A stretch of 64,000 nt of DNA from Prochlorococcus marinus CUG1433 (lineage in GTDB: Bacteria > Cyanobacteriota > Cyanobacteriia > PCC-6307 > Cyanobiaceae): the NCBI GenBank assembly GCA_017644425.1, contig JAEPLN010000001.1:1240001-1304000 (forward strand). Reading direction: 5' to 3'. The notes beneath the pieces were generated by a model. It did no database searches. It was not told the origin of the DNA and worked only from the letters and a program-made list of their open reading frames with translations. This document shows, piece by piece, positions 1 to 64,000 of the stretch; within the stretch, counting starts at the first letter, position 1; every line of letters begins with the position of its first letter. A program made the translations under genes and the position numbers.

Positions 1-2
1 CT

Positions 3-95
3 GTCGGCAAAAAGGTAAGAAAATATTTGCCTTTTTTTATTGGATTTAAATTACTTACATTTACTGGATTTCTTACTTATGTAATTAATCGCTAA
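3..95 (+). CDS. C-terminal fragment of a small hydrophobic protein (start outside window)
   Basis: An open frame enters at the left edge and ends at TAA 93-95. The visible 30 residues are basic, then hydrophobic (YLPFFIGFKLLTFTGFLTYV), which fits the last membrane segment of a small membrane protein. Family not recognised. It could also be a chance open frame, because only 30 codons are visible. Confidence 0.4.
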   Translation, partial: VGKKVRKYLPFFIGFKLLTFTGFLTYVINR

Positions 96-169
96 TGGTC
101 TTGAATTTATCGGGCGAGTGATACTATTCTGAATTTTATTTATTCATATTTATTTAAATTTTGTATTTT

Positions 170-328
170 TTATACCTTTGAGCGCCTTGTTCCACCAAAG
201 GAATATTGGGGTTGTTTTGAAATGATATTCCAACATTCTTTGCAACAAAAAATCCAGTTTCTGTGAATTATTGATTTAACTCTGAAATGAATTTTATCTG
301 ACTTATTACACAAATCACATTTTTTCAT
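170..328 (-). CDS. Small Cys-motif protein, 52 aa, probable zinc ribbon
   Basis: ATG at 328, stop at 170. The protein is basic and carries CDLC at residues 4-7 and FCCKECW around residues 27-33, so two Cys pairs are spaced as in a zinc ribbon. Metal binding is inferred from the spacing. Short Cys-ribbon proteins of this kind are common and mostly uncharacterised in marine picocyanobacteria. No obvious partner gene lies next to it. Confidence 0.6.
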   Translation of the reverse strand: MKKCDLCNKSDKIHFRVKSIIHRNWIFCCKECWNIISKQPQYSFGGTRRSKV

Positions 329-351
329 AATTTGGATTTTATTAAATAACT

Positions 352-459
352 CTAGAATATAAAAGCTAATTTAAAATCACGGATAAGTTTTATTAATGCC
401 ATCATAAAGATGCACTCTTCATCATCTGAAGCAAAGTAGTGGTCATGATGAGTGCATTT
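352..459 (-). pseudogene. Open frame of 35 codons without a start codon
   Basis: Between an in-frame TAA (460-462) and a TAG (352-354) lies a 35-codon frame whose product looks protein-like (HHDHYFASDDEEC, then a hydrophobic-basic tail), but it has no ATG, GTG or TTG before residue 19. An ATG at 456-458 in another frame reads MHSS and stops. This may be a small gene with a damaged start or a frameshift, or a chance frame. It overlaps the hairpin at 410-457. Confidence 0.3.
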
Positions 460-470
460 TTATAATTTTT
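410..470 (+). other. Hairpin followed by a U-rich run, terminator-like
   Basis: ATGCACTC at 410-417 pairs with GAGTGCAT at 450-457, extended by CATCAT/ATGATG, with a loop of about 20 nt. The T-rich tract at 455-470 follows on the + strand. The form is that of an intrinsic terminator or a small RNA, but no + strand gene ends just upstream. It may instead be structure within the damaged small frame on the other strand. Confidence 0.4.
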
Positions 471-628
471 TAAACTTGATACTTTTATAATTAGAAATTT
501 AAACTTTCGAAACTCATATAATCTAAATTCTTATTTATTTTCTATTTATCTATATCCATAGAAAATTTAAAAAGTTGCCCACGGTTAGCTAAGTAACTTT
601 TTTATGATGATATAAATCGATTTCTTAA

Positions 629-772
629 ATGAACATTTACTTATTTTGGATATTATTCTTAGCTTTATGGGGCTTAGTTCCATTAATGATTATAAAAGGC
701 AGGACTGATGAAAAACCAAAACTAAAGACATCGCCGGAAGTTAATCCTAAAAAGAAAGGGTGGTTTAATTAA
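629..772 (+). CDS. Single-span membrane microprotein, 47 aa
   Basis: ATG at 629, TAA at 770. Residues 2-22 form one hydrophobic segment (LFWILFLALWGLVPLMII). A polar, Lys-rich tail follows and ends in KKKGWFN. By the positive-inside rule the tail should face the cytoplasm. Family not recognised. Similar single-span proteins recur at several places between 5 and 17 kb of this window. Confidence 0.55.
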   Translation: MNIYLFWILFLALWGLVPLMIIKGRTDEKPKLKTSPEVNPKKKGWFN

Positions 773-902
773 TGGTGACTTCTATGTTGCTTATTTGAAA
801 TTTTACCTTTAAAGAGAAAACGTTACCGATACTTTTTTTACTATCAAAAAAATATGTATTAACTTAGAAGGTAATTAGTAAATTTTAATATTAAAAAAGA
901 TT

Positions 903-1475
903 ATGAAAGATGATAAATTTCTTTTTCTAATCTTTATTGGTGGAAGAGCCCCAAAAGCAAATATTGAATTACATGATGTAAGATGGGAAGTAGGTTCAAA
1001 AATAGAAGATACTTTTGATTCTTTAAGGAATAATTGGTTCGGATCCCCAAATGGATTACATATTGATAGTTATAAAAAGATTGAATGGGTAGACGGATAT
1101 AAAATAAATCTGAGAAGAATAAAAAAAGATAGTAACAAAAAGATTAATTTCAACAATAATGTAAAAAATAAAAAAAAATTATGGTTCGTTAATCTTGGAG
1201 GATACGAAAAAGACTCTATGCAAGAAAGGCATGAATTTGGTCTTGTTGTAGCTAAAAACTCACAAGATGCAAAAAAAATAGCAAAATCTAAATGGTTATT
1301 AGGGTATAGAAAAACTCATCAAGATAATCTTTCTCTTGTGGAGAAGATTTCTGATGTAGATGATTGTGAAGTTATAAAAAATTTAGATCATTGGGAAATA
1401 GATTTAAAATTAGAAGATGAATTGAATGATCAAGATAATTCTCCAGATTGGGTTGGATATATGAAATTAGATTAA
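903..1475 (+). CDS. DUF1543 family protein, two tandem copies of the domain
   Basis: 190 aa with an ATG start. The N-terminal half has the DUF1543 pattern FIGGRAPKANIELHDVRW, then a segment on WFG and LHIDSY. The second half repeats it as LWFVNLGGY with a later ERHEF, followed by VVAKNSQDAKKIAKS and a DDCE stretch. Function is unknown for the family. The protein is soluble and acidic at its C-terminus. No operon partner is visible: the next gene converges from the other strand. Confidence 0.75.
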   Translation: MKDDKFLFLIFIGGRAPKANIELHDVRWEVGSKIEDTFDSLRNNWFGSPNGLHIDSYKKIEWVDGYKINLRRIKKDSNKKINFNNNVKNKKKLWFVNLGGYEKDSMQERHEFGLVVAKNSQDAKKIAKSKWLLGYRKTHQDNLSLVEKISDVDDCEVIKNLDHWEIDLKLEDELNDQDNSPDWVGYMKLD

Positions 1476-1523
1476 ATCACTTATTTTTAAATAAAAAATT
1501 AGAATTGTATAAGCCAAGATTAA

Positions 1524-2711
1524 TCAATCTTTAATAAGATAAAAATTATTTAAACTTTCCTTAGAGAAAAATCTCATAATAAATAATGAGATAAGAGCTG
1601 CTGAGTAGCCAGAAATATTTAGAAATGGTGGAAGTATTAATGGAAGAGCGATAATAATTTTTAATGAGGACTTTATTTTGTCATAACTAAAGATAAATAG
1701 GGGCACGTACCAAAATAAACCCATTATCCATGATATTGGATTAACTATATTAATCCAATTCATTATTGTAAAGAAGCATAAGATTGTTGAATATTTTGAG
1801 TACTTAAAGAGGCAAATGAGAGCTCCAATAGTGCCAATAATTCCGCTTAAAAATAAATTTTTAGATAGCAGGGGATTAGCAAATCCAAAAACAAAAAAGT
1901 GTGAATGAAATAAATTTCTTGCGTCGGATGTTCTTACCATCATAGAATCTTTTATGACTCCTAAATTATTTGGAAGCTCTTTCAAATCTCCAAGTGGCAT
2001 TTGGTTCCATGGAATGGTTATTCTTTCAATAAATGATTGTCTCCATTCAATAGGACATAAAATTAAGTTTAAAAAGTAAAGTATTAATAATGAAATTATT
2101 AGGTATATGAAAAATTTCTTTTTTCTATTACTTTTTAAAAAGGTTATTGATAATAATAAAGGAAATACTTTTATAAAACCTAAAATTGCAATTAAGCTAG
2201 CGCTTAAAAAAATTTTGTTTTTTTTATAAAAATGTAGAGAAATCAATGCCACAGAAACTATCAAAATTTCTATTTGACCTCTAGATATAATTGATAGAGC
2301 AGGAAAACTAATTCCAACAATAATTAAGGAATAAGGATTAATATCAAAAATTCTTTTTTTTATAGTAAAGAAGGTTAAAAATGAAATACTTAAAAGAGAA
2401 ATAAGATTAAAAATGTTTTTTGAAAGTTCATATGGTAAAGAAGCTAGAGGTGTGAAAATATAGGATGCTAATGGTGGATATTTCCAACCAGAAAATTTTG
2501 AAAGTTCAGAATTTATTGGTCCATAGAAATCATTACTTAGGGCGATATGATTTAAATAGGGATTTAGATTATTTAGTACAGATTTTCCTGCTAAATAAAA
2601 GGCTCTATAGTCAATAGCATATGTCTCATTACTTATGTAAAAAATAAGAAAAATTGGACTAAATGCAACAATATATTTATCCCACTCTATTTTCTTTTTT
2701 ATACTATTCAT
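1524..2711 (-). CDS. Membrane glycosyltransferase, GT87 (DUF2029) type
   Basis: 395 aa with an ATG start. The protein has about ten hydrophobic segments. The first extracytoplasmic loop reads DYRAFYLAGKSVLNNLNPY, which is the typical GT87 motif with the catalytic Asp. GT87 enzymes move a mannose-type sugar from a polyprenyl-phosphate carrier to an acceptor outside the cytoplasmic membrane. It is transcribed divergently from the GT2-GtrA gene 67 bp away, whose product would make such a lipid-linked sugar donor; that partnership is inference. Confidence 0.75.
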   Translation of the reverse strand: MNSIKKKIEWDKYIVAFSPIFLIFYISNETYAIDYRAFYLAGKSVLNNLNPYLNHIALSNDFYGPINSELSKFSGWKYPPLASYIFTPLASLPYELSKNIFNLISLLSISFLTFFTIKKRIFDINPYSLIIVGISFPALSIISRGQIEILIVSVALISLHFYKKNKIFLSASLIAILGFIKVFPLLLSITFLKSNRKKKFFIYLIISLLILYFLNLILCPIEWRQSFIERITIPWNQMPLGDLKELPNNLGVIKDSMMVRTSDARNLFHSHFFVFGFANPLLSKNLFLSGIIGTIGALICLFKYSKYSTILCFFTIMNWINIVNPISWIMGLFWYVPLFIFSYDKIKSSLKIIIALPLILPPFLNISGYSAALISLFIMRFFSKESLNNFYLIKD

Positions 2712-2778
2712 CCGAGTTATATTTTTTTAGTATTGAATTAAGATACTATATAATAATTAGGTTTAATAGTCCAAAGTA

Positions 2779-3870
2779 ATGATATCGATAGTTATACCTA
2801 CATTTAATGAAGTCGAAAATATAGTACCCCTTTTGAAGAATTTAACTGCCTTAATAAATGATTTTGAACATGAAATTATAGTTGTTGATGATGATTCTCC
2901 AGATGGAACTTCCGATGAAGTCAATAAATATATGGAGCTAAATAAAAGAATTAAATTAATAACAAGAATTGGAAGGTGTGGTTTATCAAGTGCTATTAAA
3001 GAAGGTTTGATTTTCGCTAAGGGAAAATATTTGTTAGTTCTTGACGGTGATGGTCAACATCATCCATCTTTTATTTTAGAAATGTTAGAGGAAATTAATA
3101 AAAATAAATTGGATGTTGTTATTGGAAGCAGGTTTCTTAACAACTCTAAACTAGAAGGATTATCAAATAAAAGAAGTTTAGGGTCAAAAATTGCTAATAA
3201 ATTGGCCAGAATATCTTTGCATAAAAATTATTCAAAATTAACGGATTATTTGAGTGGATGTTTTTGCTTAGAAAGAGAAATGACCAGGAAAATTATACGA
3301 AAAATTGAAATTAATGGATTTAAATTTTTATATGAATTACTTTCTTTAAGTAAAGGTGACCTGAATGTGAGTGAAATTCCATTAGTTTTTAAGGAGAGAA
3401 GATTTGGGAATTCAAAATTAGATATAGCCATTGTTTGGGATTTTCTGATATCAATTATTCATAACCTGACTTTTAGATTATTGCCAAGAAGGGCTATAAG
3501 TTTTGGATTAGTTGGTCTTTCTGGTGTATTTGTTCAACTTTTTATTACTTCATTTTTAGTGCATATATTTTTAATTGATTTTTATAGTGCGCTACCTTTC
3601 GCTGTGATTTTTGCAGCGACATCAAATTTTTTAATTAATAATCAGGTTACTTTTCGATCCGATAGATTAAAGAATTCAGCTTTGTTGGTTGGTCTTTTGA
3701 AATTTCTTTTGGTTGCCTCATTGCCTGTAATTGCAAATGTTGGCATAACAACAGCTTTTTATAAATATATATCTGCAGACACATTTATTGCTCAGATGGC
3801 AGGCATAGCTATTGTTTATGCTTGGAATTATTTAGCTAGTAGTTCGTTTGTATGGAGAAATTCTACTTAA
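2779..3870 (+). CDS. Polyprenyl-phosphate glycosyltransferase (GT2) fused to a GtrA domain
   Basis: 363 aa. Residues 1-225 form a GT2 domain of the dolichol-phosphate-mannose synthase type: VIPTFNEVENI near the start, VVDDDSPDGT, then DGDGQHHP as the metal-binding DxD region, and RRFGNSKL near 212. From about residue 235 there are four hydrophobic segments of the GtrA family, which anchor or flip polyprenyl-linked sugars. The expected reaction is transfer of a sugar from a nucleotide donor to polyprenyl phosphate at the inner face of the membrane. The neighbouring GT87 gene is a natural consumer of that product. Confidence 0.85.
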   Translation: MISIVIPTFNEVENIVPLLKNLTALINDFEHEIIVVDDDSPDGTSDEVNKYMELNKRIKLITRIGRCGLSSAIKEGLIFAKGKYLLVLDGDGQHHPSFILEMLEEINKNKLDVVIGSRFLNNSKLEGLSNKRSLGSKIANKLARISLHKNYSKLTDYLSGCFCLEREMTRKIIRKIEINGFKFLYELLSLSKGDLNVSEIPLVFKERRFGNSKLDIAIVWDFLISIIHNLTFRLLPRRAISFGLVGLSGVFVQLFITSFLVHIFLIDFYSALPFAVIFAATSNFLINNQVTFRSDRLKNSALLVGLLKFLLVASLPVIANVGITTAFYKYISADTFIAQMAGIAIVYAWNYLASSSFVWRNST

Positions 3871-3925
3871 TTTTTTTAATATGTACTATGAATTTATGTT
3901 TATAAAATTAATAAGAAGCAACTTT

Positions 3926-5077
3926 ATGAAATTAATTCTGAAGGTCCCCCTTATTGATCGTTGGTTAATTGGTCAGTTGCTACCACCTATGTTTTTTGCA
4001 ATCGGAGCATTTACTGCAGTCAGTTTAAGTGTTGGAATAATGTTTGATTTGGTAAGAAAAATCGTTGAGTTTGGATTGCCATTCCAAATTGCATTAAAAG
4101 TTCTGATTTTAAAACTTCCCGGTTTCCTTGTTTTATCATTTCCAATGTCAATGCTTCTGGCTACTTTATTGGCTTATGGGAAACTATCCTCTAATTCGGA
4201 ATTATTGGCTTTAAAAAGTTTAGGGTACACAAATAAAAGAATTATTTTGCCGGTAGTTTTGCTCTCATTATTAATGACATTTATAACTTTTAATTTTAAT
4301 GATAATCTTGTCCCTATTTCTAATCGAGTAGCAGAAAATATTATGAGGTCTTCTTTGGGAAAAGCTATCGGTAGTGAAGAGGGAAAGCATATTATGTTCT
4401 CCAGATATGGTTCGCAAATTGATTCTTCTAATCAGATTTCGAAATCGAATGAAAATTTAACTCATATTTTTTATGCAAAATTTTTTCGCAATAATTTTAT
4501 GGAAGAGGTAACTCTTATTGATTACTCAAGAATAGGTATTGAACAAACGCTTAAGGCAAAAAAAGGAGAATTTGATCAAAAAAGTAATCTTTGGATCTTT
4601 TATGATGGTCGATTAACTATTACTCAAGATGATGGGACAGTAAGTTTTATTAATTTTGATAAATATCAATATCCTTTAGGAGAAGGTCCGAGGGAGTTAG
4701 CGAAAGTACCCTCGGATGCGAATGATATGACATTAAAACAAGCAAAAAAGGCAGAGGCCCTATATAAAAAGTCTGGCAATGTAAAAGAAGCCAGAAGAAT
4801 GAGAGTGAGAATTCAGGAAAAATTCACTCTGCCAGCAGCTTGTTTAGTATTCGGTTTAATAGGAAGTGGTTTTGGTGTTAGATCAATTTCAAGATCATCA
4901 AAAAGTCAAGGATTTGGATTAAGTGTTCTTCTTATATTTGGATATTATGTTTTATCTTTCTTTTCCAGTTCCCTTGGAGTTAAGGGAATTTTGAATCCTT
5001 TTTTAGCTGCTTGGACACCAGTTTTCCTATCTCTTACAGTAGCGTTATTAATAATTAAACGATCAAGTAAAATATAA
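3926..5077 (+). CDS. LptF/LptG family permease (YjgP/YjgQ)
   Basis: With the ATG at 3926 the protein is 383 aa and begins MKLILKVPLIDRWLIGQLLPP, the usual N-terminus of the family. Earlier starts (TTG 3848, ATG 3881 or 3896) would overlap the preceding gene or add an odd leader. There are three hydrophobic spans at the N-terminus, a periplasmic jellyroll region in the middle, and three spans at the C-terminus. In proteobacteria LptF and LptG form the membrane part of the LPS exporter with LptB. No ATPase gene is adjacent. It follows the GT2-GtrA gene by 55 bp, so cotranscription is likely. Confidence 0.8.
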   Translation: MKLILKVPLIDRWLIGQLLPPMFFAIGAFTAVSLSVGIMFDLVRKIVEFGLPFQIALKVLILKLPGFLVLSFPMSMLLATLLAYGKLSSNSELLALKSLGYTNKRIILPVVLLSLLMTFITFNFNDNLVPISNRVAENIMRSSLGKAIGSEEGKHIMFSRYGSQIDSSNQISKSNENLTHIFYAKFFRNNFMEEVTLIDYSRIGIEQTLKAKKGEFDQKSNLWIFYDGRLTITQDDGTVSFINFDKYQYPLGEGPRELAKVPSDANDMTLKQAKKAEALYKKSGNVKEARRMRVRIQEKFTLPAACLVFGLIGSGFGVRSISRSSKSQGFGLSVLLIFGYYVLSFFSSSLGVKGILNPFLAAWTPVFLSLTVALLIIKRSSKI

Positions 5078-5190
5078 ATTCTATATTTTATTAGTAAATT
5101 TAAAAATAAGTAATTTTAGAATCCAAATTAAGAGATTATGGATTGAAATTAATTAAATTTATTGTTTAATTAGGATAAATTTAATTATTT

Positions 5191-5322
5191 ATGGGTTCTA
5201 AAGTACTGGAAAAAAAATGTAATTGCATTCATTGCATGGAAAAACAAGAACAATTGAACCGTTCTAAATTATATTGGACAAAAATTTCATCATTAAAACT
5301 AAAGAGTTGCTTTTTGGAATAA
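5191..5322 (+). CDS. Small Cys-rich protein, 43 aa
   Basis: ATG at 5191, TAA at 5320. The product is basic and holds a CNCIHC cluster at residues 10-15 plus a late Cys at 40. Metal binding is possible but not shown. Family not recognised. It lies alone in a gene-poor stretch. Confidence 0.4.
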   Translation: MGSKVLEKKCNCIHCMEKQEQLNRSKLYWTKISSLKLKSCFLE

Positions 5323-5680
5323 TAAATTAAGAGCATTTAAAAAAAATATTTCAATCCGCTAAAAGTGAATTATTTCTATTTTTCAATATTTATTTACTTT
5401 GCTACTGGTAGAATAAGATTTTTTTTCTCTATTTAATAGCCATAAAATCGCAATAATACTTAAAGGAATTAGGATAAAATCTAAAGACATTAAAAAATTA
5501 CTATGTAGTTTCTTTTTAGCAAAAGTATATTAATTTGGCAGCCATATAATTAATTACCTAATATTTTGGTAATTAGATAATGCAATAAAATTAATTTTGG
5601 AATTAAGCTTAAGAAAAGTGTTTGATTATAAGATTATTTTGTCAGTCTCATTAATAACTTAATTTTGTGATTGGATTCAA
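5323..5680. other. Gene-poor AT-rich stretch
   Basis: Apart from the 35-aa microprotein at 5383-5490, nothing coding is seen here on either strand. The sequence is mostly A/T runs up to the hairpin at 5681. Confidence 0.6.
5383..5490 (-). CDS. Single-span membrane microprotein, 35 aa
   Basis: ATG at 5490, TGA at 5383. Residues 3-19 are hydrophobic (LDFILIPLSIIAILWLL), followed by a short basic tail (NREKKSYS). The size and layout resemble small thylakoid subunits, but no known photosystem or cytochrome subunit is recognised. Confidence 0.4.
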   Translation of the reverse strand: MSLDFILIPLSIIAILWLLNREKKSYSTSSKVNKY

Positions 5681-5712
5681 AGAGCTTGCCCGTATCCCTA
5701 CCTGCAAGCTCT
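5681..5712 (-). ncRNA. Candidate small RNA hairpin with GTAGGGATAC loop (copy 1)
   Basis: Read on the minus strand, a perfect 9-bp stem (AGAGCTTGC / GCAAGCTCT) closes a 14-nt loop, AGGTAGGGATACGG. The same architecture with a different stem and nearly the same loop occurs on the + strand at 7210-7241. The 5' side of this element points away from the hli gene at 5978. A changed stem with a conserved loop argues for a structured RNA. It may belong to the cyanobacterial Yfr sRNAs, but I cannot assign it to one. Confidence 0.5.
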
Positions 5713-5787
5713 CATGACGAATAAGTTAAATTCAGATTATCTAAACCTAACCGGCTAAGCACTTCCTAAATGCTATAACCTAATATT

Positions 5788-5807
5788 ACTAAGTAAATTT
5801 ACTTAGT
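5788..5807. promoter_or_regulatory. Perfect 20-bp palindrome upstream of hli
   Basis: The 20 bases from ACTAAGTAAA onward equal their own reverse complement. The site lies about 120 bp before the -35 box of the hli promoter. A dimeric regulator could bind here; alternatively it is a chance palindrome in AT-rich DNA. Confidence 0.35.
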
Positions 5808-5926
5808 GTGAGTATAAATGCTTATTTTATCGCCTATTATCAACATCCACATAAATTAATTCTGCTAGGACTGCTTGAATTCTTATAAGCGGCAAAAGTT
5901 ATAGGGCCTGAAACCATTCTTCGAGC

Positions 5927-5955
5927 TTTACAAAAATTAATACTTGTGTTACATT
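5927..5955 (+). promoter_or_regulatory. Promoter of the first hli gene
   Basis: TTTACA at 5927-5932, a 17-bp spacer, and TACATT at 5950-5955, followed after 22 nt by the hli ATG. The second hli locus has the same -35 box, the same spacer length and TATATT. The leaders downstream are also alike. Confidence 0.6.
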
Positions 5956-5977
5956 TAGTTACACTTATTTTTTTTAA

Positions 5978-6184
5978 ATGTCCAACTCAGGAGTTACAAC
6001 AGAATCAGGTGGTAGACAAAATATGTTCCCGTCTGAAACTAGACCTTACATAGACGAATCCGTTTCTTATGATGGGTATCCTCAAAATGCTGAAAAAGTA
6101 AACGGAAGATGGGCTATGATTGGATTTATTGCACTTATTGGTGCTTACGTTACTACTGGCCAAATAATTCCAGGTATTTTCTAA
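5978..6184 (+). CDS. hli: High-light-inducible protein (Hli), 68 aa
   Basis: The C-terminal half has the chlorophyll-binding one-helix motif AEKVNGRWAMIGFIALIGAY followed by VTTGQIIPG. The helix includes the E-x-x-N-G-R-x-A-M pigment-ligand pattern. The first 35 residues are polar and strain-variable in this family. Hli proteins sit in the thylakoid membrane, bind chlorophyll and carotenoid, and protect photosystem II assembly and function under light stress. It is a single gene with its own promoter. The terminal TTGQIIPG block is shared with the two hli genes on the other strand. Confidence 0.92.
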   Translation: MSNSGVTTESGGRQNMFPSETRPYIDESVSYDGYPQNAEKVNGRWAMIGFIALIGAYVTTGQIIPGIF

Positions 6185-6210
6185 ATATTAACTTTCATTT
6201 TTTCTATAAT

Positions 6211-6339
6211 TTAAGTTAAATTTGAAAAAAGGAAAAACCAAATAAACACTATTATATTAAGTCCGAATATTATCCCTAGAAATAGATAAGCAAATTTTTT
6301 GCCGATAAATGCAGTATCTGGTTCCAGCTTTACTCTCAT
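6211..6339 (-). CDS. Single-span membrane microprotein, 42 aa
   Basis: ATG at 6339, TAA at 6211. A polar start (MRVKLEPDTAFIGKKF) is followed by a long hydrophobic segment (AYLFLGIIFGLNIIVFIWFFLF). It converges on the hli gene with 26 bp between the stops. The family is not recognised. The layout, with a short cytosolic N-terminus and one helix, suits a membrane-complex subunit, but that is a guess. Confidence 0.5.
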   Translation of the reverse strand: MRVKLEPDTAFIGKKFAYLFLGIIFGLNIIVFIWFFLFSNLT

Positions 6340-6662
6340 ATAAAAAAATCATAAGACTATGACTTTAACAGTGTTTTATTAATTTTTTTATGTTTGAAAG
6401 TAAAATTAAGATTATTTAATTAATTATCAATCTTGACTATATTTTTTTTGTTTTATAAATATTGCCCCTAAATTAATAATTAAATCAATTTTTAAAAAAT
6501 TTCTTGTCCATAGTTAATAGTACAGTTGATTAGAAATACACTTATTTATTTTAAGGGAATAGTCTTAAACGATTATTAGTTTTTATACTATTTTTTATAT
6601 AATTCTAAAAATAAAATTTGAATATTTTTCTTTACACGAAACGAAGATAATTTAAAATGCAA
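6340..6662. other. Gene-free AT-rich stretch
   Basis: No supported reading frame, RNA gene or repeat is seen on either strand. Many T and A runs occur. It ends at the terminator of the minus-strand hli operon. Confidence 0.6.
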
Positions 6663-6692
6663 CAAAAAAAACCGAATTTTGAATTCGGTTTT
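6663..6692 (-). terminator. Intrinsic terminator of the hli pair
   Basis: On the minus strand the arms AAAACCGAAT and ATTCGGTTTT form a hairpin with a very short loop, followed by a run of eight T. It lies 24 bp past the stop of the downstream hli gene. It is nearly symmetric, so it could also act weakly on the + strand. Confidence 0.75.
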
Positions 6693-6716
6693 ATGATAAA
6701 GCAACTAGAAATAATT

Positions 6717-6857
6717 TTAAATAAATCCCGGTATTATTTGCCCAGTAGTTAGATAAGCCCCGATGAGAGCAATGAAACCAACCATAGCAAATCTTCCGTT
6801 AAGTTTTTCAGCTACAATTTTTTCTTTTTCTACAATTTTAGATTCTGTAGTTTTCAT
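6717..6857 (-). CDS. hli: High-light-inducible protein (Hli), 46 aa
   Basis: The ATG at 6857 overlaps the stop of the upstream hli gene by one base (TAATG), so the two are translationally coupled. After a charged leader (MKTTESKIVEKEKIVAEK) comes the one-helix chlorophyll-binding segment LNGRFAMVGFIALIGAY and the end TTGQIIPGFI. It acts in the thylakoid membrane as a photoprotective chlorophyll-binding protein. A longer frame that reads from the upstream gene into this one is an artefact of the overlap. Confidence 0.9.
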   Translation of the reverse strand: MKTTESKIVEKEKIVAEKLNGRFAMVGFIALIGAYLTTGQIIPGFI

Positions 6858-6964
6858 TAGAACCAACCTGGAATAATCTGTCCGGTAGTTACATAAGCAC
6901 CAACTGCTGCGACGAAACCCAACATTGCTGCCCAACCATTAAAACGTTCTGCTTCAGGAGTCAT
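6857..6964 (-). CDS. hli: High-light-inducible protein (Hli), very short, 35 aa
   Basis: ATG at 6964. The whole protein is little more than the helix: MTPEAERFNGWAAMLGFVAA then VGAYVTTGQIIPGWF. The usual Arg after N-G is replaced by Trp (NGW in place of NGR), yet E, N and M of the pigment-binding pattern remain. It is the first gene of a two-gene hli operon with a strong promoter 24 bp upstream. Members this short are known among Prochlorococcus Hli proteins and may work as heterodimers with the neighbouring product. Confidence 0.88.
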   Translation of the reverse strand: MTPEAERFNGWAAMLGFVAAVGAYVTTGQIIPGWF

Positions 6965-6988
6965 TTTTAAAAGAATAATTTGTAAACA

Positions 6989-7017
6989 AATATAACATAT
7001 TTATTTATTTATGTAAA
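6989..7017 (-). promoter_or_regulatory. Promoter of the hli pair
   Basis: On the minus strand: TTTACA (7017-7012), a 17-bp spacer, TATATT (6994-6989), then 24 nt to the ATG at 6964. The geometry and the T-rich leader match the promoter of the single hli gene at 5978. Confidence 0.65.
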
Positions 7018-7095
7018 GAAAATTTCTAGAAATTCATGATTTTGTTTGGTTAGTCTTAATAGTGCAACAAATATGTATCAAAATATACTCTTACG

Positions 7096-7185
7096 TCGAT
7101 ATGGTTTCTTGATTATGATTTTGAAAATTGGAAATATGAAATCACATCAAGAAACCTTTTTTTAAGTTATAAATCCTCATATCGA
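7096..7185 (+). terminator. Strong hairpin with T7 run, plus an outer alternative stem
   Basis: GGTTTCTTGAT at 7103-7113 pairs perfectly with ATCAAGAAACC at 7146-7156, followed by seven T (7157-7163): a terminator form with a 32-nt loop. In addition TCGATATG at 7096-7103 is complementary to CATATCGA at 7178-7185, so a second, enclosing stem is possible. No + strand gene ends upstream. It may end a small transcript or belong to an sRNA. Confidence 0.5.
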
Positions 7186-7209
7186 GCTAATTTAAATTAA
7201 TATATATTG

Positions 7210-7241
7210 AGGGTCAGCTAGTAGGGATACAGGTTGACCCT
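7210..7241 (+). ncRNA. Candidate small RNA hairpin with GTAGGGATAC loop (copy 2)
   Basis: AGGGTCAGC pairs with GTTGACCCT (eight Watson-Crick pairs and one G-T) around the 14-nt loop TAGTAGGGATACAG. Copy 1 at 5681-5712 has the same 9+14+9 layout and 11 of 14 loop bases. This copy points away from the hli pair, mirroring copy 1. A T-rich run follows at 7252-7258. Confidence 0.5.
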
Positions 7242-7308
7242 TATTAATGATTATTTTTTGAATTTAAGACAAGAATGAAGTTTCATAATGTGAATAATTG
7301 CTATAAAT

Positions 7309-7494
7309 ATGTTAGAAACCAAAATAAATATGTCATTTGCAATCTATTTCATGCACTTAATTTTTGCAAGGATCCCCTCTTTAGTAAGTTCAGAATTAAT
7401 ACTTTATATCTTGCCTGCTCTTACCGCTTCGATATTATTTTTTAGCATTAAAATAATGTTTTTTAGGTCTCCCATGTTGAGAAAAGTTAAATAA
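7309..7494 (+). CDS. Possible membrane protein, 61 aa
   Basis: ATG at 7309 (a second at 7330). The product has two hydrophobic stretches (residues 8-23 and 30-52) and a basic end. Codon use has more C in third position than most genes here, so it may be a chance frame. Family not recognised. Confidence 0.3.
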   Translation: MLETKINMSFAIYFMHLIFARIPSLVSSELILYILPALTASILFFSIKIMFFRSPMLRKVK

Positions 7495-7717
7495 AGTAGA
7501 TTTAAGAGCAATTATCTTTTTGATTGTTTATTAAAAACAAAACGTGATTGTTGGTATATTATAAATTTTGAGAATGTCATATATCGAGGTAAAAATTTGT
7601 TATTCAAGAGGATATTTTTTAATATGCCAGGAAACAATTTTTCTAAAGTTCATGAATAAGTATTTAGTAACTAATACTAAATTACTTACTTAATCAATAG
7701 AAAGTAGTATTTTTGTC

Positions 7718-7879
7718 CTAATTATAGAGTTTACGACTCCATTCTTTGTGCTTTTCATCTGTATCCAAAACTTTTTTCCCAAGACTCAAATGTCTTTCTA
7801 ATAATTCCACTTTTGTAAGAGTTATTTTTTCTGAATAAAATTTAATAGGTTGTTTACCATGTAAATTGTCACCACTCAT
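7718..7879 (-). CDS. Small soluble protein, 53 aa
   Basis: ATG at 7879, TAG at 7718. It is charged and probably mostly helical (FYSEKITLTKVELLERHLSL, then DEKHKEWSRKLYN). The codon pattern and clean frame support a real gene. Family not recognised. Confidence 0.5.
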   Translation of the reverse strand: MSGDNLHGKQPIKFYSEKITLTKVELLERHLSLGKKVLDTDEKHKEWSRKLYN

Positions 7880-7990
7880 GATAGTTTGTTAACTTTAATG
7901 TTTTTTCTAGGATGAAAAATCGGATAAAACTAATTTTTTTATATTCTTTTCAGGTTTCCTTAAATTAGTGTGATGAAGGAATCATATTTT

Positions 7991-9166
7991 TTATGTTTTA
8001 AATCCTTGTTTGAAATATGAAGATTGCCATATATATCTTCCTCTAGGAATATCTGACTTAACAGCAACGCAATTGCAAGCTACATTCCAGAGGGCTTTGG
8101 GTATAGGATCAGGATTAAAAAGATATGCAGTTTTAAATGCTTTTTTAATTATGACAGTAACCTTTTTGGCGTGATAATGAGGAATGGTTGGGCATACATG
8201 ATGAACGACATGACTAGAACCTATATTATGGTGAAGAAAATTTAGGACTTTACCATAAGGCCTATCAATAGATAGAAAAGCTCCTTTCATATAAGAAAAT
8301 TCCGTATTTGAAAGGTGAGGTACATCTGAATCTGTATGATGAAGCCACGTATAAATCACTAGCCAACTATTAACTACCAATAAAGGACCAATGTAAATTG
8401 CAAATACTGGAAATAATCCATAATTAAAAATTAAGTAAAAAATACTAAATAAGGATAAAGTTACTCCAATATCTGATAACCAAACTTTTTTAGTCCATAT
8501 TGATGGCCATAAAGCTCTAGAAAATGGTTTTATAGGCCAAAAATGATTTGAAGTTCCATATTTAATACCCCCTGTGCTACCTGTCAGTAAATAAGCAGGC
8601 CAGCCAAATATCAGATGTAAAACAAGTTGGAGAATTCCGTAATTTTTCTTACCTATGGAATTTGAAAAATGTAATTCTTTTTCTCCTCCAACCTTCTCTG
8701 TAACTCCATTTCCTTTTATGACTAATGGGACATGAGTTTCACCATTGGTTACATTATTAGTGAATCGATGATGAACGGCATGAGAACGCTGCCAAGAAAA
8801 GTAAGGAACTAGCAGTAATGAATGTAGTAAATATCCAACTATGGTTTCTAAAGTCTTATTTTTAGAGAATGCTCCATGTCCACATTCATGGGCAATTACC
8901 CAGAATCCCATTGCCGTGGTTCCTGAAAGGAATGCATAAATGATCCAAATTGGGATCATTTTTGGAGTAAATGGAATACATAACCCTATGAAAATTACTA
9001 ATGCTTGAATTAAAGCTGATTGCAAAAGATACTTTAAAGAAGTTTTGGTATTGCACATTAAATATTGATCTGGTATAACATCCAGGAACTCTTTTAAGCT
9101 TGGAATATCTTTATCTGCTACTGCAAGTGCCTGGCCATTGAGACCTGAAAGTTTTATATTTCTCAA
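7991..9166 (-). CDS. desA: Membrane fatty-acid desaturase, delta-12 (DesA) type
   Basis: 391 aa from a TTG at 9166; no in-frame ATG lies upstream and the first internal one is at residue 37. The three histidine boxes of di-iron membrane desaturases are present: HECGH at 93-97, HAVHH at 129-133, and HVVHH at 319-323, with several hydrophobic spans between boxes two and three. The expected reaction is introduction of a double bond in lipid-bound C16/C18 acyl chains using ferredoxin electrons; petF is elsewhere in this window. Regiospecificity is inferred from overall similarity to DesA. Confidence 0.85.
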   Translation of the reverse strand: MRNIKLSGLNGQALAVADKDIPSLKEFLDVIPDQYLMCNTKTSLKYLLQSALIQALVIFIGLCIPFTPKMIPIWIIYAFLSGTTAMGFWVIAHECGHGAFSKNKTLETIVGYLLHSLLLVPYFSWQRSHAVHHRFTNNVTNGETHVPLVIKGNGVTEKVGGEKELHFSNSIGKKNYGILQLVLHLIFGWPAYLLTGSTGGIKYGTSNHFWPIKPFSRALWPSIWTKKVWLSDIGVTLSLFSIFYLIFNYGLFPVFAIYIGPLLVVNSWLVIYTWLHHTDSDVPHLSNTEFSYMKGAFLSIDRPYGKVLNFLHHNIGSSHVVHHVCPTIPHYHAKKVTVIIKKAFKTAYLFNPDPIPKALWNVACNCVAVKSDIPRGRYIWQSSYFKQGFKT

Positions 9167-9379
9167 ATTTTTTTTAGGTAAGGATTTAATTAAATAAAAA
9201 TTAATTTATGAATTCTATTATCCATCAAAACACTCTCTTATGAAAATAATGTATATTTTGATTTTTTTTTAAAACATTTTGAAAATCTAAAATCTGTTCC
9301 TTTTATTAAATTTACTGACTTATCCATGTAAAAAGTTTTCTTCATTACCTATCTTCCTTTTTTCTGAAGCAAATTTAAT

Positions 9380-9511
9380 TTAAAGACCACGTATATATCT
9401 TTTGGGGAGACCTGAGTTCTTGCGCGGTTTTACTAAAATGGGTAAAACAATTACTCCTACTGTAAAAAGACAGATTGGAGCTACTACCATTAATATAGAT
9501 TCTAATGACAT
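9380..9511 (-). CDS. Single-span membrane microprotein, 43 aa
   Basis: ATG at 9511, TAA at 9380. Residues 4-27 are hydrophobic (ESILMVVAPICLFTVGVIVLPIL). A basic tail (KPRKNSGLPKRYIRGL) follows. It lies 213 bp upstream of the desaturase on the same strand, with no clear terminator between. Family not recognised. Confidence 0.5.
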   Translation of the reverse strand: MSLESILMVVAPICLFTVGVIVLPILVKPRKNSGLPKRYIRGL

Positions 9512-9703
9512 AAATAAAGTTGAATTTACTTATAAATAGCAGTTATTGTTTTTAAAGTCATGCGTATTTATATCTATTTTGGAGAATAGCTTCAAAACTT
9601 ATATTGATTATTAAGCAAAAAAGAAAAAAATATTAAAAAATATAAGATTTTCCATTTTTTATCTTAAAAACTTAGATGTCTGATTTAGTAAAACGTAATT
9701 ATC

Positions 9704-9841
9704 ATGAACGAAGAAAAATGGATGTTAATGACTTATTATTGCCCTACTCATGGTGATTCTAGTTTAGTAAAACCAATTGAAATAACAAAAAAAGAAATGA
9801 ATGAGACATTCTCAAAGAAAAAGGAGGCTTCAAAAAAATAA
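9704..9841 (+). CDS. Small soluble protein, 45 aa
   Basis: ATG at 9704, TAA at 9839. It contains YYCPTHGDSSLVKP and a Lys-rich end. A competing frame from ATG 9675 gives only 26 residues, so this frame is preferred. One Cys-Pro-x-His group could bind metal, which is speculative. Confidence 0.45.
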   Translation: MNEEKWMLMTYYCPTHGDSSLVKPIEITKKEMNETFSKKKEASKK

Positions 9842-10141
9842 CTTTTCAAAATAAACTTAATTTATATCGAGAAAACTCAAAATCTTTTTAAAAAAATCTT
9901 AAAAAGTATAATCTTAATTTAGTTTTGTTTTTTTAAAGCTAATTTAAATTGATTTTATGGCTTAAAACATAGTAAGGAGAATTCTGAAATCTTATGTGAA
10001 TGCATTTGTTGAAAATGGCTTTTACATAGAAATTATTTTTTATTTTAAAAAAAACTTAGATTTTTTTGATCAATGATATTTGCCTTTTTTTATTTACATC
10101 ATTACATTTATTAATTTAGAAAGTTCTAGTAAAAATAATTT
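9842..10141. other. Gene-free AT-rich stretch
   Basis: No supported gene, tRNA or hairpin with a clear tail is seen on either strand. Confidence 0.55.
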
Positions 10142-10294
10142 TTAATTTTTATCAGAATCGCAGGTCAAATCGCATTTATTAAGATCGCCAGATGAAATCT
10201 TTTCTAAAATCCTCAACATATCAATTTCAGAAAGTTCACCATTGGAGTTCCACTTTAAAGTTGTTTTTCTTTGGGGGGAATTTTTTTTATTCAT
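10142..10294 (-). CDS. Small soluble protein, 50 aa
   Basis: ATG at 10294, TAA at 10142. The start lies 8 bp inside the preceding gene, so the two are coupled. The protein is polar with a helical middle (LSEIDMLRILEKISSGDL) and CDLTC near the end. Family not recognised. Confidence 0.5.
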   Translation of the reverse strand: MNKKNSPQRKTTLKWNSNGELSEIDMLRILEKISSGDLNKCDLTCDSDKN

Positions 10295-10445
10295 TTTGAT
10301 CCTCTCCCTTTAAATGAATTTCTAAACAACGAGTTATACATTCTTGATGGCCATTAACAATACTACATTCGGTAATACATTCAAAATATGAATTAATTGA
10401 ATCTGTTTCTGTATTTTGGCTAGGATAAAAAACTGAATCATTCAT
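10287..10445 (-). CDS. Small acidic protein with two CxxxC motifs, 52 aa
   Basis: ATG at 10445 preferred over TTG at 10493, which would add 16 residues. The core ECITECSIVNGHQECITRCLE has two CxxxC pairs separated by about 11 residues, a twin-CxxxC layout like that of small disulfide-linked helical hairpins. No signal peptide is seen, so disulfides would need an oxidising compartment; metal binding is the alternative. It overlaps and precedes the 50-aa gene, forming a two-gene unit. Confidence 0.6.
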   Translation of the reverse strand: MNDSVFYPSQNTETDSINSYFECITECSIVNGHQECITRCLEIHLKGEDQNE

Positions 10446-10775
10446 AGTATTTAGATCTGTTTGGGAAAGAGATATAGCACGAAATAATGGCAAAAACTTT
10501 AATTTATTAAGTGAATTAGAAAAAATAAGTATTATTTACTAAATTAAATCTTCACATGGTTTACCATTCAGAAAGATAATAAAAAGCTTTTAAATATTGA
10601 AAAACAAATAATTTTGATCTTAAGGAGAAATTTTTTGAACTATAAAATGACTTTTAATTTTCGATAAATTAATATTGATTTTTTATAAAACAAGCTTCAA
10701 AGATCAGCATAAAGACTGATTTACATTTTAATAACTTAGTTAGATGATAATTAAAGTATACTTTTGGATTTTCAA
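10446..10775. other. Gene-free AT-rich stretch
   Basis: Intergenic region between divergently transcribed small genes. It must hold two promoters, but no single pair of boxes stands out. No RNA gene is seen. Confidence 0.5.
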
Positions 10776-10928
10776 ATGAAATCGTTAACAAATTGGCTTT
10801 CGAAAATGTTAGAGAGTATGGCAAATGCTTTTATGCATCCCCTAAAGAACGATTTGCCCCCTTCAATTGGGACACAAGCATACACCAACATACCTATTAA
10901 GAGAAAATTAAGAAGAAGTTTTAATTAG
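10776..10928 (+). CDS. Small basic protein, 50 aa
   Basis: ATG at 10776, TAG at 10926. An amphipathic N-terminus (MKSLTNWLSKMLESMANAFM) is followed by a Pro-containing linker and a basic end (IKRKLRRSFN). It converges on the second desaturase with 3 bp between stops. Family not recognised. Confidence 0.5.
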   Translation: MKSLTNWLSKMLESMANAFMHPLKNDLPPSIGTQAYTNIPIKRKLRRSFN

Positions 10929-10931
10929 CAA

Positions 10932-12038
10932 TTAACTTATTGAGATTAATTTTTCATTCTTATTATCCCAAATAATATATTTAAAGCAGTTTGGAAAATC
11001 TTTTAATTTTAAGAACTTTGATTTATTAAGCAAATGTATATTTGCTTTATGACAAGCTCTTAAGTTGTAATTCGGTATTCTCTCAGAGAGGTGATGAATA
11101 CTGTGGAAGGATATGTCCGCTAAAAACCAATTAAGCCAATTAGGTATATCTAAATTGCTACTACCAAAAATCGCTCCATCGAAGATATCCCAATTTTTTG
11201 TATTTTTAGCATATGCATTTTCGTAATTATGTTGGACAAAAAAAATACATATTAAAATTGAAGCTGATAAGGTTGATACTAACGAGTAAAATGATAAGAA
11301 AAAAAATAAACCTAACCATTTGCTCATAAAAATCCACCAAATTATTACTAGGATATTATTTATTATTAATTCAAATAATTCGCTAAAGTTATCTCCATAA
11401 TCAGAGAAAGGAGGTTTCACTCTTGAATAAATAGCTAAAAGTTCAGAAAAATCTCTGTTTTTTATTTTGATAAAAGTCTCTTTAAATATATCTTGAGTGA
11501 AATTAAAAATAATTATGATTAGCCCTAATCTGGGTTTTAAAACTAAGTAATAAAAACCACCTGGGAAAAGCATTATCCAACTACGACTTAATTTATAAAA
11601 TATTTGTTCTCTTTTGTTTAGAGAATTATATTCTTCAATACTTAAAACATCTATAGGCCCTTTGTAAATTTCCCAATTCCCATTATTTCTATGATGAAAA
11701 GCATGATCAATAGACCATGATTTCTGGGGAATGCCATTAAATAAACCCAGCAAAAATCCAAAAAAGCGGTTTAATTTTCGTTTTGTAAAAAGAGAATTAT
11801 GACCACAATCATGCATTAAGGAGAATGTTCTAGAAGAGAATAGGGTGAGAAGACAAATAATAGGTACCAATAAGAAACCTTTTATTAATAAAGGAAAAGG
11901 ATTATTAATGATTTTTTCAACTATTATCCAAATAGAAATTATTGGTATAACTGTAGAAATAACCTGGTAAAGAGCTATAAAATTATTTCTTTTTAGGAAT
12001 GGCCTAATTAAAAAATCACTTCTTTCTATTTTGAACAT
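10932..12038 (-). CDS. Membrane fatty-acid desaturase, second type
   Basis: 368 aa, ATG at 12038. Histidine boxes: HDCGH at 76-80, HAFHH at 112-116 and HSIHH at 312-316. A further VQHNYE near 270 is typical of the broad omega-6/DesA-like group found also outside cyanobacteria. A GPIDVLSIEEYNSL stretch after box two is another mark of that group. It acts in the membrane on lipid acyl chains; the position of the double bond cannot be told. It is clearly different from the desaturase at 7991, so the two need not be redundant. Confidence 0.8.
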   Translation of the reverse strand: MFKIERSDFLIRPFLKRNNFIALYQVISTVIPIISIWIIVEKIINNPFPLLIKGFLLVPIICLLTLFSSRTFSLMHDCGHNSLFTKRKLNRFFGFLLGLFNGIPQKSWSIDHAFHHRNNGNWEIYKGPIDVLSIEEYNSLNKREQIFYKLSRSWIMLFPGGFYYLVLKPRLGLIIIIFNFTQDIFKETFIKIKNRDFSELLAIYSRVKPPFSDYGDNFSELFELIINNILVIIWWIFMSKWLGLFFFLSFYSLVSTLSASILICIFFVQHNYENAYAKNTKNWDIFDGAIFGSSNLDIPNWLNWFLADISFHSIHHLSERIPNYNLRACHKANIHLLNKSKFLKLKDFPNCFKYIIWDNKNEKLISIS

Positions 12039-12117
12039 ACCTATACAATTTAATAAAAGATAACAAATTATAAAAAGTATTGATTATTAACTAGATAAAA
12101 AAAATAACTATATTTCA

Positions 12118-12273
12118 CTAAAGAATAAATTCTTTAGACATAGTTCTTAGTTGATCTAAATTTAATCTCTCCAAGTAATTCCTGAAATCACAAAGATTTT
12201 TAGTTGATTCAGAATCCTTACTTTCGTAAAGAAAGTTATTTGAGATTAATTCAATAAGATGATCTTTATCCAT
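12118..12273 (-). CDS. Small soluble protein, 51 aa
   Basis: ATG at 12273, TAG at 12118. It is charged and helix-rich (LIELISNNFLYESKDSEST, then FRNYLERLNLDQLRTMSKEF). Clean frame with typical codon use. Family not recognised. Confidence 0.5.
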   Translation of the reverse strand: MDKDHLIELISNNFLYESKDSESTKNLCDFRNYLERLNLDQLRTMSKEFIL

Positions 12274-12367
12274 ATCTCCTTATAGACCATAATTTCCTAT
12301 TAAAAAATTAAGATCTTGAATTCGAGATTATTAATTTAATTTTGAAAAAGTATTTTTTAATAAATTT

Positions 12368-12611
12368 TTATGATTTTAATTTTTTATTACATAATTTATT
12401 TAAATCTTGTTCGATTCTTACTAATCTTTCATTTAACTCTTTTTGTTATTAATTTAGTATTTTTCAAGCTTTTTTGTTCAAGGGCGAATTGAAATATTTT
12501 TGGTATAAGACAAAAAGCTGCAATCGCTAATTCAATATCTAGAGCTTCAACAATTAAATTTGGAGATGATGGCAATTCATAAAATGTTATAGAATTTCCT
12601 TCTCTTAAATC
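12368..12611 (-). pseudogene. Frameshifted remnant of a helical protein gene
   Basis: From 12611 a frame without a start codon reads LREGNSITFYELPSSPNLIV, then a hydrophobic helix (EALDIELAIAAFCLIPKIF), and stops at 12429. A second frame continues the same helix-like composition (KELNERLVRIEQDLNKLCNK) to a stop at 12368. One indel near 12450 would join them. The missing start and shift suggest a decaying gene. Confidence 0.4.
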
Positions 12612-12810
12612 TTAATTAAAGCTATCTATTACGCCTCAAATCATTAAAAAATCTAAACTTAGAAGGATTTGTTATCGAAATCAATATTTGTTTATTAAGC
12701 AAATCTAAAAATTAAGTATCTTTTTAATTAAATTTATAAGAATGAGTAATTGTACAGCTGCATAAATATGAATAACTAATAATCATTAATTAAATAAAAA
12801 ATTTTTTTTT

Positions 12811-13128
12811 ATGAAGAAAATCCTAGATAAAAACCATAATAAATATGAACCATGGTTTAAATGGTTAACAAGAGAACTTAACTCTTATGAGGCATTTGAG
12901 AATTTTGATTTAGGTAAAGATCCAGAGGATGTCGCTGAAGATTTTATCTCTACTAATTGGATTGCTATTTCGGAATTCTTCGATAATTTTGATGATGAAG
13001 ATAAAGATACACTCTGTCAGTTTCTTAAATTAACTGAATGTGAATGGCATGTTTTTAGAATTCTTGAAAAACAAATAGCATTAAGAGAAAAAATAAGATT
13101 TGTAGATTTTAAAAAAAGAGAAAAATAA
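12811..13128 (+). CDS. Conserved-type small protein, 105 aa, paralogue of the 23660 gene
   Basis: ATG at 12811. The protein is soluble, acidic and Trp-rich. The pattern W-F-x-W near the N-terminus, A-E-x-F-x-x-x-N, and F-L-K-L-T-E-x-E-x-H near residue 77 recur in the 88-aa protein at 23660 (EFMKLSESELHIL). The two are distant paralogues. No family name or function recognised. The gene stands alone. Confidence 0.65.
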   Translation: MKKILDKNHNKYEPWFKWLTRELNSYEAFENFDLGKDPEDVAEDFISTNWIAISEFFDNFDDEDKDTLCQFLKLTECEWHVFRILEKQIALREKIRFVDFKKREK

Positions 13129-13355
13129 AGAGTTGATTTTAATTGAATTAAACTTGAACTAACTTTATATAAAGGTAAATTAACCCTTTTAAAATTTTTA
13201 TAAATTATATTTTCAATAATGATGAAAACAAATAAATTAGTTCATGCCTTTTTTATTAATATTTAATAGTTATAAATAATTTTGAAAAAGCAAATTTTTT
13301 TTTGGCCAATCCAATTCATAAACAAAAAGATATTCTCTTAAAAAATTTTTAATTT

Positions 13356-13691
13356 TTAGATGAATTTATTTTTGCCATTACCAGACTTTCCAAATCCTAG
13401 CCATATAAACCACACAATCCAACCCAATATTGGTATTAAATTTATAAAGATCCATTTCCAATCCTTACCAAAATCTCTAATTCTTCTAATATCAATAGCT
13501 ATTTGAGGAATGATACAAACCATTCCATAAGCATTAAAACCAAATGTTTTTACAAATATTGGGATAGTTAGGAAAGAAATTATAAGATTCGCTAATTGAA
13601 CGAACCACCAGTCCGATCGTGATGTTGATCCTTTAAACTCTGTAGCTTTAATCCAAAACTCTTGATAGGCATTTAAAAAGTTATAAAGCAT
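13356..13691 (-). CDS. DUF805 family membrane protein
   Basis: 111 aa, ATG at 13691. It starts with a soluble turn (FWIKATEFKGSTSRSDWWF), which matches the usual F-x-G-R-x-x-R-x-x-W-W of DUF805, followed by four hydrophobic segments. RRIRDFGKDW between spans matches the family's R-L-H-D-x-G-x-S/D-W signature. It is an inner-membrane protein of unknown function. It is a full-length single-domain member. Confidence 0.75.
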   Translation of the reverse strand: MLYNFLNAYQEFWIKATEFKGSTSRSDWWFVQLANLIISFLTIPIFVKTFGFNAYGMVCIIPQIAIDIRRIRDFGKDWKWIFINLIPILGWIVWFIWLGFGKSGNGKNKFI

Positions 13692-13759
13692 AAATTAAAA
13701 ATTCAAAGAATTTAACATTATCAATTTAATCTTTAATTTATTTAAATGTTATTAAATAA

Positions 13760-13924
13760 CTAAATAGGATCAAATAAATTCATATCATTTGAATCTTGTT
13801 TTGGTATCTCATCTTGATTTGGTAACGAACAGAATCCGTCTTTGCAAATCATCTTTTCTTTTGAAATACTTGTAGTTTCTGTATATATATTTTTATTATC
13901 GTTATTTGAAGATTCTTTCAGCAT
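13760..13924 (-). CDS. Small polar protein, 54 aa
   Basis: ATG at 13924, TAG at 13760. It is likely disordered (Asn, Ser, Lys-rich start) with a MICKDGFCSLP core holding two Cys seven residues apart. Family not recognised. Confidence 0.45.
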   Translation of the reverse strand: MLKESSNNDNKNIYTETTSISKEKMICKDGFCSLPNQDEIPKQDSNDMNLFDPI

Positions 13925-14002
13925 TTATAAAAATAAAATCCAATATTAAATTAATAACTCAATTTATTTTGATAAGCAACAAAATTCATATTAATTATTG
14001 GT

Positions 14003-14098
14003 TTACTTTTTTTGATTTGGCAAGTCTCTCCAAAAAAGCGCCATTATATAAATGAATAAAGATATAGAAAAAATATAAAGTAAAGAATTTAGATGCAT
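14003..14098 (-). CDS. Single-span membrane microprotein, 31 aa
   Basis: ATG at 14098, TAA at 14003. Residues 4-22 form one helix (NSLLYIFSISLFIYIMALF); the end WRDLPNQKK is polar. The size is that of the smallest photosystem or cytochrome b6f subunits, but it matches none I know. Confidence 0.4.
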   Translation of the reverse strand: MHLNSLLYIFSISLFIYIMALFWRDLPNQKK

Positions 14099-14210
14099 TT
14101 TTATTTATTAAATTAATTAGTAGGAGAGCCTCGTCACAAAAAGGAAAAACTATGAATTTGTAGTTGTTTAATTTAGTAATACTTCAAATTCTAGTATTTA
14201 TTTAAGTTTT

Positions 14211-14351
14211 TTACGATTTATCCTTATTTATATCTGTTAAAGCTTTTCTACCTTCTTTAAGGGTTCTTAAGACAAGCCAAGACAGAGAGGAAATTATAAG
14301 AATGGTAAGAATGGTAAGTGTAATATGAGTTGTATTAATATTGTTAATCAA
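14211..14351 (-). CDS. Single-span membrane microprotein, 46 aa, TTG start
   Basis: The frame from TTG 14351 to TAA 14211 has no ATG. The product has a hydrophobic segment (ITLTILTILIISSLSWLVL) and a charged tail (RTLKEGRKALTDINKDKS). The composition is gene-like; the unusual start keeps confidence modest. Confidence 0.4.
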   Translation of the reverse strand: MINNINTTHITLTILTILIISSLSWLVLRTLKEGRKALTDINKDKS

Positions 14352-14397
14352 TTGACTGAGATTTTTTAAAAGATTTTAATTTAAAATCTAAAAAATT

Positions 14398-14577
14398 TCA
14401 AACGTCAGATCTAGAGTAAGCAGGTATAAGCATTCCGCCATCTTGGTCATCGTTATCATCATCAAAACCACCCCCTAGAAGTAACTCAATGATTACGAGT
14501 ATAGCTATTGGATAAAGACACCATAATATCGCTGTAAAAGGAGTTACTGCTGAAGAGGCTGAGTAAAAATCTGTCAT
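14398..14577 (-). CDS. Single-span membrane protein with an acidic DDD...DQDGG tail, 59 aa
   Basis: ATG at 14577. The helix FTAILWCLYPIAILVIIELLL is followed directly by GGGFDDDNDDQDGG and a short polar end. A second protein at 15710 on the other strand has the same layout with HDDDDQDGG. The acidic patch right at the membrane surface could bind a divalent cation or a basic partner. Family not recognised. Confidence 0.55.
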   Translation of the reverse strand: MTDFYSASSAVTPFTAILWCLYPIAILVIIELLLGGGFDDDNDDQDGGMLIPAYSRSDV

Positions 14578-14858
14578 TGTTCGATATTAATCTAAAGAAA
14601 CAACAATTGTGGATCATCCAGGAAGTGTTATTCAATATTTCCATAAATATTTTTTAAACTTTTCTCTGTCGCACGAATAAATCTTTATTATTTATTGATA
14701 TTTTTATTCTTCAATATGAATGTGAATAATAATTTTGTTGAATCTTATGAGAAACTAACAATGACATAATGAATCGCGTTATTGTTATTTTTTATACTTA
14801 ACAATAATTGTACAATTTTGATTCAAAAACTATTATTTATCTTGATTTTATAAATTCT

Positions 14859-14990
14859 ATGTTTTCTTTCACTTTTGATCCTTTGGCTGCGATATTTGGT
14901 ATATCAGGAATTGTAGGCTTCTTTTTCTTTGTTTCTGCGGCTAAGGGAACTTCCAGTATCAATACAAAACCAAAAAAGAAATTAGATTAG
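14859..14990 (+). CDS. Single-span membrane microprotein, 43 aa
   Basis: ATG at 14859 is preferred; a TTG at 14808 would add 17 residues. The product begins MFSFTFDPLAAIFGISGIVG, continues as a Phe-rich helix and ends in a basic tail (TKPKKKLD). Family not recognised. Confidence 0.5.
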   Translation: MFSFTFDPLAAIFGISGIVGFFFFVSAAKGTSSINTKPKKKLD

Positions 14991-15056
14991 AACTGATTCT
15001 GTGAGAAAACTAAATTGAGATTTTAAATCTAGTATTCTTAAAAGGCTTGTTAATTA

Positions 15057-15227
15057 TTACTTATTCCATTGTTTAGAAATAAACTCAAGAAAATCTTTTA
15101 GGTCCTCTTCAGGACAATTTGTTTGTTTCTGCAAATCAATGCAAATTTGCTTAATATTTTCAAAAGCTTTTTTTACTATTTCGTTTTTTTTAATAACCTC
15201 AAAATATTCTTGATCAGTAAAAGGCAT
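15057..15227 (-). CDS. Small soluble helical protein, 56 aa
   Basis: ATG at 15227, TAA at 15057. The sequence is helix-prone and charged (DQEYFEVIKKNEIVKKAFEN, then PEEDLKDFLEFISKQW). Two Cys are eleven or so residues apart. Clean frame. Family not recognised. Confidence 0.5.
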   Translation of the reverse strand: MPFTDQEYFEVIKKNEIVKKAFENIKQICIDLQKQTNCPEEDLKDFLEFISKQWNK

Positions 15228-15317
15228 AATATTAGTTCCCCTTTTGAAAATTATTTATTAACCATATTTTATCTGCATTGACTTAGCAGTAAAGAAAAAA
15301 AATCTTATTTCTTAAAT

Positions 15318-15593
15318 CTAGCTACCCAATCGATAATGTTTTTTAATACTTTTGGTTATTTCCCATTCGCAGTAAAGTCCAGCAGGAAACTCAACAAGAT
15401 CTCCAGCTTTAATAAAATAAATATCACCGTTTTTCGTACTAATTTTTGCTTGGCCTTCAATAATTAAGCAAATTTCTTTATCATCGTAATTCCATTGAAA
15501 TTTACTTGGCTCACATTCCCAAATAGGCCAACTTTTTATTCCATATTGAATTATGGTGCTTGCACTACAAGGGGAAGTGATTATAACTTTCAC
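15318..15593 (-). CDS. Single-domain cupin protein (DUF861/EutQ-like)
   Basis: 91 aa from a GTG at 15593. The sequence IWECEPSKFQWNYDDKEICLIIEGQAKI is the first cupin box region, and IKAGDLVEFPAGLYCEWEI the second. Small cupins of this type form a beta-barrel and often bind a metal or small ligand; many are annotated only as cupin. The classical histidines of box one are not seen, so metal binding is uncertain. It stands alone between two microproteins. Confidence 0.75.
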   Translation of the reverse strand: MKVIITSPCSASTIIQYGIKSWPIWECEPSKFQWNYDDKEICLIIEGQAKISTKNGDIYFIKAGDLVEFPAGLYCEWEITKSIKKHYRLGS

Positions 15594-15709
15594 GAAATAG
15601 TCCGGATTTTTTTTTATTTTACAAATAAAGGAAATTTATTTTTGCAAGAATGTGTATTTGTTTACTGTCTTTTATTTTTTTTGGTTTATCATAAAAAAAA
15701 TTAAAATTT

Positions 15710-15844
15710 ATGGACGAGCTTTCTGTATTGTCAATTTCATTATCTATAGCTTCTCTCGGGATATTTTTTATTTTTTTTGCTTCACACGATGATGATGATC
15801 AAGATGGTGGTAAGTTGATTAAATCATTCCAAAGAATTAATTAA
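15710..15844 (+). CDS. Single-span membrane microprotein with HDDDDQDGG motif, 44 aa
   Basis: ATG at 15710. The helix SISLSIASLGIFFIFFA is followed by SHDDDDQDGG and a basic end (KLIKSFQRIN). It shares its helix-plus-acidic-patch layout with the 59-aa protein at 14398. It converges on another microprotein with 2 bp between stops. Confidence 0.5.
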   Translation: MDELSVLSISLSIASLGIFFIFFASHDDDDQDGGKLIKSFQRIN

Positions 15845-15846
15845 TC

Positions 15847-15963
15847 TCAAGTAATTAAAACATTTAATAGAGATTTATAACCTATAAATCCTACATAAAT
15901 ACAACTTAAAAAAATAAAATAAACCTCTATTGTTCCAAGTCTTTTTTTCTTTAAAATTTTCAT
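15847..15963 (-). CDS. Single-span membrane microprotein, 38 aa
   Basis: ATG at 15963, TGA at 15847. The basic N-terminus MKILKKKRLG is followed by one helix (VYFIFLSCIYVGFIGY). Family not recognised. Confidence 0.45.
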   Translation of the reverse strand: MKILKKKRLGTIEVYFIFLSCIYVGFIGYKSLLNVLIT

Positions 15964-16040
15964 TTTTCTGGGATTTTACATGATTATTTTATTTAATCTG
16001 ATTTCTATTAACATGAGTATTTATTACATTAACTCTTAGA

Positions 16041-16913
16041 TTAAATAATTATTAACGTTAAGCCAAAAAATAAAAAACAAGTAAAAAATATTATTTTTTT
16101 GGTAATTTCTCTTTCCTCATTCTTAGCGAAAAATAACGAAATTACTGGAGATGTACTTAATAACGCCCAACCTATTCCTATAGGAAGAGTTTTAAATACA
16201 ATTTGTTGTAGCAATATTCCTACATTCGTTCCAAGAAGTATTGAAAGCAAAAATCTTCTTTGTTCTTTTTTTTCTATGTTTTTTAAGAAAAAATTGATTT
16301 TGAACCCTTTTAAAGTTATTAAAAAAATTATTGCACCTAATAATCTTATCTCAGTTGTAATGAACGGTGATAAATTGCTTTGTAGAAAAACCATCCTTGA
16401 AAAAAGACCTCCAAGAACAGCACATAAAACTGATAAAAAAGGAAAAGCAAAAATCTTAAAATTAATTTTTTCTGAGAAAGGTAAGTTTTCATCTTTAAAA
16501 TCATTCCCTTTTTTGAGAATTATGAATAGCGAAATCGATACTATGATTACCCCTATCCACGATTTAATCGTTAAATCTTCATTAATAAATATTTCCCCCG
16601 AAAAAGCAGCCATCAACGGAGAAAGAGTTTCTACAGATAAAGTTTTTCTTGTGCCGATTGTTTGTAATGACTTTAGGTAAAAAGTATCACCTAAACCAAT
16701 ACCTATTATTCCACTAACTAATAGGATAAATATGTTTTTTAATTCAGTTGAAGAACTAATATTGATAAAGGCAGGTGTAAAAATTAAAAAAGCTATTATA
16801 TTTTTTATTAAATTAATATCTATTGTTTTATATTTCTGAGTTTGCGAGCGCCAAATAAAGCACGCATAAGTCCAAGATGCAGCAGCTCCAAAAGCAGATA
16901 GGATTCCAATCAA
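16041..16913 (-). CDS. EamA/DMT-superfamily transporter
   Basis: 290 aa from a TTG at 16913; no in-frame ATG exists upstream. Ten hydrophobic segments are arranged as two EamA repeats: the first begins MIGILSAFGAAASWTYACF and ends near residue 130; the second begins near 155. The region GIGLGDTFYLKSLQTIG is a typical end of the first repeat. DMT proteins export metabolites such as amino acids or drugs by exchange with protons; the substrate cannot be told. A long reading frame on the opposite strand is its shadow. Confidence 0.8.
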   Translation of the reverse strand: MIGILSAFGAAASWTYACFIWRSQTQKYKTIDINLIKNIIAFLIFTPAFINISSSTELKNIFILLVSGIIGIGLGDTFYLKSLQTIGTRKTLSVETLSPLMAAFSGEIFINEDLTIKSWIGVIIVSISLFIILKKGNDFKDENLPFSEKINFKIFAFPFLSVLCAVLGGLFSRMVFLQSNLSPFITTEIRLLGAIIFLITLKGFKINFFLKNIEKKEQRRFLLSILLGTNVGILLQQIVFKTLPIGIGWALLSTSPVISLFFAKNEEREITKKIIFFTCFLFFGLTLIII

Positions 16914-16934
16914 AACAAGTAATTTTTAGAAATT

Positions 16935-17033
16935 TTATTTTATAAATTGAGTAAATGTTAAAAAGAATACATAAATAAGAATCAAAATCCCTGGTAGGTA
17001 CTGAATTAGTGATTTGAAATTATTTTTTTTCAT
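16935..17033 (-). CDS. Single-span membrane microprotein, 32 aa
   Basis: ATG at 17033, TAA at 16935, 21 bp upstream of the EamA gene on the same strand. The product is a basic start (MKKNNFKSL) and one helix (YLPGILILIYVFFLTF). It could share a transcript with its neighbours. Confidence 0.45.
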   Translation of the reverse strand: MKKNNFKSLIQYLPGILILIYVFFLTFTQFIK

Positions 17034-17058
17034 ATTTATTTTAAATAATTTGTTAATT

Positions 17059-17295
17059 TTAAACAGTTTTTTTATTACTAGGGTATAAACTTTCTAACTT
17101 CTTTCTTCTTTGAACTTTCGCATTAATTCTTTCTTCTTTTTCCTTTTTCTTGATCTCATCGTTTATTTTATTTTGTCTATATCCAAACCAAAGTAGAACC
17201 CAAATAACAGAAGTTATTAAAAGAAGAGCAGTGTATTGACCAGTCATAGGAAAACTGGCTTCAGAATATTTGACGTAAGAAAATACTAAACTCAT
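17059..17295 (-). CDS. Membrane-anchored protein with charged coiled tail, 78 aa
   Basis: ATG at 17295. One helix (TALLLITSVIWVLLWF) is followed by a long Lys/Glu-rich region (NKINDEIKKKEKEERINAKV) that should be helical and cytosolic, ending RRKKLESLYPSNKK. Family not recognised. It is first in a possible three-gene unit with the 32-aa protein and the EamA transporter. Confidence 0.6.
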   Translation of the reverse strand: MSLVFSYVKYSEASFPMTGQYTALLLITSVIWVLLWFGYRQNKINDEIKKKEKEERINAKVQRRKKLESLYPSNKKTV

Positions 17296-17480
17296 TTAAT
17301 TAAGTTAAAGCATAAAAATAGTGACTGCGTTGATTTTTTTAGAAATTTAAAAATTAGTGAATTGAAGCTATTTATTATGTAGTTTTAAAGTTTTTTATTT
17401 TTTTTTTTTGGTTTTTGGGAGTAATTTTTATTTGTAACTCCTTGCTATTATCAAATTGAAGCATATTAAATAATAAGCTT

Positions 17481-18713
17481 TTGGAACCTTTTGATTTAGC
17501 AGTTGTAGGTGGCGGTGCAGCTGGTTTTATGACAGCAATAACTGCTGCGGAAAATGGAGTAAAAAGAATAATAATTCTCGAAGGCACTTCAAAACTTATG
17601 GAAAAAGTAAGGATTAGTGGAGGGGGAAGATGTAACATCACTAATGCGACATGGATTCCAAATGAACTTGTTGAGAATTACCCCAGAGGTGGAATTCAGC
17701 TCTTGGAATCATTTAATCGTTTTGCAGCTGGAGATGTATATGATTGGTTTGAGAAAAAAGGGTTAAAATTAAAAATTGAGGAAGATCTAAGAGTATTCCC
17801 TGTTTCTAATTGTTCTTCGGATGTTATTGATTGCTTGAGAAAAAGTGCCTTATCAAAAAACGTGGAGATATTAACAAAATTTTTTGTAAAAGAAATTTCA
17901 AAAACTCCAGACAATATATTCAATATTTTTAGTCTAAAAAAAACAAAGGTAACTTCAAAAAATATTATTCTTTCAACTGGAGGTAATCCTAGCGGATATA
18001 AATTAGCTCAAAACCTTGGGCACAACATTGTTAAACCTGTACCATCGCTTTTTACTTTTTCTACAAAAGAACCAAATTTGGATGAATGTAGTGGGGTATC
18101 GATAAAGGGTATAGATATTGAAATTAAATTAAACAATAAGAATTTTCAAAATAGAGGCGATTTACTAATAACTCATTGGGGTTTTAGTGGGCCAGCAGTT
18201 TTAAAACTTTCATCAATTGCAGCAAGAGAACTTTATAGCCAAAAATATAAATTTAATCTAATCATTAAATGGTCTACTTTAAATTATAAGGAGTTAAAAG
18301 AAAAAGTTAACTATTTGAGATTAAATAAAGGCAAGGTGAATTTAATTAATAGTAGACCGGTGCCACTATTAACAAAAAGATTATGGATTTTTTTATTAAA
18401 TAAAATAGGTATTGATAAAGAGAAAAAGTGGGCTTATTTACTTGCGGATGAAAGAGAGAAAATGATAAATATTCTTATGAGTGACAAATATATAATTTCG
18501 GGCAAAGGACCATTTGGAGAGGAATTTGTTACTTCTGGAGGCGTAAAAATTAATGAAGTAAATTTTAAAACTATGGAGAGCTTAATTTGTCCAGGGTTAT
18601 TTTTTTCTGGAGAAGTCTTAGATGTTGATGGGATAACAGGTGGATTTAATTTTCAACATTGTTGGACAAGTGGATGGATCGCTGGGATGGCAATCTCAAA
18701 GTTAAATCATTAA
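17481..18713 (+). CDS. FAD-dependent oxidoreductase of the HI0933/YhiN family
   Basis: 410 aa from a TTG at 17481. The N-terminal dinucleotide-binding fold is clear: LAVVGGGAAGFMTAITAAE, then ISGGGRCNITN, the family hallmark. Near the C-terminus come FVTSGGVKINEV and the flavin-closing GEVLDVDGITGGFNFQ. Proteins of this group bind FAD; one branch reduces bile acids in gut bacteria, but the role in cyanobacteria is unknown. Length is normal for the family. It stands alone on the + strand. Confidence 0.85.
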   Translation: MEPFDLAVVGGGAAGFMTAITAAENGVKRIIILEGTSKLMEKVRISGGGRCNITNATWIPNELVENYPRGGIQLLESFNRFAAGDVYDWFEKKGLKLKIEEDLRVFPVSNCSSDVIDCLRKSALSKNVEILTKFFVKEISKTPDNIFNIFSLKKTKVTSKNIILSTGGNPSGYKLAQNLGHNIVKPVPSLFTFSTKEPNLDECSGVSIKGIDIEIKLNNKNFQNRGDLLITHWGFSGPAVLKLSSIAARELYSQKYKFNLIIKWSTLNYKELKEKVNYLRLNKGKVNLINSRPVPLLTKRLWIFLLNKIGIDKEKKWAYLLADEREKMINILMSDKYIISGKGPFGEEFVTSGGVKINEVNFKTMESLICPGLFFSGEVLDVDGITGGFNFQHCWTSGWIAGMAISKLNH

Positions 18714-18829
18714 GGAAAAAATCAATAAGTAACAAATCAATAAGTTTATCTTTTTTTTATTAAGTATTAGAAGGAAAAAGTTTTTTGAAGAAAATTTAAT
18801 TTTAAAGTTTTAATTATTGGTGAAGATCA

Positions 18830-19579
18830 ATGCAGAATCTTGTATCAAAAAAAGAAGAAGAGGAAAGAAGATTAAAAGCTTTAGCAGAATATAGGATTTT
18901 AGGAACCAAGCCAGAATCATGTTATGACGATATTACAAAGATTGCTGCTACAACATGTAATGTGCCTATTTCTTTAATGACTTTGGTAGACAAAGATAAA
19001 CAATGGTTTAAATCCAAAATAGGACTTCAAATATCAGAAACTAGAAGAGATTGGTCTTTTTGTACCCATGCAATAAGAGAAAATAGTCCGTTAATTATTC
19101 ATGATGCTTTCCAAGATGAAAGATTTATAAATAATCCATTAGTAACAGGAGATCCCAAGATTCGTTTTTACGCAGGTTTTCCCCTTAGAAATAGTGATGG
19201 TAATAAACTTGGAACTCTTTGTGTAATAGACAGAAAGCCAGGAAATCTAACTACAAAACAATTCAATATTATGGAATTATTATCCAAGCAAATAGTTTCA
19301 TTTTTAGAGCTTAGAAAAAAATCATTGAACTTGCTAGATGCATTATCTAACTTGCACAAACAAGAAGGTATTTTATCTGTATGTTCATATTGCAGAGAAG
19401 TAAAAAATAAGGAGGGCGATTGGATGCATTTAGAAAAATACCTTTCGAAAATTAGTGATATTAGATTCAGTCATGGGGTTTGTGATAATTGCATGGAAAA
19501 ACATTTTCCAGATGTAATCGAAGTATGGAATAAAAAGGATTTTTTTGAAGATGGTCAAAAAAGGTTTTTAGAGTCCTAG
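18830..19579 (+). CDS. GAF-domain protein with a C-terminal double-CxxC module
   Basis: 249 aa. Residues 10-165 form a GAF domain of the sensor type (EEERRLKALAEYRILGTKPE; PISLMTLVDKDKQWFKS; FYAGFPLRNSDGNKLGTLCVID). The tail from about 180 holds CSYCREVKNKEGDW and HGVCDNCMEKHFPD, a module often found at the end of response regulators and PAS/GAF proteins. No kinase, cyclase or DNA-binding output is present. A redox or metal sensing part is possible. No chromophore Cys is evident. Confidence 0.8.
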   Translation: MQNLVSKKEEEERRLKALAEYRILGTKPESCYDDITKIAATTCNVPISLMTLVDKDKQWFKSKIGLQISETRRDWSFCTHAIRENSPLIIHDAFQDERFINNPLVTGDPKIRFYAGFPLRNSDGNKLGTLCVIDRKPGNLTTKQFNIMELLSKQIVSFLELRKKSLNLLDALSNLHKQEGILSVCSYCREVKNKEGDWMHLEKYLSKISDIRFSHGVCDNCMEKHFPDVIEVWNKKDFFEDGQKRFLES

Positions 19580-19667
19580 ATTCAATACCTAGCTTTTTAT
19601 TGTTTAATCTATTTTCTAAACAAATTCTTTATTTGGTGGTTAGTATTGTATAAATTTTGACTAGAAA

Positions 19668-20153
19668 ATGTTATTAGGAACTTTATTAACAGGTGAAATT
19701 GCTAAAAGTGCATTAGTTGCATATGTTCATTATTTAGGAATTATATTATGTTTCGGTTCTCTTTTGTTTGAAAGATTGACTCTCAAAGTAGGTCTTAATA
19801 AAAATGAGACAATCTCAATGATAATTGCAGATGTTGTTTATGGTTTAGCAGGAGTTGCAATATTAGTTACTGGTATTTTACGTGTTAAATATTTTGGTCA
19901 AGGAGGTGATTTTTATACTAGTAATCCTGTGTTTTGGATAAAGGTTTCTCTTTACATTCTGGTCGGATTACTTTCCTTATACCCAACAACAACCTATATC
20001 TTATGGGCCATTCCATTAAGTAAGAATAAATTACCTGAAATTTCAGAAAACCTAGTTAAGAGGTTTAGACTCATCATTACCACCGAATTAGTTGGCTTTG
20101 CAACAATACCTTTCTTTGCAACTCTTATGGCTAGAGGTGTAGGTTTAGGTTGA
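19668..20153 (+). CDS. DUF2214 family membrane protein
   Basis: 161 aa, ATG at 19668. Four hydrophobic segments, with HYLGIILCFGSLLFERLTLK early, then ADVVYGLAGVAILVTGILRV, and FWIKVSLYILVGLLS. This order fits DUF2214, a membrane family of unknown function common in cyanobacteria. Its TGA overlaps the TTG start of the next gene, so the two are coupled. Confidence 0.7.
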   Translation: MLLGTLLTGEIAKSALVAYVHYLGIILCFGSLLFERLTLKVGLNKNETISMIIADVVYGLAGVAILVTGILRVKYFGQGGDFYTSNPVFWIKVSLYILVGLLSLYPTTTYILWAIPLSKNKLPEISENLVKRFRLIITTELVGFATIPFFATLMARGVGLG

Positions 20154-20686
20154 AAAATTTATTTCTAGAAAGAAATTGTTCAATAAGTGCTAACAAACTA
20201 TATAGATGGAGTTTAAGTTATAAAATTTCTAAATCAACAAAGGAAATTATTTTTATTGGTTTAAACCCATCACTATCCGATGAATTTTTCTTAGATAATA
20301 CAACAAAAAAGATAATCAAAATTTCGAAAAATAATAATTATGGCAAAGTAAAATTAATCAATCTATTTGCTCTAATTTCAAGCAACCCAGATAAACTTTT
20401 AAATCATAAAAACCCTGTGGGTTATCTAAACAATAATAATATTTATAAGAACTTAAAACACTGGTCTGAAAATAAAAATTGTGATTTATGGTTAGGCTGG
20501 GGTAATAAAGGGGAATTTCTAAAAAGAAATAAAAGAATATCAAAAAAAATAATGCAATATAACTCAATTAGGAAAAATAATTTTGATAATCCTCTTGGAC
20601 CGCTTTTAATTAAGAAAACAATCAAAGATAATCCAATACACCCTCTATATTGTTCTGATAATTCCATCCTTCAATCCTATTTTTAG
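20150..20686 (+). CDS. DUF1643 family protein
   Basis: 178 aa from a TTG at 20150 that overlaps the preceding stop (TTGA). Features of DUF1643: RWSLSYKI at the start, IIFIGLNPSLSDEFFLDNTT, then INLFALISSNP and a WLGWGNKG stretch, ending PLGPLLIKK, PIHPLY. The family is often near mobile or defence genes in other bacteria and its role is unknown; nothing of that kind is adjacent here. Confidence 0.75.
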   Translation: MKNLFLERNCSISANKLYRWSLSYKISKSTKEIIFIGLNPSLSDEFFLDNTTKKIIKISKNNNYGKVKLINLFALISSNPDKLLNHKNPVGYLNNNNIYKNLKHWSENKNCDLWLGWGNKGEFLKRNKRISKKIMQYNSIRKNNFDNPLGPLLIKKTIKDNPIHPLYCSDNSILQSYF

Positions 20687-20768
20687 GTAGTAAAGCTCTA
20701 ATACAAACCAGTATTTTTAGCTATTCTATTAAAAATGTGTTAATTTCTATTTGTTAAGTTAACCTTTT

Positions 20769-20897
20769 ATGAAAATTTCAAAGCAATTGAATAAATTAAA
20801 AAACTTGAATGTTGAGGCAGAAAAATGTTCTACAAGAGAAGAAGCAAAAAAAATAATTAATAAAGCAAATAAAGCACAAAGTAAAATTAACAAATAA
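20769..20897 (+). CDS. Small basic helical protein, 42 aa
   Basis: ATG at 20769, TAA at 20895. It is almost entirely helix-prone and Lys-rich (LNKLKNLNVEAEKC, EEAKKIINKANKAQSKI). It might be an RNA- or DNA-binding peptide, which is speculation. Family not recognised. Confidence 0.5.
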   Translation: MKISKQLNKLKNLNVEAEKCSTREEAKKIINKANKAQSKINK

Positions 20898-20982
20898 ATA
20901 AAAGTAATCTACCTAATTCATAATTTATAATTTCAAAAATATTAAATTTATACAAATACACCTTATTTATTTCTTATTAATT

Positions 20983-21714
20983 ATGTCTTTGAAAATAATT
21001 AAGATAAGGAAATCTCACGAAAGATTTAGATCGACTAGAGAATGGCTAAATTCGATGCATTCATTTTCTTTCGCAGAGCATAGAGATCCAAAATGGAATA
21101 ATTTTGGGAAAATTAGAGTTATAAACGAAGATATTATTTCTCCTAATTCAGGATTTAATACACATTCTCATGCAAATATGGAAATAATTACTGTCGTAAC
21201 AAAAGGAGCAATAACTCATAGAGACTCGTTAAACAATCTTGGAAAAATTCATAAAGATGAAGTACAAGTGATGTCTGCAGGTACTGGAATCTCACATAGC
21301 GAGAAGAATGAAGAAAATGAGACCTGTAAGTTGTTTCAAATTTGGATATACCCTCAAAAAGAAAATATCAAACCTCGATATGATCAAATTTCATTAAATG
21401 AAAAGTTGTGGGACAATCTTATTTTTAATTACAAAAACGGTAAAAATAATAAGCTTTTTCTAAACCAAAGTATCTCTTTATGGCGTTGTAAATATAAGTC
21501 TATTAAAGAAAAAAAATTGCCATTAAAAATCGATAAATATAATTGGATACAAATAATTGAAGGTAATCTTTTATTAAAAAGTAAAGACTCTAATTCGAAT
21601 ATATGTCTTGAATCTGGAGATGGCTTGGGTTTTGAAGTTAATAATTATGATGATGTATTTATAGATACTGAAAAAGACCTAGATTTCCTCTTGTTTTCGA
21701 TGCCTTCTTTATAA
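20983..21714 (+). CDS. Pirin family protein
   Basis: 243 aa. The pirin N-terminal domain is complete: WLNSMHSFSFAEHRDPKWNNFG, then GFNTHSHANMEIITVV with the metal-ligand His residues, THRDSLNN, and AGTGISHSEKNEE. YhhW-like pirins bind iron or another metal and some show quercetinase activity. The second barrel is shorter and less conserved, as in bacterial members. No operon partner. Confidence 0.82.
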   Translation: MSLKIIKIRKSHERFRSTREWLNSMHSFSFAEHRDPKWNNFGKIRVINEDIISPNSGFNTHSHANMEIITVVTKGAITHRDSLNNLGKIHKDEVQVMSAGTGISHSEKNEENETCKLFQIWIYPQKENIKPRYDQISLNEKLWDNLIFNYKNGKNNKLFLNQSISLWRCKYKSIKEKKLPLKIDKYNWIQIIEGNLLLKSKDSNSNICLESGDGLGFEVNNYDDVFIDTEKDLDFLLFSMPSL

Positions 21715-21728
21715 TTTATTCGATACTT

Positions 21729-22043
21729 TTACCCATCAACTCCTTTATTAAATGCATTTAAAGCTTGTAAAGCCATATTAAGGTGAACTTCCATAGCACC
21801 AAGAGCAATTAATGAATTTGGTGATTTATCTTTTAGTAAATTCTCTTTTCTTTTTGATAACTCATTAACTACCTTCTTAGTTGAAGCTTCCCAATTGTTT
21901 ATTAACTCTTCAAATTCTCTTTTTTCGGGGCTTTCTATTTCTGCTAATTCATCAGTAAAATGAGCATCCTTCTGTGCCTTAAGCATCAAGAAACTTAATT
22001 TTTTATGACTTATTGCTTGAGGTAAATTGTTAGATTCACTCAT
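21729..22043 (-). CDS. Conserved-type soluble protein, 104 aa, function unknown
   Basis: ATG at 22043. It is entirely helix-prone and charged, with repeated E/K (DAHFTDELAEIESPEKREF, then a Lys-rich segment, and MEVHLNMALQALNAFNKG at the end). No known domain. It lies 87 bp after murD on the same strand and 14 bp from the pirin stop. Confidence 0.6.
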   Translation of the reverse strand: MSESNNLPQAISHKKLSFLMLKAQKDAHFTDELAEIESPEKREFEELINNWEASTKKVVNELSKRKENLLKDKSPNSLIALGAMEVHLNMALQALNAFNKGVDG

Positions 22044-22129
22044 TAGTAGTAATTAGTTTATAGTCAAAATCTAACTAATTAAGTGAATATTCGCTAGAGG
22101 GTAAACGGTTGTGATGACCGACCTGAAAA

Positions 22130-23560
22130 TTACGAAATGATACTTGAACAAAAAATGAATTTATTAACCTTTAATTTTTCACTTATTAGTTTCTTGAAAT
22201 AATCTCCACGCTCTTCATAATTTTTAAATTGATCAAAACTAGAGCATGAAGGTGAGAATAATAATGTTCCAACCCTATTATTTTGTAAATAATCAAAAAC
22301 AAAATTTAAAAGCTCTTTTAGTTCTGAAAATTCAAAAATATTTTTTTTAAATCCTTCATTGATAAGCGCCATTTTTAGGACTTTTGAGCTTTCTCCAAAA
22401 AGGAAAACACATTTAACTTTTTTCTTTAAAACTTTTATCCACTCACTATATTCATTGCCTTTTAATCTACCCCCAGCAATGATTATGATTTGACCTTTAA
22501 TTGAACTTATCCCCGCAATAGATGAGTCAAAATTTGTAGCTTTACTATCATTAATGATTTCCAGATCATTATTTTTATAAATTGTTTCCATCCTATGGGG
22601 TAATTGTTTGTAATTAGATAGAGAATCATTAATCTTCTTACCAGATAATCCAACTTTTCTTGCTGCTGCAATTGCCAATAATAGATTTTGGAGATTATGC
22701 ATTCCTTTTAAAGAAAAATGTTCAAGTTTGAATAATTTCTTCCCTCTCTCAACAATGTATGCTTGATTATCTATCCAATAATCGCAATGAATAAGATTTG
22801 ATTTATCGAATCTAGTTGTTATCCAAATCCCTCTTGATAGCGAACTGTAGTGATTTCTTAGGTTTTTATCGTCATAATTATAAATTCTAAAATCAGATTT
22901 TTCTAACAAGCTTTTTTTTATGTTGAAATAGTTTTCAAGTGTTTTATGCCTTTCAAGATGATCTTCTGTGAAGGTTGTCCATATTCCAATATTAGGTTTT
23001 ACTTCTGGAGATATTTCTATTTGATAACTGCTTAATTCAGCTACAACCCAATCAATTTTTTCATGTTTTTTGGAGTGAGCATATTTACACAAAGGTGTAC
23101 CAATATTTCCAGCAAAAGGAGCATATAATCCAGTATCGCAGAGTATATGGCTTAGTAGATGAGTAACAGTAGTCTTGCCATTAGTGCCAGTAATACCTAT
23201 CCAATTTGTGTCTTTTAAAATTTCCCATGCAACATTAATTTCTCCAATTACATTAATTCCCTTTTTTTTTAATTTAATAATAGTTATATGGTCATAAGGT
23301 ATTGATGGACTTACAACAACAGATTCGATCTCTTTCACAAAAGGTTGAATTTCTTCAAATACAAATTCTTTGTTTAGAGAAACTATTATATTAAGCTCTT
23401 CTAATGCTGTTTTTCTTTCTACGAATTCTTTCCCATCTTTACTTTCCCAAACAATTACTCTCTTATTGATGCTTCTCAAATACTTGGCAGCCCAAAATCC
23501 AGATTTACCTAATCCAATTACAAGATTAATATTTCTTTTACTTGAATGATTATCTATCAT
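22130..23560 (-). CDS. murD: UDP-N-acetylmuramoylalanine--D-glutamate ligase
   Basis: 476 aa from ATG 23560 (a TTG at 23608 would add 16 unconserved residues). MurD adds D-glutamate to UDP-MurNAc-L-Ala in cytoplasmic peptidoglycan synthesis. N-terminal [15 protein letters not shown] binds the UDP part; [15 protein letters not shown] is the ATP loop of Mur ligases; [22 protein letters not shown] begins the C-terminal ligase domain. Length is normal. It is not in a dcw cluster, as usual in cyanobacteria. Confidence 0.93.
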
Positions 23561-23659
23561 TAAATTTATAATTGCATTTATATTAATTGTGTTTAAGGGG
23601 TAATTCAATCATGAGATTTTCTTCAGTATTTATAGTATTCGCCCAACAAAAGTTAAATA

Positions 23660-23926
23660 ATGGAAGATAATACTGCAAAATATTGGTTCTCTTGGTTTTA
23701 TGAAAATTGGGAGAAAAATGCTCCAGGTGAATTAATTGAACAGGGTTTAACCCCGTCTCAGATTGCTGAGCGCTTTGTTAATGAAAACCATGATAGTTTT
23801 ATTCAATTGTCAAAAAAAATTGATGAAAAAAATTATGATGCCTTAACAGAATTTATGAAACTCTCAGAGAGTGAATTACATATCTTGAAGTATTTTCTAA
23901 AGTTAGTAAAAATGAAAAATTTATAA
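23660..23926 (+). CDS. Small acidic protein, 88 aa, paralogue of the 12811 gene
   Basis: ATG at 23660. It shares with the 12811 product a WFSWF start, an AERFVNENHDSF segment and EFMKLSESELHIL near the end. It is soluble and helical. The function is unknown. Its stop overlaps the stop of the SDR gene by 6 bp from the other side. Confidence 0.65.
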   Translation: MEDNTAKYWFSWFYENWEKNAPGELIEQGLTPSQIAERFVNENHDSFIQLSKKIDEKNYDALTEFMKLSESELHILKYFLKLVKMKNL

Positions 23927-24850
23927 GAAGTTATTAAGTATTTCGAGGCTTTTTTCCCATAAATTTTTTCTTTCTTTTTTATTCATGGCGAAAGGAGAAG
24001 TAGGGGATAGTTTTGGATGACCTCTGAAATTAAATCTAGGACCATAATGATCACCGCCTCTTGCGTCTGGTGAAGTGGCTGCAAAAAGTTGAGGTAATGC
24101 ACCCATCTCAGCAGTTTGAAAAATAGGGCTAAATAATTCCAATGAGAATGTTTCTAATGGCCCAGGGTTAGGTTTTTGAGCAGTAAAGAGATTTGTTTTT
24201 GCAATTCCTGGGTGAGCAGCTAAAGACAGTATATTTTTGTGCTTTAAGTTCTCATTTAGTTCCAAAGCAAACATTACATTTGCCAATTTGCTATTGGAGT
24301 AAGATTCCCATTTGTTGTAATAGGTCTCGGCTTTCAGATTTTTCCAACCAACTTTGCCAAAAAATTGTGCTCCGGAAGTAACCGTCACTATTCTAGATTC
24401 TTCTTTTTTTTCAATAATTGGAAGTAGCTTTAGAGTCAAAAGCATGTGAGCTAGATGATTAACTGCAAATTGTATTTCATATCCCTGGGCACTAAGAGTT
24501 TTAGGCGGATGCATAATACCTGCATTATTGATTAATAAATCCAAATTTTCAAAATTATCAAAAATTTTGGACTGAACTTCAACAATATTATTTAAATCTG
24601 ACAAATCTAATTCTAAAGGTGTAAATAATCCTTCAGGATTAAGACCTTTAAGTTTTTTGATAGTTTGATTAGCTTTTTCAAGCGATCTACAAGCTATAAC
24701 AACATGAGCATCTTTTTCTGCTAAGGCCTTTGCAGTGTAGTATCCAAGACCACTATTAGCACCAGTAATTAGCGCTGTTTTGCCTGCAAGGTTTGGAATA
24801 TTAGATGTTTCCCAGTTAGAGATTTTAGGTCTTGAAATAGTGGCAGTCAT
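23921..24850 (-). CDS. Short-chain dehydrogenase/reductase (retinol dehydrogenase / protochlorophyllide-reductase-like)
   Basis: 309 aa. Cofactor motif TGANSGLGYYTAKALA near residue 30, NNAGIMHPP near 108, and the catalytic YSNSKLAN around 185. The overall pattern resembles the SDR branch that includes plant light-dependent protochlorophyllide reductase and WW-domain oxidoreductases, but true POR signature cysteines are not evident, so it is better called an SDR of unknown substrate. It probably uses NADP(H). Confidence 0.82.
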   Translation of the reverse strand: MTATISRPKISNWETSNIPNLAGKTALITGANSGLGYYTAKALAEKDAHVVIACRSLEKANQTIKKLKGLNPEGLFTPLELDLSDLNNIVEVQSKIFDNFENLDLLINNAGIMHPPKTLSAQGYEIQFAVNHLAHMLLTLKLLPIIEKKEESRIVTVTSGAQFFGKVGWKNLKAETYYNKWESYSNSKLANVMFALELNENLKHKNILSLAAHPGIAKTNLFTAQKPNPGPLETFSLELFSPIFQTAEMGALPQLFAATSPDARGGDHYGPRFNFRGHPKLSPTSPFAMNKKERKNLWEKSLEILNNFL

Positions 24851-24958
24851 TTAGTAATCCTGCAAATTGCTTTGGAATTTAACCAAAATTTAATTACTTT
24901 TCCACTGTAAATACTGGAAGTCAGTATCGTGAGCTCTTTTTGAAGGTACTATTTAATA

Positions 24959-25708
24959 TTATTTTTGAATTGCATATTGCCATTCTTTATTTTGAGATAA
25001 ACTTTTCTCTCTATGTAACTGTAATTTCCTACTATTTATTTTTATAACTATCCCATTAGTTGGATATTTCGCAAATATTTTTCTCTCTAACCAATTTTTT
25101 TTATATATTTGGATTTCGCTTGTATGATTTGTGAAGTAACTTTCAGGGGTGCTGAAGCCACATTTTTTAAGATAGTTAAGGGTTTCGTATTGATTAAGTC
25201 TTCCATTAAGTATTTGGAAACAGCAAAAGCGGAGACTTTCTCTAATCCCTTTCTTATCATTGAGGTATTTTCTTGTAATTCTTTGGGAAATTCCGGCAAG
25301 TTGGTTTGTAGCGTATAGTTCACCTCTAATTTGAAGATCTCGTTTGATAGGAATACAATCGGGGACATTTTTAATTTGTTTAATTTTGCTTGAGACATCT
25401 AGTCCTTTTTTTGTAATTGCTTTATTAAAATTGCCATCTATATATCTAATTGCAATAGCACAGCCATCAATTTTTGGTTGAATGCTTAATCTTGTTTTGG
25501 TTAATAAACTTTTCAAAAATTCTTTATAGTTTTTTTTAGCTAATTTTGGCAAAAGTTTATTATTTTTTTGATTAAAGAAGTCAGGTTCTGGATCAACAGG
25601 AATAAAGAGCTTTTCAAGTTGCTCAAATGCACCATCCGAAATTATGCCTTGACCTATTCTGTATTGTTCATCAAGATACTTAACATCTCTCATTAATAAA
25701 TTATTCAT
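24959..25708 (-). CDS. Minimal NAD+-dependent DNA-ligase-like adenylation protein
   Basis: 249 aa, ATG at 25708 (second at 25693). It covers only the start of LigA: a domain-Ia-like stretch (YLDEQYRIGQGIISDGAFEQL), then the nucleotidyltransferase motifs KIDG (the Lys that would carry AMP, near residue 98), RGELY near 143, GIVIKIN near 226, and ends at a motif-V-like WQYAIQK. The OB, zinc, HhH and BRCT domains of a 670-residue LigA are absent. It is probably not the replicative ligase. It may be a repair ligase or nucleotidyltransferase, or a remnant that still reads open. Confidence 0.75.
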   Translation of the reverse strand: MNNLLMRDVKYLDEQYRIGQGIISDGAFEQLEKLFIPVDPEPDFFNQKNNKLLPKLAKKNYKEFLKSLLTKTRLSIQPKIDGCAIAIRYIDGNFNKAITKKGLDVSSKIKQIKNVPDCIPIKRDLQIRGELYATNQLAGISQRITRKYLNDKKGIRESLRFCCFQILNGRLNQYETLNYLKKCGFSTPESYFTNHTSEIQIYKKNWLERKIFAKYPTNGIVIKINSRKLQLHREKSLSQNKEWQYAIQK

Positions 25709-25984
25709 AATAATTTTGATAAATATTTAAAACTTTTTAGAAAAAATCATTTAAATAAAGATTTGAAAATTAAAATTAGATTAAAAAAGTAATTGACCAC
25801 TAAATATCCTCCTACGCAGAGAGCGATTTAAGAGTATAAAATGAACGAATTAATAGTTTAAATTAAATACTTCAATCAAACATATTTACTTAAAGGTGAA
25901 ATAGAAAGTTTTGAGGATTAATTTGCAAACAAATTTTTGAAATTTCTATCAATACAAAAAAAAATTTTTTACAGTTATCAGAAA

Positions 25985-27139
25985 ATGTCATTTTTATTAA
26001 AAGCTCAAAATACCTGGGAAAATTTTGCGAAATACAAAATTAATGATTATGCAAAATTAAGAAATTTTGATTTTGGGCCAAATAACGAAAGCTCAGTTTC
26101 AAAATTATCGCCTTTCATTACACATAGAATTTTATCGGAATATGATCTGATTCATGATATTAAAAGTAAGTATAAAATCAAAAATTCAACTAAATTTGTT
26201 GAAGAAATATTTTGGAGAGTTTACTGGAAAGGGTGGATGGAAAATAGACCTAAAGTTTGGAGAAATTTTATTTCAGAAAACAATATCGATTTTGATTATG
26301 AGCTATATGAAAGTGCAACTAATGGCAATACAGAATTAGATTTTTTTAATTCTTGGGTCCATGAATTAAAGCAGTACAACTATTTGCATAACCATACAAG
26401 AATGTGGTTTGCGAGTACTTGGATATTTAATTTAGGCCTTCCATGGCAATTGGGAGCAAAGTTTTTCTTTAAATATCTTTTTGATGGTGATGCTGCATCT
26501 AATCTCCTTAGCTGGAGATGGGTCGGAGGATTGCAAACAAAGGGAAAACAATATCTTTTTTCATCATCAAACCTCAGAAAATTTTCAAATAATAGATTTA
26601 ATACAGAAAAAATCAGTAATCAACAAATTTTTCTTGAAGAATCTAATCAAATACCATTAGAAGATGAGATTTATAAAAATGATATGCATCCTAAATCAGA
26701 TAATCTGATTATGTTTGAAAATGATCTGCACCTTGCAACCCTTAAAAATTTACTTACAAGCTATAAAAAAGTATTTATTATCCTTTTAAAAAATGAACAA
26801 AGACAAATTAAATTGTCTGAATCTGTTTTGAAATTTAAACAAGATTTGGTCTCTGAATTTGTAGAGGATTTTGATAATGTTGAACAGATTGATACTTATT
26901 CACTGAAAAATACTTTTAAAAATACCAACGAAATAGACATTATTTATCCTGGAGTGGGAGAAAATTACGATTTCATAACTGATTTTAAAAATTTACACCA
27001 TAAAAAAATTTTTAACCTTGTTAGAGATGAAGATTTATTTGCTTGGAAATTCGCCAAAAAAGGGTTTTTTAAATTTAAAGAAAATATTCCGAAAATCAAT
27101 CATAGAATATTAGAAAATTATTCAAAAAATAATTTTTAA
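25985..27139 (+). CDS. Photolyase/cryptochrome-like FAD-binding protein, domain order unusual
   Basis: 384 aa from ATG 25985 (TTG 25937 also possible). The first 200 residues match the photolyase FAD-binding domain: SPFITHRILSEYDL, EEIFWRVYWKGWMENRPKVW, HNHTRMWFASTWI, then GDAASNLLSWRWVGG. The antenna (alpha/beta) domain that normally precedes it is missing. After residue about 245 comes an alpha/beta-like region (LKNLLTSYKKVFIILLKNE; EIDIIYPGVGENYDF) that may take its place in permuted order. DNA repair activity is therefore uncertain. Confidence 0.75.
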   Translation: MSFLLKAQNTWENFAKYKINDYAKLRNFDFGPNNESSVSKLSPFITHRILSEYDLIHDIKSKYKIKNSTKFVEEIFWRVYWKGWMENRPKVWRNFISENNIDFDYELYESATNGNTELDFFNSWVHELKQYNYLHNHTRMWFASTWIFNLGLPWQLGAKFFFKYLFDGDAASNLLSWRWVGGLQTKGKQYLFSSSNLRKFSNNRFNTEKISNQQIFLEESNQIPLEDEIYKNDMHPKSDNLIMFENDLHLATLKNLLTSYKKVFIILLKNEQRQIKLSESVLKFKQDLVSEFVEDFDNVEQIDTYSLKNTFKNTNEIDIIYPGVGENYDFITDFKNLHHKKIFNLVRDEDLFAWKFAKKGFFKFKENIPKINHRILENYSKNNF

Positions 27140-27275
27140 CTTAGTTGAATTCCTAATCAGAAAAAGAATTCATTAGACAACTAAGTATAAATACTTAATT
27201 AGGCGCAACTTTTGCCGTTTAATCCACGATGGATACTGTGACTAGTTATTTTTACTTAAGGATAATTTTTTTATA

Positions 27276-27827
27276 GTGCTTTCAACAATTCTTACCAAGT
27301 CGTTTAGCAAAGATACTGCTTTATTAATTCTTAGAGTTATAACTGGAACTGTTCTCATTCACCACGGCTATGAAAAATTAGCAAATATAGAAAATTTCGC
27401 TGATGCTTTTGTCAGACCTTTACATCTTCCATTCCCAATATTTTTATCATACATTGCGGCATTCTCTGAAATAGGCGGTAGTTGGCTACTAATTATCGGC
27501 TTAGCTACAAGATTCGGGGCTTTGGCAATTGTGGGAACAATTTCTGTTGCTATATACCATGCACTTGTTACTTCAGGTTTTAATATTTTCTTACTAGAGC
27601 TTTTACTATTGTATTTCGCTTCTGCGACTTCAATTGCACTAACAGGCCCTGGTAATTTTTCCTTAGATGAAGTCATTATTAGAATTTTGAGATCAGAAGA
27701 TGAAGAGGAAATCATTCCTTCAAAAAAATCAATAAATTCTAAGGAAGTTGAAGTTAAAGATGAAACAAGTAAAGGTGGCTTATTTCAATTTCTTCAAGCG
27801 AACATACTTTCAGATACTTCAAGCTAA
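27276..27827 (+). CDS. DoxX family membrane protein
   Basis: 183 aa from a GTG at 27276. Four hydrophobic segments with the family pattern LLILRVITGTVLIHHGYEKL, then SYIAAFSEIGGSWLLIIGLATRFGALAIV. The C-terminus from about 130 is a charged cytosolic extension. DoxX proteins are small membrane components linked in other organisms to quinone oxidation or redox stress complexes; the role here is unknown. The stop overlaps that of the convergent 57-aa gene. Confidence 0.8.
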   Translation: MLSTILTKSFSKDTALLILRVITGTVLIHHGYEKLANIENFADAFVRPLHLPFPIFLSYIAAFSEIGGSWLLIIGLATRFGALAIVGTISVAIYHALVTSGFNIFLLELLLLYFASATSIALTGPGNFSLDEVIIRILRSEDEEEIIPSKKSINSKEVEVKDETSKGGLFQFLQANILSDTSS

Positions 27828-27992
27828 CTTCTTAGGATAAAGATTATTTATAAGTTCTAACCTTTTTCTATAGCTGTTTCTCTTCTCAAGCTTTATCTTA
27901 ATTGTTGCTTCAGAAAGACTTATAAATAGCCCTATAGCAGTCACCCAAGATAAAAAAATAAAAGGGTTTTCTGGAATTTCTGAGATATTCAT
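27819..27992 (-). CDS. Single-span membrane protein, 57 aa
   Basis: ATG at 27992, TGA at 27819. A helix (NPFIFLSWVTAIGLFISL) is followed by a basic helical tail (IKIKLEKRNSYRKRLEL). It overlaps the end of the doxX gene by 9 bp from the opposite strand. Family not recognised. Confidence 0.55.
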   Translation of the reverse strand: MNISEIPENPFIFLSWVTAIGLFISLSEATIKIKLEKRNSYRKRLELINNLYPKKLA

Positions 27993-28066
27993 ATGAATAA
28001 TACTTCTTTTTTAAAACTGACTGATCACTATATGTTTTTCAACCTAAGTATACAATTTAGAAATAT

Positions 28067-28618
28067 TTAAGGATTAATTTCAACTTTTTCCCATTTCTTT
28101 CCCTTTTCCCAAAGATATCTTTTATGAACAGGCTGTTCTAATTTAAGAAGATCTACTGAATCGATTTCAAAATTTAGAACTACAAAATTTTCTGACTTGG
28201 GAAAATTGGATGATATTTCATAAGCAGATTGGACTTTTGGTTTTATTTTCTCTCCAGGAGATCCCCAAAACCAAGAAGATTTTGATTTTTCTGATAATAA
28301 ATCCCAATAATTTTTGTTATCACTTAATTCATGTATTTTTCCTTTGAATCTATATTGTGATTTGGTTTTCAAAAAGAACCATAATATTTCTGCATTAGGG
28401 TTGGATTTTAAATGTCCAATTTTTTCACTTCTTCTATCTGTAAAAATAATCATTGAACTATCTTTATGCCATCCTCTGAAAACAACTGTCCTTAATCTTG
28501 GCTCATTTTCTTTGCTCACTGTTGCAAGCTGTATCCATCTATTAGAGGGTGATTTGCCCTCTTTTTTTCTAGAAGATTTTAAATCTTGCCTCCAACTGGG
28601 TAAATTGTTATCAGGCAT
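28067..28618 (-). CDS. Pyridoxamine-5'-phosphate-oxidase-like FMN-binding protein
   Basis: 183 aa. The N-terminal fold has WIQLATVSKENEPRLRTVVFRGW, IIFTDRRSEKIGHLKSNP and AEILWFFLKTKSQYRFKG, the flavin-binding split barrel, and the end VHKRYLWEKGKKWEKVEINP typical of the Alr4036-type group. These proteins bind FMN; PNP oxidase activity is not assured. The gene starts 8 bp inside the preceding methyltransferase-like gene, so they are coupled. Confidence 0.78.
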   Translation of the reverse strand: MPDNNLPSWRQDLKSSRKKEGKSPSNRWIQLATVSKENEPRLRTVVFRGWHKDSSMIIFTDRRSEKIGHLKSNPNAEILWFFLKTKSQYRFKGKIHELSDNKNYWDLLSEKSKSSWFWGSPGEKIKPKVQSAYEISSNFPKSENFVVLNFEIDSVDLLKLEQPVHKRYLWEKGKKWEKVEINP

Positions 28619-29228
28619 TTAATTTGGGCAATATAAGACCACTTTTCTTTTTGTATTCTTCGAATGAATCATATTTTGAGAGCGATTTATCTTTTTTTAT
28701 CATTCTTGGCAGAAAAACTATAGAGAAAAATATTGCAAGAATTACTAATGGTATGAAACTCATTGAAAGTATGGCGAATGATAGATAAATTAGTATTTCT
28801 CCTAAATAATTTGTATTCCTTATATTTTTGAAAAATCCTTCTTTAATTAGATCTTTTTTTAATTTAAGAGAAAAATATTTTTGGGCATCACTAGCAAAGT
28901 GTAGAAACACCCCAATTATATTTATAGATACAGATGCAGCTATTACAATATTTGGAACAGATTTCTGAGATGAGATAAGAATGTAGGGAGCTACCCAGTA
29001 ACTTCCAAGGAAAATAAAACCAGTAACTGAAGTTAAGAAATTGATTTTTTCTTTAAAATAAGGATCTGGGAATATCTTTTCTTTTAGAAGCCAAAGTAAT
29101 CCATAAGTACCATGCAAAGCTAAATAAACGTAAGGAGCGATCGTAAAGTTATCAAAAAAAATCATAAGACCTATCACTACAAATGCTGTGAGCCCCTTAT
29201 GTAGATTAATTATTTGATTAAGTTTCAT
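28611..29228 (-). CDS. Isoprenylcysteine-methyltransferase/DUF1295-like membrane protein
   Basis: 205 aa, ATG at 29228. Five or six hydrophobic segments. Near the C-terminus RNTNYLGEILIYLSFAIL matches the cofactor-binding end shared by ICMT and steroid-5-alpha-reductase-like families (R-H-P-x-Y-x-G-E), with Asn and Thr in place of the His and Pro. The substrate is unknown. It is the first gene of a two-gene unit with the FMN protein. Confidence 0.7.
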   Translation of the reverse strand: MKLNQIINLHKGLTAFVVIGLMIFFDNFTIAPYVYLALHGTYGLLWLLKEKIFPDPYFKEKINFLTSVTGFIFLGSYWVAPYILISSQKSVPNIVIAASVSINIIGVFLHFASDAQKYFSLKLKKDLIKEGFFKNIRNTNYLGEILIYLSFAILSMSFIPLVILAIFFSIVFLPRMIKKDKSLSKYDSFEEYKKKSGLILPKLNA

Positions 29229-29295
29229 CTTTTTTAATAATCTAAAAAATGAAATTATTTTCTGTGGATATAACCTAGGTCGTCAATAATTTTAA

Positions 29296-29367
29296 TGGGC
29301 GATACTGGATTCGAACCAGTGGCCACTACCGTGTCGAGGTAGTGCTCTACCACTGAGCTAATCGCCC
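29296..29367 (-). tRNA. tRNA-Val (GAC)
   Basis: 72 nt, full cloverleaf: acceptor GGGCGAT/ATCGCCC, D arm GCTC/GAGC, anticodon stem CTACC/GGTAG with loop TCGACAC, T arm ACTGG/CCAGT with TTCGAAT. Anticodon GAC reads Val GUC and GUU codons. The 3' CCA is not encoded. Position 33 appears as C rather than the nearly universal U. Confidence 0.92.
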
Positions 29368-29415
29368 CAATTGAGGAATTCTAATCCCCCTAATAAGAAA
29401 ATAGCAGGTTGCGTT

Positions 29416-30207
29416 TCATTTTCTAAGTAATTTAACTTTCCATCGTTCTCTTTTGGTTATTTCTAAATTTAGAATTTCGATAAATCCTTTATTTTCAAGT
29501 TCTAGTTTGTCGCCAATTTTTAGATTAATTGTTGGCTTATTAACTTTGTTTCCATTTAATCTGAGCATTCCATTTTCTATCCTTTCAATGATTTTGGTTC
29601 GTGACACCCTAAAACCAGCTGAAGCTATAGCATCTAATCTAGTTGAAGCTTCTACTGTATTGACAAGTTTTTTTGATCTTCCAGAAGGTATTTGTAATTC
29701 ATCTAAATCTACTACATTAACTTTTACTTTTACGTCTCTTAAATAAAAAATCTTTTCATCTAGATGCTTAATATTTGAATTATCAATTATCCCTTGTGCT
29801 CCCCTATCGCCAATAGTCCATATATCTCCAACTTTTATTTGATTAACCCCATTTTCAATTAAGAGGGATCTAAAGTCGTCTTGTGTAGCATTATCAAATA
29901 AAAAATTTCCATTAATTTTTATCCCTTGAGCTGGAAAATTACTTTTTAGCGCACCCTCTTCAGGAATATTATCTCCTCTAAAGCAAGCTATCCTAGATCT
30001 TTGAGAAGAGGAGAATCCTCCATAAATAAAAAATTTGAAATCATTTAAATTTTCAAAATCTTTTAAAATCTCTTCGCAAACATAAGTTGAATTAAACCCA
30101 GTCCAATAAGTTTCCCAGTGTTTGTAGGCTAAGTTGGCCATATTTATTAATTCCTCAGTTTCTTTTTTGTAGTTTGAATTTATTAAGATCTCTTTTAAGT
30201 CAATCAT
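29416..30207 (-). CDS. Photosystem II S4 domain protein (YlmH family)
   Basis: 263 aa. N-terminal domain typical of YlmH (EILKDFENLNDFKFFIYGGF; GDIWTIGDRGAQGII), followed from about residue 185 by an S4 RNA-binding domain (EASTRLDAIASAGFRVSRTK; NGMLRLNGNKVNKP). In cyanobacteria and plants it is called photosystem II S4 domain protein; the YlmH branch is also tied to ribosome rescue. The ATG directly follows the stop of the upstream gene, so they are cotranscribed. Confidence 0.85.
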   Translation of the reverse strand: MIDLKEILINSNYKKETEELINMANLAYKHWETYWTGFNSTYVCEEILKDFENLNDFKFFIYGGFSSSQRSRIACFRGDNIPEEGALKSNFPAQGIKINGNFLFDNATQDDFRSLLIENGVNQIKVGDIWTIGDRGAQGIIDNSNIKHLDEKIFYLRDVKVKVNVVDLDELQIPSGRSKKLVNTVEASTRLDAIASAGFRVSRTKIIERIENGMLRLNGNKVNKPTINLKIGDKLELENKGFIEILNLEITKRERWKVKLLRK

Positions 30208-30774
30208 TTAGCCTTCTAAAAAAATTATATCTTTTGCTTCTGATTGTTTTATCAAAGCCCATGGTAATTCAGCCCCAATTTGATTCTCAAGTAGAACAAG
30301 CCATTTACCCTCTTTATTAAAATTAATGATTGATCTTAACTCTTTATTTCTATTAATGTTGATACTTGCGGAAGAAACAATGCTTCCTAAATATCCTGAA
30401 CCCATTCCTAAAAGACCTCCAATTAATGATTCCCCGATGTTATTTAAACCAAGAAAGCTGAAGGTAGATAAATTTGTCATATTAGAAAAAGCTATTCCAG
30501 CTATAAACCCAAATGGCATTAGCCATCTACTCATATCTTTTTGTCTGATCTTTCTATCAAGTTTAGGATTTAAGATTCTTATTTCTTCAAAATTTTGAGA
30601 TTTGAATAAGATATTTGCTTTCGCATTGAACAATTCTGCTTCGACTGATGATATTTTCTCACTTTTTGGTGGGATCAAAATAGCTTCAGAGAGCATTACT
30701 GATTTTTCTTTGAAAACATCAAATAGCTGGATACATTTATCAATGTCTTCAAATATCACAATACTTTTAGTCAA
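30208..30774 (-). CDS. Conserved cyanobacterial-type membrane protein, 188 aa
   Basis: TTG start at 30774. The soluble N-terminal 80 residues are followed by two hydrophobic segments: WLMPFGFIAGIAFSNM and the glycine-rich ESLIGGLLGMGSGYLGSI. A soluble end contains LLENQIGAELPWALIKQ. Function unknown. Its stop adjoins the start of the PSII S4 gene without a gap, which hints at a linked role in thylakoids, but this is inference. Confidence 0.65.
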   Translation of the reverse strand: MTKSIVIFEDIDKCIQLFDVFKEKSVMLSEAILIPPKSEKISSVEAELFNAKANILFKSQNFEEIRILNPKLDRKIRQKDMSRWLMPFGFIAGIAFSNMTNLSTFSFLGLNNIGESLIGGLLGMGSGYLGSIVSSASININRNKELRSIINFNKEGKWLVLLENQIGAELPWALIKQSEAKDIIFLEG

Positions 30775-30873
30775 ATTTCAATCCTCAAATGTTTGTGTGT
30801 TATTCAAATTAATAAAATAAGATACATACACTATAGATTAAGTTAAAGTAAAAGATTAAAGAACCAATCTTAA

Positions 30874-32460
30874 ATGACAAAAGTTCTCATTACAGATCCA
30901 ATTGATCAAACAGGAATCGATATTCTTTCACAAGTTGCTCAGGTTGATCAGAAGATAGGAATCTCAGACTCTGAGTTGGCTTCCATTATTAAAGATTATG
31001 ATGCTTTAATGATTCGCTCAGGTACTCAAGTGACTGAAGAAATTATTAACTCTTCAAGTAAACTGAGAATAATTGGAAGAGCAGGAGTTGGAGTAGACAA
31101 TGTAGATGTCAAGGCTGCCACGCAAAAGGGAGTTCTAGTTGTTAATTCTCCAGGAGGTAATACGATAGCTGCTGCTGAACATACAATAGCTATGATGTTG
31201 GCCTTATCTAGAAATATTCCAGTTGCTAATAGTAGTACTTTGTTGGGTAAATGGGAAAGAAAGAAATTTGTTGGGAATGAGCTTTATAAGAAAAAATTAG
31301 GTGTAGTAGGTTTAGGGAAAATTGGTGCTCATGTAGCGAAAGTTGCTAATGCATTAGGAATGGAAGTTTACGGATATGATCCCTTTGTCTCAACTGAAAG
31401 AGCTCAACAAATACAAGTTAAGCTATCTGAACTAGAGGATTTATTTCAACAATCCGATTATGTAACTTTGCATTTACCTAGGACACCAGAGACAGAGAAT
31501 TTAGTAAATATGAAGGTGCTTAAAAGTATGAAAAGTAGCGCAAAATTAATTAATTGTGCTCGAGGAGGCTTGATTGACGAAGAAGCATTAGCAGAGGCTT
31601 TAAATAAATCATTTATTGGAGGGGCTGCAATAGATGTCTTTTCAAAAGAACCTCTGGAATCTAATTCACCACTTTTGAAGGTAGAAAAGAATCTTATTCT
31701 TACCCCTCACTTAGGAGCATCTACTCGGGAAGCACAAGAAAATGTAGCTGTTGACGTTGCAGAACAAATCAGAGATGTCTTGCTTGGCTTATCAGCGAGA
31801 ACTGCAGTAAACATACCAGGTTTGAGCCCTGATATTATGGATAGTCTAAAACCTCATTTGCAATTGGCTGAAACAATGGGTCTACTTATAAGCCAGCTTG
31901 CAGGTGGACAGATACAGAAACTAGAAGTAAAGCTTCAAGGTGAATTTGTTCAACACCCTTCACAGCCATTAATTATTGCAAGTCTAAAAGGTCTTCTAAG
32001 TAAAGCTTTGGGAGATAGGATCAATTATGTGAATGCTTCTCTAGAAGCAGATTCAAGAGGTATTTCAGTAGTCGAGAGTAAAGATGAGGCAAGGCCTGAA
32101 TTTGCGAGTGGATCGCTTCAATTAACTACTTATGGTGATAATGGCGACCATAGTGTAGCGGGAAGCATTTTTGCTGATGGGGAATTAAGAATTATTAGTA
32201 TTGATCAATATCCTGTTAATGTATCGCCCAGTAGATATATGTTGGTTACTAGGCATAGAGATATGCCTGGTATTATTGGCAAGCTTGGTTCTTTATTGGG
32301 GAGCAATAATGTAAATATTGCCTCAATGCAAGTTGGGCGCAAAATTGTTAGAGGAGAAGCTGTTATGGTTCTAAGTATTGATGATCCAATCCCTAATAAG
32401 TTGCTTGACACAATTGTTGAAGTCGAGGGAATTACTAACGCTAATCCAGTTACTTTATAA
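30874..32460 (+). CDS. serA: D-3-phosphoglycerate dehydrogenase
   Basis: 528 aa, the long SerA form. The substrate domain starts MTKVLITDPIDQTGIDIL; the NAD fold has GVVGLGKIGAHVAKVA; the catalytic region includes CARGGLIDEEAL and TPHLGAST. From about residue 320 follow the ASB and C-terminal ACT domains (YMLVTRHRDMPGIIGKLGS), a serine-sensing module. It makes 3-phosphohydroxypyruvate for serine. It is followed by prmA after 18 bp, so an operon is likely. Confidence 0.95.
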   Translation: MTKVLITDPIDQTGIDILSQVAQVDQKIGISDSELASIIKDYDALMIRSGTQVTEEIINSSSKLRIIGRAGVGVDNVDVKAATQKGVLVVNSPGGNTIAAAEHTIAMMLALSRNIPVANSSTLLGKWERKKFVGNELYKKKLGVVGLGKIGAHVAKVANALGMEVYGYDPFVSTERAQQIQVKLSELEDLFQQSDYVTLHLPRTPETENLVNMKVLKSMKSSAKLINCARGGLIDEEALAEALNKSFIGGAAIDVFSKEPLESNSPLLKVEKNLILTPHLGASTREAQENVAVDVAEQIRDVLLGLSARTAVNIPGLSPDIMDSLKPHLQLAETMGLLISQLAGGQIQKLEVKLQGEFVQHPSQPLIIASLKGLLSKALGDRINYVNASLEADSRGISVVESKDEARPEFASGSLQLTTYGDNGDHSVAGSIFADGELRIISIDQYPVNVSPSRYMLVTRHRDMPGIIGKLGSLLGSNNVNIASMQVGRKIVRGEAVMVLSIDDPIPNKLLDTIVEVEGITNANPVTL

Positions 32461-32478
32461 AAAGATTGAACCTATATA

Positions 32479-33381
32479 ATGGCAACAAAAGATTGGTATA
32501 AACTTACTTTTCAGATAGGAAGTGATTCAGAAGAAATTATTATTTGGAAATTAAACGAGCTGGGAATCTTTAGTTTTTCATTTGAATATTTAGTAAAAAA
32601 TGAAAACAAAAAAGACGTTAATATATGGCTTCCAATTGATGAATGGGACGATATTTCTAGATCTAGTTTTGAACAAATAATTAGCAAACTTTTAAACATT
32701 AATTCCTCTAAGAATCAATTTTTTGAATGGAGTATAATTAAAGAGGAGGATTGGTTGACAAGCTGGAAGAAATATTGGTCCCCTGAATTAGTAGGAAACC
32801 ATTTTTTAATATTACCTTGTTGGATAAATCTAAATGAAAAATTTAAAGATAAACAAATCATAAAAATTGATCCTGGAGCAGCTTTTGGCACTGGAGGCCA
32901 CCCTTCGACATATCTATGCTTGGAAAGAATGGAAAATATTTTATTTTCTAATAAAAAGGTTTTAGATATTGGTAGTGGTAGCGGGATTTTGAGCGTTGCC
33001 GCAAGATTGCTTGGTGCTAAGGGGGTTTGTGCAGTGGATAATGATTATCTAGCTATAAATTCAACTAACTCTAATTTTCAACTAAATTTCGGTAATTTAA
33101 GAAACTTAAATACATATTTGGGATCTTTTAATGAGGTGGTTTTAAAATATCAACTAAAAAATTTTGATTTTGTTTTATGTAATATTCTTGCTGAAGTAAT
33201 AAAAGAAATGATTCCAAATATCTATAAATGTTTGAGAAACAATGGGGAAGTAATTTTCAGTGGAATTCTAAATTCACAAAAAGATGAAATTATAAAAATA
33301 TTAATTCAAAATAACTTGAAATTATTGGATGTATCAACTAGAAAAGATTGGGCATGCATTTATGCTCAAAAATCCAGCTAA
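32479..33381 (+). CDS. prmA: Ribosomal protein L11 methyltransferase
   Basis: 300 aa. N-terminal substrate-recognition part, then [29 protein letters not shown] and the SAM-binding [15 protein letters not shown], all typical of Prm[14 protein letters not shown] corresponds to the catalytic N-[ILV]-x-A motif. It trimethylates L11 in the cytoplasm using S-adenosylmethionine. It follows serA. Confidence 0.93.
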
Positions 33382-33524
33382 TCAACCCAGACATAAGTTT
33401 TTCTTATAAATACTCATTAATACATTTTATTGTGTCATTTTTTACTTCAAAATCTCACATATCGACCCAATCGATGTTAAAAATGTATTTGATAGGTATT
33501 AACTACCAACAATTTTTTATTTAA

Positions 33525-33824
33525 ATGGCTTCTTACAAAGTTACACTCATCAACGAAGGTGAAGGTCTTAATTCAACTATCGAAGTACCTGATGACCAGT
33601 ACATCCTTGATGCTGCTGAAGAGCAAGGTATCGACCTTCCTTATTCCTGCAGAGCTGGAGCATGTTCAACATGTGCTGGAAAAGTTACTTCAGGTAGTGT
33701 TGATCAATCAGATCAAAGTTTCTTGGATGATGATCAACTAGAAGCTGGTTTTGTGCTTACATGTGTTGCTTATCCAACATCTGACGTAACAATTACAACT
33801 CATGCTGAGGAAGAATTGTATTAA
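33525..33824 (+). CDS. petF: Plant-type [2Fe-2S] ferredoxin
   Basis: 99 aa. The four cluster ligands are C42, C47, C50 (CRAGACSTC) and C80 (LTCVAYP), at exactly the classical spacing. The protein is acidic, ends EEELY and has higher GC and more C-ending codons than its neighbours, as expected for a highly expressed gene. It takes electrons from photosystem I and gives them to FNR, desaturases and other enzymes. An intrinsic terminator follows. Confidence 0.96.
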
Positions 33825-33869
33825 TTATAAAAAATTAACTTTTCAAAGTTGATTATTTATTATTTCTCT

Positions 33870-33897
33870 GCCACCCTCTATAAAGGTGGCTTTTTTT
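33870..33897 (+). terminator. Intrinsic terminator of petF
   Basis: GCCACC (33870-33875) pairs with GGTGGC (33885-33890) over a 9-nt loop, followed by seven T. It lies 45 bp after the petF stop and just before the next ATG, giving petF a monocistronic transcript. Confidence 0.85.
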
Positions 33898-33901
33898 ATG
33901 G

Positions 33902-34261
33902 ATGAATAATTTTGAATTGTTTAAGACTGGCAGTGTTCAATCAAGTTATGGAGGTCAGTACAGTTATAGGGTAATTGGACCATGTTGCAGATTATATGAT
34001 AGGGAAGAGTTACCCTGGCCCTGTTCAAGACTTGCTTGGAGAAGTAAGGAGCCTAGTTGGAGAAGAATAGGCTCTAGGTTCGTTGCTGATATGGCTTCAC
34101 GAAAATGCCCATCTTACTCAGTTCAGATTTTGGAGCCTGGATCAAAACCTGTTGAAACTGTAATTACACTTTTTTCAAAGAAGTTTTCTTCTGATATACA
34201 AGAATGGTGGTACAGCAAAAAACCAGACTCAAAAGAGCCTGGTAATATCTTCCCATCTTAA
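33902..34261 (+). CDS. Conserved-type soluble protein, 119 aa, function unknown
   Basis: ATG at 33902. Richer in Trp, Arg and Cys than its neighbours: GPCCRLYDREELPWPCSRLA, WRSKEPSWRRIGSRFVADMA, and a Ser/Pro-rich end. No known domain. The gene begins 4 bp after the petF terminator and converges on the pentapeptide gene. Its biased Cys/Trp content suggests a structured protein, perhaps binding metal or nucleic acid, which is only a guess. Confidence 0.65.
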   Translation: MNNFELFKTGSVQSSYGGQYSYRVIGPCCRLYDREELPWPCSRLAWRSKEPSWRRIGSRFVADMASRKCPSYSVQILEPGSKPVETVITLFSKKFSSDIQEWWYSKKPDSKEPGNIFPS

Positions 34262-34279
34262 GTTAGTTAGCTTTGAATC

Positions 34280-34882
34280 TTATGCTTTTGGCTTTGGTGG
34301 CATGTAACCTTTTAAGCCAGTACATTCAAGACTATCAATTGTATTAACTCCAGTTTGTGGGTTAGTTCCACTAGCTCTTTCACATAATGATTTTCTCTGA
34401 GAAAGATCAAGATTTGCATCTGTAAAATCTGCTCCATCTATAATTGCTCCATCAAAAACACTTTTCATTAGCTCACCATTTGTAAGATTCGCATCAGATA
34501 AATCAGCATTATCAAAACGTACAGCATATGCAATAAGATCTTTCATATTGGCGCTTTTGAAACTAGAATTCTTCGCAGTTGTCACGCTCATATAGGCGCC
34601 TTGAAGATTAGCCTCTCCTAAATCTTGATAAGATAAATCATATTTTACAAATTCATTATTTTGAAGATCTGCTCCATGAAGATCTTCTTTCAATCCATCC
34701 ACTGATGAAGGATCACTAGGATAGAGTGCGTTTGCAGATATTGGATTAATAAGTAACCCAATAATTAATGGAAGAAAAATAAATAGTCTTTTGAAAGACT
34801 TATGTAGTGATGAAAAAATAGAGACCATTTCGATCAACATCAATATAGAAAACCTATGACTATTATTCCATGGGTTGGTCAT
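34280..34882 (-). CDS. Exported pentapeptide-repeat protein
   Basis: 200 aa from ATG 34882; ATG 34840 or 34828 would give a more standard signal peptide (SFKRLFIFLPLIIGLLINPI then SANA). After the signal come A-D/N-L-x-x repeats: DLHGADLQNNEF, LGEANLQGAYMS, FDNADLSDANLTNGEL, IIDGADFTDANLD, i.e. a right-handed beta-helix of about 90 residues, and a Cys-containing end. It is likely a thylakoid-lumen or periplasmic protein, similar to plant lumenal pentapeptide proteins. Function unknown. Confidence 0.82.
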   Translation of the reverse strand: MTNPWNNSHRFSILMLIEMVSIFSSLHKSFKRLFIFLPLIIGLLINPISANALYPSDPSSVDGLKEDLHGADLQNNEFVKYDLSYQDLGEANLQGAYMSVTTAKNSSFKSANMKDLIAYAVRFDNADLSDANLTNGELMKSVFDGAIIDGADFTDANLDLSQRKSLCERASGTNPQTGVNTIDSLECTGLKGYMPPKPKA

Positions 34883-34914
34883 TTACGACTCCTCTTCTAA
34901 CGAACTGTTGCAGT

Positions 34915-35853
34915 TTATTTTATTTCTGCCGTTAGAAAATCTTTTGCAAGCTGAGTATTTGGAAAAACTTTTTGAGCTTCTTTAAGCAAATCGGTTGGTG
35001 TAATTGCGTTTTTTTTGGTATATCTTGGACTTAAATGAGTAATAATTAATTTTTTTGCGTTAGATAATAATGCTGTTTTGGCAGCCATGATTGTTGTGGA
35101 ATGTAATTTTTCGTATGCCATGCTTTCATCCTCCTCTGAAAAAGTCGATTCATGTACGAGTAAATCGGCATTTTTTGATAGTGAAACAGCTGATTCGCTA
35201 AAGATTGTATCTGTGCAATAAACAAAACTTTCACCCTTTCTAGGGGGTCCACAGAATTCTTTCCCATCAAATGTCCTACCATCTGCTAATACGACTTTTT
35301 TACCTTGTTGCAGTTCTGAATAAATTGGTCCAGGTGCTATTTTTAGAGACTGTGCTTTTTTGATATCAAATATACCTGGCTTATCTTTTTCACTCACTCT
35401 ATAACCATAAGCAGGTATTTTATGTTTAAGGCAGGCGCAATTTACTTTTATTTTGTTGTTTTCAAATAGAATTTTATTCTTTGATGCAAAATTTTCAACT
35501 TCCACAAAATGCAATGGGAATGATAGTTTACAAAAACTACTTTTAAGTGCTGAATTTATAAAATTCCGTAACTCTGAAGGACCGTAAATTGCAATACCAT
35601 CACTATTTCCTGATAAACCTAAGGTAGCCAAAAGTCCAGGCAAACCATAAATATGATCCCCATGCATATGTGTAATAAATATTTTCTTGATTTGTGAAGA
35701 TTTAATATTGCTTTTCATTATTTGATGTTGCGTTCCTTCTCCACAATCAAAAAGCCAAACTTCTGATGACTGTGATAATTTAAGCGCTAGAGAAGAAACA
35801 TTTCTCGTTAAGGATGGGACTCCTGAGCTTGTTCCTAAGAAGGTGATATTCAC
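34915..35853 (-). CDS. rnz: Ribonuclease Z (tRNA 3' endonuclease)
   Basis: 312 aa from a GTG at 35853. The metallo-beta-lactamase motif is THMHGDH at 61-67, with FLGTSSGVPS at the start and KLIITHLSPRY near the end. RNase Z cuts tRNA precursors after the discriminator base. Both tRNAs in this window lack an encoded CCA, which fits a need for this enzyme. Confidence 0.92.
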   Translation of the reverse strand: MNITFLGTSSGVPSLTRNVSSLALKLSQSSEVWLFDCGEGTQHQIMKSNIKSSQIKKIFITHMHGDHIYGLPGLLATLGLSGNSDGIAIYGPSELRNFINSALKSSFCKLSFPLHFVEVENFASKNKILFENNKIKVNCACLKHKIPAYGYRVSEKDKPGIFDIKKAQSLKIAPGPIYSELQQGKKVVLADGRTFDGKEFCGPPRKGESFVYCTDTIFSESAVSLSKNADLLVHESTFSEEDESMAYEKLHSTTIMAAKTALLSNAKKLIITHLSPRYTKKNAITPTDLLKEAQKVFPNTQLAKDFLTAEIK

Positions 35854-35926
35854 TTATTTATGATATTTTTATTTTTATATCTGGATTAAATTTAGACTTT
35901 TAGTCAAACTTAGGCAAATTAAGCAT

Positions 35927-37117
35927 TTGTTTTTAAACAAAGTGATACTTAAATTAAAAAATAATTATATTAAATATTGCTTTATTAGTATTTTATTTAT
36001 TTGCGTTTTTCAGAGTGAGAGAGTTTTTGCTTCTAGAGAGCCAATAATTAGAGTTTTGATATCAAAGAGTAATAATTTAAGGATCAGATCAGATAAATCA
36101 ATTCCTTTAACTATAGAGGGAGAAATTTTCTCAAATAAAAAAGTAAAAGGTTTAACTTTGAAAAATGAGCAAAATAGAAAAATTATATATTTTGATAAGA
36201 ATAAAAAAGAACAATATGATTTAAAACATAATCAAAAATTTCAAATCAGATCTTCTGACGGGAGAGGTATTTGGGTAGGTCAGAAAAGATTTTCAGGTAA
36301 AATTAACCTCTTCATACTTGATTCTGAAATATTGGTAGTTAATGTTTTAAGAATTGAAAAATATCTTAGTAGTGTGGTTGGGGCAGAGATGCCAACAAAA
36401 TGGCCTATGGAAGCATTAAAAGCACAAGCAATAGCTTCTAGAACGTATGCTTTAAAGCAAAAGGGAAATAATCTATTTGATATAGACTCAACTCAGAAAA
36501 ATCAAGTTTATAATGGCTTGGAGTCAAGAACTTACAAAACCACCAGAGCTGTTAGAAGTACACGATCTTTGGTCTTAACACATAAAAATAAATTAATTAA
36601 TGCTGTCTTTCATAGTAGTTCAGGAGGAATGACAGAAAATAGTCAAGATGTATGGAAGAATGAATATCATTATTTATCAAGTGTTAAAGATTTTGATAAA
36701 AAAAATCCGAAATTTAGTTGGCAAAGAAAATTTTCAAGCAAAGAATTAACAAATTTATTCCCCAATATTGGTGGATTGAAAAATATAGAGATTCTAAATA
36801 TTACAAAGACAGGAAGGGTAAAAAATGTGAGGCTTTCTGGAGCTTATGGATCTTATAAAATGTCTGGGGTTGATTTAAGAAAAAGATTAGGCCTAAAAAG
36901 TAATTTGGTGAGATTTAAATTTTTTGAAGAAGATCTAAATAATGAATTATCTACAAAAAAAGGGTTAATAGTTCTTGGGCAGGGATCTGGACATGGAGTA
37001 GGAATGAGTCAATGGGGTGCAAAATATATGGCATCAAAAGGTCTAAAAGCTGAAAAAATATTAAAGCATTTTTACAGGGGTGTAGAGATTCAACCCTTCA
37101 GGAAAGACTTCCTATAA
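35927..37117 (+). CDS. SpoIID/LytB domain protein, exported
   Basis: 396 aa from a TTG at 35927. A signal-anchor (YCFISILFICVFQSERVFA) precedes the SpoIID domain: NVLRIEKYLSSVVGAEMPTK, WPMEALKAQAIASRTYAL, FHSSSGGMTENSQDVW and, near the end, GQGSGHGVGMSQWGAKYMA. In sporulating bacteria SpoIID cuts peptidoglycan glycan strands; in cyanobacteria such proteins probably remodel the cell wall or help division. The stop is 2 bp from the convergent truB. Confidence 0.88.
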   Translation: MFLNKVILKLKNNYIKYCFISILFICVFQSERVFASREPIIRVLISKSNNLRIRSDKSIPLTIEGEIFSNKKVKGLTLKNEQNRKIIYFDKNKKEQYDLKHNQKFQIRSSDGRGIWVGQKRFSGKINLFILDSEILVVNVLRIEKYLSSVVGAEMPTKWPMEALKAQAIASRTYALKQKGNNLFDIDSTQKNQVYNGLESRTYKTTRAVRSTRSLVLTHKNKLINAVFHSSSGGMTENSQDVWKNEYHYLSSVKDFDKKNPKFSWQRKFSSKELTNLFPNIGGLKNIEILNITKTGRVKNVRLSGAYGSYKMSGVDLRKRLGLKSNLVRFKFFEEDLNNELSTKKGLIVLGQGSGHGVGMSQWGAKYMASKGLKAEKILKHFYRGVEIQPFRKDFL

Positions 37118-37119
37118 AA

Positions 37120-38037
37120 TCATTTTGCATTAAGGACTAATTTTGGATTTATATTAGATTGCTCTTCATTTAAGAAACCTATACCAAGTAGTATTTGTTT
37201 TTTATCTATTACTTTTATAGGTTTTTTGTAGTCAAAAGATTTGTTTCCCTGGAAGTAATTAACATCAACTCTAATTGCTCTTCCTGTTTGCCAAAAATTG
37301 ATTTGTTCTTCTGTACTTAAGACAAATGATGAAATGTGATTAAGAGCAGAAATTGTTGGAATAATGAAATTTTTTGAGTTTTTTTTACCTTTTTCGATAT
37401 CAGATATTTTTATCGAGTTTTGTTCATCAAAGCCACAAGCTGAAATTCTTTTTAGTTGTAGAAGGCAACCCTCGGAATTAAGAATTTCACCTATATCTCT
37501 TGCAATTGCTCTTATGTATGTGCCAACTGAACATTTGATTTTTATTTCTATGATTCCGTTTATTTGGTCCCATTTCATTAAATTAAGTTCGTCTATTTTT
37601 ACTTCTCTTGGGGCTAATTCAAAAACTTCATTCCTGAAGGATTTTTTATAAGCTCTCTCACCATTAACGTGCACACTAGATACTTTCGGCGGAATTTGTT
37701 TAATAATTCCTCTAAATCTATTTAAGTATTGATCTAATTTTTCATCACTGATTTTAGGCCAACTTTTTTGATTAATTATTTCTCCGTGAATATCATCAGT
37801 GTTAGTTCTTATCCCTAATTTAATTTGTCCTATGTAAGTTTTACCCTGAGGGAGATATTGAATAAATCTTGTTGCACTGCCTATCGCGATTGGTAATATC
37901 CCTGTAACTTCTGGGTCAAGAGTTCCTGTGTGACCGACCCTTTTCGTATTAAGTAACTTCCTTATTTGTTTAACACAATCATGTGAAGTACATCCTTTAT
38001 CTTTATTAATTACTAAGAATCCATCTTTAGTTTCCAT
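37120..38037 (-). CDS. truB: tRNA pseudouridine-55 synthase
   Basis: 305 aa. [17 protein letters not shown] at the start, then [22 protein letters not shown] with the catalytic Asp, and [14 protein letters not shown]. TruB makes pseudouridine 55 in the T loop of tRNAs. The C-terminus is of the usual bacterial length. It stands on the minus strand between two convergent or divergent neighbours. Confidence 0.94.
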
Positions 38038-38113
38038 TTTTAATATTAAGAATACTTTGAGAAAGATTTATAACCATCCTATGATTTTGATATTGGCAAT
38101 TTAGAGAAAGAAA

Positions 38114-38854
38114 TTGAAAAACAATAATTTTATTTTAAAAGAGTTTTTAGAAAATGCTTTTAATTTGAAATCACATTTAATGGAATACTTATCTATTAGA
38201 GAATGTGATTTAGATGGATTCCTTGCAAATGCAAAGATGAATTTAGCAAATTCACATCCTGGAGATGCTTTGAATGATGTTTCAGATTTTTATACTGAAA
38301 TAGTTGGAGATCGGCATGTAGCTGATTTAGCTGCTTGGCACATCACAAGCAAGGACTACATCGCTGATACGTTAAAACTTCAGCAGAGATTTTCGAGAGA
38401 TTTGGTTTTAGATTTTGGAGGAGGTATTGGAACGCATGCCCTAGCTAATGCTATGTCTTCAAAAGTTGAGCATGTTTTTTTTGTAGATATTAATGAGACA
38501 AATAGAAACTTTGTTGAATACAGGGCTAAGAAATTAGGAGTCGAAAAAAAACTTACTTTTTGTAAGACAATTAAAGATACACAAATATCTAAATTTGATA
38601 CGATAATTTGCCTTGATGTTTTGGAACATCTTGCTGATCCAGCTTCTCAAATTGAGATTTTCAATGAGTTTATGGATCCTAATTCTATTGCTTTATTTAA
38701 TTGGTATTTTTTTAAAGGAGAAAAAAATGAATATCCGTTTCATATCGACGATATTCAAATTGTTGAAAAGTTTTTTGAGACTCTTCAATCAAATTTTTTA
38801 GAAGTATTTCATCCTATTCTTATAACTACAAGAGCTTATAAGAAAATTAGATAA
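38114..38854 (+). CDS. Class I SAM-dependent methyltransferase
   Basis: 246 aa from a TTG at 38114; the first ATG is at 38180 (residue 23). SAM-binding motif [15 protein letters not shown] near 97, acidic residue in [11 protein letters not shown], and [16 protein letters not shown] as motif II. The substrate is unknown; the family includes small-molecule and lipid methylases. Its end overlaps the end of rpmA by 8 bp on the other strand. Confidence 0.78.
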
Positions 38855-39107
38855 CTACATTAACTCTTTTTCTATTTCTTAAATTTCTTTTAATGCTTTC
38901 GAAACTTACTGTTCCTTCTTTGAGCGCAAAAAGAGTGTCATCTTTACCTTTCCCAACATTATTTCCTGGAAGGAAAGAAGTACCTCTTTGGCGAATCAAG
39001 ATTGATCCAGCAGTTACTTTTTCTCCTCCATAAGCTTTCACACCAAGTCTTTTGGAATTTGAATCTCTTCCGTTTCTTGTAGAACCTGTTCCTTTTTTAT
39101 GTGCCAT
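38847..39107 (-). CDS. rpmA: 50S ribosomal protein L27
   Basis: 86 aa. [20 protein letters not shown] is the conserved L27 N-terminus, with [19 protein letters not shown] following. Its N-terminus reaches the peptidyl-transferase centre. It is the second gene of the rplU-rpmA operon with a 16-bp spacer. Confidence 0.96.
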
Positions 39108-39123
39108 TAGAAGTGTTTAATGT

Positions 39124-39564
39124 TTAATTGTTTGATTTTTCGGATTTTGGTTTAGTTTCCTTTTTTACAGTTTCCTTTTTTGAAGAAGACTTAGGAGTTG
39201 TTTTACCTATTGATATAGATTTTACCATAACTCTTGTCAGTTCTTGCCTGTGTCCCATCTTTCTTCTTGTCTTTTTTTTCGGACGCATTTTGTATACAAG
39301 AATTTTCTTATCTCTTTTATGGGAGACCACTTCTAATTCAATTTTTGCGTCTTTCACGTAAGGTTTACCTATAGTTATAGACTCTTTGTCCTTTAAAAGT
39401 AAAACTTTTTCCAGTATTATCTTGTCTTTCTCTTTTGCATTTAACCTGTCTATGTCATAGTATCTATCAACTTCGAACCAAAATTGTTGACCTGAAGTTT
39501 CTGCTATTGCATACAATTCATTACTTTCAGAAGAATTGTTTGAGGTGTTTTTAGAATTAGTCAT
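39124..39564 (-). CDS. rplU: 50S ribosomal protein L21 with a charged C-terminal extension
   Basis: 146 aa. The L21 core spans about residues 15-120: LYAIAETSGQQFWFEVDRYY, LLLKDKESITIGKP, RPKKKTRRKMGHRQELTRV. The last 25 residues are a Lys/Ser/Glu-rich tail (KSSSKKETVKKETKPKSEKS) not found in E. coli L21. It is the first gene of the ribosomal pair and divergent from kaiB with 144 bp between. Confidence 0.93.
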   Translation of the reverse strand: MTNSKNTSNNSSESNELYAIAETSGQQFWFEVDRYYDIDRLNAKEKDKIILEKVLLLKDKESITIGKPYVKDAKIELEVVSHKRDKKILVYKMRPKKKTRRKMGHRQELTRVMVKSISIGKTTPKSSSKKETVKKETKPKSEKSNN

Positions 39565-39708
39565 ATCTTAGAGACACCACTTGGCTCAAATTTTTAATTT
39601 GATTAAACCAAATAAGTAATCATAATGGTTTGTTTATTTTCTTATTTTGTAGTGTAATAAGTCAAGGGTTATTTAAAATCTTTTTTATCAATTGAGGAAC
39701 CATATACT

Positions 39709-40026
39709 ATGGCAGCAAGAAAAACATATATTTTGAAATTATACGTTGCTGGAAATACTCCTAATTCAATGAGAGCTTTAAATACTTTAAGAGAAATATT
39801 AGAAAATGAATTTAAAGGGGTTTATGCTTTGAAGGTTATAGATGTACTTAAGCAGCCACAACTTGCAGAGGAAGATAAAATTTTGGCTACCCCTACTTTA
39901 GCTAAAATTTTACCTCCCCCGGTACGGAAAATTATTGGTGACCTTTCTGATAGAGAGAAAGTTCTAATTGGTTTAGATCTACTTTTTGATGAATTAACAG
40001 AAACTGAATATAGTGGAGATAAATAA
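39709..40026 (+). CDS. kaiB: Circadian clock protein KaiB
   Basis: 105 aa. [20 protein letters not shown] is the thioredoxin-like start, and [20 protein letters not shown] and [20 protein letters not shown] the part that refolds to bind KaiC. KaiB normally competes for KaiA and binds the KaiC CI ring. kaiA, which usually precedes kaiB, is absent: only 144 bp separate kaiB from rplU. kaiC follows after 67 bp. Confidence 0.96.
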
Positions 40027-40093
40027 ATTAAACCAAATCTTAAAAACAAGAAAAATGCATTTTTGTTTTTTTAAGTTTCTTTAGTACATAACT

Positions 40094-41623
40094 ATGAAAG
40101 ATAAGAAATTTGGCAAATCAAATAAGATGCAAGTACAAAAATTACCTACCGGTATAGAAGGCTTTGATGATGTTTGTAGAGGTGGGTTACCAGTATCTCG
40201 TAGTACACTCGTTAGCGGGACATCAGGGACTGGTAAAACTGTATTTTCTCTTCAATACTTACATCATGGTATTTGTAATTTCGATGAACCTGGGATCTTC
40301 GTTACATTTGAAGAATCACCTTTAGATATAATAAGAAATGCTGCTAGCTTTGGATGGGATTTACAAGAATTAATTGATCAAAATAAGTTATTTATATTGG
40401 ATGCTTCTCCTGATCCTGACGGCCAAGATGTGGCGGGCAACTTTGATTTGTCAGGTCTTATTGAGAGAATTAGTTACGCAATAAGAAAATATAAAGCCAA
40501 AAGAGTTGCAATAGATTCAATTACTGCTGTTTTTCAACAATATGACGCTATTTACGTTGTTAGAAGAGAAATATTTAGGCTGATAGCAAGATTAAAAGAA
40601 ATAGGTGTAACTACTGTTATGACTACAGAAAGGGTTGATGATTATGGTCCTATTGCTAGATATGGAGTAGAAGAATTTGTTTCTGATAATGTTGTCTTAT
40701 TAAGAAACGTTTTAGAGTCCGAGAAGAGAAGAAGAACGTTAGAAGTTTTGAAGTTAAGAGGAACTGTTCATATGAAAGGGGAATATCCATTTACTATGGG
40801 TATGGATGGAATAAGTGTGTTTGCTCTTGGAGCAATGAGACTTACGCAAAGATCTTCAAATATTAGGATTAGTTCTGGAGTTAAAGATCTTGATGATATG
40901 TGCGGAGGCGGTTATTTTCAAGATTCGATTATCCTCGCCACGGGCGCTACTGGTACAGGTAAAACAATGCTTGTATCAAAATTTGTTGAAGACGCTTATA
41001 ACAACAATGAAAGAGCAATACTTTTCGCATATGAAGAATCGAGGGCTCAATTGCTTAGAAATGCTACGAGTTGGGGAATAGACTTTGAAAAGATGGAAAG
41101 TGATGGTTTATTAAAAATTATTTGTGCATATCCTGAATCAACTGGTTTGGAGGATCACTTGCAAATTATAAAAACGCAAATTAATCAATTTAAACCAAAA
41201 AGAATGGCAATAGACTCTCTTTCTGCATTAGCCAGAGGTGTAAGTTTGAACGCATTTAGACAGTTTGTAATTGCAGTGACGGGTTATACAAAACAAGAAG
41301 AGATAGCTGGCTTTTTTACTAACACTGCAGAGGAATTTATGGGAAGCCATTCTATTACTGATTCTCATATCTCAACAATTACAGATACCATATTACTGCT
41401 CCAATATGTTGAAATAAAAGGAGAGATGGCTAGAGCTTTAAATGTTTTTAAAATGCGAGGATCATGGCATGATAAACGAATAAGAGAATTTATTATTACT
41501 AATCAAGGGCCTGAAATAAAGGATTCTTTTTCCAATTTTGAACAGATTTTTAGCGGCGCCCCTCATAGAGTTGTTCCCGATCAAAATGTTCAAAATATTT
41601 TTAAAGGATTAGATAATAATTAG
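40094..41623 (+). CDS. kaiC: Circadian clock ATPase/kinase KaiC
   Basis: 509 aa. Two RecA-like halves: CI with Walker A GTSGTGKT and VTFEESPLD, and CII with ATGATGTGKT and FAYEESRAQ. The autophosphorylation pair is Ser427-Thr428 in SHISTITDT. The tail that binds KaiA in other species is kept in part (SGAPHRVVPDQNVQNIFKGL) though shorter. Without KaiA, Prochlorococcus KaiBC is reported to act as an hourglass timer rather than a free-running clock. It converges on nblS with 14 bp between stops. Confidence 0.97.
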   Translation: MKDKKFGKSNKMQVQKLPTGIEGFDDVCRGGLPVSRSTLVSGTSGTGKTVFSLQYLHHGICNFDEPGIFVTFEESPLDIIRNAASFGWDLQELIDQNKLFILDASPDPDGQDVAGNFDLSGLIERISYAIRKYKAKRVAIDSITAVFQQYDAIYVVRREIFRLIARLKEIGVTTVMTTERVDDYGPIARYGVEEFVSDNVVLLRNVLESEKRRRTLEVLKLRGTVHMKGEYPFTMGMDGISVFALGAMRLTQRSSNIRISSGVKDLDDMCGGGYFQDSIILATGATGTGKTMLVSKFVEDAYNNNERAILFAYEESRAQLLRNATSWGIDFEKMESDGLLKIICAYPESTGLEDHLQIIKTQINQFKPKRMAIDSLSALARGVSLNAFRQFVIAVTGYTKQEEIAGFFTNTAEEFMGSHSITDSHISTITDTILLLQYVEIKGEMARALNVFKMRGSWHDKRIREFIITNQGPEIKDSFSNFEQIFSGAPHRVVPDQNVQNIFKGLDNN

Positions 41624-41637
41624 ATAATTTCGATAAT

Positions 41638-43686
41638 TTATAATCCTGAAAAAGTATCTGTATTATTAATAGTTTGAGTCAATAATTCATCTTTATCAGA
41701 TTGTGCCAAGGCCAAATCAAACCAAAATGTTGTTCCTACTCCTAATTCACTAGCCATACGAATCTCTCCTCCATGTTTCTCAATTATTCCTCTAACTATA
41801 GATAGACCTAAACCCGTTCCCTGCTCAGTATGAACGGAATTTTCGACCCTATAAAAACGATCAAATATCTTTTCTTGGTCCGCCTGAGATATCCCTGAAC
41901 CAGTGTCAGCAATCTCAATTCTTACTTTTGGTAATGGTGAAACCAACTCACATTGTGGTGCTCCATTGTCGCTATTGCTTGGCGGGAATGCAGGACAGGA
42001 ATCCGGCCAGGTATAAGCTCTAATCATTAGGTTGCTGTTTTTGGGACTAAATTTCAACCCATTACCAAGCAAATTATCAAAAACTTGCAAAAGTAAATCA
42101 AAATTCCCAAGAATTGAAGGGATAGTTTCTTCAATATCATGAGCTAATGAAACATTTTTTTCTATGGCATTAAGTTTGTAATTCCTAAGAGCCTGCTCTA
42201 TTGCTGGCTTTATATCCATTTCCTCTAGTTGAATTATTTTACCTGACTCCAATCTTGATAAATCTAATACATCGTTAACGAGTCTTGTGAGCCTATCAGT
42301 CTCTGAATTTGCAATACCTAGAAATTCGAGTTGTTCTTCATTAGTGAGCTGATCTTTTAAGTCATGCAAAGTTTCTACGTAACTTTTAATATTAAAAAGG
42401 GGTGTCCTTAGTTCATGGGAAACGTTGCTAATAAATCTGTTTTGTGCCGCATTTAATTCAACCTCTCTAGTTAAATCCTGAATGGTGACAGCAATTCCCT
42501 TTAATTCTACTTTGTTTGTATCTAGAACTGATTGTAAAACAATTCTTAAAGTTCTAGCTGGCTCTCCAAGGCTAAATCTCAAATCATCTTTCTCTTTTTC
42601 TCTATTAAAAATAGATTCTATATTTGTATGTAAGTCATTTGATAAAATTTCGGGTATCTCATTTAAAAAATATTTTCCTTCTAAAAATCTTCCTTCCCAA
42701 CGAAATAATCTTTTTGCTGTTGGATTAGTTAGTACAATCTTTCCCTCAGAGTCTAATAGTATTGCACCATCAGCCATAGTGGCAATTAATGATTGTTGTT
42801 TTATTTGAGCTGCTTTGAGTTCTTCGATATTTGCCTCGTCATAATTTTCTAGCTGAGTTGCCATTCTGTTAAATCCATTTAAAAGTTCTCCTAGATCTCC
42901 TGTCATAGGTAGAGAAATTCTGGATTTAAAGTTTCCTTTCGAAATTTCCCTAACGCCTCTTACTAATTCTCTTACCGGCCTTGTTATTGTTAGTGCATTA
43001 AAGACAGCACCAAGTATTACTAAAACCCAAATAGAAATAAAGACTGCTATTGTAACTTCTCTTGTTAGAGCAGCACTTGCTAAAGCTTTTTTATTTGGAG
43101 TAACTCCTAAAGCTAAAGTTCCAAGATATTTCCCTTTCCACAACATTGGTACAAAAACATCTGTTACTTGGCCTTGAGGTGTAACATGCTGCCTGACAAG
43201 AGGAAATTGGGGTCTTTTTTTTAATTCTGATGGTAATTTCAGCCTTCTAGTTAGCTGGAACTGATTATCAGAACTTGTTGGAGTAGCACTGATTGGTATA
43301 CCAAGTTGAACTATGTCTTCAGCATCAGTAAAAAATATGTATCGTAGATTTCGACTTGATCTCCAAAACTTTTCAGCTACATTTGCAATCTCCTTTTTTT
43401 GGTTATTTGCAACTAATTCTGTGACATTGCCTGATAATAACAAACCAAGATCTCGAGCATATCTAGTATCGTTCATTCCTGCATCTCTCTGAATACTATT
43501 TAATGCAAAAAAAGTTATCCCTGTCATTAGTAGGCTTACGACGAGAGTTGCTATGGCTAACAATTTTGTTCTTAAGCTAAACCCACTCCACCAAGCAAGT
43601 AATCTATTAGTCCAATTGTTATTATCAAGATCTTCAGAATCAGTGATGCTATATTGTCTACCTTCTTGATTATTTGTATCTACCAT
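41638..43686 (-). CDS. nblS: Sensor histidine kinase NblS (DspA/Hik33)
   Basis: 682 aa. Membrane spans at about 42-62 and 211-231 enclose an extracytoplasmic sensor; HAMP at 232-285; PAS about 295-405; phospho-acceptor His424 in NVSHELRTPL; the ATPase domain ends with DTGSGISQADQEKIFDRFYR and GTGLGLSIVRGI. NblS controls high-light and nutrient-stress genes, including hli genes, through its response regulator RpaB. It precedes purD by 4 bp less than an operon gap, though a functional tie to purD is unlikely. Confidence 0.94.
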   Translation of the reverse strand: MVDTNNQEGRQYSITDSEDLDNNNWTNRLLAWWSGFSLRTKLLAIATLVVSLLMTGITFFALNSIQRDAGMNDTRYARDLGLLLSGNVTELVANNQKKEIANVAEKFWRSSRNLRYIFFTDAEDIVQLGIPISATPTSSDNQFQLTRRLKLPSELKKRPQFPLVRQHVTPQGQVTDVFVPMLWKGKYLGTLALGVTPNKKALASAALTREVTIAVFISIWVLVILGAVFNALTITRPVRELVRGVREISKGNFKSRISLPMTGDLGELLNGFNRMATQLENYDEANIEELKAAQIKQQSLIATMADGAILLDSEGKIVLTNPTAKRLFRWEGRFLEGKYFLNEIPEILSNDLHTNIESIFNREKEKDDLRFSLGEPARTLRIVLQSVLDTNKVELKGIAVTIQDLTREVELNAAQNRFISNVSHELRTPLFNIKSYVETLHDLKDQLTNEEQLEFLGIANSETDRLTRLVNDVLDLSRLESGKIIQLEEMDIKPAIEQALRNYKLNAIEKNVSLAHDIEETIPSILGNFDLLLQVFDNLLGNGLKFSPKNSNLMIRAYTWPDSCPAFPPSNSDNGAPQCELVSPLPKVRIEIADTGSGISQADQEKIFDRFYRVENSVHTEQGTGLGLSIVRGIIEKHGGEIRMASELGVGTTFWFDLALAQSDKDELLTQTINNTDTFSGL

Positions 43687-43690
43687 ATGA

Positions 43691-45022
43691 TTAATTCCCC
43701 ATAGACAAGTTTTTTCTCACTTGGTGGCCAATATCATTCCTAAAATAAATACCATCAAAATTTATTTCTTTTAAATTCTTGTAAGCTTTCTCAAAAACCA
43801 TATCGAAATCTTTGTCTTGACAGACAATACTTAAGACTCTCCCTCCATCAGTTAGTAATTCCCCAGTTTTACTTAAAGAAGTACCTGAATCAAAAATTTG
43901 ACAATCACTCGTGTCAATATTTCCTATTGTAATTGGTAATCCAGTTTTATATTCATGAGGATACCCTTTTGAGGTAGCTATCACACAACCACTAACTTTA
44001 TTAGAAGTATCAATTCTTTCGTTGCCACTTAAATTTCCCATTGAACATTTATCTAAAAGAAATACAAAATTTTTGTCCATCAAAGGCATTATCGTCTGAC
44101 ATTCTGGATCACCAAATCTACAGTTATATTCTATTACTTTGGGACCGGATTTTGTGATCATTAATCCAAAATAAATTACACCTTTATAGTCAATATTTTT
44201 TTTATTTAGTTCATTTATTGTTGGTTCAATTATCTCTTTAATAATTCTATTAAGATAATCTTCTGATATTAGCGGGGCAGGTGAATAAGCCCCCATCCCA
44301 CCTGTATTTGGGCCTTTATCTTTCTCATTAAGACGTTTGTGATCCTGCGCGGTTGGAAGTAATACATATCTTTCCCCATCACATAAAGCGAAAACTGATA
44401 CTTCTGGGCCCTCAATCTTTTCTTCTAAAACTACTATATTCCCTGAATCTCCAAACTTGCCACTGAAGATTGTTTCTGTGGCTCTTAAACATTCATCTTT
44501 TGAATCAGGAATAAAAACACCTTTACCCGAAGCTAGACCATCCGCTTTCACTACTAGTGGAGTAGTTGATAAATCAATAATTTTTTTGGCTTGTTCTAGA
44601 GAATTTACTTTCCAAAATTTTGCGGTTGGAATATTTGCGTCTTGCATAAATTCTTTTGCCCAAGACTTGCTATATTCTAATTTGGCTCCATTTTTACAGG
44701 GTCCAAATACTTTAAATTCTTTTTTGCGAAGAAAATCTGCTAATCCATCTGCTAAAGGTATTTCTGGACCTATGACAATTAAATCTATTTTATAAATTTG
44801 AAGCTTTTTTACTAAATCTTTTTTATTGTTCACATCAATTTTTATTTTTTCACATTTATTTATTCTTGCTGATCCAGCGTTGCCTGGCATTAAATAAACT
44901 TTTTTAACTAATTCATTTTTTTGAATGGCCCAAGCCAACGAATTTTCTCTCCCACCATTACCAATAATTAAAATATTTTCTAATTTACTGAGTTTCTTAG
45001 AACTTGTTGAATTTATATTCAT
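43691..45022 (-). CDS. purD: Phosphoribosylamine--glycine ligase
   Basis: 443 aa. ILIIGNGGRENSLAWAIQK at the start, then the ATP-grasp region VVKADGLASGKGVFI and NTGGMGAYSPAPL, and EYNCRFGDPECQ as the metal-binding GDPE. PurD catalyses step two of purine synthesis. It lies divergent from purC, so two purine genes share an intergenic region of 134 bp. nblS follows on the same strand after 4 bp. Confidence 0.95.
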   Translation of the reverse strand: MNINSTSSKKLSKLENILIIGNGGRENSLAWAIQKNELVKKVYLMPGNAGSARINKCEKIKIDVNNKKDLVKKLQIYKIDLIVIGPEIPLADGLADFLRKKEFKVFGPCKNGAKLEYSKSWAKEFMQDANIPTAKFWKVNSLEQAKKIIDLSTTPLVVKADGLASGKGVFIPDSKDECLRATETIFSGKFGDSGNIVVLEEKIEGPEVSVFALCDGERYVLLPTAQDHKRLNEKDKGPNTGGMGAYSPAPLISEDYLNRIIKEIIEPTINELNKKNIDYKGVIYFGLMITKSGPKVIEYNCRFGDPECQTIMPLMDKNFVFLLDKCSMGNLSGNERIDTSNKVSGCVIATSKGYPHEYKTGLPITIGNIDTSDCQIFDSGTSLSKTGELLTDGGRVLSIVCQDKDFDMVFEKAYKNLKEINFDGIYFRNDIGHQVRKNLSMGN

Positions 45023-45156
45023 AAATTTATTTCATGAAGGTCATTAGGTTTCGATGAATAATCAGTTAAAATAGAACTAATTGTTTGAAAGCAGTTCTCT
45101 AATTAATATGTTAATTAAAAATAATACTTTTAGTAATTAAATGGGGTCTTAAATTT

Positions 45157-45885
45157 ATGAATAATAAATATAAATTGATCTATGAAGGTAAAGCAAAAAA
45201 AGTTTTTTCTCATGAAGATGAAGATAAAGTAATTATTGAATTTAAAGACGATGCTACAGCTTTTAATGCTTTAAAAAAAGCTAAATTTTTGGGGAAAGGC
45301 AAATTAAATTGCCTCATAAGTGCAAGAATTTTTGAACTGCTTATAAAGAATAATATTCCAACTCATTTTCTTGAACTTAAAAGTGAAAATACAATAATTG
45401 CACAAAAAATGAAAGTAATTCCCTTGGAAATTGTTCTAAGGAATACTGCTTATGGCTCTTTGTGTAAACAAACTACTATTAAACCGGGAACGGTCTTGGC
45501 TAAACCATTAATTGATATTTATCTTAAAAATGATGAACTTAATGACCCACTAATTACAAAAGATAGAATTGAATTAATGAACATACTAAGCTCTAAAGAT
45601 TTAGACCTGATAATAGATTTAACTTTAAAAGTTAATGATATTCTTAAAAGCTTCTTTAAAAAAAATCAGCTAAACCTTGTAGATTTCAAGCTGGAGTTTG
45701 GTTATGATATGAAAAATAATATTCTTTTAGGGGACGAAATAAGTCCTGATAATTGTAGATTATGGGATATGAATCAGAAAAATGATATGATAGTAAGCTT
45801 AGACAAAGATAGATTTCGAAATGATTTGGGTGGTTTAATTGAAGCTTATAGTGAAATCAACCGGAGAATAAATGATTCCAATTAA
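45157..45885 (+). CDS. purC: Phosphoribosylaminoimidazole-succinocarboxamide synthase
   Basis: 242 aa. LIYEGKAKKVFSHEDEDKVI at the N-terminus, then FKDDATAFNALKKA, VVLRNTAYGS-like VLRNTAYGS and GDEISPDNCRLWD. SAICAR synthase of standard length. It is divergent from purD and followed by bamA after 44 bp. Confidence 0.95.
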   Translation: MNNKYKLIYEGKAKKVFSHEDEDKVIIEFKDDATAFNALKKAKFLGKGKLNCLISARIFELLIKNNIPTHFLELKSENTIIAQKMKVIPLEIVLRNTAYGSLCKQTTIKPGTVLAKPLIDIYLKNDELNDPLITKDRIELMNILSSKDLDLIIDLTLKVNDILKSFFKKNQLNLVDFKLEFGYDMKNNILLGDEISPDNCRLWDMNQKNDMIVSLDKDRFRNDLGGLIEAYSEINRRINDSN

Positions 45886-45929
45886 CTCTGTCAATAAATA
45901 ATGTTTTATTTACCTTAATACGAAATACT

Positions 45930-48062
45930 ATGAAAAAACATTTTTTAAAATTTAGCAAGGTTTTAACAAATATTGCTTTTTCTCCTTTGATTTTGATATC
46001 TAATAATTCAGAATTAGCTGCTAAGTATTTGCAGAAAAACGTAGATCAATCATTCACAGATTTAGATTTAAAGAGTTTTAAAAAAGGTTTTTTTCAAGAG
46101 TCAGATATCAAACTGGAACAGAATATATTTGTTGTAGAAAATAAAAAAGATATTGACCAAGAAAGAGTCCTCATCTCAGAAATAATAATCGAAGGTTGGG
46201 AAAATCATCCTGAGGGTAGAAAGCTTGAATTGGCTGCATATGATTCTATGAGTATCAAGCCTGGAAGTATTGTTGACAATCAAATTTTAAATAAAGATCT
46301 AAATGCTATATACGCTAGTGGTTGGTTTTCAGGAGTTAAAATAAAGTCTCAAGATGGCCCATTAGGAGTAAGACTAATAGTGAATGTAGTACCTAATCCA
46401 ATATTAAAGAAAGTTGAGCTCAAACCAAATGATTCTGTCATTTCAAGTGCATATGTGGATGAAATTTTTAGCAATTTTTATGGCACAACACTTAACTTAA
46501 ATGAATTGCAAAATAAAATTGAAATTATAAAAAAGCGCTATGAAAATGAAGGTTATTCTCTTGCCAGAATAAATGGTCCAGATAGAATCTCAGAAAACGG
46601 GATAGTAACATTAAATGTTTCTGAAGGTATTATATCTGAGATAAAGTTAAGGTTTTTAGGCTCTGATGGTGAATCTATTGTCGATGGAAAACCTAGAAAA
46701 GGGAAAACAAAAGACTGGGTCATTAAAAGGGAGTTAAAAACACAACCTGGGACCATCTTTAATAGGAAAATTTTAGAAGCTGATATAAGTAGATTATATG
46801 GTACATCATTATTTGATGATGTTAAGGTATCTCTTGGACCTGATAATTCAAATCCTGGCCAAGTCATTATTTTTCTTGATTTAAGCGAGCAAAGAACAGG
46901 ATCATTAACAGGTGGAATTGGTTACAGTAATAGCTCAGGTATTTTTGCCACTATTGGCTTGCAGGAAACCAATGCACTAGGGAGAGCATGGTCTACAAAT
47001 ATAAATCTAAATTTTGGGGAATATTCTACAACCTATAATTTTTCTTTAACAGATCCATGGATTAAGGGAGATAAACATAAAACTTCTTTTAGAACAAATG
47101 TTTTTCTAAGTAGAGATTATCCACAAGAATTTAGAAGTGAAAATAATGGTCGCATATACGCTGTAGATGATACAACTACTTCAACAACTGATACTTTTTC
47201 ATCAATAGTTTTAGAAAAAACTGGTGGTGGGTTTTCTTTCTCGAGGCCTCTAAATGGTGGTGATCCATTTAAGTTGGCTAAATGGAGAGTTCTCGCAGGT
47301 ATGAATTTTAAGAAGGTAAAAATGATTGATGGAAGTGGCAATAAAAAACCTTATGGCGATATGACCCCATCCACAGGCAATATTAGCGATATTATTTGCA
47401 TTGGATTCACCGCAAATGATGGTTCATGTCCTGTGGAAAATACTTTAGTAAGTTTTATTGCGAGTACATCTAGAAATAATTTGAACAATTCTGTAAACCC
47501 AACTTCAGGAAATAAATTAACCTTTGGCACAGAACAGTTTGTTTCGGTAGGGAAAAACTCTCCAACTTTCAATAGAATGCGAGCTTCGTATTCATACTTT
47601 TTGCCAACAAAATTCATAAATTTAACCAAAGATTGTAAGTCTAGTAAGTCTTCAAGTGAAGACTGTCCTCAAGCCATTGGTTTTCAATTTAAGGCGGGAA
47701 CTATTCTTGGGGAACTGCCTCCTTATGAAGCCTTTTGTATGGGAGGTACATCATCTGTTAGAGGTTGGGCATCCTGTGATTTAGCCGTGAGTAAAAGTTT
47801 TGTTGAGGGTACAGTAGAGTATAGATTTCCTATTTGGAGAATGTTATCGGGAGCTTTATTCGTAGATGCGGGTAGCGATCTAGGGTCACAAAAAGATGTC
47901 CCAGGAAAACCTGGTAAGTTATTGAAGAAATCTGGTTCAGGGTATTCGCTGGGAGGAGGAGTTGGAATTAAAACACCAATTGGTCCACTAAGGTTAGATG
48001 TTGCCACTAAAGAACTTAGTGGAGACTGGAGATATACACTTGGAGTTGGATGGAAGTTTTAA
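45930..48062 (+). CDS. bamA: Outer-membrane beta-barrel assembly protein, Omp85/BamA family
   Basis: 710 aa with a signal peptide (FSKVLTNIAFSPLILISNNS). Residues about 70-320 hold POTRA domains (VLISEIIIEGWENHPEGR; VVPNPILKKVELKPNDS; NVSEGIISEIKLRFLG), and the C-terminal half is the D15/Omp85 barrel with GGTSSVRGWASCDLAVS and the last strand YTLGVGWKF ending in Phe. It inserts barrel proteins into the outer membrane and is related to chloroplast Toc75. lpxC starts at the next base. Confidence 0.93.
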   Translation: MKKHFLKFSKVLTNIAFSPLILISNNSELAAKYLQKNVDQSFTDLDLKSFKKGFFQESDIKLEQNIFVVENKKDIDQERVLISEIIIEGWENHPEGRKLELAAYDSMSIKPGSIVDNQILNKDLNAIYASGWFSGVKIKSQDGPLGVRLIVNVVPNPILKKVELKPNDSVISSAYVDEIFSNFYGTTLNLNELQNKIEIIKKRYENEGYSLARINGPDRISENGIVTLNVSEGIISEIKLRFLGSDGESIVDGKPRKGKTKDWVIKRELKTQPGTIFNRKILEADISRLYGTSLFDDVKVSLGPDNSNPGQVIIFLDLSEQRTGSLTGGIGYSNSSGIFATIGLQETNALGRAWSTNINLNFGEYSTTYNFSLTDPWIKGDKHKTSFRTNVFLSRDYPQEFRSENNGRIYAVDDTTTSTTDTFSSIVLEKTGGGFSFSRPLNGGDPFKLAKWRVLAGMNFKKVKMIDGSGNKKPYGDMTPSTGNISDIICIGFTANDGSCPVENTLVSFIASTSRNNLNNSVNPTSGNKLTFGTEQFVSVGKNSPTFNRMRASYSYFLPTKFINLTKDCKSSKSSSEDCPQAIGFQFKAGTILGELPPYEAFCMGGTSSVRGWASCDLAVSKSFVEGTVEYRFPIWRMLSGALFVDAGSDLGSQKDVPGKPGKLLKKSGSGYSLGGGVGIKTPIGPLRLDVATKELSGDWRYTLGVGWKF

Positions 48063-48899
48063 GTGTTTTCTTGGCCTACTAATTATGATTCTTGTTATAC
48101 CTTGGCTGGGGCCTTCTCCAGAGAAGGTATAGGTCTTCATAGTGGAGAGAAAACGAGAGTTACAATTTCTTCATATGAAAAAGAAGGATATTATGTTTCT
48201 TTCAAGGATAAACCCAATGAGGTTTTTAAACTGACTCAAGATTTAATTGGAAGTACAATGCTTTGTACGGCAGTTAAATTAGGAGGGAGAAATTTATATA
48301 CCATTGAGCATTTATTATCTTCAATGGCTGGGTGTGGATTAAATTATATACATATTGAAGTCGATGGTAAGGAGATTCCGCTTTTAGATGGTTCGGCAAT
48401 TCATTGGGTTAAAGCTTTTGAAGAAGTAGGGATAAAAAAGGCACCTACACCAGATAATTTTTTTCGTGAGATTAATAAACCAATAATTTTAAATAAAGAT
48501 GACTCAGTTATTGCATTAACTCCCTCTGATAAGACCTCAATTATATCCACTATAAGTTTTTCATATAAAGCAATTGGAAATCAAACTTTTGTGATTGATT
48601 TAAATCCAAAAAGTTTCGTTGAAATGATTGCTCCGGCACGAACATTTGGTTTTAAGGATCAATTCCAAGAATTAAGTGAACTTGGATTAATAAAAGGAGG
48701 AAGTTTGGAAAATGCTCTTGTTTGCGATGGTGATGAATGGGTTAATCCACCATTAAGATTTGATAATGAACCAATAAGACATAAAATTTTAGACCTGATT
48801 GGGGACTTGTCTTTGGTAGGGTTACCTAAGGCCCAAATTTTAGTTTATAAAGGATCACATGCTTTAAATGCTTTATTGGCCTCATCTTTGAAAAATTAA
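48063..48899 (+). CDS. lpxC: UDP-3-O-acyl-N-acetylglucosamine deacetylase
   Basis: 278 aa from a GTG that directly follows the bamA stop (TAAGTG). [34 protein letters not shown] with a zinc His, RTFGF and [16 protein letters not shown] with the second His and the Asp. LpxC is the committed step of lipid A synthesis. Gene order bamA-lpxC-fabZ-lpxA-lpxB joins outer-membrane assembly with lipid A. Confidence 0.95.
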
Positions 48900-48916
48900 C
48901 TTTATCTCTAATTGTT

Positions 48917-49375
48917 TTGGAAAAGAAATTATCCATTGAAAATAATCAATTGTCCTCTGAGAACATCCTTGGTTTGTTACCCCATAGATATCCTTTTGCT
49001 CTAGTTGATAAAGTCATAGAGAATATTCCTGGGGAACGTGCTATTGCAGTTAAAAATGTAACTATAAATGAACCTCAATTTCAAGGACACTTCCCTGAGA
49101 GGCCCTTAATGCCAGGAGTTCTTATAGTCGAATCAATGGCTCAAGTTGGGGGAATAATTGTAACTCAAATGCCCAATCTTCCTAAAGGACTTTTTGTCTT
49201 TGCAGGAATAAATAATGTTAAATTCAGAAAACCTGTTGTACCTGGAGATCAATTAATAATTACTTGTGAATTGCTAAGTATTAAAAGACAAAGATTTGGC
49301 AAGGTTAAAGGTGAGGCACATGTTGATGGGAATTTGGTTTGTGCTGGAGAGTTGATGTTTTCATTAGTTGATTAG
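48917..49375 (+). CDS. fabZ: 3-hydroxyacyl-ACP dehydratase
   Basis: 152 aa from a TTG at 48917. [16 protein letters not shown], then [22 protein letters not shown] with the catalytic His and Glu. FabZ dehydrates 3-hydroxyacyl-ACP in fatty-acid elongation and competes with LpxA for the same substrate, which explains its place in the lpx operon. Confidence 0.95.
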
Positions 49376-49379
49376 AGAT

Positions 49380-50222
49380 ATGGAAAATAAAAATACTGAA
49401 TTTAATTCAAGCCTTATTGGTGTAAGAGTTCACCCAAACGCTTTTGTTGATCCTAACGCTGATTTAGATGATGGGGTGCTCGTTTCTCAAGGAGCTATTG
49501 TGGGACCTAATGTAACTATCGGGAAAGGAACTGAAATAGGACCTAATGCTGTTATTACTGGAAGAACTCGAATTGGTAATAATAATAAAGTTTTTCCAAA
49601 TGTTTTTATAGGTCTTGATCCCCAAGATCTTAAATATAAAGGTGCTTCTACTGAAGTGATTATTGGAGATAATAATACTTTTAGAGAATGTGTAACTATT
49701 AACAAGGCAACTGATGAAGGAGAAAAAACTATTATTGGAAATAATAATTTGTTAATGGCTTATACTCATATAGGTCATAATTGTGAACTTGGTAGTGGAA
49801 TTGTTTTGTCAAATAGTGTCCAAGTCGCGGGGCATGTAAAAGTAGAAGATAAAGCAATTATTGGTGGCTGCTTAGGTATCCATCAATTTGTGCACATTGG
49901 TTATCTAGCGATGATTGGAGGAATGACTAGAGTAGATAGGGACGTTCCTCCTTTTTGTTTGGCTGAGGGACATCCAGGCAGATTGAGAGGTTTGAATCGG
50001 ATTGGAATTAAAAGAAGTGGTTTGATGGAAAACAAAGATTTTGACTTAAAGATACTTCAAAATACTTGGAATCTTCTTTTTAAATCTAATGATCCGATTT
50101 CAAATTCATTAGAAAAAGCAATGAGAGGAGAATTAGATCTTTCATCTTCAAAATTATGCAGTTTCTTAAAAGAATCAATTTCTAAGCAAAGAAGAGGCCC
50201 AATGCCTTTAATTAATTTATGA
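49380..50222 (+). CDS. lpxA: UDP-N-acetylglucosamine acyltransferase
   Basis: 280 aa from ATG 49380; a TTG at 49368 would overlap fabZ. The left-handed beta-helix is shown by hexapeptide repeats (VHPNAFVDPNADLDDGVLV; IGPNVTIGKGTEIG-type units). AYTHIGHNCELGSGIVLSN holds the catalytic His. HQFVHIGYLAMIGGMT and AEGHPGRLRGLNRIGIKR are LpxA signatures. It attaches the first 3-hydroxyacyl chain. The stop overlaps the lpxB start by 4 bp. Confidence 0.95.
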   Translation: MENKNTEFNSSLIGVRVHPNAFVDPNADLDDGVLVSQGAIVGPNVTIGKGTEIGPNAVITGRTRIGNNNKVFPNVFIGLDPQDLKYKGASTEVIIGDNNTFRECVTINKATDEGEKTIIGNNNLLMAYTHIGHNCELGSGIVLSNSVQVAGHVKVEDKAIIGGCLGIHQFVHIGYLAMIGGMTRVDRDVPPFCLAEGHPGRLRGLNRIGIKRSGLMENKDFDLKILQNTWNLLFKSNDPISNSLEKAMRGELDLSSSKLCSFLKESISKQRRGPMPLINL

Positions 50223-51397
50223 ATAAAAAGATATTTATAAGTACTGGAGAAGTCTCTGGGGATTTGCACGGTAGTCTTTTATCAAAAGCCTTATTTGATG
50301 AAGCCAAAAAAAAATCTATAGATTTAGAAATTTGTGGATTAGGTGGGGAAAGTATGAAGAAAGAAGGTGTAAAAATTCTTCAAGATACAACTTCAATTAG
50401 TGCAATAGGAATTTGGGAGGCTTTACCTCTTATTTTTCCGACAATTAGAATTCAAAATAGATTTTACAAGTTACTGAGAAAATATCCCCCAGATTGCTTA
50501 ATTTTGATTGATTACATGGGTCCCAATATCAAAATTGGAATAAAATTAAAAAGATCCAAGATTAAAATTCCAATTTTTTACTATATTGCTCCACAAGAAT
50601 GGGCATGGAGGATTGGGAATAATACCACGACAAATTTAATAAATTTTTCTGATAAAATTTTTGCGATTTTTAAGAAAGAGGCAGCTTTTTATAAAAAGAG
50701 GGGTGGAAATGTTATGTGGGTTGGACATCCAATGATTGACTTAATAAAAAATCTGCCTTTAAAGAAAGATGCTCGTAATATTCTAAGTCTTCGCCCAGAT
50801 CAAAATATTCTTCTTTTAATGCCCGCATCAAGATCTCAAGAATTGAAATATATATTACCAACTTTTCTGTTGGCGGCTAGAAAATTACAGCACAAATATC
50901 CAAATTTAGTTGTTTTTATCCCTTCCTGTAGGAAAGTTTTTGATGAAAGATTAAAAAAGGCCCTCAGAAAATATCAAGTCAAAGGTCAAGTGATTTCTCA
51001 AAAAGATAATGCAAGATTAAAGCCTTATATTTATTCACTTTCAAAAATAGCTCTTTGCAAATCTGGAACAGTTAATATGGAACTAGCTTTATATGGAATC
51101 CCTCAGATTGTTGGTTATCGAGTAAGTAGAGTTACAGCTTTTATTGCTAAAAAAATTCTAAATTTCAAAGTAAGATTTATCTCCCCAGTAAATTTGTTAG
51201 TTAACAAATTAATAATCCCTGAGTATGTACAGAGAGAGTTTGACGAAAAGAAAATCTTTTATAAATCTTGTAGGATTCTTGATGGAAAGTCAGAAAAAAT
51301 AAAAATAAAAAAAGGTTATGCTTTTTTAAAAAAAGAATTAGGTGAGGAGGGCGTAGTAAAGAGAGCTGCTAAAGAGATAATTAATTTTATTATTTGA
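50219..51397 (+). CDS. lpxB: Lipid-A-disaccharide synthase
   Basis: 392 aa. FISTGEVSGDLHGSLLSKAL at the start, LILIDYMGPNIKIGIKLK, YYIAPQEWAWR, GHPMIDLI and LCKSGTVNMELALYGIPQIV, all GT19/LpxB marks. The ATG overlaps lpxA (ATGA). It condenses UDP-diacyl-GlcN and lipid X. With lpxC and lpxA it completes the disaccharide part of lipid A. Confidence 0.95.
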   Translation: MNKKIFISTGEVSGDLHGSLLSKALFDEAKKKSIDLEICGLGGESMKKEGVKILQDTTSISAIGIWEALPLIFPTIRIQNRFYKLLRKYPPDCLILIDYMGPNIKIGIKLKRSKIKIPIFYYIAPQEWAWRIGNNTTTNLINFSDKIFAIFKKEAAFYKKRGGNVMWVGHPMIDLIKNLPLKKDARNILSLRPDQNILLLMPASRSQELKYILPTFLLAARKLQHKYPNLVVFIPSCRKVFDERLKKALRKYQVKGQVISQKDNARLKPYIYSLSKIALCKSGTVNMELALYGIPQIVGYRVSRVTAFIAKKILNFKVRFISPVNLLVNKLIIPEYVQREFDEKKIFYKSCRILDGKSEKIKIKKGYAFLKKELGEEGVVKRAAKEIINFII

Positions 51398-51413
51398 ACT
51401 TTATAATAAAAAG

Positions 51414-52016
51414 ATGAAATATTTCTTACCTCTAATAATTGCTCTTTCAATATTTTTTAACCCTCTAAACACTTTTGCCGAGGAATTGATTCTTGCAGGA
51501 GGTTGTTTTTGGTGTTTAGAACATGATCTAGAGTCACTAAAGGGGGTGAATTTTGTGCAAAGTGGCTATTCTGGGGGAGATTTGCAAAATCCTAGCTACG
51601 AAAATCATGAAGGACATCAGGAAGTTGTTTTGGTGGACTATGATTCCCAACTCGTAACTTTACCCGATATACTCAGACTCTATTTCAGAAATATTGATCC
51701 TTTGGACGCCAAGGGTCAATTTTGTGATCGTGGAGATTCTTATAGGCCAGTGATTTTTTTCAAAGATGAAACTGAGGAAAGTGTTGCAAAAAATGCAATT
51801 ATTTCGGCCTCTAATGAGTTACGAGTGCCGTTAGAAAAAATATCTGTAGAACTAAAACCAAAAGGTCAATTTTGGTTAGCTGAAGAATATCATCAGGATT
51901 TTGCTGAGAGAAATGAATTAAAATATAAGTTCTATAGATTCTCATGTGGGAGAGATCAGAGGTTGGATAAATTATGGGAGGATAATGCTAGATCAACAAA
52001 TCTTTGGGCTGAATAA
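51414..52016 (+). CDS. msrA: Exported peptide methionine sulfoxide reductase A
   Basis: 200 aa. An N-terminal signal peptide (FLPLIIALSIFFNPLNTFA) precedes LILAGGCFWCLEHDLESLKG, the MsrA active site with its catalytic Cys, and later EEYHQDFAERN. MsrA reduces methionine-S-sulfoxide in proteins. The signal peptide puts it in the periplasm or thylakoid lumen, where oxidative damage from photosynthesis occurs. It is 16 bp after lpxB and might be cotranscribed. Confidence 0.9.
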   Translation: MKYFLPLIIALSIFFNPLNTFAEELILAGGCFWCLEHDLESLKGVNFVQSGYSGGDLQNPSYENHEGHQEVVLVDYDSQLVTLPDILRLYFRNIDPLDAKGQFCDRGDSYRPVIFFKDETEESVAKNAIISASNELRVPLEKISVELKPKGQFWLAEEYHQDFAERNELKYKFYRFSCGRDQRLDKLWEDNARSTNLWAE

Positions 52017-52031
52017 TCTTAGACTAATTAA

Positions 52032-53504
52032 TTATTTATTTTTAATCCACTCTACAAGGGTTTTAACTCCAAAACCGGTTGCACCTGCAGGATTAATCCC
52101 CTTATTCTTATCAGTCCAACAAGTTCCAGCAATATCAATATGTGCCCATTTAATTTCTTTATCAAAGAACTCTTCTAAAAACAAAGCAGCGGTTATTGAC
52201 CCACCTGCTCTTGGACCGGTATTTTTCATGTCAGCTATATGAGACTTCAACCCGTCTTTATAAGATTTTTGTAAAGGCATTTGCCATAATTCTTCTCCAG
52301 CCTGAGATGATGCAGCTTTTAGATCATTTGCCAGATCGTTATTATTGCTCCAGAATCCAGCTACATCATTCCCTAATGCAACAACAATAGCTCCTGTTAA
52401 AGTGGCGAGATCTATTATTGAATCTGGTTTTAAATTGGATGCGTAAGTTAAAGCATCAGCTAATGTGAGTCTGCCTTCTGCATCAGTGTTATTTATTTCA
52501 ATTGTCTTACCATTAGATGCCTTAACTACATCTCCAGGATGTACTGCAGATCCATTGATCATGTTTTCGCAAGCTGCAACAATAAAATGTATTTCTAGCC
52601 CTTTTGGTTTTATTGCTCCAAGTGCTTTTGCTGCACCTAAAACTGCAGCGCTTCCTCCCATATCATATTTCATCATTTCAATTTGAGAGGCTCCTACTTT
52701 CAGATTGTATCCTCCAGAATCAAAGGTTAAACCCTTTCCAACAAGCGCAATTTTTTCTTTTATAGGCCCCTCTGACTTCAAAGTAAGATGTATAAATTTA
52801 GGATCTAAATCTGAACCTTTTGCTACAGCTAAATATGCACCCATTCCTAAATCTTCACATTCTTTTGCCTCTAAAATTTTTACTTCCAAATCATGTTCTT
52901 TAGCTATTTGAGAAGCTTGCATAGACATTTCCTTTGGCGTAAGACTATTTGGAGGGGCAGCTACCAGTCTTCTGGCTAGTTCTACGCCTTCACATATTTT
53001 TGCTGCCTCTTCAAAACTAATATTTTCAAATTTCTTTAAATTCAAAAACTCTATTTCTTTGAGAACTTTCTCTTCACTTTTTTTCTTGTTGAATCTATTG
53101 TCCTTATAGGCAGATAATCTGACTGATTCCGCTAATTGATTTATTTCTAGTTTTGAATTTATTAATTCCCAAGGTAGCAAGAAGCTGATTTTTTCATTTT
53201 TATCAACAGTTTTCCTAATTAGATTTCCTATGGAGTTTTCTATATCAATTTTATTTAGATCTTTCGATTTACCAAGACCAATTATGATTAAATTTTCTAA
53301 TTTTTGATCTAAAAATTCAAAGCTTAAAGTTTCCCCTTTTTCTCCTTTGAATTTTTTTTGATTAACTTTTTTTAGTAATAATTTTGGGTCAACAACAAAT
53401 TTTATGTTTTCAAGTTGACTTGCAATTTCTTCCTCAAAAACTCCAAAAATTAACGAACTACCTTGCCAGTTATCTAGATTTTTTTGGAATGTGGAAAATT
53501 GCAT
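52032..53504 (-). CDS. pepA: Cytosol (leucyl) aminopeptidase
   Basis: 490 aa. The M17 signature is present: [15 protein letters not shown], metal- and substrate-binding [17 protein letters not shown], and [17 protein letters not shown]. The N-terminal macrodomain-like region is divergent, as usual. It releases N-terminal amino acids from peptides and binds two metal ions. It converges on msrA with 15 bp between stops. Confidence 0.94.
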
Positions 53505-53528
53505 TTGTAAAGTGGATTTAATTAACTT

Positions 53529-54140
53529 TTAGTTGTTTGTGAAAGTAGTTGCCCACCTTTCTCGGGTTTCTTTATTAAAAGGTGGTAACCATAAATATAT
53601 CAGTTGCTGTTCTAATTTACGTCTTAACTTTACTTCTTTAGGTACATCTAAGAAGAAACGAATATCTTGGTTACTTGAGAGGTTGTTATGGTTTAGGGCT
53701 TCTTTGTAGTTCATGAGATAATTTTTACAGTCATGTTCTCCCTTCCATCTTTTGTTTGCTAAGTTTGTTTCTCCAATATAAAGAATGATTTTAGAACTCT
53801 CCATCGAGTCAATTACAAAATACATTGCTGGACCATTGTGTATATATTGATTGGTTCTCCAAAAGTTCAATGATAATGGCTGCAGGGAAAAGGGATCAAT
53901 TTTTTTTTCTTTGGAAATTGTATTTATAGGAAGACTTGTTTGGTGCAAAGTTTTATTTTTTGCATCTTTTGAAATTTTTAATTGGTGATTATGTATTCTA
54001 TTTCTCCATTCAGTTAGGATGTCCCCTTTGATTTTTAGATTGTTTGAGTGTTGAAAATTAATTGATGTATTTACATTTGAACCAAATAATTCAAATTGTC
54101 TATTTTGGCTTGAAATATTATTTACATTGAATTTTTCCAA
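53529..54140 (-). CDS. GIY-YIG-like nuclease-domain protein
   Basis: 203 aa from a TTG at 54140; no better start exists. The C-terminal half shows the GIY-YIG pattern in modified form: AMYFVIDSMESSKIILYIGE, then TNLANKRWKGEH with the catalytic-type Arg region, and LEQQLIYLWLPPFNKET with the Glu and the W-x-P-P-F-N end. The first 90 residues are polar and unlike any known domain. The protein may cut nucleic acids, but this is not shown. It lies 24 bp before pepA's start. Confidence 0.65.
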   Translation of the reverse strand: MEKFNVNNISSQNRQFELFGSNVNTSINFQHSNNLKIKGDILTEWRNRIHNHQLKISKDAKNKTLHQTSLPINTISKEKKIDPFSLQPLSLNFWRTNQYIHNGPAMYFVIDSMESSKIILYIGETNLANKRWKGEHDCKNYLMNYKEALNHNNLSSNQDIRFFLDVPKEVKLRRKLEQQLIYLWLPPFNKETRERWATTFTNN

Positions 54141-54294
54141 TATTTAATCTATGAAATATATTTACTAAATCTAATTCTGAAAAAATATAAATCAAAGAAT
54201 TATTTATAAACTAAAATTTATTAATGTTCTAATCAATTTAAAAGATTCTTGTTATCTTGTAGTTAAGCCTCAATCTTGCGAAGTAAAAATAGAA

Positions 54295-54618
54295 ATGGGA
54301 TTCTTTGAGTCAGACATAGTTCAAGAAGAAGCTAAAAAGCTTTTTACAGATTACCAAGAACTTATGAAACTTGGTTCTGATTATGGAAAATTTGACAGAG
54401 AGGGAAAAAAGATGTTTATAAAAAGAATGGAATCTCTTATGGATCGTTATAAGGTTTTTATGAAGAGATTTGAATTGTCTGAAGATTTTCAAGCCAAAAT
54501 GACAGTAGAACAATTAAAGACACAGTTAAGTCAATTTGGAATTACTCCTGATCAAATGTTCGATCAGATGAATAAAACCTTAATAAGAATGAAGGATGAA
54601 CTTGATAAAACTTCTTAA
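54295..54618 (+). CDS. DUF1825 family protein
   Basis: 107 aa. MGFFESDIVQEEAKKLFTDY and FDREGKKMFIKRMESLMDRY, KRFELSEDFQAKMTVEQL match DUF1825, a cyanobacterial and plastid-lineage family of unknown function. It is wholly helical and soluble. tyrS follows after 19 bp on the same strand. Confidence 0.85.
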   Translation: MGFFESDIVQEEAKKLFTDYQELMKLGSDYGKFDREGKKMFIKRMESLMDRYKVFMKRFELSEDFQAKMTVEQLKTQLSQFGITPDQMFDQMNKTLIRMKDELDKTS

Positions 54619-54637
54619 ATTTAACGGTTAAAGCTTC

Positions 54638-55876
54638 ATGTCAGATAATTTAATATTGCCATCATGGCTCTCAAGAGGAATAGAAGAATATTTCCCAATT
54701 AAGGGAACAGATCAGACTTTTTCGGAGATAATTGATAATGCGAAAATAAAAAATAAAAAATTAAGGGTTAAACTCGGAATCGATCCAACTGGAACAGATA
54801 TTCATCTTGGGCACAGCATATTGTTCAAAAAACTTAGGGCATTTCAAGATAATGGACATGTTGCTGTTTTAATTATTGGAGATTTTACAGCTCAAATTGG
54901 AGATCCAACTGGAAAAAACAAAACAAGAGTGCAGTTGTCGGAAAGACAAGTTAAGGAAAATGCAAAAACATACCTAACCCAGCTAGGAATGGGTAAACCA
55001 GCTAATGAATCAATTTTAGATTTTGATTCAAAAGATAGAATAGAAATTAGATATAACAGTGAATGGTTAAAAGGACTAGATCTTAATTCGATAATTGAAT
55101 TAATGGGGAGTGCAACAGTTAGTCAAATGCTTGCTAAGGAGGAATTTAATAAAAGGTACACTTCACAAGTTCCAATTGCTTTGCATGAATTCTTATATCC
55201 ACTATTGCAAGGTTACGATTCGGTGATTGTCCAATCAGATATTGAGCTTGGAGGGACAGATCAGAAATTTAATATTGCAATAGGAAGAGATCTTCAAAGG
55301 CATTTTAAACAAAAACCTCAATATGGTGTTCTGTTGCCAATATTGACAGGTTTAGATGGCATAAAGAAGATGAGTAAATCTGAATTTAACACCGTCGGTT
55401 TGACTGATGATCCACTTTCAATGTATTCAAAATTAGAAAAAGTACCCGACGATATAATACCTACCTATTTTGAATTACTTACTGAATTAGATTTAAGTTC
55501 TCTTGGAAACTCAAATCCTCGTCAATTACAGAGAAGAATGGCTTTAGAAGTTACTACTTTATTCCACGGGGCTGAAGAAGCATTAAAAGCGCAATCAAAC
55601 TGCGAAAAATTATTTCTTGGACACAAAGAAAAAGTTGGAGAAATACCAGAGATTTCATTAAAAGAAATAGTTTTTCCAGTAAAGTTTTTTTATTTGCTAA
55701 GTGCCCTAAAACTTTTCAAATCAAGCAGCGAATCCAAAAGATCTATTAAAGGTGGGGGCGTAAAAATTGATAGCCTGAAAGTATTAAATCCTGATTTAGT
55801 TTTTGATTCAAAAAATGAATTAGAAGGTAAAATTTTACAGATTGGAAAAAAAATAATTAAGAGGTTTGAAAACTAA
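54638..55876 (+). CDS. tyrS: Tyrosyl-tRNA synthetase
   Basis: 412 aa. Class I motifs: the HIGH-type [10 protein letters not shown] near 48 and KMSKS in [15 protein letters not shown] near 246. A C-terminal S4-like RNA-binding region ends the protein ([17 protein letters not shown]). It belongs to the TyrS2 (TyrZ-like) branch by its [17 protein letters not shown] stretch. pyrF follows after 6 bp. Confidence 0.94.
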
Positions 55877-55882
55877 AAATTG

Positions 55883-56611
55883 ATGAATTACGGATTTAAC
55901 TCAGAAGATAAAATAATATTGGCAATTGATGGACTAGATGTAAACCAAGCAAAATTACTTCTAGAAAAATGTCCAGATATTAAGTGGGTAAAAGTTGGTT
56001 TAGAGCTTTTTGTTAGGGAAGGTCCAAGAGTTATTGAAATTTTAAAAAGTTTAAATAAAAAAGTTTTTTTAGACTTAAAATTCCATGATATTCCAAATAC
56101 CATGAGTGCAGCATGTTTCCAAGTTTCAAAATTAGGTGTTGATATTATTTCTATTCATGCTTCAGCAGGTTTAAAAGCTCTTAAGGATTCGAAAAAAGCA
56201 TCTTTAGAGGGAGCCTCCTCAGTCAGAGGAAAACCTCCATTTGTTGTTGGAATAACTGTTTTAACAAGCTTTTCTCTTAAAGATTTTCAAACTGATCTTG
56301 ATAGAAATAATTCAATTGAAGAAAATGTATTGAGACTTGCAAAGTTGTCTTTTGATGCTGGATTAGATGGATGTGTCTGTTCCCCTTGGGAGGTAAAAAT
56401 GTTGAGATCCATTTATAAGGACAATTTTGAACTAATTACACCAGGTATCAGGTTAAAGATTGAGAATAAAGATGATCAAAATAGAATTATGACTCCCCAT
56501 GAAGCTATTGATAATGGCGCTTCTAAATTAGTCATTGGTAGATCAATATCAAAAGCTATAGATCCTAATAAAGCTCTAAAAGAAATATTTGAATCTATTA
56601 ATTCTGGTTGA
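55883..56611 (+). CDS. pyrF: Orotidine 5'-phosphate decarboxylase
   Basis: 242 aa from ATG 55883 (a TTG one codon earlier adds nothing). [24 protein letters not shown] and [14 protein letters not shown], the last with the catalytic D-x-K-x-x-D. TPGIRLK and VIGRSISKA bind phosphate. It makes UMP in the last step of pyrimidine synthesis. Its end overlaps plsY by 14 bp from the other strand. Confidence 0.94.
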
Positions 56612-57188
56612 TTTTGGATTCTTCTCCCTTGAGTAATCTTGTTATGTTTGATCTATGTTTCCAGATTACTAATAATGCCACAATTAAACTTATAAAAAAG
56701 TATGAGTGCATAAAATTGCCGAGGTAAAAAAACATAAAGATAGGAAGTAAAAATGCAGCGGAAATACTGGATAAAGAAACGAATTTAGTTTTTGTTAGGA
56801 CAATTAAAAAAATCCCAAGAGACGCTAGTCCAACTTTCCAGGAAAGAGCTAAAAACATACCTAATCCAGTCGCAACAGCTTTCCCTCCTTTACCTCTGAG
56901 CCATATTGGCCAAATATGTCCTGAGATAGCTGATATGCCTGCTATAACCTCTATTAATCCTTGAGCTGTGTAATATTGTGCAATTTTTACTGCAATAAGG
57001 CCTTTCCCAACGTCAACGATAAATACAAAAAGTGCCGGCCATTTCCCAACATTTCTTAAGACATTGGTGGCACCTGTAGATCCAGAACCTATAGTCCTTA
57101 GATCTATATTTTTAAGATATTTTCCAATTAAAAAACCTGTAGGAAGTGAACCTAAAAGATAACTTGTAAAAATTATTAAGATATTCAT
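56598..57188 (-). CDS. plsY: Glycerol-3-phosphate acyltransferase PlsY
   Basis: 196 aa membrane protein with several spans. [57 protein letters not shown] are the three conserved PlsY cytosolic loops. It uses acyl-phosphate to acylate glycerol-3-phosphate. It is the last gene of a minus-strand group with DUF3086, DUF3119 and the MlaE-like permease, all likely to concern membranes. Confidence 0.93.
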
Positions 57189-57193
57189 AAAGA

Positions 57194-58204
57194 TTAGTTT
57201 AATTCAAGATCATCGTAAATTTCACTATCTGAACCAGCAAATGCAACCCATAATGGGAACTGAAGTATTGGTATTTCAACAGAGGTTTCTGATGCATCAA
57301 TGATAATAAATGGCAATTCTTCATTGGCTTCTAATCTATCAGCTCTTTCGATGACACCTTCAGGCCTTTCAAAAAGAACAATCCCACTATTAGGTCCAAA
57401 GTCATCCCTTGTTAGACCAAGTGAATCTTGAAGAATTCTTCTCCATTCACCTAATCGTTCAGGCTGTGAAGCTAAAATAAGAGTCTGAAACTGATCTCCA
57501 TATAATTCGCCAAGAATAGATATTAACCCCGCTGATAGCAAAGCATTTTTTTGTCGAGATCCTCTACTTTCAAGAGAACCTCTTCCGCCCATGTTAAAGA
57601 ACCAATCATCCATAATTTCTATATCTGATGAATCAAGACTCCTTCTTAATTTCCAAGGTTCAGCATAAAAATCAGGTTGTTCTGTGAAACTTGAAAAGCA
57701 ACCTTTTATAAGGTTCTCATCTGGCTTAAATGTTTCAGAAAGAGCAGGGACATTAACCACATTATTTGTGCTATTGTTTTGCTTTTTCTCATCAAGGGGA
57801 GATGGTTTTACGATTATTGGTTGAGAAACTAATTCAAGTTTCTCAACGTTTTGTGAAAGATTCTGCAAAGCTCCAGTTAAGTACTCTTGAAAGCCTTTAA
57901 CTCTTTTAGCAATATTATCTGACTGTCCTTTGAAATTTGAATCAATATCTTTTTCTAATTCATCTTTTTTTGTTTCTAATTCTTTTATATCTTTAACTAA
58001 AGAGTCTTTTTTTGAAACGAGTTCTCTAAAAATTTCATTAGAAATTTCATCAAAAGATTTAGTTGATTTGTCATTTTTTGACGTAATTTTTTTATTTTGC
58101 GTTGTATTTTTCTTACTAATTTGTTTGGTTTTATCATCTGAAATTGACTTGTCTATGATTAATTCCTTCTCAGGATTATTGTTAGAAATTTCTTTATTGT
58201 CCAT
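57194..58204 (-). CDS. DUF3086 protein with coiled-coil, 336 aa
   Basis: The first 60 residues are polar and Lys/Asn-rich. About 60-110 is a coiled coil ([22 protein letters not shown]). The C-terminal 170 residues are the folded DUF3086 part: [40 protein letters not shown], and [20 protein letters not shown]. Function unknown, cyanobacterial. It lies 5 bp before plsY. Confidence 0.75.
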
Positions 58205-58239
58205 TTAAATAGTTTTGATAATTAAGCAAATACTGAATT

Positions 58240-58644
58240 TTAGGAATTTTTAATTTCCAGTGAGTCAACTTTTTTTATGAGCTCATCTTTTAATTGCTTT
58301 GGATTAAATAATATCGGTAATAAATGAGGACTTGACTTTTCTCTAAAATAAAAAATACCTGGAATTATAGGGAAAAAGAATTTCCATGATATCCAGTTCT
58401 TGAATGGAAAAGTTCTAATCTCCTTTCCTAATTGTAAAACGATAAAATCATCATTTGTTATTTTTATTCTTAAGGTAAAAGACTGAAGTAATAAAAAAAA
58501 GCTAAAAGAGGCAAAAATTATTGTGGGCAAAGAACCAATATTTAAAAATAAAAGCATAAAACTTAAAATTATTAGAATGATTGGTAATTGAAAAGATGGT
58601 GATATTATGACTGGTTCCTCTTTTTTTGGTTTAGTGTTGAACAT
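58240..58644 (-). CDS. DUF3119 family membrane protein
   Basis: 134 aa from ATG 58644, preferred over TTG 58656, which would overlap the preceding gene by 8 bp. A cytosolic start rich in Lys/Glu is followed by a helical hairpin (QLPIILIILSFMLLFLNIGS; ASFSFFLLLQSF) and then a PH-like region (DFIVLQLGKEIRTFPFKNWI; FYFREKSSPHLLPILFNPKQ). The family is cyanobacterial with unknown role. It follows the permease gene closely. Confidence 0.75.
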   Translation of the reverse strand: MFNTKPKKEEPVIISPSFQLPIILIILSFMLLFLNIGSLPTIIFASFSFFLLLQSFTLRIKITNDDFIVLQLGKEIRTFPFKNWISWKFFFPIIPGIFYFREKSSPHLLPILFNPKQLKDELIKKVDSLEIKNS

Positions 58645-58648
58645 AGAA

Positions 58649-59404
58649 TCATCCAAATAAAACTTGTGTTAGTAATACATCCATTAAAGATACAGTAACG
58701 AGAGTCATTACAACTGCACCTGTTGTACTTGTTCCAACTTCTTTTGGACCACCTTTAGTGGTGAGTCCATATCCACAAGCAATAATTGAAATAAGTAATC
58801 CAAATACTACAGCTTTTATTAACATTGAAGTTAAGTCTGTACTGGTTAAACTCACATTACCTGATCTTACAGATGTCCAAAAAACTATTGGAGGAACTTT
58901 ATAAAAAATTGTGCTCCAAATTTGCCCACTCCATAAAGCAACAGATAAAAACAAAAGACACTGTATTGGAGACATTATTACCATCGCTAGTAACCTTGGG
59001 ACTACCAAATATTGGACTGGTTCGGTCCTTAACATGGTTATTGCCTCAATTTGTTCTGTAACTTTCATAGTACCCAGTTGAGCAGCATAGGCAGTAGCAA
59101 CCTTTCCAGTCATTAATGTAGCAGTTAGAAGAGGAGCCATTTCTCTTGCCATACCAACTGCTAATAAACCTCCAATTTCACTAGAAACACCCATACTTGT
59201 AAGTTGTGATGCAACTTGAATATTAAAAACTGTACCTGCGGCAATTCCTGTAATTAATACAATTAACAAACTTCCAGGTCCCGACTCCATCAGTTGGTCA
59301 AAGAGATCGTTTTTGGAAATTTTACCTCTAAAGATAAAATTAATTGCTTGCCCGCCAATTATTAAGCAACTGAGAAGTCTTTTTAAAAAATTAGGGTAAT
59401 ACAT
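58649..59404 (-). CDS. MlaE-family ABC transporter permease
   Basis: 251 aa, five or six hydrophobic segments. Family signature: GMAREMAPLLTATLMTGKVA and AAQLGTMKVTEQIEAITMLR. MlaE-type permeases, with an ATPase and an MCE protein, move phospholipids between outer and inner membranes in proteobacteria; the plant homologue TGD1 imports lipids into chloroplasts. No ATPase or MCE gene is next to it; they may lie elsewhere. The neighbouring genes plsY, DUF3119 and DUF3086 are membrane-related. Confidence 0.9.
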   Translation of the reverse strand: MYYPNFLKRLLSCLIIGGQAINFIFRGKISKNDLFDQLMESGPGSLLIVLITGIAAGTVFNIQVASQLTSMGVSSEIGGLLAVGMAREMAPLLTATLMTGKVATAYAAQLGTMKVTEQIEAITMLRTEPVQYLVVPRLLAMVIMSPIQCLLFLSVALWSGQIWSTIFYKVPPIVFWTSVRSGNVSLTSTDLTSMLIKAVVFGLLISIIACGYGLTTKGGPKEVGTSTTGAVVMTLVTVSLMDVLLTQVLFG

Positions 59405-59413
59405 ATTTTTATA

Positions 59414-60811
59414 TTAGTTTGTAATTAATTTTCTATCCCAATTTCGCATGATTAACAGACCAATTATTACCAATATTGAGGGAATAAAACCAATACAAAA
59501 TCTAATAGTTAATTGTGCTGAGTAGCATTTTTCTATAATATTAAGGCCATTTTTATCAACAAAGCATGTTTGATAACCAGATAAATACAACAAAAATCCT
59601 AATAATTGAACACTAAATGCGATGCCAATCTTCTGAATAAGTACCATCCAAGCAGTATATAGTCCTGCGGGTTTTTCTGGATCTTCGTCTATTGCATCAG
59701 GAAGCAGTGACCAAGGGATAAGAAAGGCGGTTGAAGCTCCAATGCCAATAAGACAGATTATGAAAATTAAAAGAATAAACAGAAATAAGTTGCCAGCATT
59801 TTGGAATAAACTTTCTCCTAATCCTGAAACTTTTGATAATGAAGGTAAAAATAAAGCTGCGGTACATGAAATAATCCACATAATCGCTCCATAGTTTAAA
59901 GCTGAAATCCTGTTCAATTTATTTGATACTCTGGTCCATATTTGTAACCCCACTAAAGCGCTAATTTGGAAAGGTATTGGGATCCACTTTGCAATATATG
60001 TTGGCACATTAAGTACATCCTCTACATAGATTAAAGCTACTGTTTGCATCAATTGTAAGGCGCACCAGAGAAGAATATAAAGCGTAATAACTTTTAGAAA
60101 TTTTTTATTTCTGAAGATCCTTTTGAATTGAAGTGTTATGGCTTCAACTTTTCCTGAAGGCCTTCTTGCTTTTTTTGCAAATGGGGCTAATCCCCAACAA
60201 GAAATTAATGTTGCAGCAACTGCAATACAACCACTTATTTTACCCATTAAAAAATATTCATTATTTGCTGATCCTTCAGAACCTAATACAACTCCAGCAA
60301 TTATTAAACCAGTTAGCCCTGCAATTATTGAGCCTGTAAATCTTGATGCGTTAAGTCTTGTTCTTATTGCCGTTTTTTCAGAAATTTCAGTAGATAGAGC
60401 TGCGAAAGGAAGATTAATACTTGTATAAGCAGTCATTACGACTATAGAAATTATGGCATAGTAAATAGTCTTGGTTAGCAGGGAACCAGTGGGTGTCCAC
60501 CATATCGCAGCTAAAGAAAAACCAAGAGGAACCGATGCTGCTACCATCCAAGGGATTCTGGGCCCCCATTTTGATTTGGTACGATCACTTAACCATCCAA
60601 TTAATGGATCATTTACTGCATCCCATATCTTGATCAACATTAATAATGAACCTGCAATTATTACTGGTAAACCAGCAGAAATAAAGAATTTGAACAGAAA
60701 AAAACCGAATTGCGTCGCGACTAAACCTGTGCCGGCATCTCCTAGCCCATAAGAGAACATTAATCTTGTTGTTGATCTAGTAATATTTTTTTTCGAGTGT
60801 GAATTTTCCAA
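59414..60811 (-). CDS. MFS transporter of the GPH (glycoside-pentoside-hexuronide) cation symporter type
   Basis: 465 aa from a TTG at 60811. Twelve hydrophobic segments. FSYGLGDAGTGLVATQFGFF at the start, then KIWDAVNDPLIGWLSDRTKS and WGPRIPWMVAASVPLG, the MelB-type cytosolic signature, and LLPDAIDEDPEKPAGLYTAW in the second half. It probably moves a sugar or related solute with Na+ or H+. The gene is 9 bp before the MlaE permease and on the far side meets tRNA-Gly and the debranching enzyme. Confidence 0.85.
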   Translation of the reverse strand: MENSHSKKNITRSTTRLMFSYGLGDAGTGLVATQFGFFLFKFFISAGLPVIIAGSLLMLIKIWDAVNDPLIGWLSDRTKSKWGPRIPWMVAASVPLGFSLAAIWWTPTGSLLTKTIYYAIISIVVMTAYTSINLPFAALSTEISEKTAIRTRLNASRFTGSIIAGLTGLIIAGVVLGSEGSANNEYFLMGKISGCIAVAATLISCWGLAPFAKKARRPSGKVEAITLQFKRIFRNKKFLKVITLYILLWCALQLMQTVALIYVEDVLNVPTYIAKWIPIPFQISALVGLQIWTRVSNKLNRISALNYGAIMWIISCTAALFLPSLSKVSGLGESLFQNAGNLFLFILLIFIICLIGIGASTAFLIPWSLLPDAIDEDPEKPAGLYTAWMVLIQKIGIAFSVQLLGFLLYLSGYQTCFVDKNGLNIIEKCYSAQLTIRFCIGFIPSILVIIGLLIMRNWDRKLITN

Positions 60812-60872
60812 TCTTTTTACTTTGTTGATTGTTTGATAATGTATTATTGCAATGGTAATTCTATTACTTAAT

Positions 60873-60943
60873 GCGGGCGTGGTTTAGTGGTAAAACCTCA
60901 GCCTTCCAAGCTGAAGATGCGGGTTCGATTCCCGCCGCCCGCT
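60873..60943 (+). tRNA. tRNA-Gly (TCC)
   Basis: 71 nt cloverleaf: acceptor GCGGGCG/CGCCCGC, D arm GTTT/AAAC, anticodon stem TCAGC/GCTGA with loop CTTCCAA (anticodon TCC, reads GGA/GGG), T arm GCGGG/CCCGC with TTCGATT. The last base is T73; CCA is not encoded. It ends 1 bp before the stop of the convergent debranching-enzyme gene. Confidence 0.95.
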
Positions 60944-60944
60944 T

Positions 60945-62978
60945 TTAGGATTTATTATTTTTTGCCTCAAATACTTCCTCTGAAATGATTAATAAAGAGC
61001 TTCTACTCTTTATTGAAACAAATTTTTCATTAATAAGTAAGGGTTCAAAAATTTCTGGCTTGCTAGTGTCAATAACTTTTAACCAATTAAATTGACATTT
61101 CGGCAAGGGGAAATCGATACTTTTTGAATATGCATTTAAACCTATCCAGACCAGTGGATTAGTATTGCCTTTGTTAATGCTGAAGGAAACTGTGTGAGAC
61201 CAACTACTCCAGTCTGGATTATCTAACTTTGTTCCATGCCAATGATATGTTGGAATATTTTCATTGGTTTGATTGTAAGGGAAGGATGATGGATTAAAAA
61301 TATTTATTAGTTTTTTTCGGATTTTTATAACGTATTTAAAAAATTCTAATAATTCCAAATCTTGTTGACCATTTCCCCAATTCATCCATCCTAATAAATT
61401 ATTTTGGCACCAAGAATTATTGTTACCGCCTTGTGACCTTCCTATCTCATCACCCATAAGTATCATTGGAACACCCTTAGAGATAAGTAGACTAAGAATA
61501 AGATTTTTTTGTTGTCTTTTTCTTAAATCATTGATTAATAAGTTTGTAGTTGGTCCCTCTGTACCATGATTCCAAGAATTGTTATGGTTTTCACCATCTC
61601 TATTTTGTTCTCTATTGGCAAAATTATGTTTTCTATTGAAAGTTACTAAATCTCTTAGAGTGAATCCATCATGTGAAGTAATAAAATTTATTGACTTTGG
61701 GAAAATATTATCTTCTTTATAAATCGATGGAGTACCTTTTATTTTATCGCTCATATTCCAAGCTGTATCTTTATCACCCTTCCAAAATCTCCTCAAGTCA
61801 TCTCTAAAATGACCATTCCAAGTGAAAGTATTCTTGGATGGGAAATCACCTAATTTATATAAACCACCACAATCCCATGGTTCGCTTATAAACTTTATGT
61901 CAGCAAGTTCTGGTTCACATTCCATATCTTCAAAAATTGGAGGATTATCGAGTGGCAACAGATTTTCTCCTCTTGATAAGGCAATACCTAAGTCAAATCT
62001 AAAACCATCTACTCCAAATTCACTCGCCCAACACTTCAATGATTCAATTATTAGTTTTCTAACTAATCCTCTGTTGGCTGCAATAGTATTCCCACATCCA
62101 GTTACGTCCTGATAATTTTTATCTTTCCCAATAAAGTAATATAGACTTTCATCTATACCTTTCCAAGATATCGCTGGTCCTTTAGTGTCTCCTTCAGAAG
62201 TATGATTGTATACGACATCTAAAATTACTTCAATGTCTGCCTTATGACATTCCTCTACTAATTTTCTAAATTCCTCTCTGTTCTTTTCTGCTGATTCATT
62301 CGAAAGATATTCAAAATGAGGTGTAAACCAATTTATTGGACTATAACCCCAAAAATTCTCTAAACCATTTGGTGCATCAGTTGGATCAAAACAAAAAATT
62401 GGAAGTAATTCAATTGTTGTAATACCAAGTTCTTTGAGATACGGAATTTTCTTTAAAAATTTCTTGAAACAACTTTCATTTTTATCAGTTGACTCAGTGA
62501 AGGATTTGATATGGAGTTCATAAATAATTGTTTTTTCCCAAGAATGGTTAGGTCTTGGATAATCCTTAAAATTAAATAATTTTCTATCGCAAACAACGCT
62601 TTTAAGACAAGAATTAGTATTTTCTTGGGTTTTTAATGCATTTTCTCTTTTATAAATTTCCCATCCAGTAATGCCCCTTGAACATGGATCAAGTAATACT
62701 TTTTTTTCATAGTTATTATTAATTTCATTATTTTTCTGTTTTACTCTAAAAGCATAAAGACAACCTTCATTTAGATTTTTTATTTCCACATGCCAGTAGG
62801 GACCAGTATTATGATGCTGGTCTAATTTCAATATACTTTTTGGGGAAATAGAGTCCTCTTTCTCAAACAATAAGATTTCTACATATTCTGCATTTGTGGC
62901 TATTAGTGAAAAATTAACTCCTTGTGAAGTTAGAGAACTTCCTAAAGGAAATGGGTTGCCTTTATTGATATGAGTCAC
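60945..62978 (-). CDS. glgX: Glycogen debranching enzyme, isoamylase/GlgX type
   Basis: 677 aa from a GTG at 62978. An N-terminal CBM48-like domain (GNPFPLGSSLTSQGVNFSLI; PYWHVEIKNLNEGCLYAFR) is followed by the GH13 barrel: VILDVVYNHTSEGD, GVDGFRFDLGIALSRGENLL with the nucleophile Asp, EPWDCGG with the acid Glu, and ITSHDGFTLRDLV. It cuts alpha-1,6 branches of glycogen, releasing linear glucans at night. Full length, cytosolic. Confidence 0.9.
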   Translation of the reverse strand: MTHINKGNPFPLGSSLTSQGVNFSLIATNAEYVEILLFEKEDSISPKSILKLDQHHNTGPYWHVEIKNLNEGCLYAFRVKQKNNEINNNYEKKVLLDPCSRGITGWEIYKRENALKTQENTNSCLKSVVCDRKLFNFKDYPRPNHSWEKTIIYELHIKSFTESTDKNESCFKKFLKKIPYLKELGITTIELLPIFCFDPTDAPNGLENFWGYSPINWFTPHFEYLSNESAEKNREEFRKLVEECHKADIEVILDVVYNHTSEGDTKGPAISWKGIDESLYYFIGKDKNYQDVTGCGNTIAANRGLVRKLIIESLKCWASEFGVDGFRFDLGIALSRGENLLPLDNPPIFEDMECEPELADIKFISEPWDCGGLYKLGDFPSKNTFTWNGHFRDDLRRFWKGDKDTAWNMSDKIKGTPSIYKEDNIFPKSINFITSHDGFTLRDLVTFNRKHNFANREQNRDGENHNNSWNHGTEGPTTNLLINDLRKRQQKNLILSLLISKGVPMILMGDEIGRSQGGNNNSWCQNNLLGWMNWGNGQQDLELLEFFKYVIKIRKKLINIFNPSSFPYNQTNENIPTYHWHGTKLDNPDWSSWSHTVSFSINKGNTNPLVWIGLNAYSKSIDFPLPKCQFNWLKVIDTSKPEIFEPLLINEKFVSIKSRSSLLIISEEVFEAKNNKS

Positions 62979-63390
62979 TTTCTTTTAAGCATTGATTACT
63001 TAAATATTGGAATAATTTATTCAAAATGCTGATATTTGAATATTAGATGCAAAATAAAAAAAAAACTCTAATTTAAGGTTTTACTAATCAACTTTCTTAA
63101 ACTTTGGAGATTATTGATTTTCAATTAATCGTAAAAAATTCATCCATCTACTCAGTACATAGAACGATTTAGAGAGAAAGTTTAATAATGGGGAAACCAG
63201 GTTTTTCTTGATTTCAAAATACAAATTATGCTTTTCCATGTGATGAGAAGGAAATATATCTGAAAATTAATAAAACATAATAAATAGTTCAAATTCTTAA
63301 CTTCATGACCCTTTTACATTTTTACCGTTGATTTGTTTAGTTAGATTTTTTAAGAGTAAATCTAGTGTTACCAATGGGTTTAGCTGTTTT
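62979..63390. other. Gene-free stretch
   Basis: 412 bp upstream of the debranching gene. No supported frame, tRNA or clear hairpin is found on either strand; it must contain the glgX promoter. Confidence 0.5.
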
Positions 63391-63528
63391 CTAATTAAAG
63401 AGGCTGTTTTTTAAATAAGAAAAATCTGCTGTTATAAAAACAAATAATGAAGCTAAAAATGTCCCTAAGATTTGTATAAAGCTTTGCGCTGCCAGCATTT
63501 TCGGTTGCCGTATTTGTATTTGCTCCAT
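63391..63528 (-). CDS. Possible small membrane protein, 45 aa
   Basis: ATG at 63528, TAG at 63391. Start MEQIQIRQPKMLAAQSFIQI, then a helix (LGTFLASLFVFITADF). The codon use is gene-like. It lies divergent from the HU gene. Family not recognised; could be chance. Confidence 0.4.
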   Translation of the reverse strand: MEQIQIRQPKMLAAQSFIQILGTFLASLFVFITADFSYLKNSLFN

Positions 63529-63602
63529 ATGATATGCAAGTTCGAGGTTTTTAGGCTTGATTAAAATTCTTGTCTCTGAATCTCTGCTTTACAAACAATT
63601 CA

Positions 63603-63878
63603 ATGAACAAAGCTGATTTAGTAAATCTTGTTGCTGCTCGTACAGAGCTCACAAAAACGGATGTTTCTTTAGTTGTTGATGCAGCTATTGAAACTATTGT
63701 TGATTCAGTAGTGGAAGGCAAAAAAGTCTCCATACTAGGATTTGGTTCTTTTGAACCAAGAGATCGTTCTGCAAGACAGGGATTAAACCCTAAGACAGGC
63801 GAAAAAATAGCAATACCTGCTAAAAGAGTTCCGACATTTTCTGCAGGTAAACTTTTTAAGGATAGGGTTCAAGGTTAG
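63603..63878 (+). CDS. hup: HU family DNA-binding protein
   Basis: 91 aa from ATG 63603; a TTG at 63570 would add 11 odd residues. MNKADLVNLVAARTELTKTD at the start, ILGFGSFEPRDRSARQGLNP with the beta-arm region and KIAIPAKRVPTFSAGKLFKD at the end, all typical of HU. It bends DNA and organises the nucleoid. A strong terminator follows. Confidence 0.95.
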   Translation: MNKADLVNLVAARTELTKTDVSLVVDAAIETIVDSVVEGKKVSILGFGSFEPRDRSARQGLNPKTGEKIAIPAKRVPTFSAGKLFKDRVQG

Positions 63879-63911
63879 ACTTTTTAAGCCTATTTCTTCC
63901 CTTAGTATCAA

Positions 63912-63939
63912 GGTGCTCTTTTTGAGCATCTTTTTTTTT
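63912..63939 (+). terminator. Intrinsic terminator of the HU gene
   Basis: GGTGCTC (63912-63918) pairs with GAGCATC (63924-63930), with one G-T pair, followed by nine T. It is 34 bp past the HU stop. Confidence 0.85.
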
Positions 63940-64000
63940 AATTTAAATAAATGCTATTAGCTAAATAACCAAAACTCTCAAAAAGGGATCCCTAATTTTG

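Follow-up and report, generated by a model that had tools for sequence, protein, structure and literature searches.

A hairpin of hli operon ends is probably shared with the small RNA Yfr20 and a predicted tiny RNA in Prochlorococcus

Two small hairpins lie on either side of a group of hli genes in Prochlorococcus marinus CUG1433, and the question raised by this locus is whether they are two copies of one small RNA or something else. Within the window (the whole stretch of 64,000 nucleotides that was analysed), hairpin 1 occupies 5681-5712 on the minus strand and hairpin 2 occupies 7210-7241 on the plus strand, where a preliminary description had placed them. Its account of the layout is confirmed as well: 266 nt separate the start of hairpin 1 from that of the hli gene at 5978-6184, 246 nt separate the start of hairpin 2 from the hli start at 6964, and each hairpin points away from its gene. 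GTAGGGATAC is common to both loops, and the stems are unlike with pairing retained. Fold energies are -17.1 kcal/mol for hairpin 1 (z -5.76) and -17.0 kcal/mol for hairpin 2 (z -4.43), equalled by 0 of 200 shuffles in both cases. The loop, described as 14 nt and open, has this length but is probably not open, since GUA/UAC pairs are predicted to close a GGGA tetraloop inside it.

Three open reading frames, which we take to be hli genes by the signature AEKVNGRWAMIGF..TTGQIIPG, align over this signature: one of 68 aa on the plus strand (5978-6184), divergent from Yfr20, and two on the minus strand, of 46 aa (6717-6857) and 35 aa (6857-6964), the latter divergent from hairpin 2. At 1e-3 the hli genes of the window have no match in Pfam, and none passed the NCBIfam cut-off; the name therefore rests on this signature and also leans on PMC2518516.

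Judged within the window alone, the likeness of the two hairpins goes only modestly beyond chance. Fifty hairpins with a 9-bp stem and a 14-nt loop are present, and a loop 10-mer is common to this pair only; 4 of 60 Markov shuffles also produced a loop 10-mer in common (at least 4 G/C), a control in which overlapping hairpins were allowed. The observation is taken as real because the hairpin is conserved: a pair with the same layout is found again beside hli in other genomes, and the covariance model matches the hairpin in 98 of the 101 Prochlorococcus genomes (E up to 0.001). In alignment A1, whose members were selected by loop or by Rfam match, 95.8% of cells are paired, 7 of the 14 pairs are changed on both sides, and the covariation score is reached by 0 of 500 shuffles. 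The genome itself holds five GTAGGGATAC sites, two of which are these hairpins. The others, at 112454, 126251 and 1527958, do not fold into such a hairpin; one of them is complementary, by eye, to a glnA-like coding sequence, which was taken as chance.

By its covariance match, hairpin 1 is the 3' hairpin of the small RNA Yfr20 (RF02367). The cmscan match at 5687-5775 on the minus strand scores 95.4 bits, where the gathering score is 44, and covers model positions 1-89 of 89, and R1 gives 53.3 bits for 5680-5713, with the cap GUA-GGGA-UAC. Rfam places the 3' boundary of Yfr20 within the right arm of hairpin 1, and the published length of 89 nt would likewise stop inside this arm. On the RNA, the lead UCGUCAUG is immediately upstream of the hairpin, and the U-run after it is weak (CUCUUUGAAUCC). 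A promoter is predicted at 5783-5812, with CTCA at 5812-5809 and the -10 element TAATAT at 5788-5783. Across 26 Yfr20 loci, CTCA is present in 24 (CCCA in the remaining two) and TANNAT in 25, with a start-to-start spacing of 24 in all 23 loci having both; TCGTCATGAG is seen by eye in 26/26. The 5' end of Yfr20 is expected at the AGCATTTAGG block, with promoter-like blocks upstream at constant spacing, as read from the sequence.

In the accessible part of the description from MED4 (PMC2518516, Steglich et al. 2008), Yfr20 is located near hli genes, accumulates more under high light, and is transcribed both from its own start site, mapped at 1336435, and in a dicistronic transcript with the ORF upstream. 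The 5' end is mapped only in that strain, and the Yfr20 match in one genome (G015) is exactly 1336435-1336523. The hairpin 1 locus agrees with this RNA in its place beside hli, its 5' part and its predicted promoter with a -10 element. Yfr20 as described there has limits that end inside the hairpin, and that part of the paper carries no visible link to hli operon ends or to hairpin 2. Yfr20 is an abundant RNA, and no function for it was found in the literature searched.

The covariance model finds many more copies of the hairpin. In five genomes, 17/17 hairpins have an hli gene within 2 kb, against 0.37 expected, counted after removal of hairpins on the opposite strand and the weakest of the hli-like matches and, for G004 and G024, on the hairpin-bearing contig only; further copies beside hli genes, named beforehand as support, thus exist. 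R1 was run on 80 of 120 stretches in one set. Of 65 matches, eight on the opposite strand and two duplicates (L052, L056) were dropped; the remaining 55 copies comprise 27 that are Yfr20 or hairpin 2, 27 on the same strand downstream of hli units (among them L082, where the contig ends and only an ORF35 relative is visible) and one elsewhere. The hli-divergent layout thus applies to both window hairpins and fails as the sole pattern. Hairpin-free hli loci also occur, at 558997-559388 in this genome and at 658638-659028 and 1085728 in a MED4-like relative, and the second operon at 1534 kb of a MIT9515-like relative carries none. At the family level, 6 of 121 genomes match, five of them of the same genus; the sixth match (L301 in G164) is 59 nt long, GC-rich and without the cap, and was rejected on reading. 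The hairpin is found in 0 of 13 genomes of the same class. The best 80 of 582 viral hli loci gave nothing beyond one 15-nt match (E 0.7), attributed to chance, and none of 4 viral contigs picked out by pattern carries the hairpin; a phage-borne hli element was rejected, the viral loci being without the hairpin.

The copies downstream of hli units were examined at the ends of ORF59 operons, which were selected by the ORF, i.e., by gene context, independently of the hairpin. Among 62 distinct ends (L321 and L384 are the same place and were counted once), 52 have the GGGA cap, 6 another GNRA cap and 4 no such cap. Of the six other GNRA ends, two have broken stems (L370, L371), and in a third, L362, the cap is left open by RNAfold. 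The motif is seen in 0/7 distant ORF59 paralogs, and hli44-ORF35 units also bear the hairpin. Orthologous ORF59 ends have rewritten stems (GAGTGTTTGTCA, GAGAGCTTGCTT, GAAAGTCAGC) with cap and lead constant. The family hairpin has a stem of ~8-12 bp with compensated rewriting and, in most copies, the cap UA[GGGA]UA; UCGUCAUGAG often stands ahead of it, and a U-run follows at operon ends. In sets partly retrieved via the covariance model, a U-rich tail (at least 6 T among 9 bases, the count starting with the final 3 bases of the right arm) is found at 101/111 unique ORF59 ends and 14/14 ORF35 ends; the lead pattern is present at only 7/14 ORF35 ends. At hli operons, the hairpin would thus quite probably serve as intrinsic terminator and mRNA 3' end, ~23 nt past the last ORF. 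Strong terminators seem rare in MED4, where an ARNold signal was reported in 11/337 3'UTRs (PMC3898218, part of the text). Termination at Yfr20 ends and at the window hairpins is doubtful, as a U-rich tail occurs at only 12/36 unique Yfr20 ends and the U-runs of the window copies are weak. The cap also differs in 21 of the 36 unique Yfr20 sequences, which read GU[GGGAU]AC or GU[GGGGU]AC.

The simplest alternative is that all copies are plain terminators: hli cassettes would have been duplicated and exchanged together with their terminators, Yfr20 and hairpin 2 would have inherited one, and nothing would read the loop. On this view GNRA caps are simply favourable for termination, and loop variants that keep GNRA can also be explained by a stable cap. 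Whole hairpins are common to several copies, such as GTCAGCTAGTAGGGATACAGGCTGAC in hairpin 2 copies and ORF35 ends, and two operon copies of the MED4-like relative have identical ends. A terminator, however, needs neither conservation of the lead nor closure by A-U pairs, and orthologous ends vary in stems and spacers while the cap and the upstream lead UCGUCAU stay constant. Moreover, most Yfr20 copies retain the hairpin although their U-run is weak. Plain termination is possible as the whole explanation, with a chance well below even.

Hairpin 2 (R1, 48.2 bits for 7209-7242) has the same cap, GUA-GGGA-UAC, and it shares with Yfr20 the hairpin alone, lacking both the Yfr20 5' part and the lead. 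RF02367 does not match 7210-7241 at E up to 10, no other Rfam family matched hairpin 2, and the remainder of the 3.2-kb stretch gave chance-level Rfam matches only. The comparison with Rfam (Yfr families) that had been proposed thus places hairpin 1 in Yfr20 and hairpin 2 in no family. A promoter is predicted at 7175-7203 on the plus strand, with CCTCA at 7175-7179, an 18-nt spacer and TAATAT at 7198-7203. CCTCA is present upstream of hairpin 2 in 16/16 aligned loci, and the 18-nt gap to TANNAT, directly before the hairpin, is likewise seen by eye in 16/16. From this fixed arrangement, an RNA of ~40 nt consisting of the hairpin only is predicted, with a putative start at 7210, the 7th base after the -10 element as at the mapped MED4 Yfr20 start. 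The U-run of hairpin 2 is interrupted in this strain. Two copies of a structured small RNA had been proposed; a structured, covarying element is supported, and two copies of one RNA are not, as Yfr20 ends in hairpin 1 and hairpin 2 is a hairpin-only element with its own predicted promoter.

Hairpin 2 could instead terminate longer same-strand transcripts, such as readthrough from the hli gene at 5978-6184 running antisense to the hli pair. Many loci do have a same-strand hli gene ~1 kb upstream, and a high-light-induced antisense RNA, asMED4_15721, is known from the same island (PMC2518516, in part). Against this, CCTCA-18-TANNAT keeps its spacing directly upstream while the intervening bases differ, and in the MED4-like relative and others no same-strand hli gene is located upstream of hairpin 2 in the stretch examined. 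This origin of hairpin 2 appears rather unlikely.

Taken together, the hairpin is very probably a shared 3'-end module of hli transcripts that is also carried by Yfr20, as its own 3' end, and by a predicted tiny RNA, hairpin 2, which would be almost solely the module transcribed from its own promoter. That the module includes a conserved recognition cap is an evenly balanced proposal. A trans-acting reader is suggested by the constancy of cap and lead amid changing stems and flanks; that a factor, most likely an RNA-binding protein or an RNase, recognises either of them is tentative and falls somewhat short of even. Such a factor would set the stability, translation or location of hli mRNAs, and the stand-alone RNAs, including Yfr20 with its rise in high light, would titrate it off these mRNAs. 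A decoy role for them seems unlikely, if conceivable. Still more doubtful is the full scheme for the hli regulon, in which one protein binds mRNA ends with the lead and UA[GNRA]UA and light-regulated stand-alone copies, acting as decoys, set how much of that protein is free.

A further possibility is that hli mRNAs are processed near the lead, freeing the hairpin as a 3'UTR-derived small RNA, with Yfr20 and hairpin 2 as versions with their own promoters. The module is indeed a discrete piece past the last ORF; the hairpin alone, however, offers little unpaired sequence for pairing with a target, and we know of no processed fragment from hli mRNA 3' ends. ApcZ from the apc operon of Synechocystis is a precedent for such an origin (PMC8136909, in part), and the occurrence of Yfr20 both from its own start and within a dicistronic transcript would also fit (PMC2518516, in part). 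Processing of this kind is distinctly unlikely.

An unpaired GTAGGGATAC had also been suggested as antisense seed that pairs with target mRNAs, and this fits less well. The loop sequence is mostly constant, loops can seed pairing, and the variant loop of L362 is open in RNAfold; in both window hairpins, however, the loop is predicted to form the small GUA/UAC helix with its tetraloop, and the complement TATCCCTA or its reverse occurs outside these hairpins only 4 times in 19 hli loci, at no common place. Of 8 tetraloop variants at ORF59 ends, 6 retain GNRA, against an expectation of one in three for each blind single change (post hoc P 0.02; two AUAA ends, L356 and L361, taken as one event, L367 excluded, two of the six on broken stems). 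The loop thus mostly folds as UA[GNRA]UA, and variants tend to preserve the GNRA type, not the exact sequence, which is only suggestive and argues, without proof, against an unpaired seed; pairing through the loop is improbable. UAGGGA resembles the eukaryotic hnRNP A1 site and AGGGAU the CsrA site (ANGGAN), and both likenesses were set aside because the variants GUGA, GAGA, GCAA and GUAA break them.

Linking the Yfr20 hairpin to hli operon ends through the shared 3'-end module gives this RNA a concrete set of partners and a mechanism that can be tested, in organisms whose protein regulators are few; the look-alike hairpins at the ends of hli units hint at a common control point for these genes. 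Should the cap indeed be read by a factor, a stress regulon of one of the most abundant photosynthetic organisms would have an mRNA-end code defined by both sequence and structure, possibly with a very small RNA as decoy. We know of no binding of Rbp2 or Rbp3 to hli transcripts or to this hairpin. These cyanobacterial RRM proteins bind photosynthetic mRNAs and represent a candidate type of reader, as a lead only (PMC11500504, in part). ApcZ, too, is an RNA element that lies at the 3' end of an operon linked to photosynthesis and is tied to photoprotection; it acts on ocp translation, whereas the present hairpin is repeated at many hli operons (PMC8136909, as far as available). Yfr1, Yfr2 and Yfr10 are small RNAs of the same organisms (PMC6778093, in part); unlike them, Yfr20 is the only Rfam small RNA family above cut-off at this locus. 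The join of the Yfr20 hairpin to hli operon ends was not found in the literature searched, a search that had Voigt et al. 2014 outside it.

One near-match to the hairpin lies downstream of a ubiquitin-like gene, not of hli. Coleman and co-workers reportedly described, in 2006, a 48-bp repeat in island 5 of MED4. A repeat search of the island-5-type stretch returned hli gene copies for the most part, together with some AT-rich repeats; the hairpin pair came up as an inverted repeat.

The hairpins beside the hli (high-light-protection) genes of the window, hairpin 1 at 5681-5712 on the minus strand and hairpin 2 at 7210-7241 on the plus strand, are present with the layout claimed in the preliminary description, and both fold far better than their shuffles (z -5.76 and z -4.43, respectively). 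The 14-nt loop is not open as described there: in both hairpins, GUA/UAC pairs enclose GGGA, a GNRA-type tetraloop. Taken from the window by itself, their likeness is a modest coincidence, some shared loop 10-mer being found in 4/60 shuffles; the case for the pair rests on conservation. A single hairpin family is located at the ends of hli units and on two stand-alone RNAs, one known and one predicted.

A covariance model of the hairpin, R1, was built from 25 hairpins, initially picked for their loop or because Rfam matched them. Pairing is kept in 95.8% of the cells of the underlying alignment, and 7 of the 14 pairs have changed on both sides, confirming the proposed covariation; its score is reached by 0/500 shuffles. 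The hairpin is conserved in related strains: within the genus, R1 matches 98 of 101 genomes (E up to 0.001). At E up to 0.05, matches occur in 23/37 genomes, that is, in 23/24 of the same genus and 0/13 of the same class. A family-wide sample gave matches in 6/121 genomes, five belonging to the own genus; the sixth, outside it, was rejected. Named genomes were also scanned with a pattern, and R1, applied to 80 stretches among the matches listed, recovered 58/59 from Prochlorococcus and 0/21 from other organisms. In viral hli loci (the best 80 of 582), nothing better than one 15-nt match at E 0.7 was obtained. No report of the family or of hairpin 2 was found in the literature searched, which included few subscription papers.

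More copies do stand beside hli genes: in five genomes, all 17 hairpins are less than 2 kb from one (0.37 expected). We sorted 55 copies into classes using gene context. Nineteen (class a) end operons that combine hli genes with an ORF of 59 aa (ORF59), and eight (class b) end hli units of other kinds, mostly a single 44-aa hli gene with an overlapping 35-aa ORF (ORF35); in both classes, the hairpin follows the stop by ~23 nt. Eleven copies (class c) are Yfr20, 16 (class d) resemble hairpin 2, and one near-match lies after a ubiquitin-like gene. The latter, in locus L081 of a same-genus genome (~15758-16966, minus strand), is a long ORF with a ubiquitin-like start (MQIFVKTITGKTI...), 55 nt before the near-match, and may be a contamination.

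ORF59 (MNLGLLFLKVNTLGVITLSELDWI...) terminates hli operons (loci L068, L064, L075 and others), as ORF35 (MDFISKKQGYVPL...) terminates other hli units. Neither Pfam (at 1e-3) nor NCBIfam (at E 1) gives a match for ORF59. It was used as an anchor, to avoid selecting hairpins by their loop. Some match is present in 90/101 genomes, 13 of them with a distant paralog only (best E above 1e-20), which leaves the ORF proper (E below 1e-20) in 77/101. The 70 loci studied, 30 given by the tool and 40 chosen for ORF diversity, comprise seven distant paralogs, none with the motif, and 63 loci with the ORF proper, which represent 62 distinct places. Among these 62 ends, the cap is GGGA in 52, another GNRA loop in six (GAGA twice, GUGA twice, GCAA, GUAA) and neither in four. 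The lead just 5' of the hairpin, [CU]GUCAU, is found at 95/111 unique ORF59 ends and 7/14 ORF35 ends. Orthologous ORF59 ends carry at least three different stem sequences, with cap and lead unchanged. Changed caps stay GNRA in 6/8 cases, with the pair of AUAA ends treated as a single event and L367 excluded, versus one in three per blind single change (P 0.02, post hoc). The shape of the cap thus seems to be part of what is kept, which makes the open antisense seed suggested earlier less likely. This argument is weakened by two of the six other-GNRA ends, L370 and L371, where the stem is broken, and by L362, whose cap RNAfold leaves open; the GCAA of L360 and the GAGA of L422 are closed.

Hairpin 1 in itself is not new: Yfr20 (Rfam RF02367) matches at 5687-5775 on the minus strand with 95.4 bits, and is above cut-off in 26/60 related genomes. 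According to PMC2518516, Yfr20 was found in MED4 as an abundant 89-nt RNA, the only ncRNA to rise on transfer from dark to high light; it has its own start site and is also co-transcribed with an upstream ORF. The same paper describes an hli gene between this ORF and Yfr20 in MIT9515 and MIT9312, and the order in the window (ORF at 6211-6339, minus; hli at 5978-6184, plus; Yfr20) looks like that arrangement. Both the length published there and the Rfam model put the 3' limit within the right arm of the hairpin at its end; hence, unless the RNA extends a few bases further, its hairpin is incomplete. All 26 Yfr20 loci, as read by eye, have the lead UCGUCAUGAG before the hairpin. Yfr20 is the main exception to the kept GNRA cap, with GU[GGGAU]AC or GU[GGGGU]AC in 21/36 unique sequences and GUA[GGGA]UGC in 3/36. 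Between the CTCA and -10 elements of its predicted promoter region, at 5789-5808 (minus strand), there is also a strongly kept near-palindrome (in relatives, GTAAGTAATTTTACTTAC), perhaps a regulator site.

Hairpin 2 matches no Rfam family; it is new to Rfam and not a copy of Yfr20. Of the two copies of one small RNA proposed earlier, the common hairpin is retained and the common RNA is not. Upstream of hairpin 2, in 16 loci of its kind among the R1 matches, little is kept except CCTCA and TANNAT. These are 18 nt apart (by eye) with differing bases between them, and CCTCA lies at a variable distance, 34 to 38, from the hairpin; a promoter would behave in this way. The Yfr20 start mapped in MED4 (PMC2518516) is the seventh base after TATAAT; by this rule, hairpin 2 RNA is predicted to start at 7210, the first base of the hairpin. 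An unbroken U-run follows directly in 14/16 loci (by eye) and is interrupted in the window strain. From sequence, then, the RNA would be ~40 nt, hairpin and tail only. Just upstream, at 7103-7163 (plus strand), another hairpin, GGTTTCTTGAT..ATCAAGAAACC, which has a large loop, is followed by TTTTTTT; this stretch diverges in relatives.

That the family hairpin ends hli transcripts is well inferred from its position after the last ORF and from the U-run, present at 101/111 unique ORF59 ends and 14/14 unique ORF35 ends (sets partly fetched via R1); it would act there as a terminator. Such a role is notable given MED4 RNA-seq, for which PMC3898218 gives terminator signals in only 11/337 3'UTRs. 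Less certain is the proposal that a trans factor would recognize cap and lead, and that Yfr20 and the predicted hairpin 2 RNA would compete for it. One candidate class of reader is the RRM proteins, to which photosynthetic mRNAs are bound in other cyanobacteria (PMC11500504). Recognition with competition is opposed by the many Yfr20 copies with weak U-runs and variant caps and by hli genes without the hairpin: it is absent at the hli pair 558997-559388 of the own genome (G000; 1.70 Mb, 4 contigs), at several hli genes of the genome carrying L064 and L065, and at the second operon of another same-genus genome. Loci L064 (12604) and L065 (2730) are themselves two operon copies separated by ~572 kb; both contain hli genes and ORF59, and their hairpins are identical. 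In the window, a short hairpin distinct from the family, AACCGAATTTTGAATTCGGTTTT at 6663-6692, has a T-run on its minus side and probably terminates the hli pair. Shortly before the hli gene at 5978-6184, positions 5948-5965 (plus strand) read GTTACATT-TA-GTTACACT, a putative site resembling the HLR1/RpaB motif.
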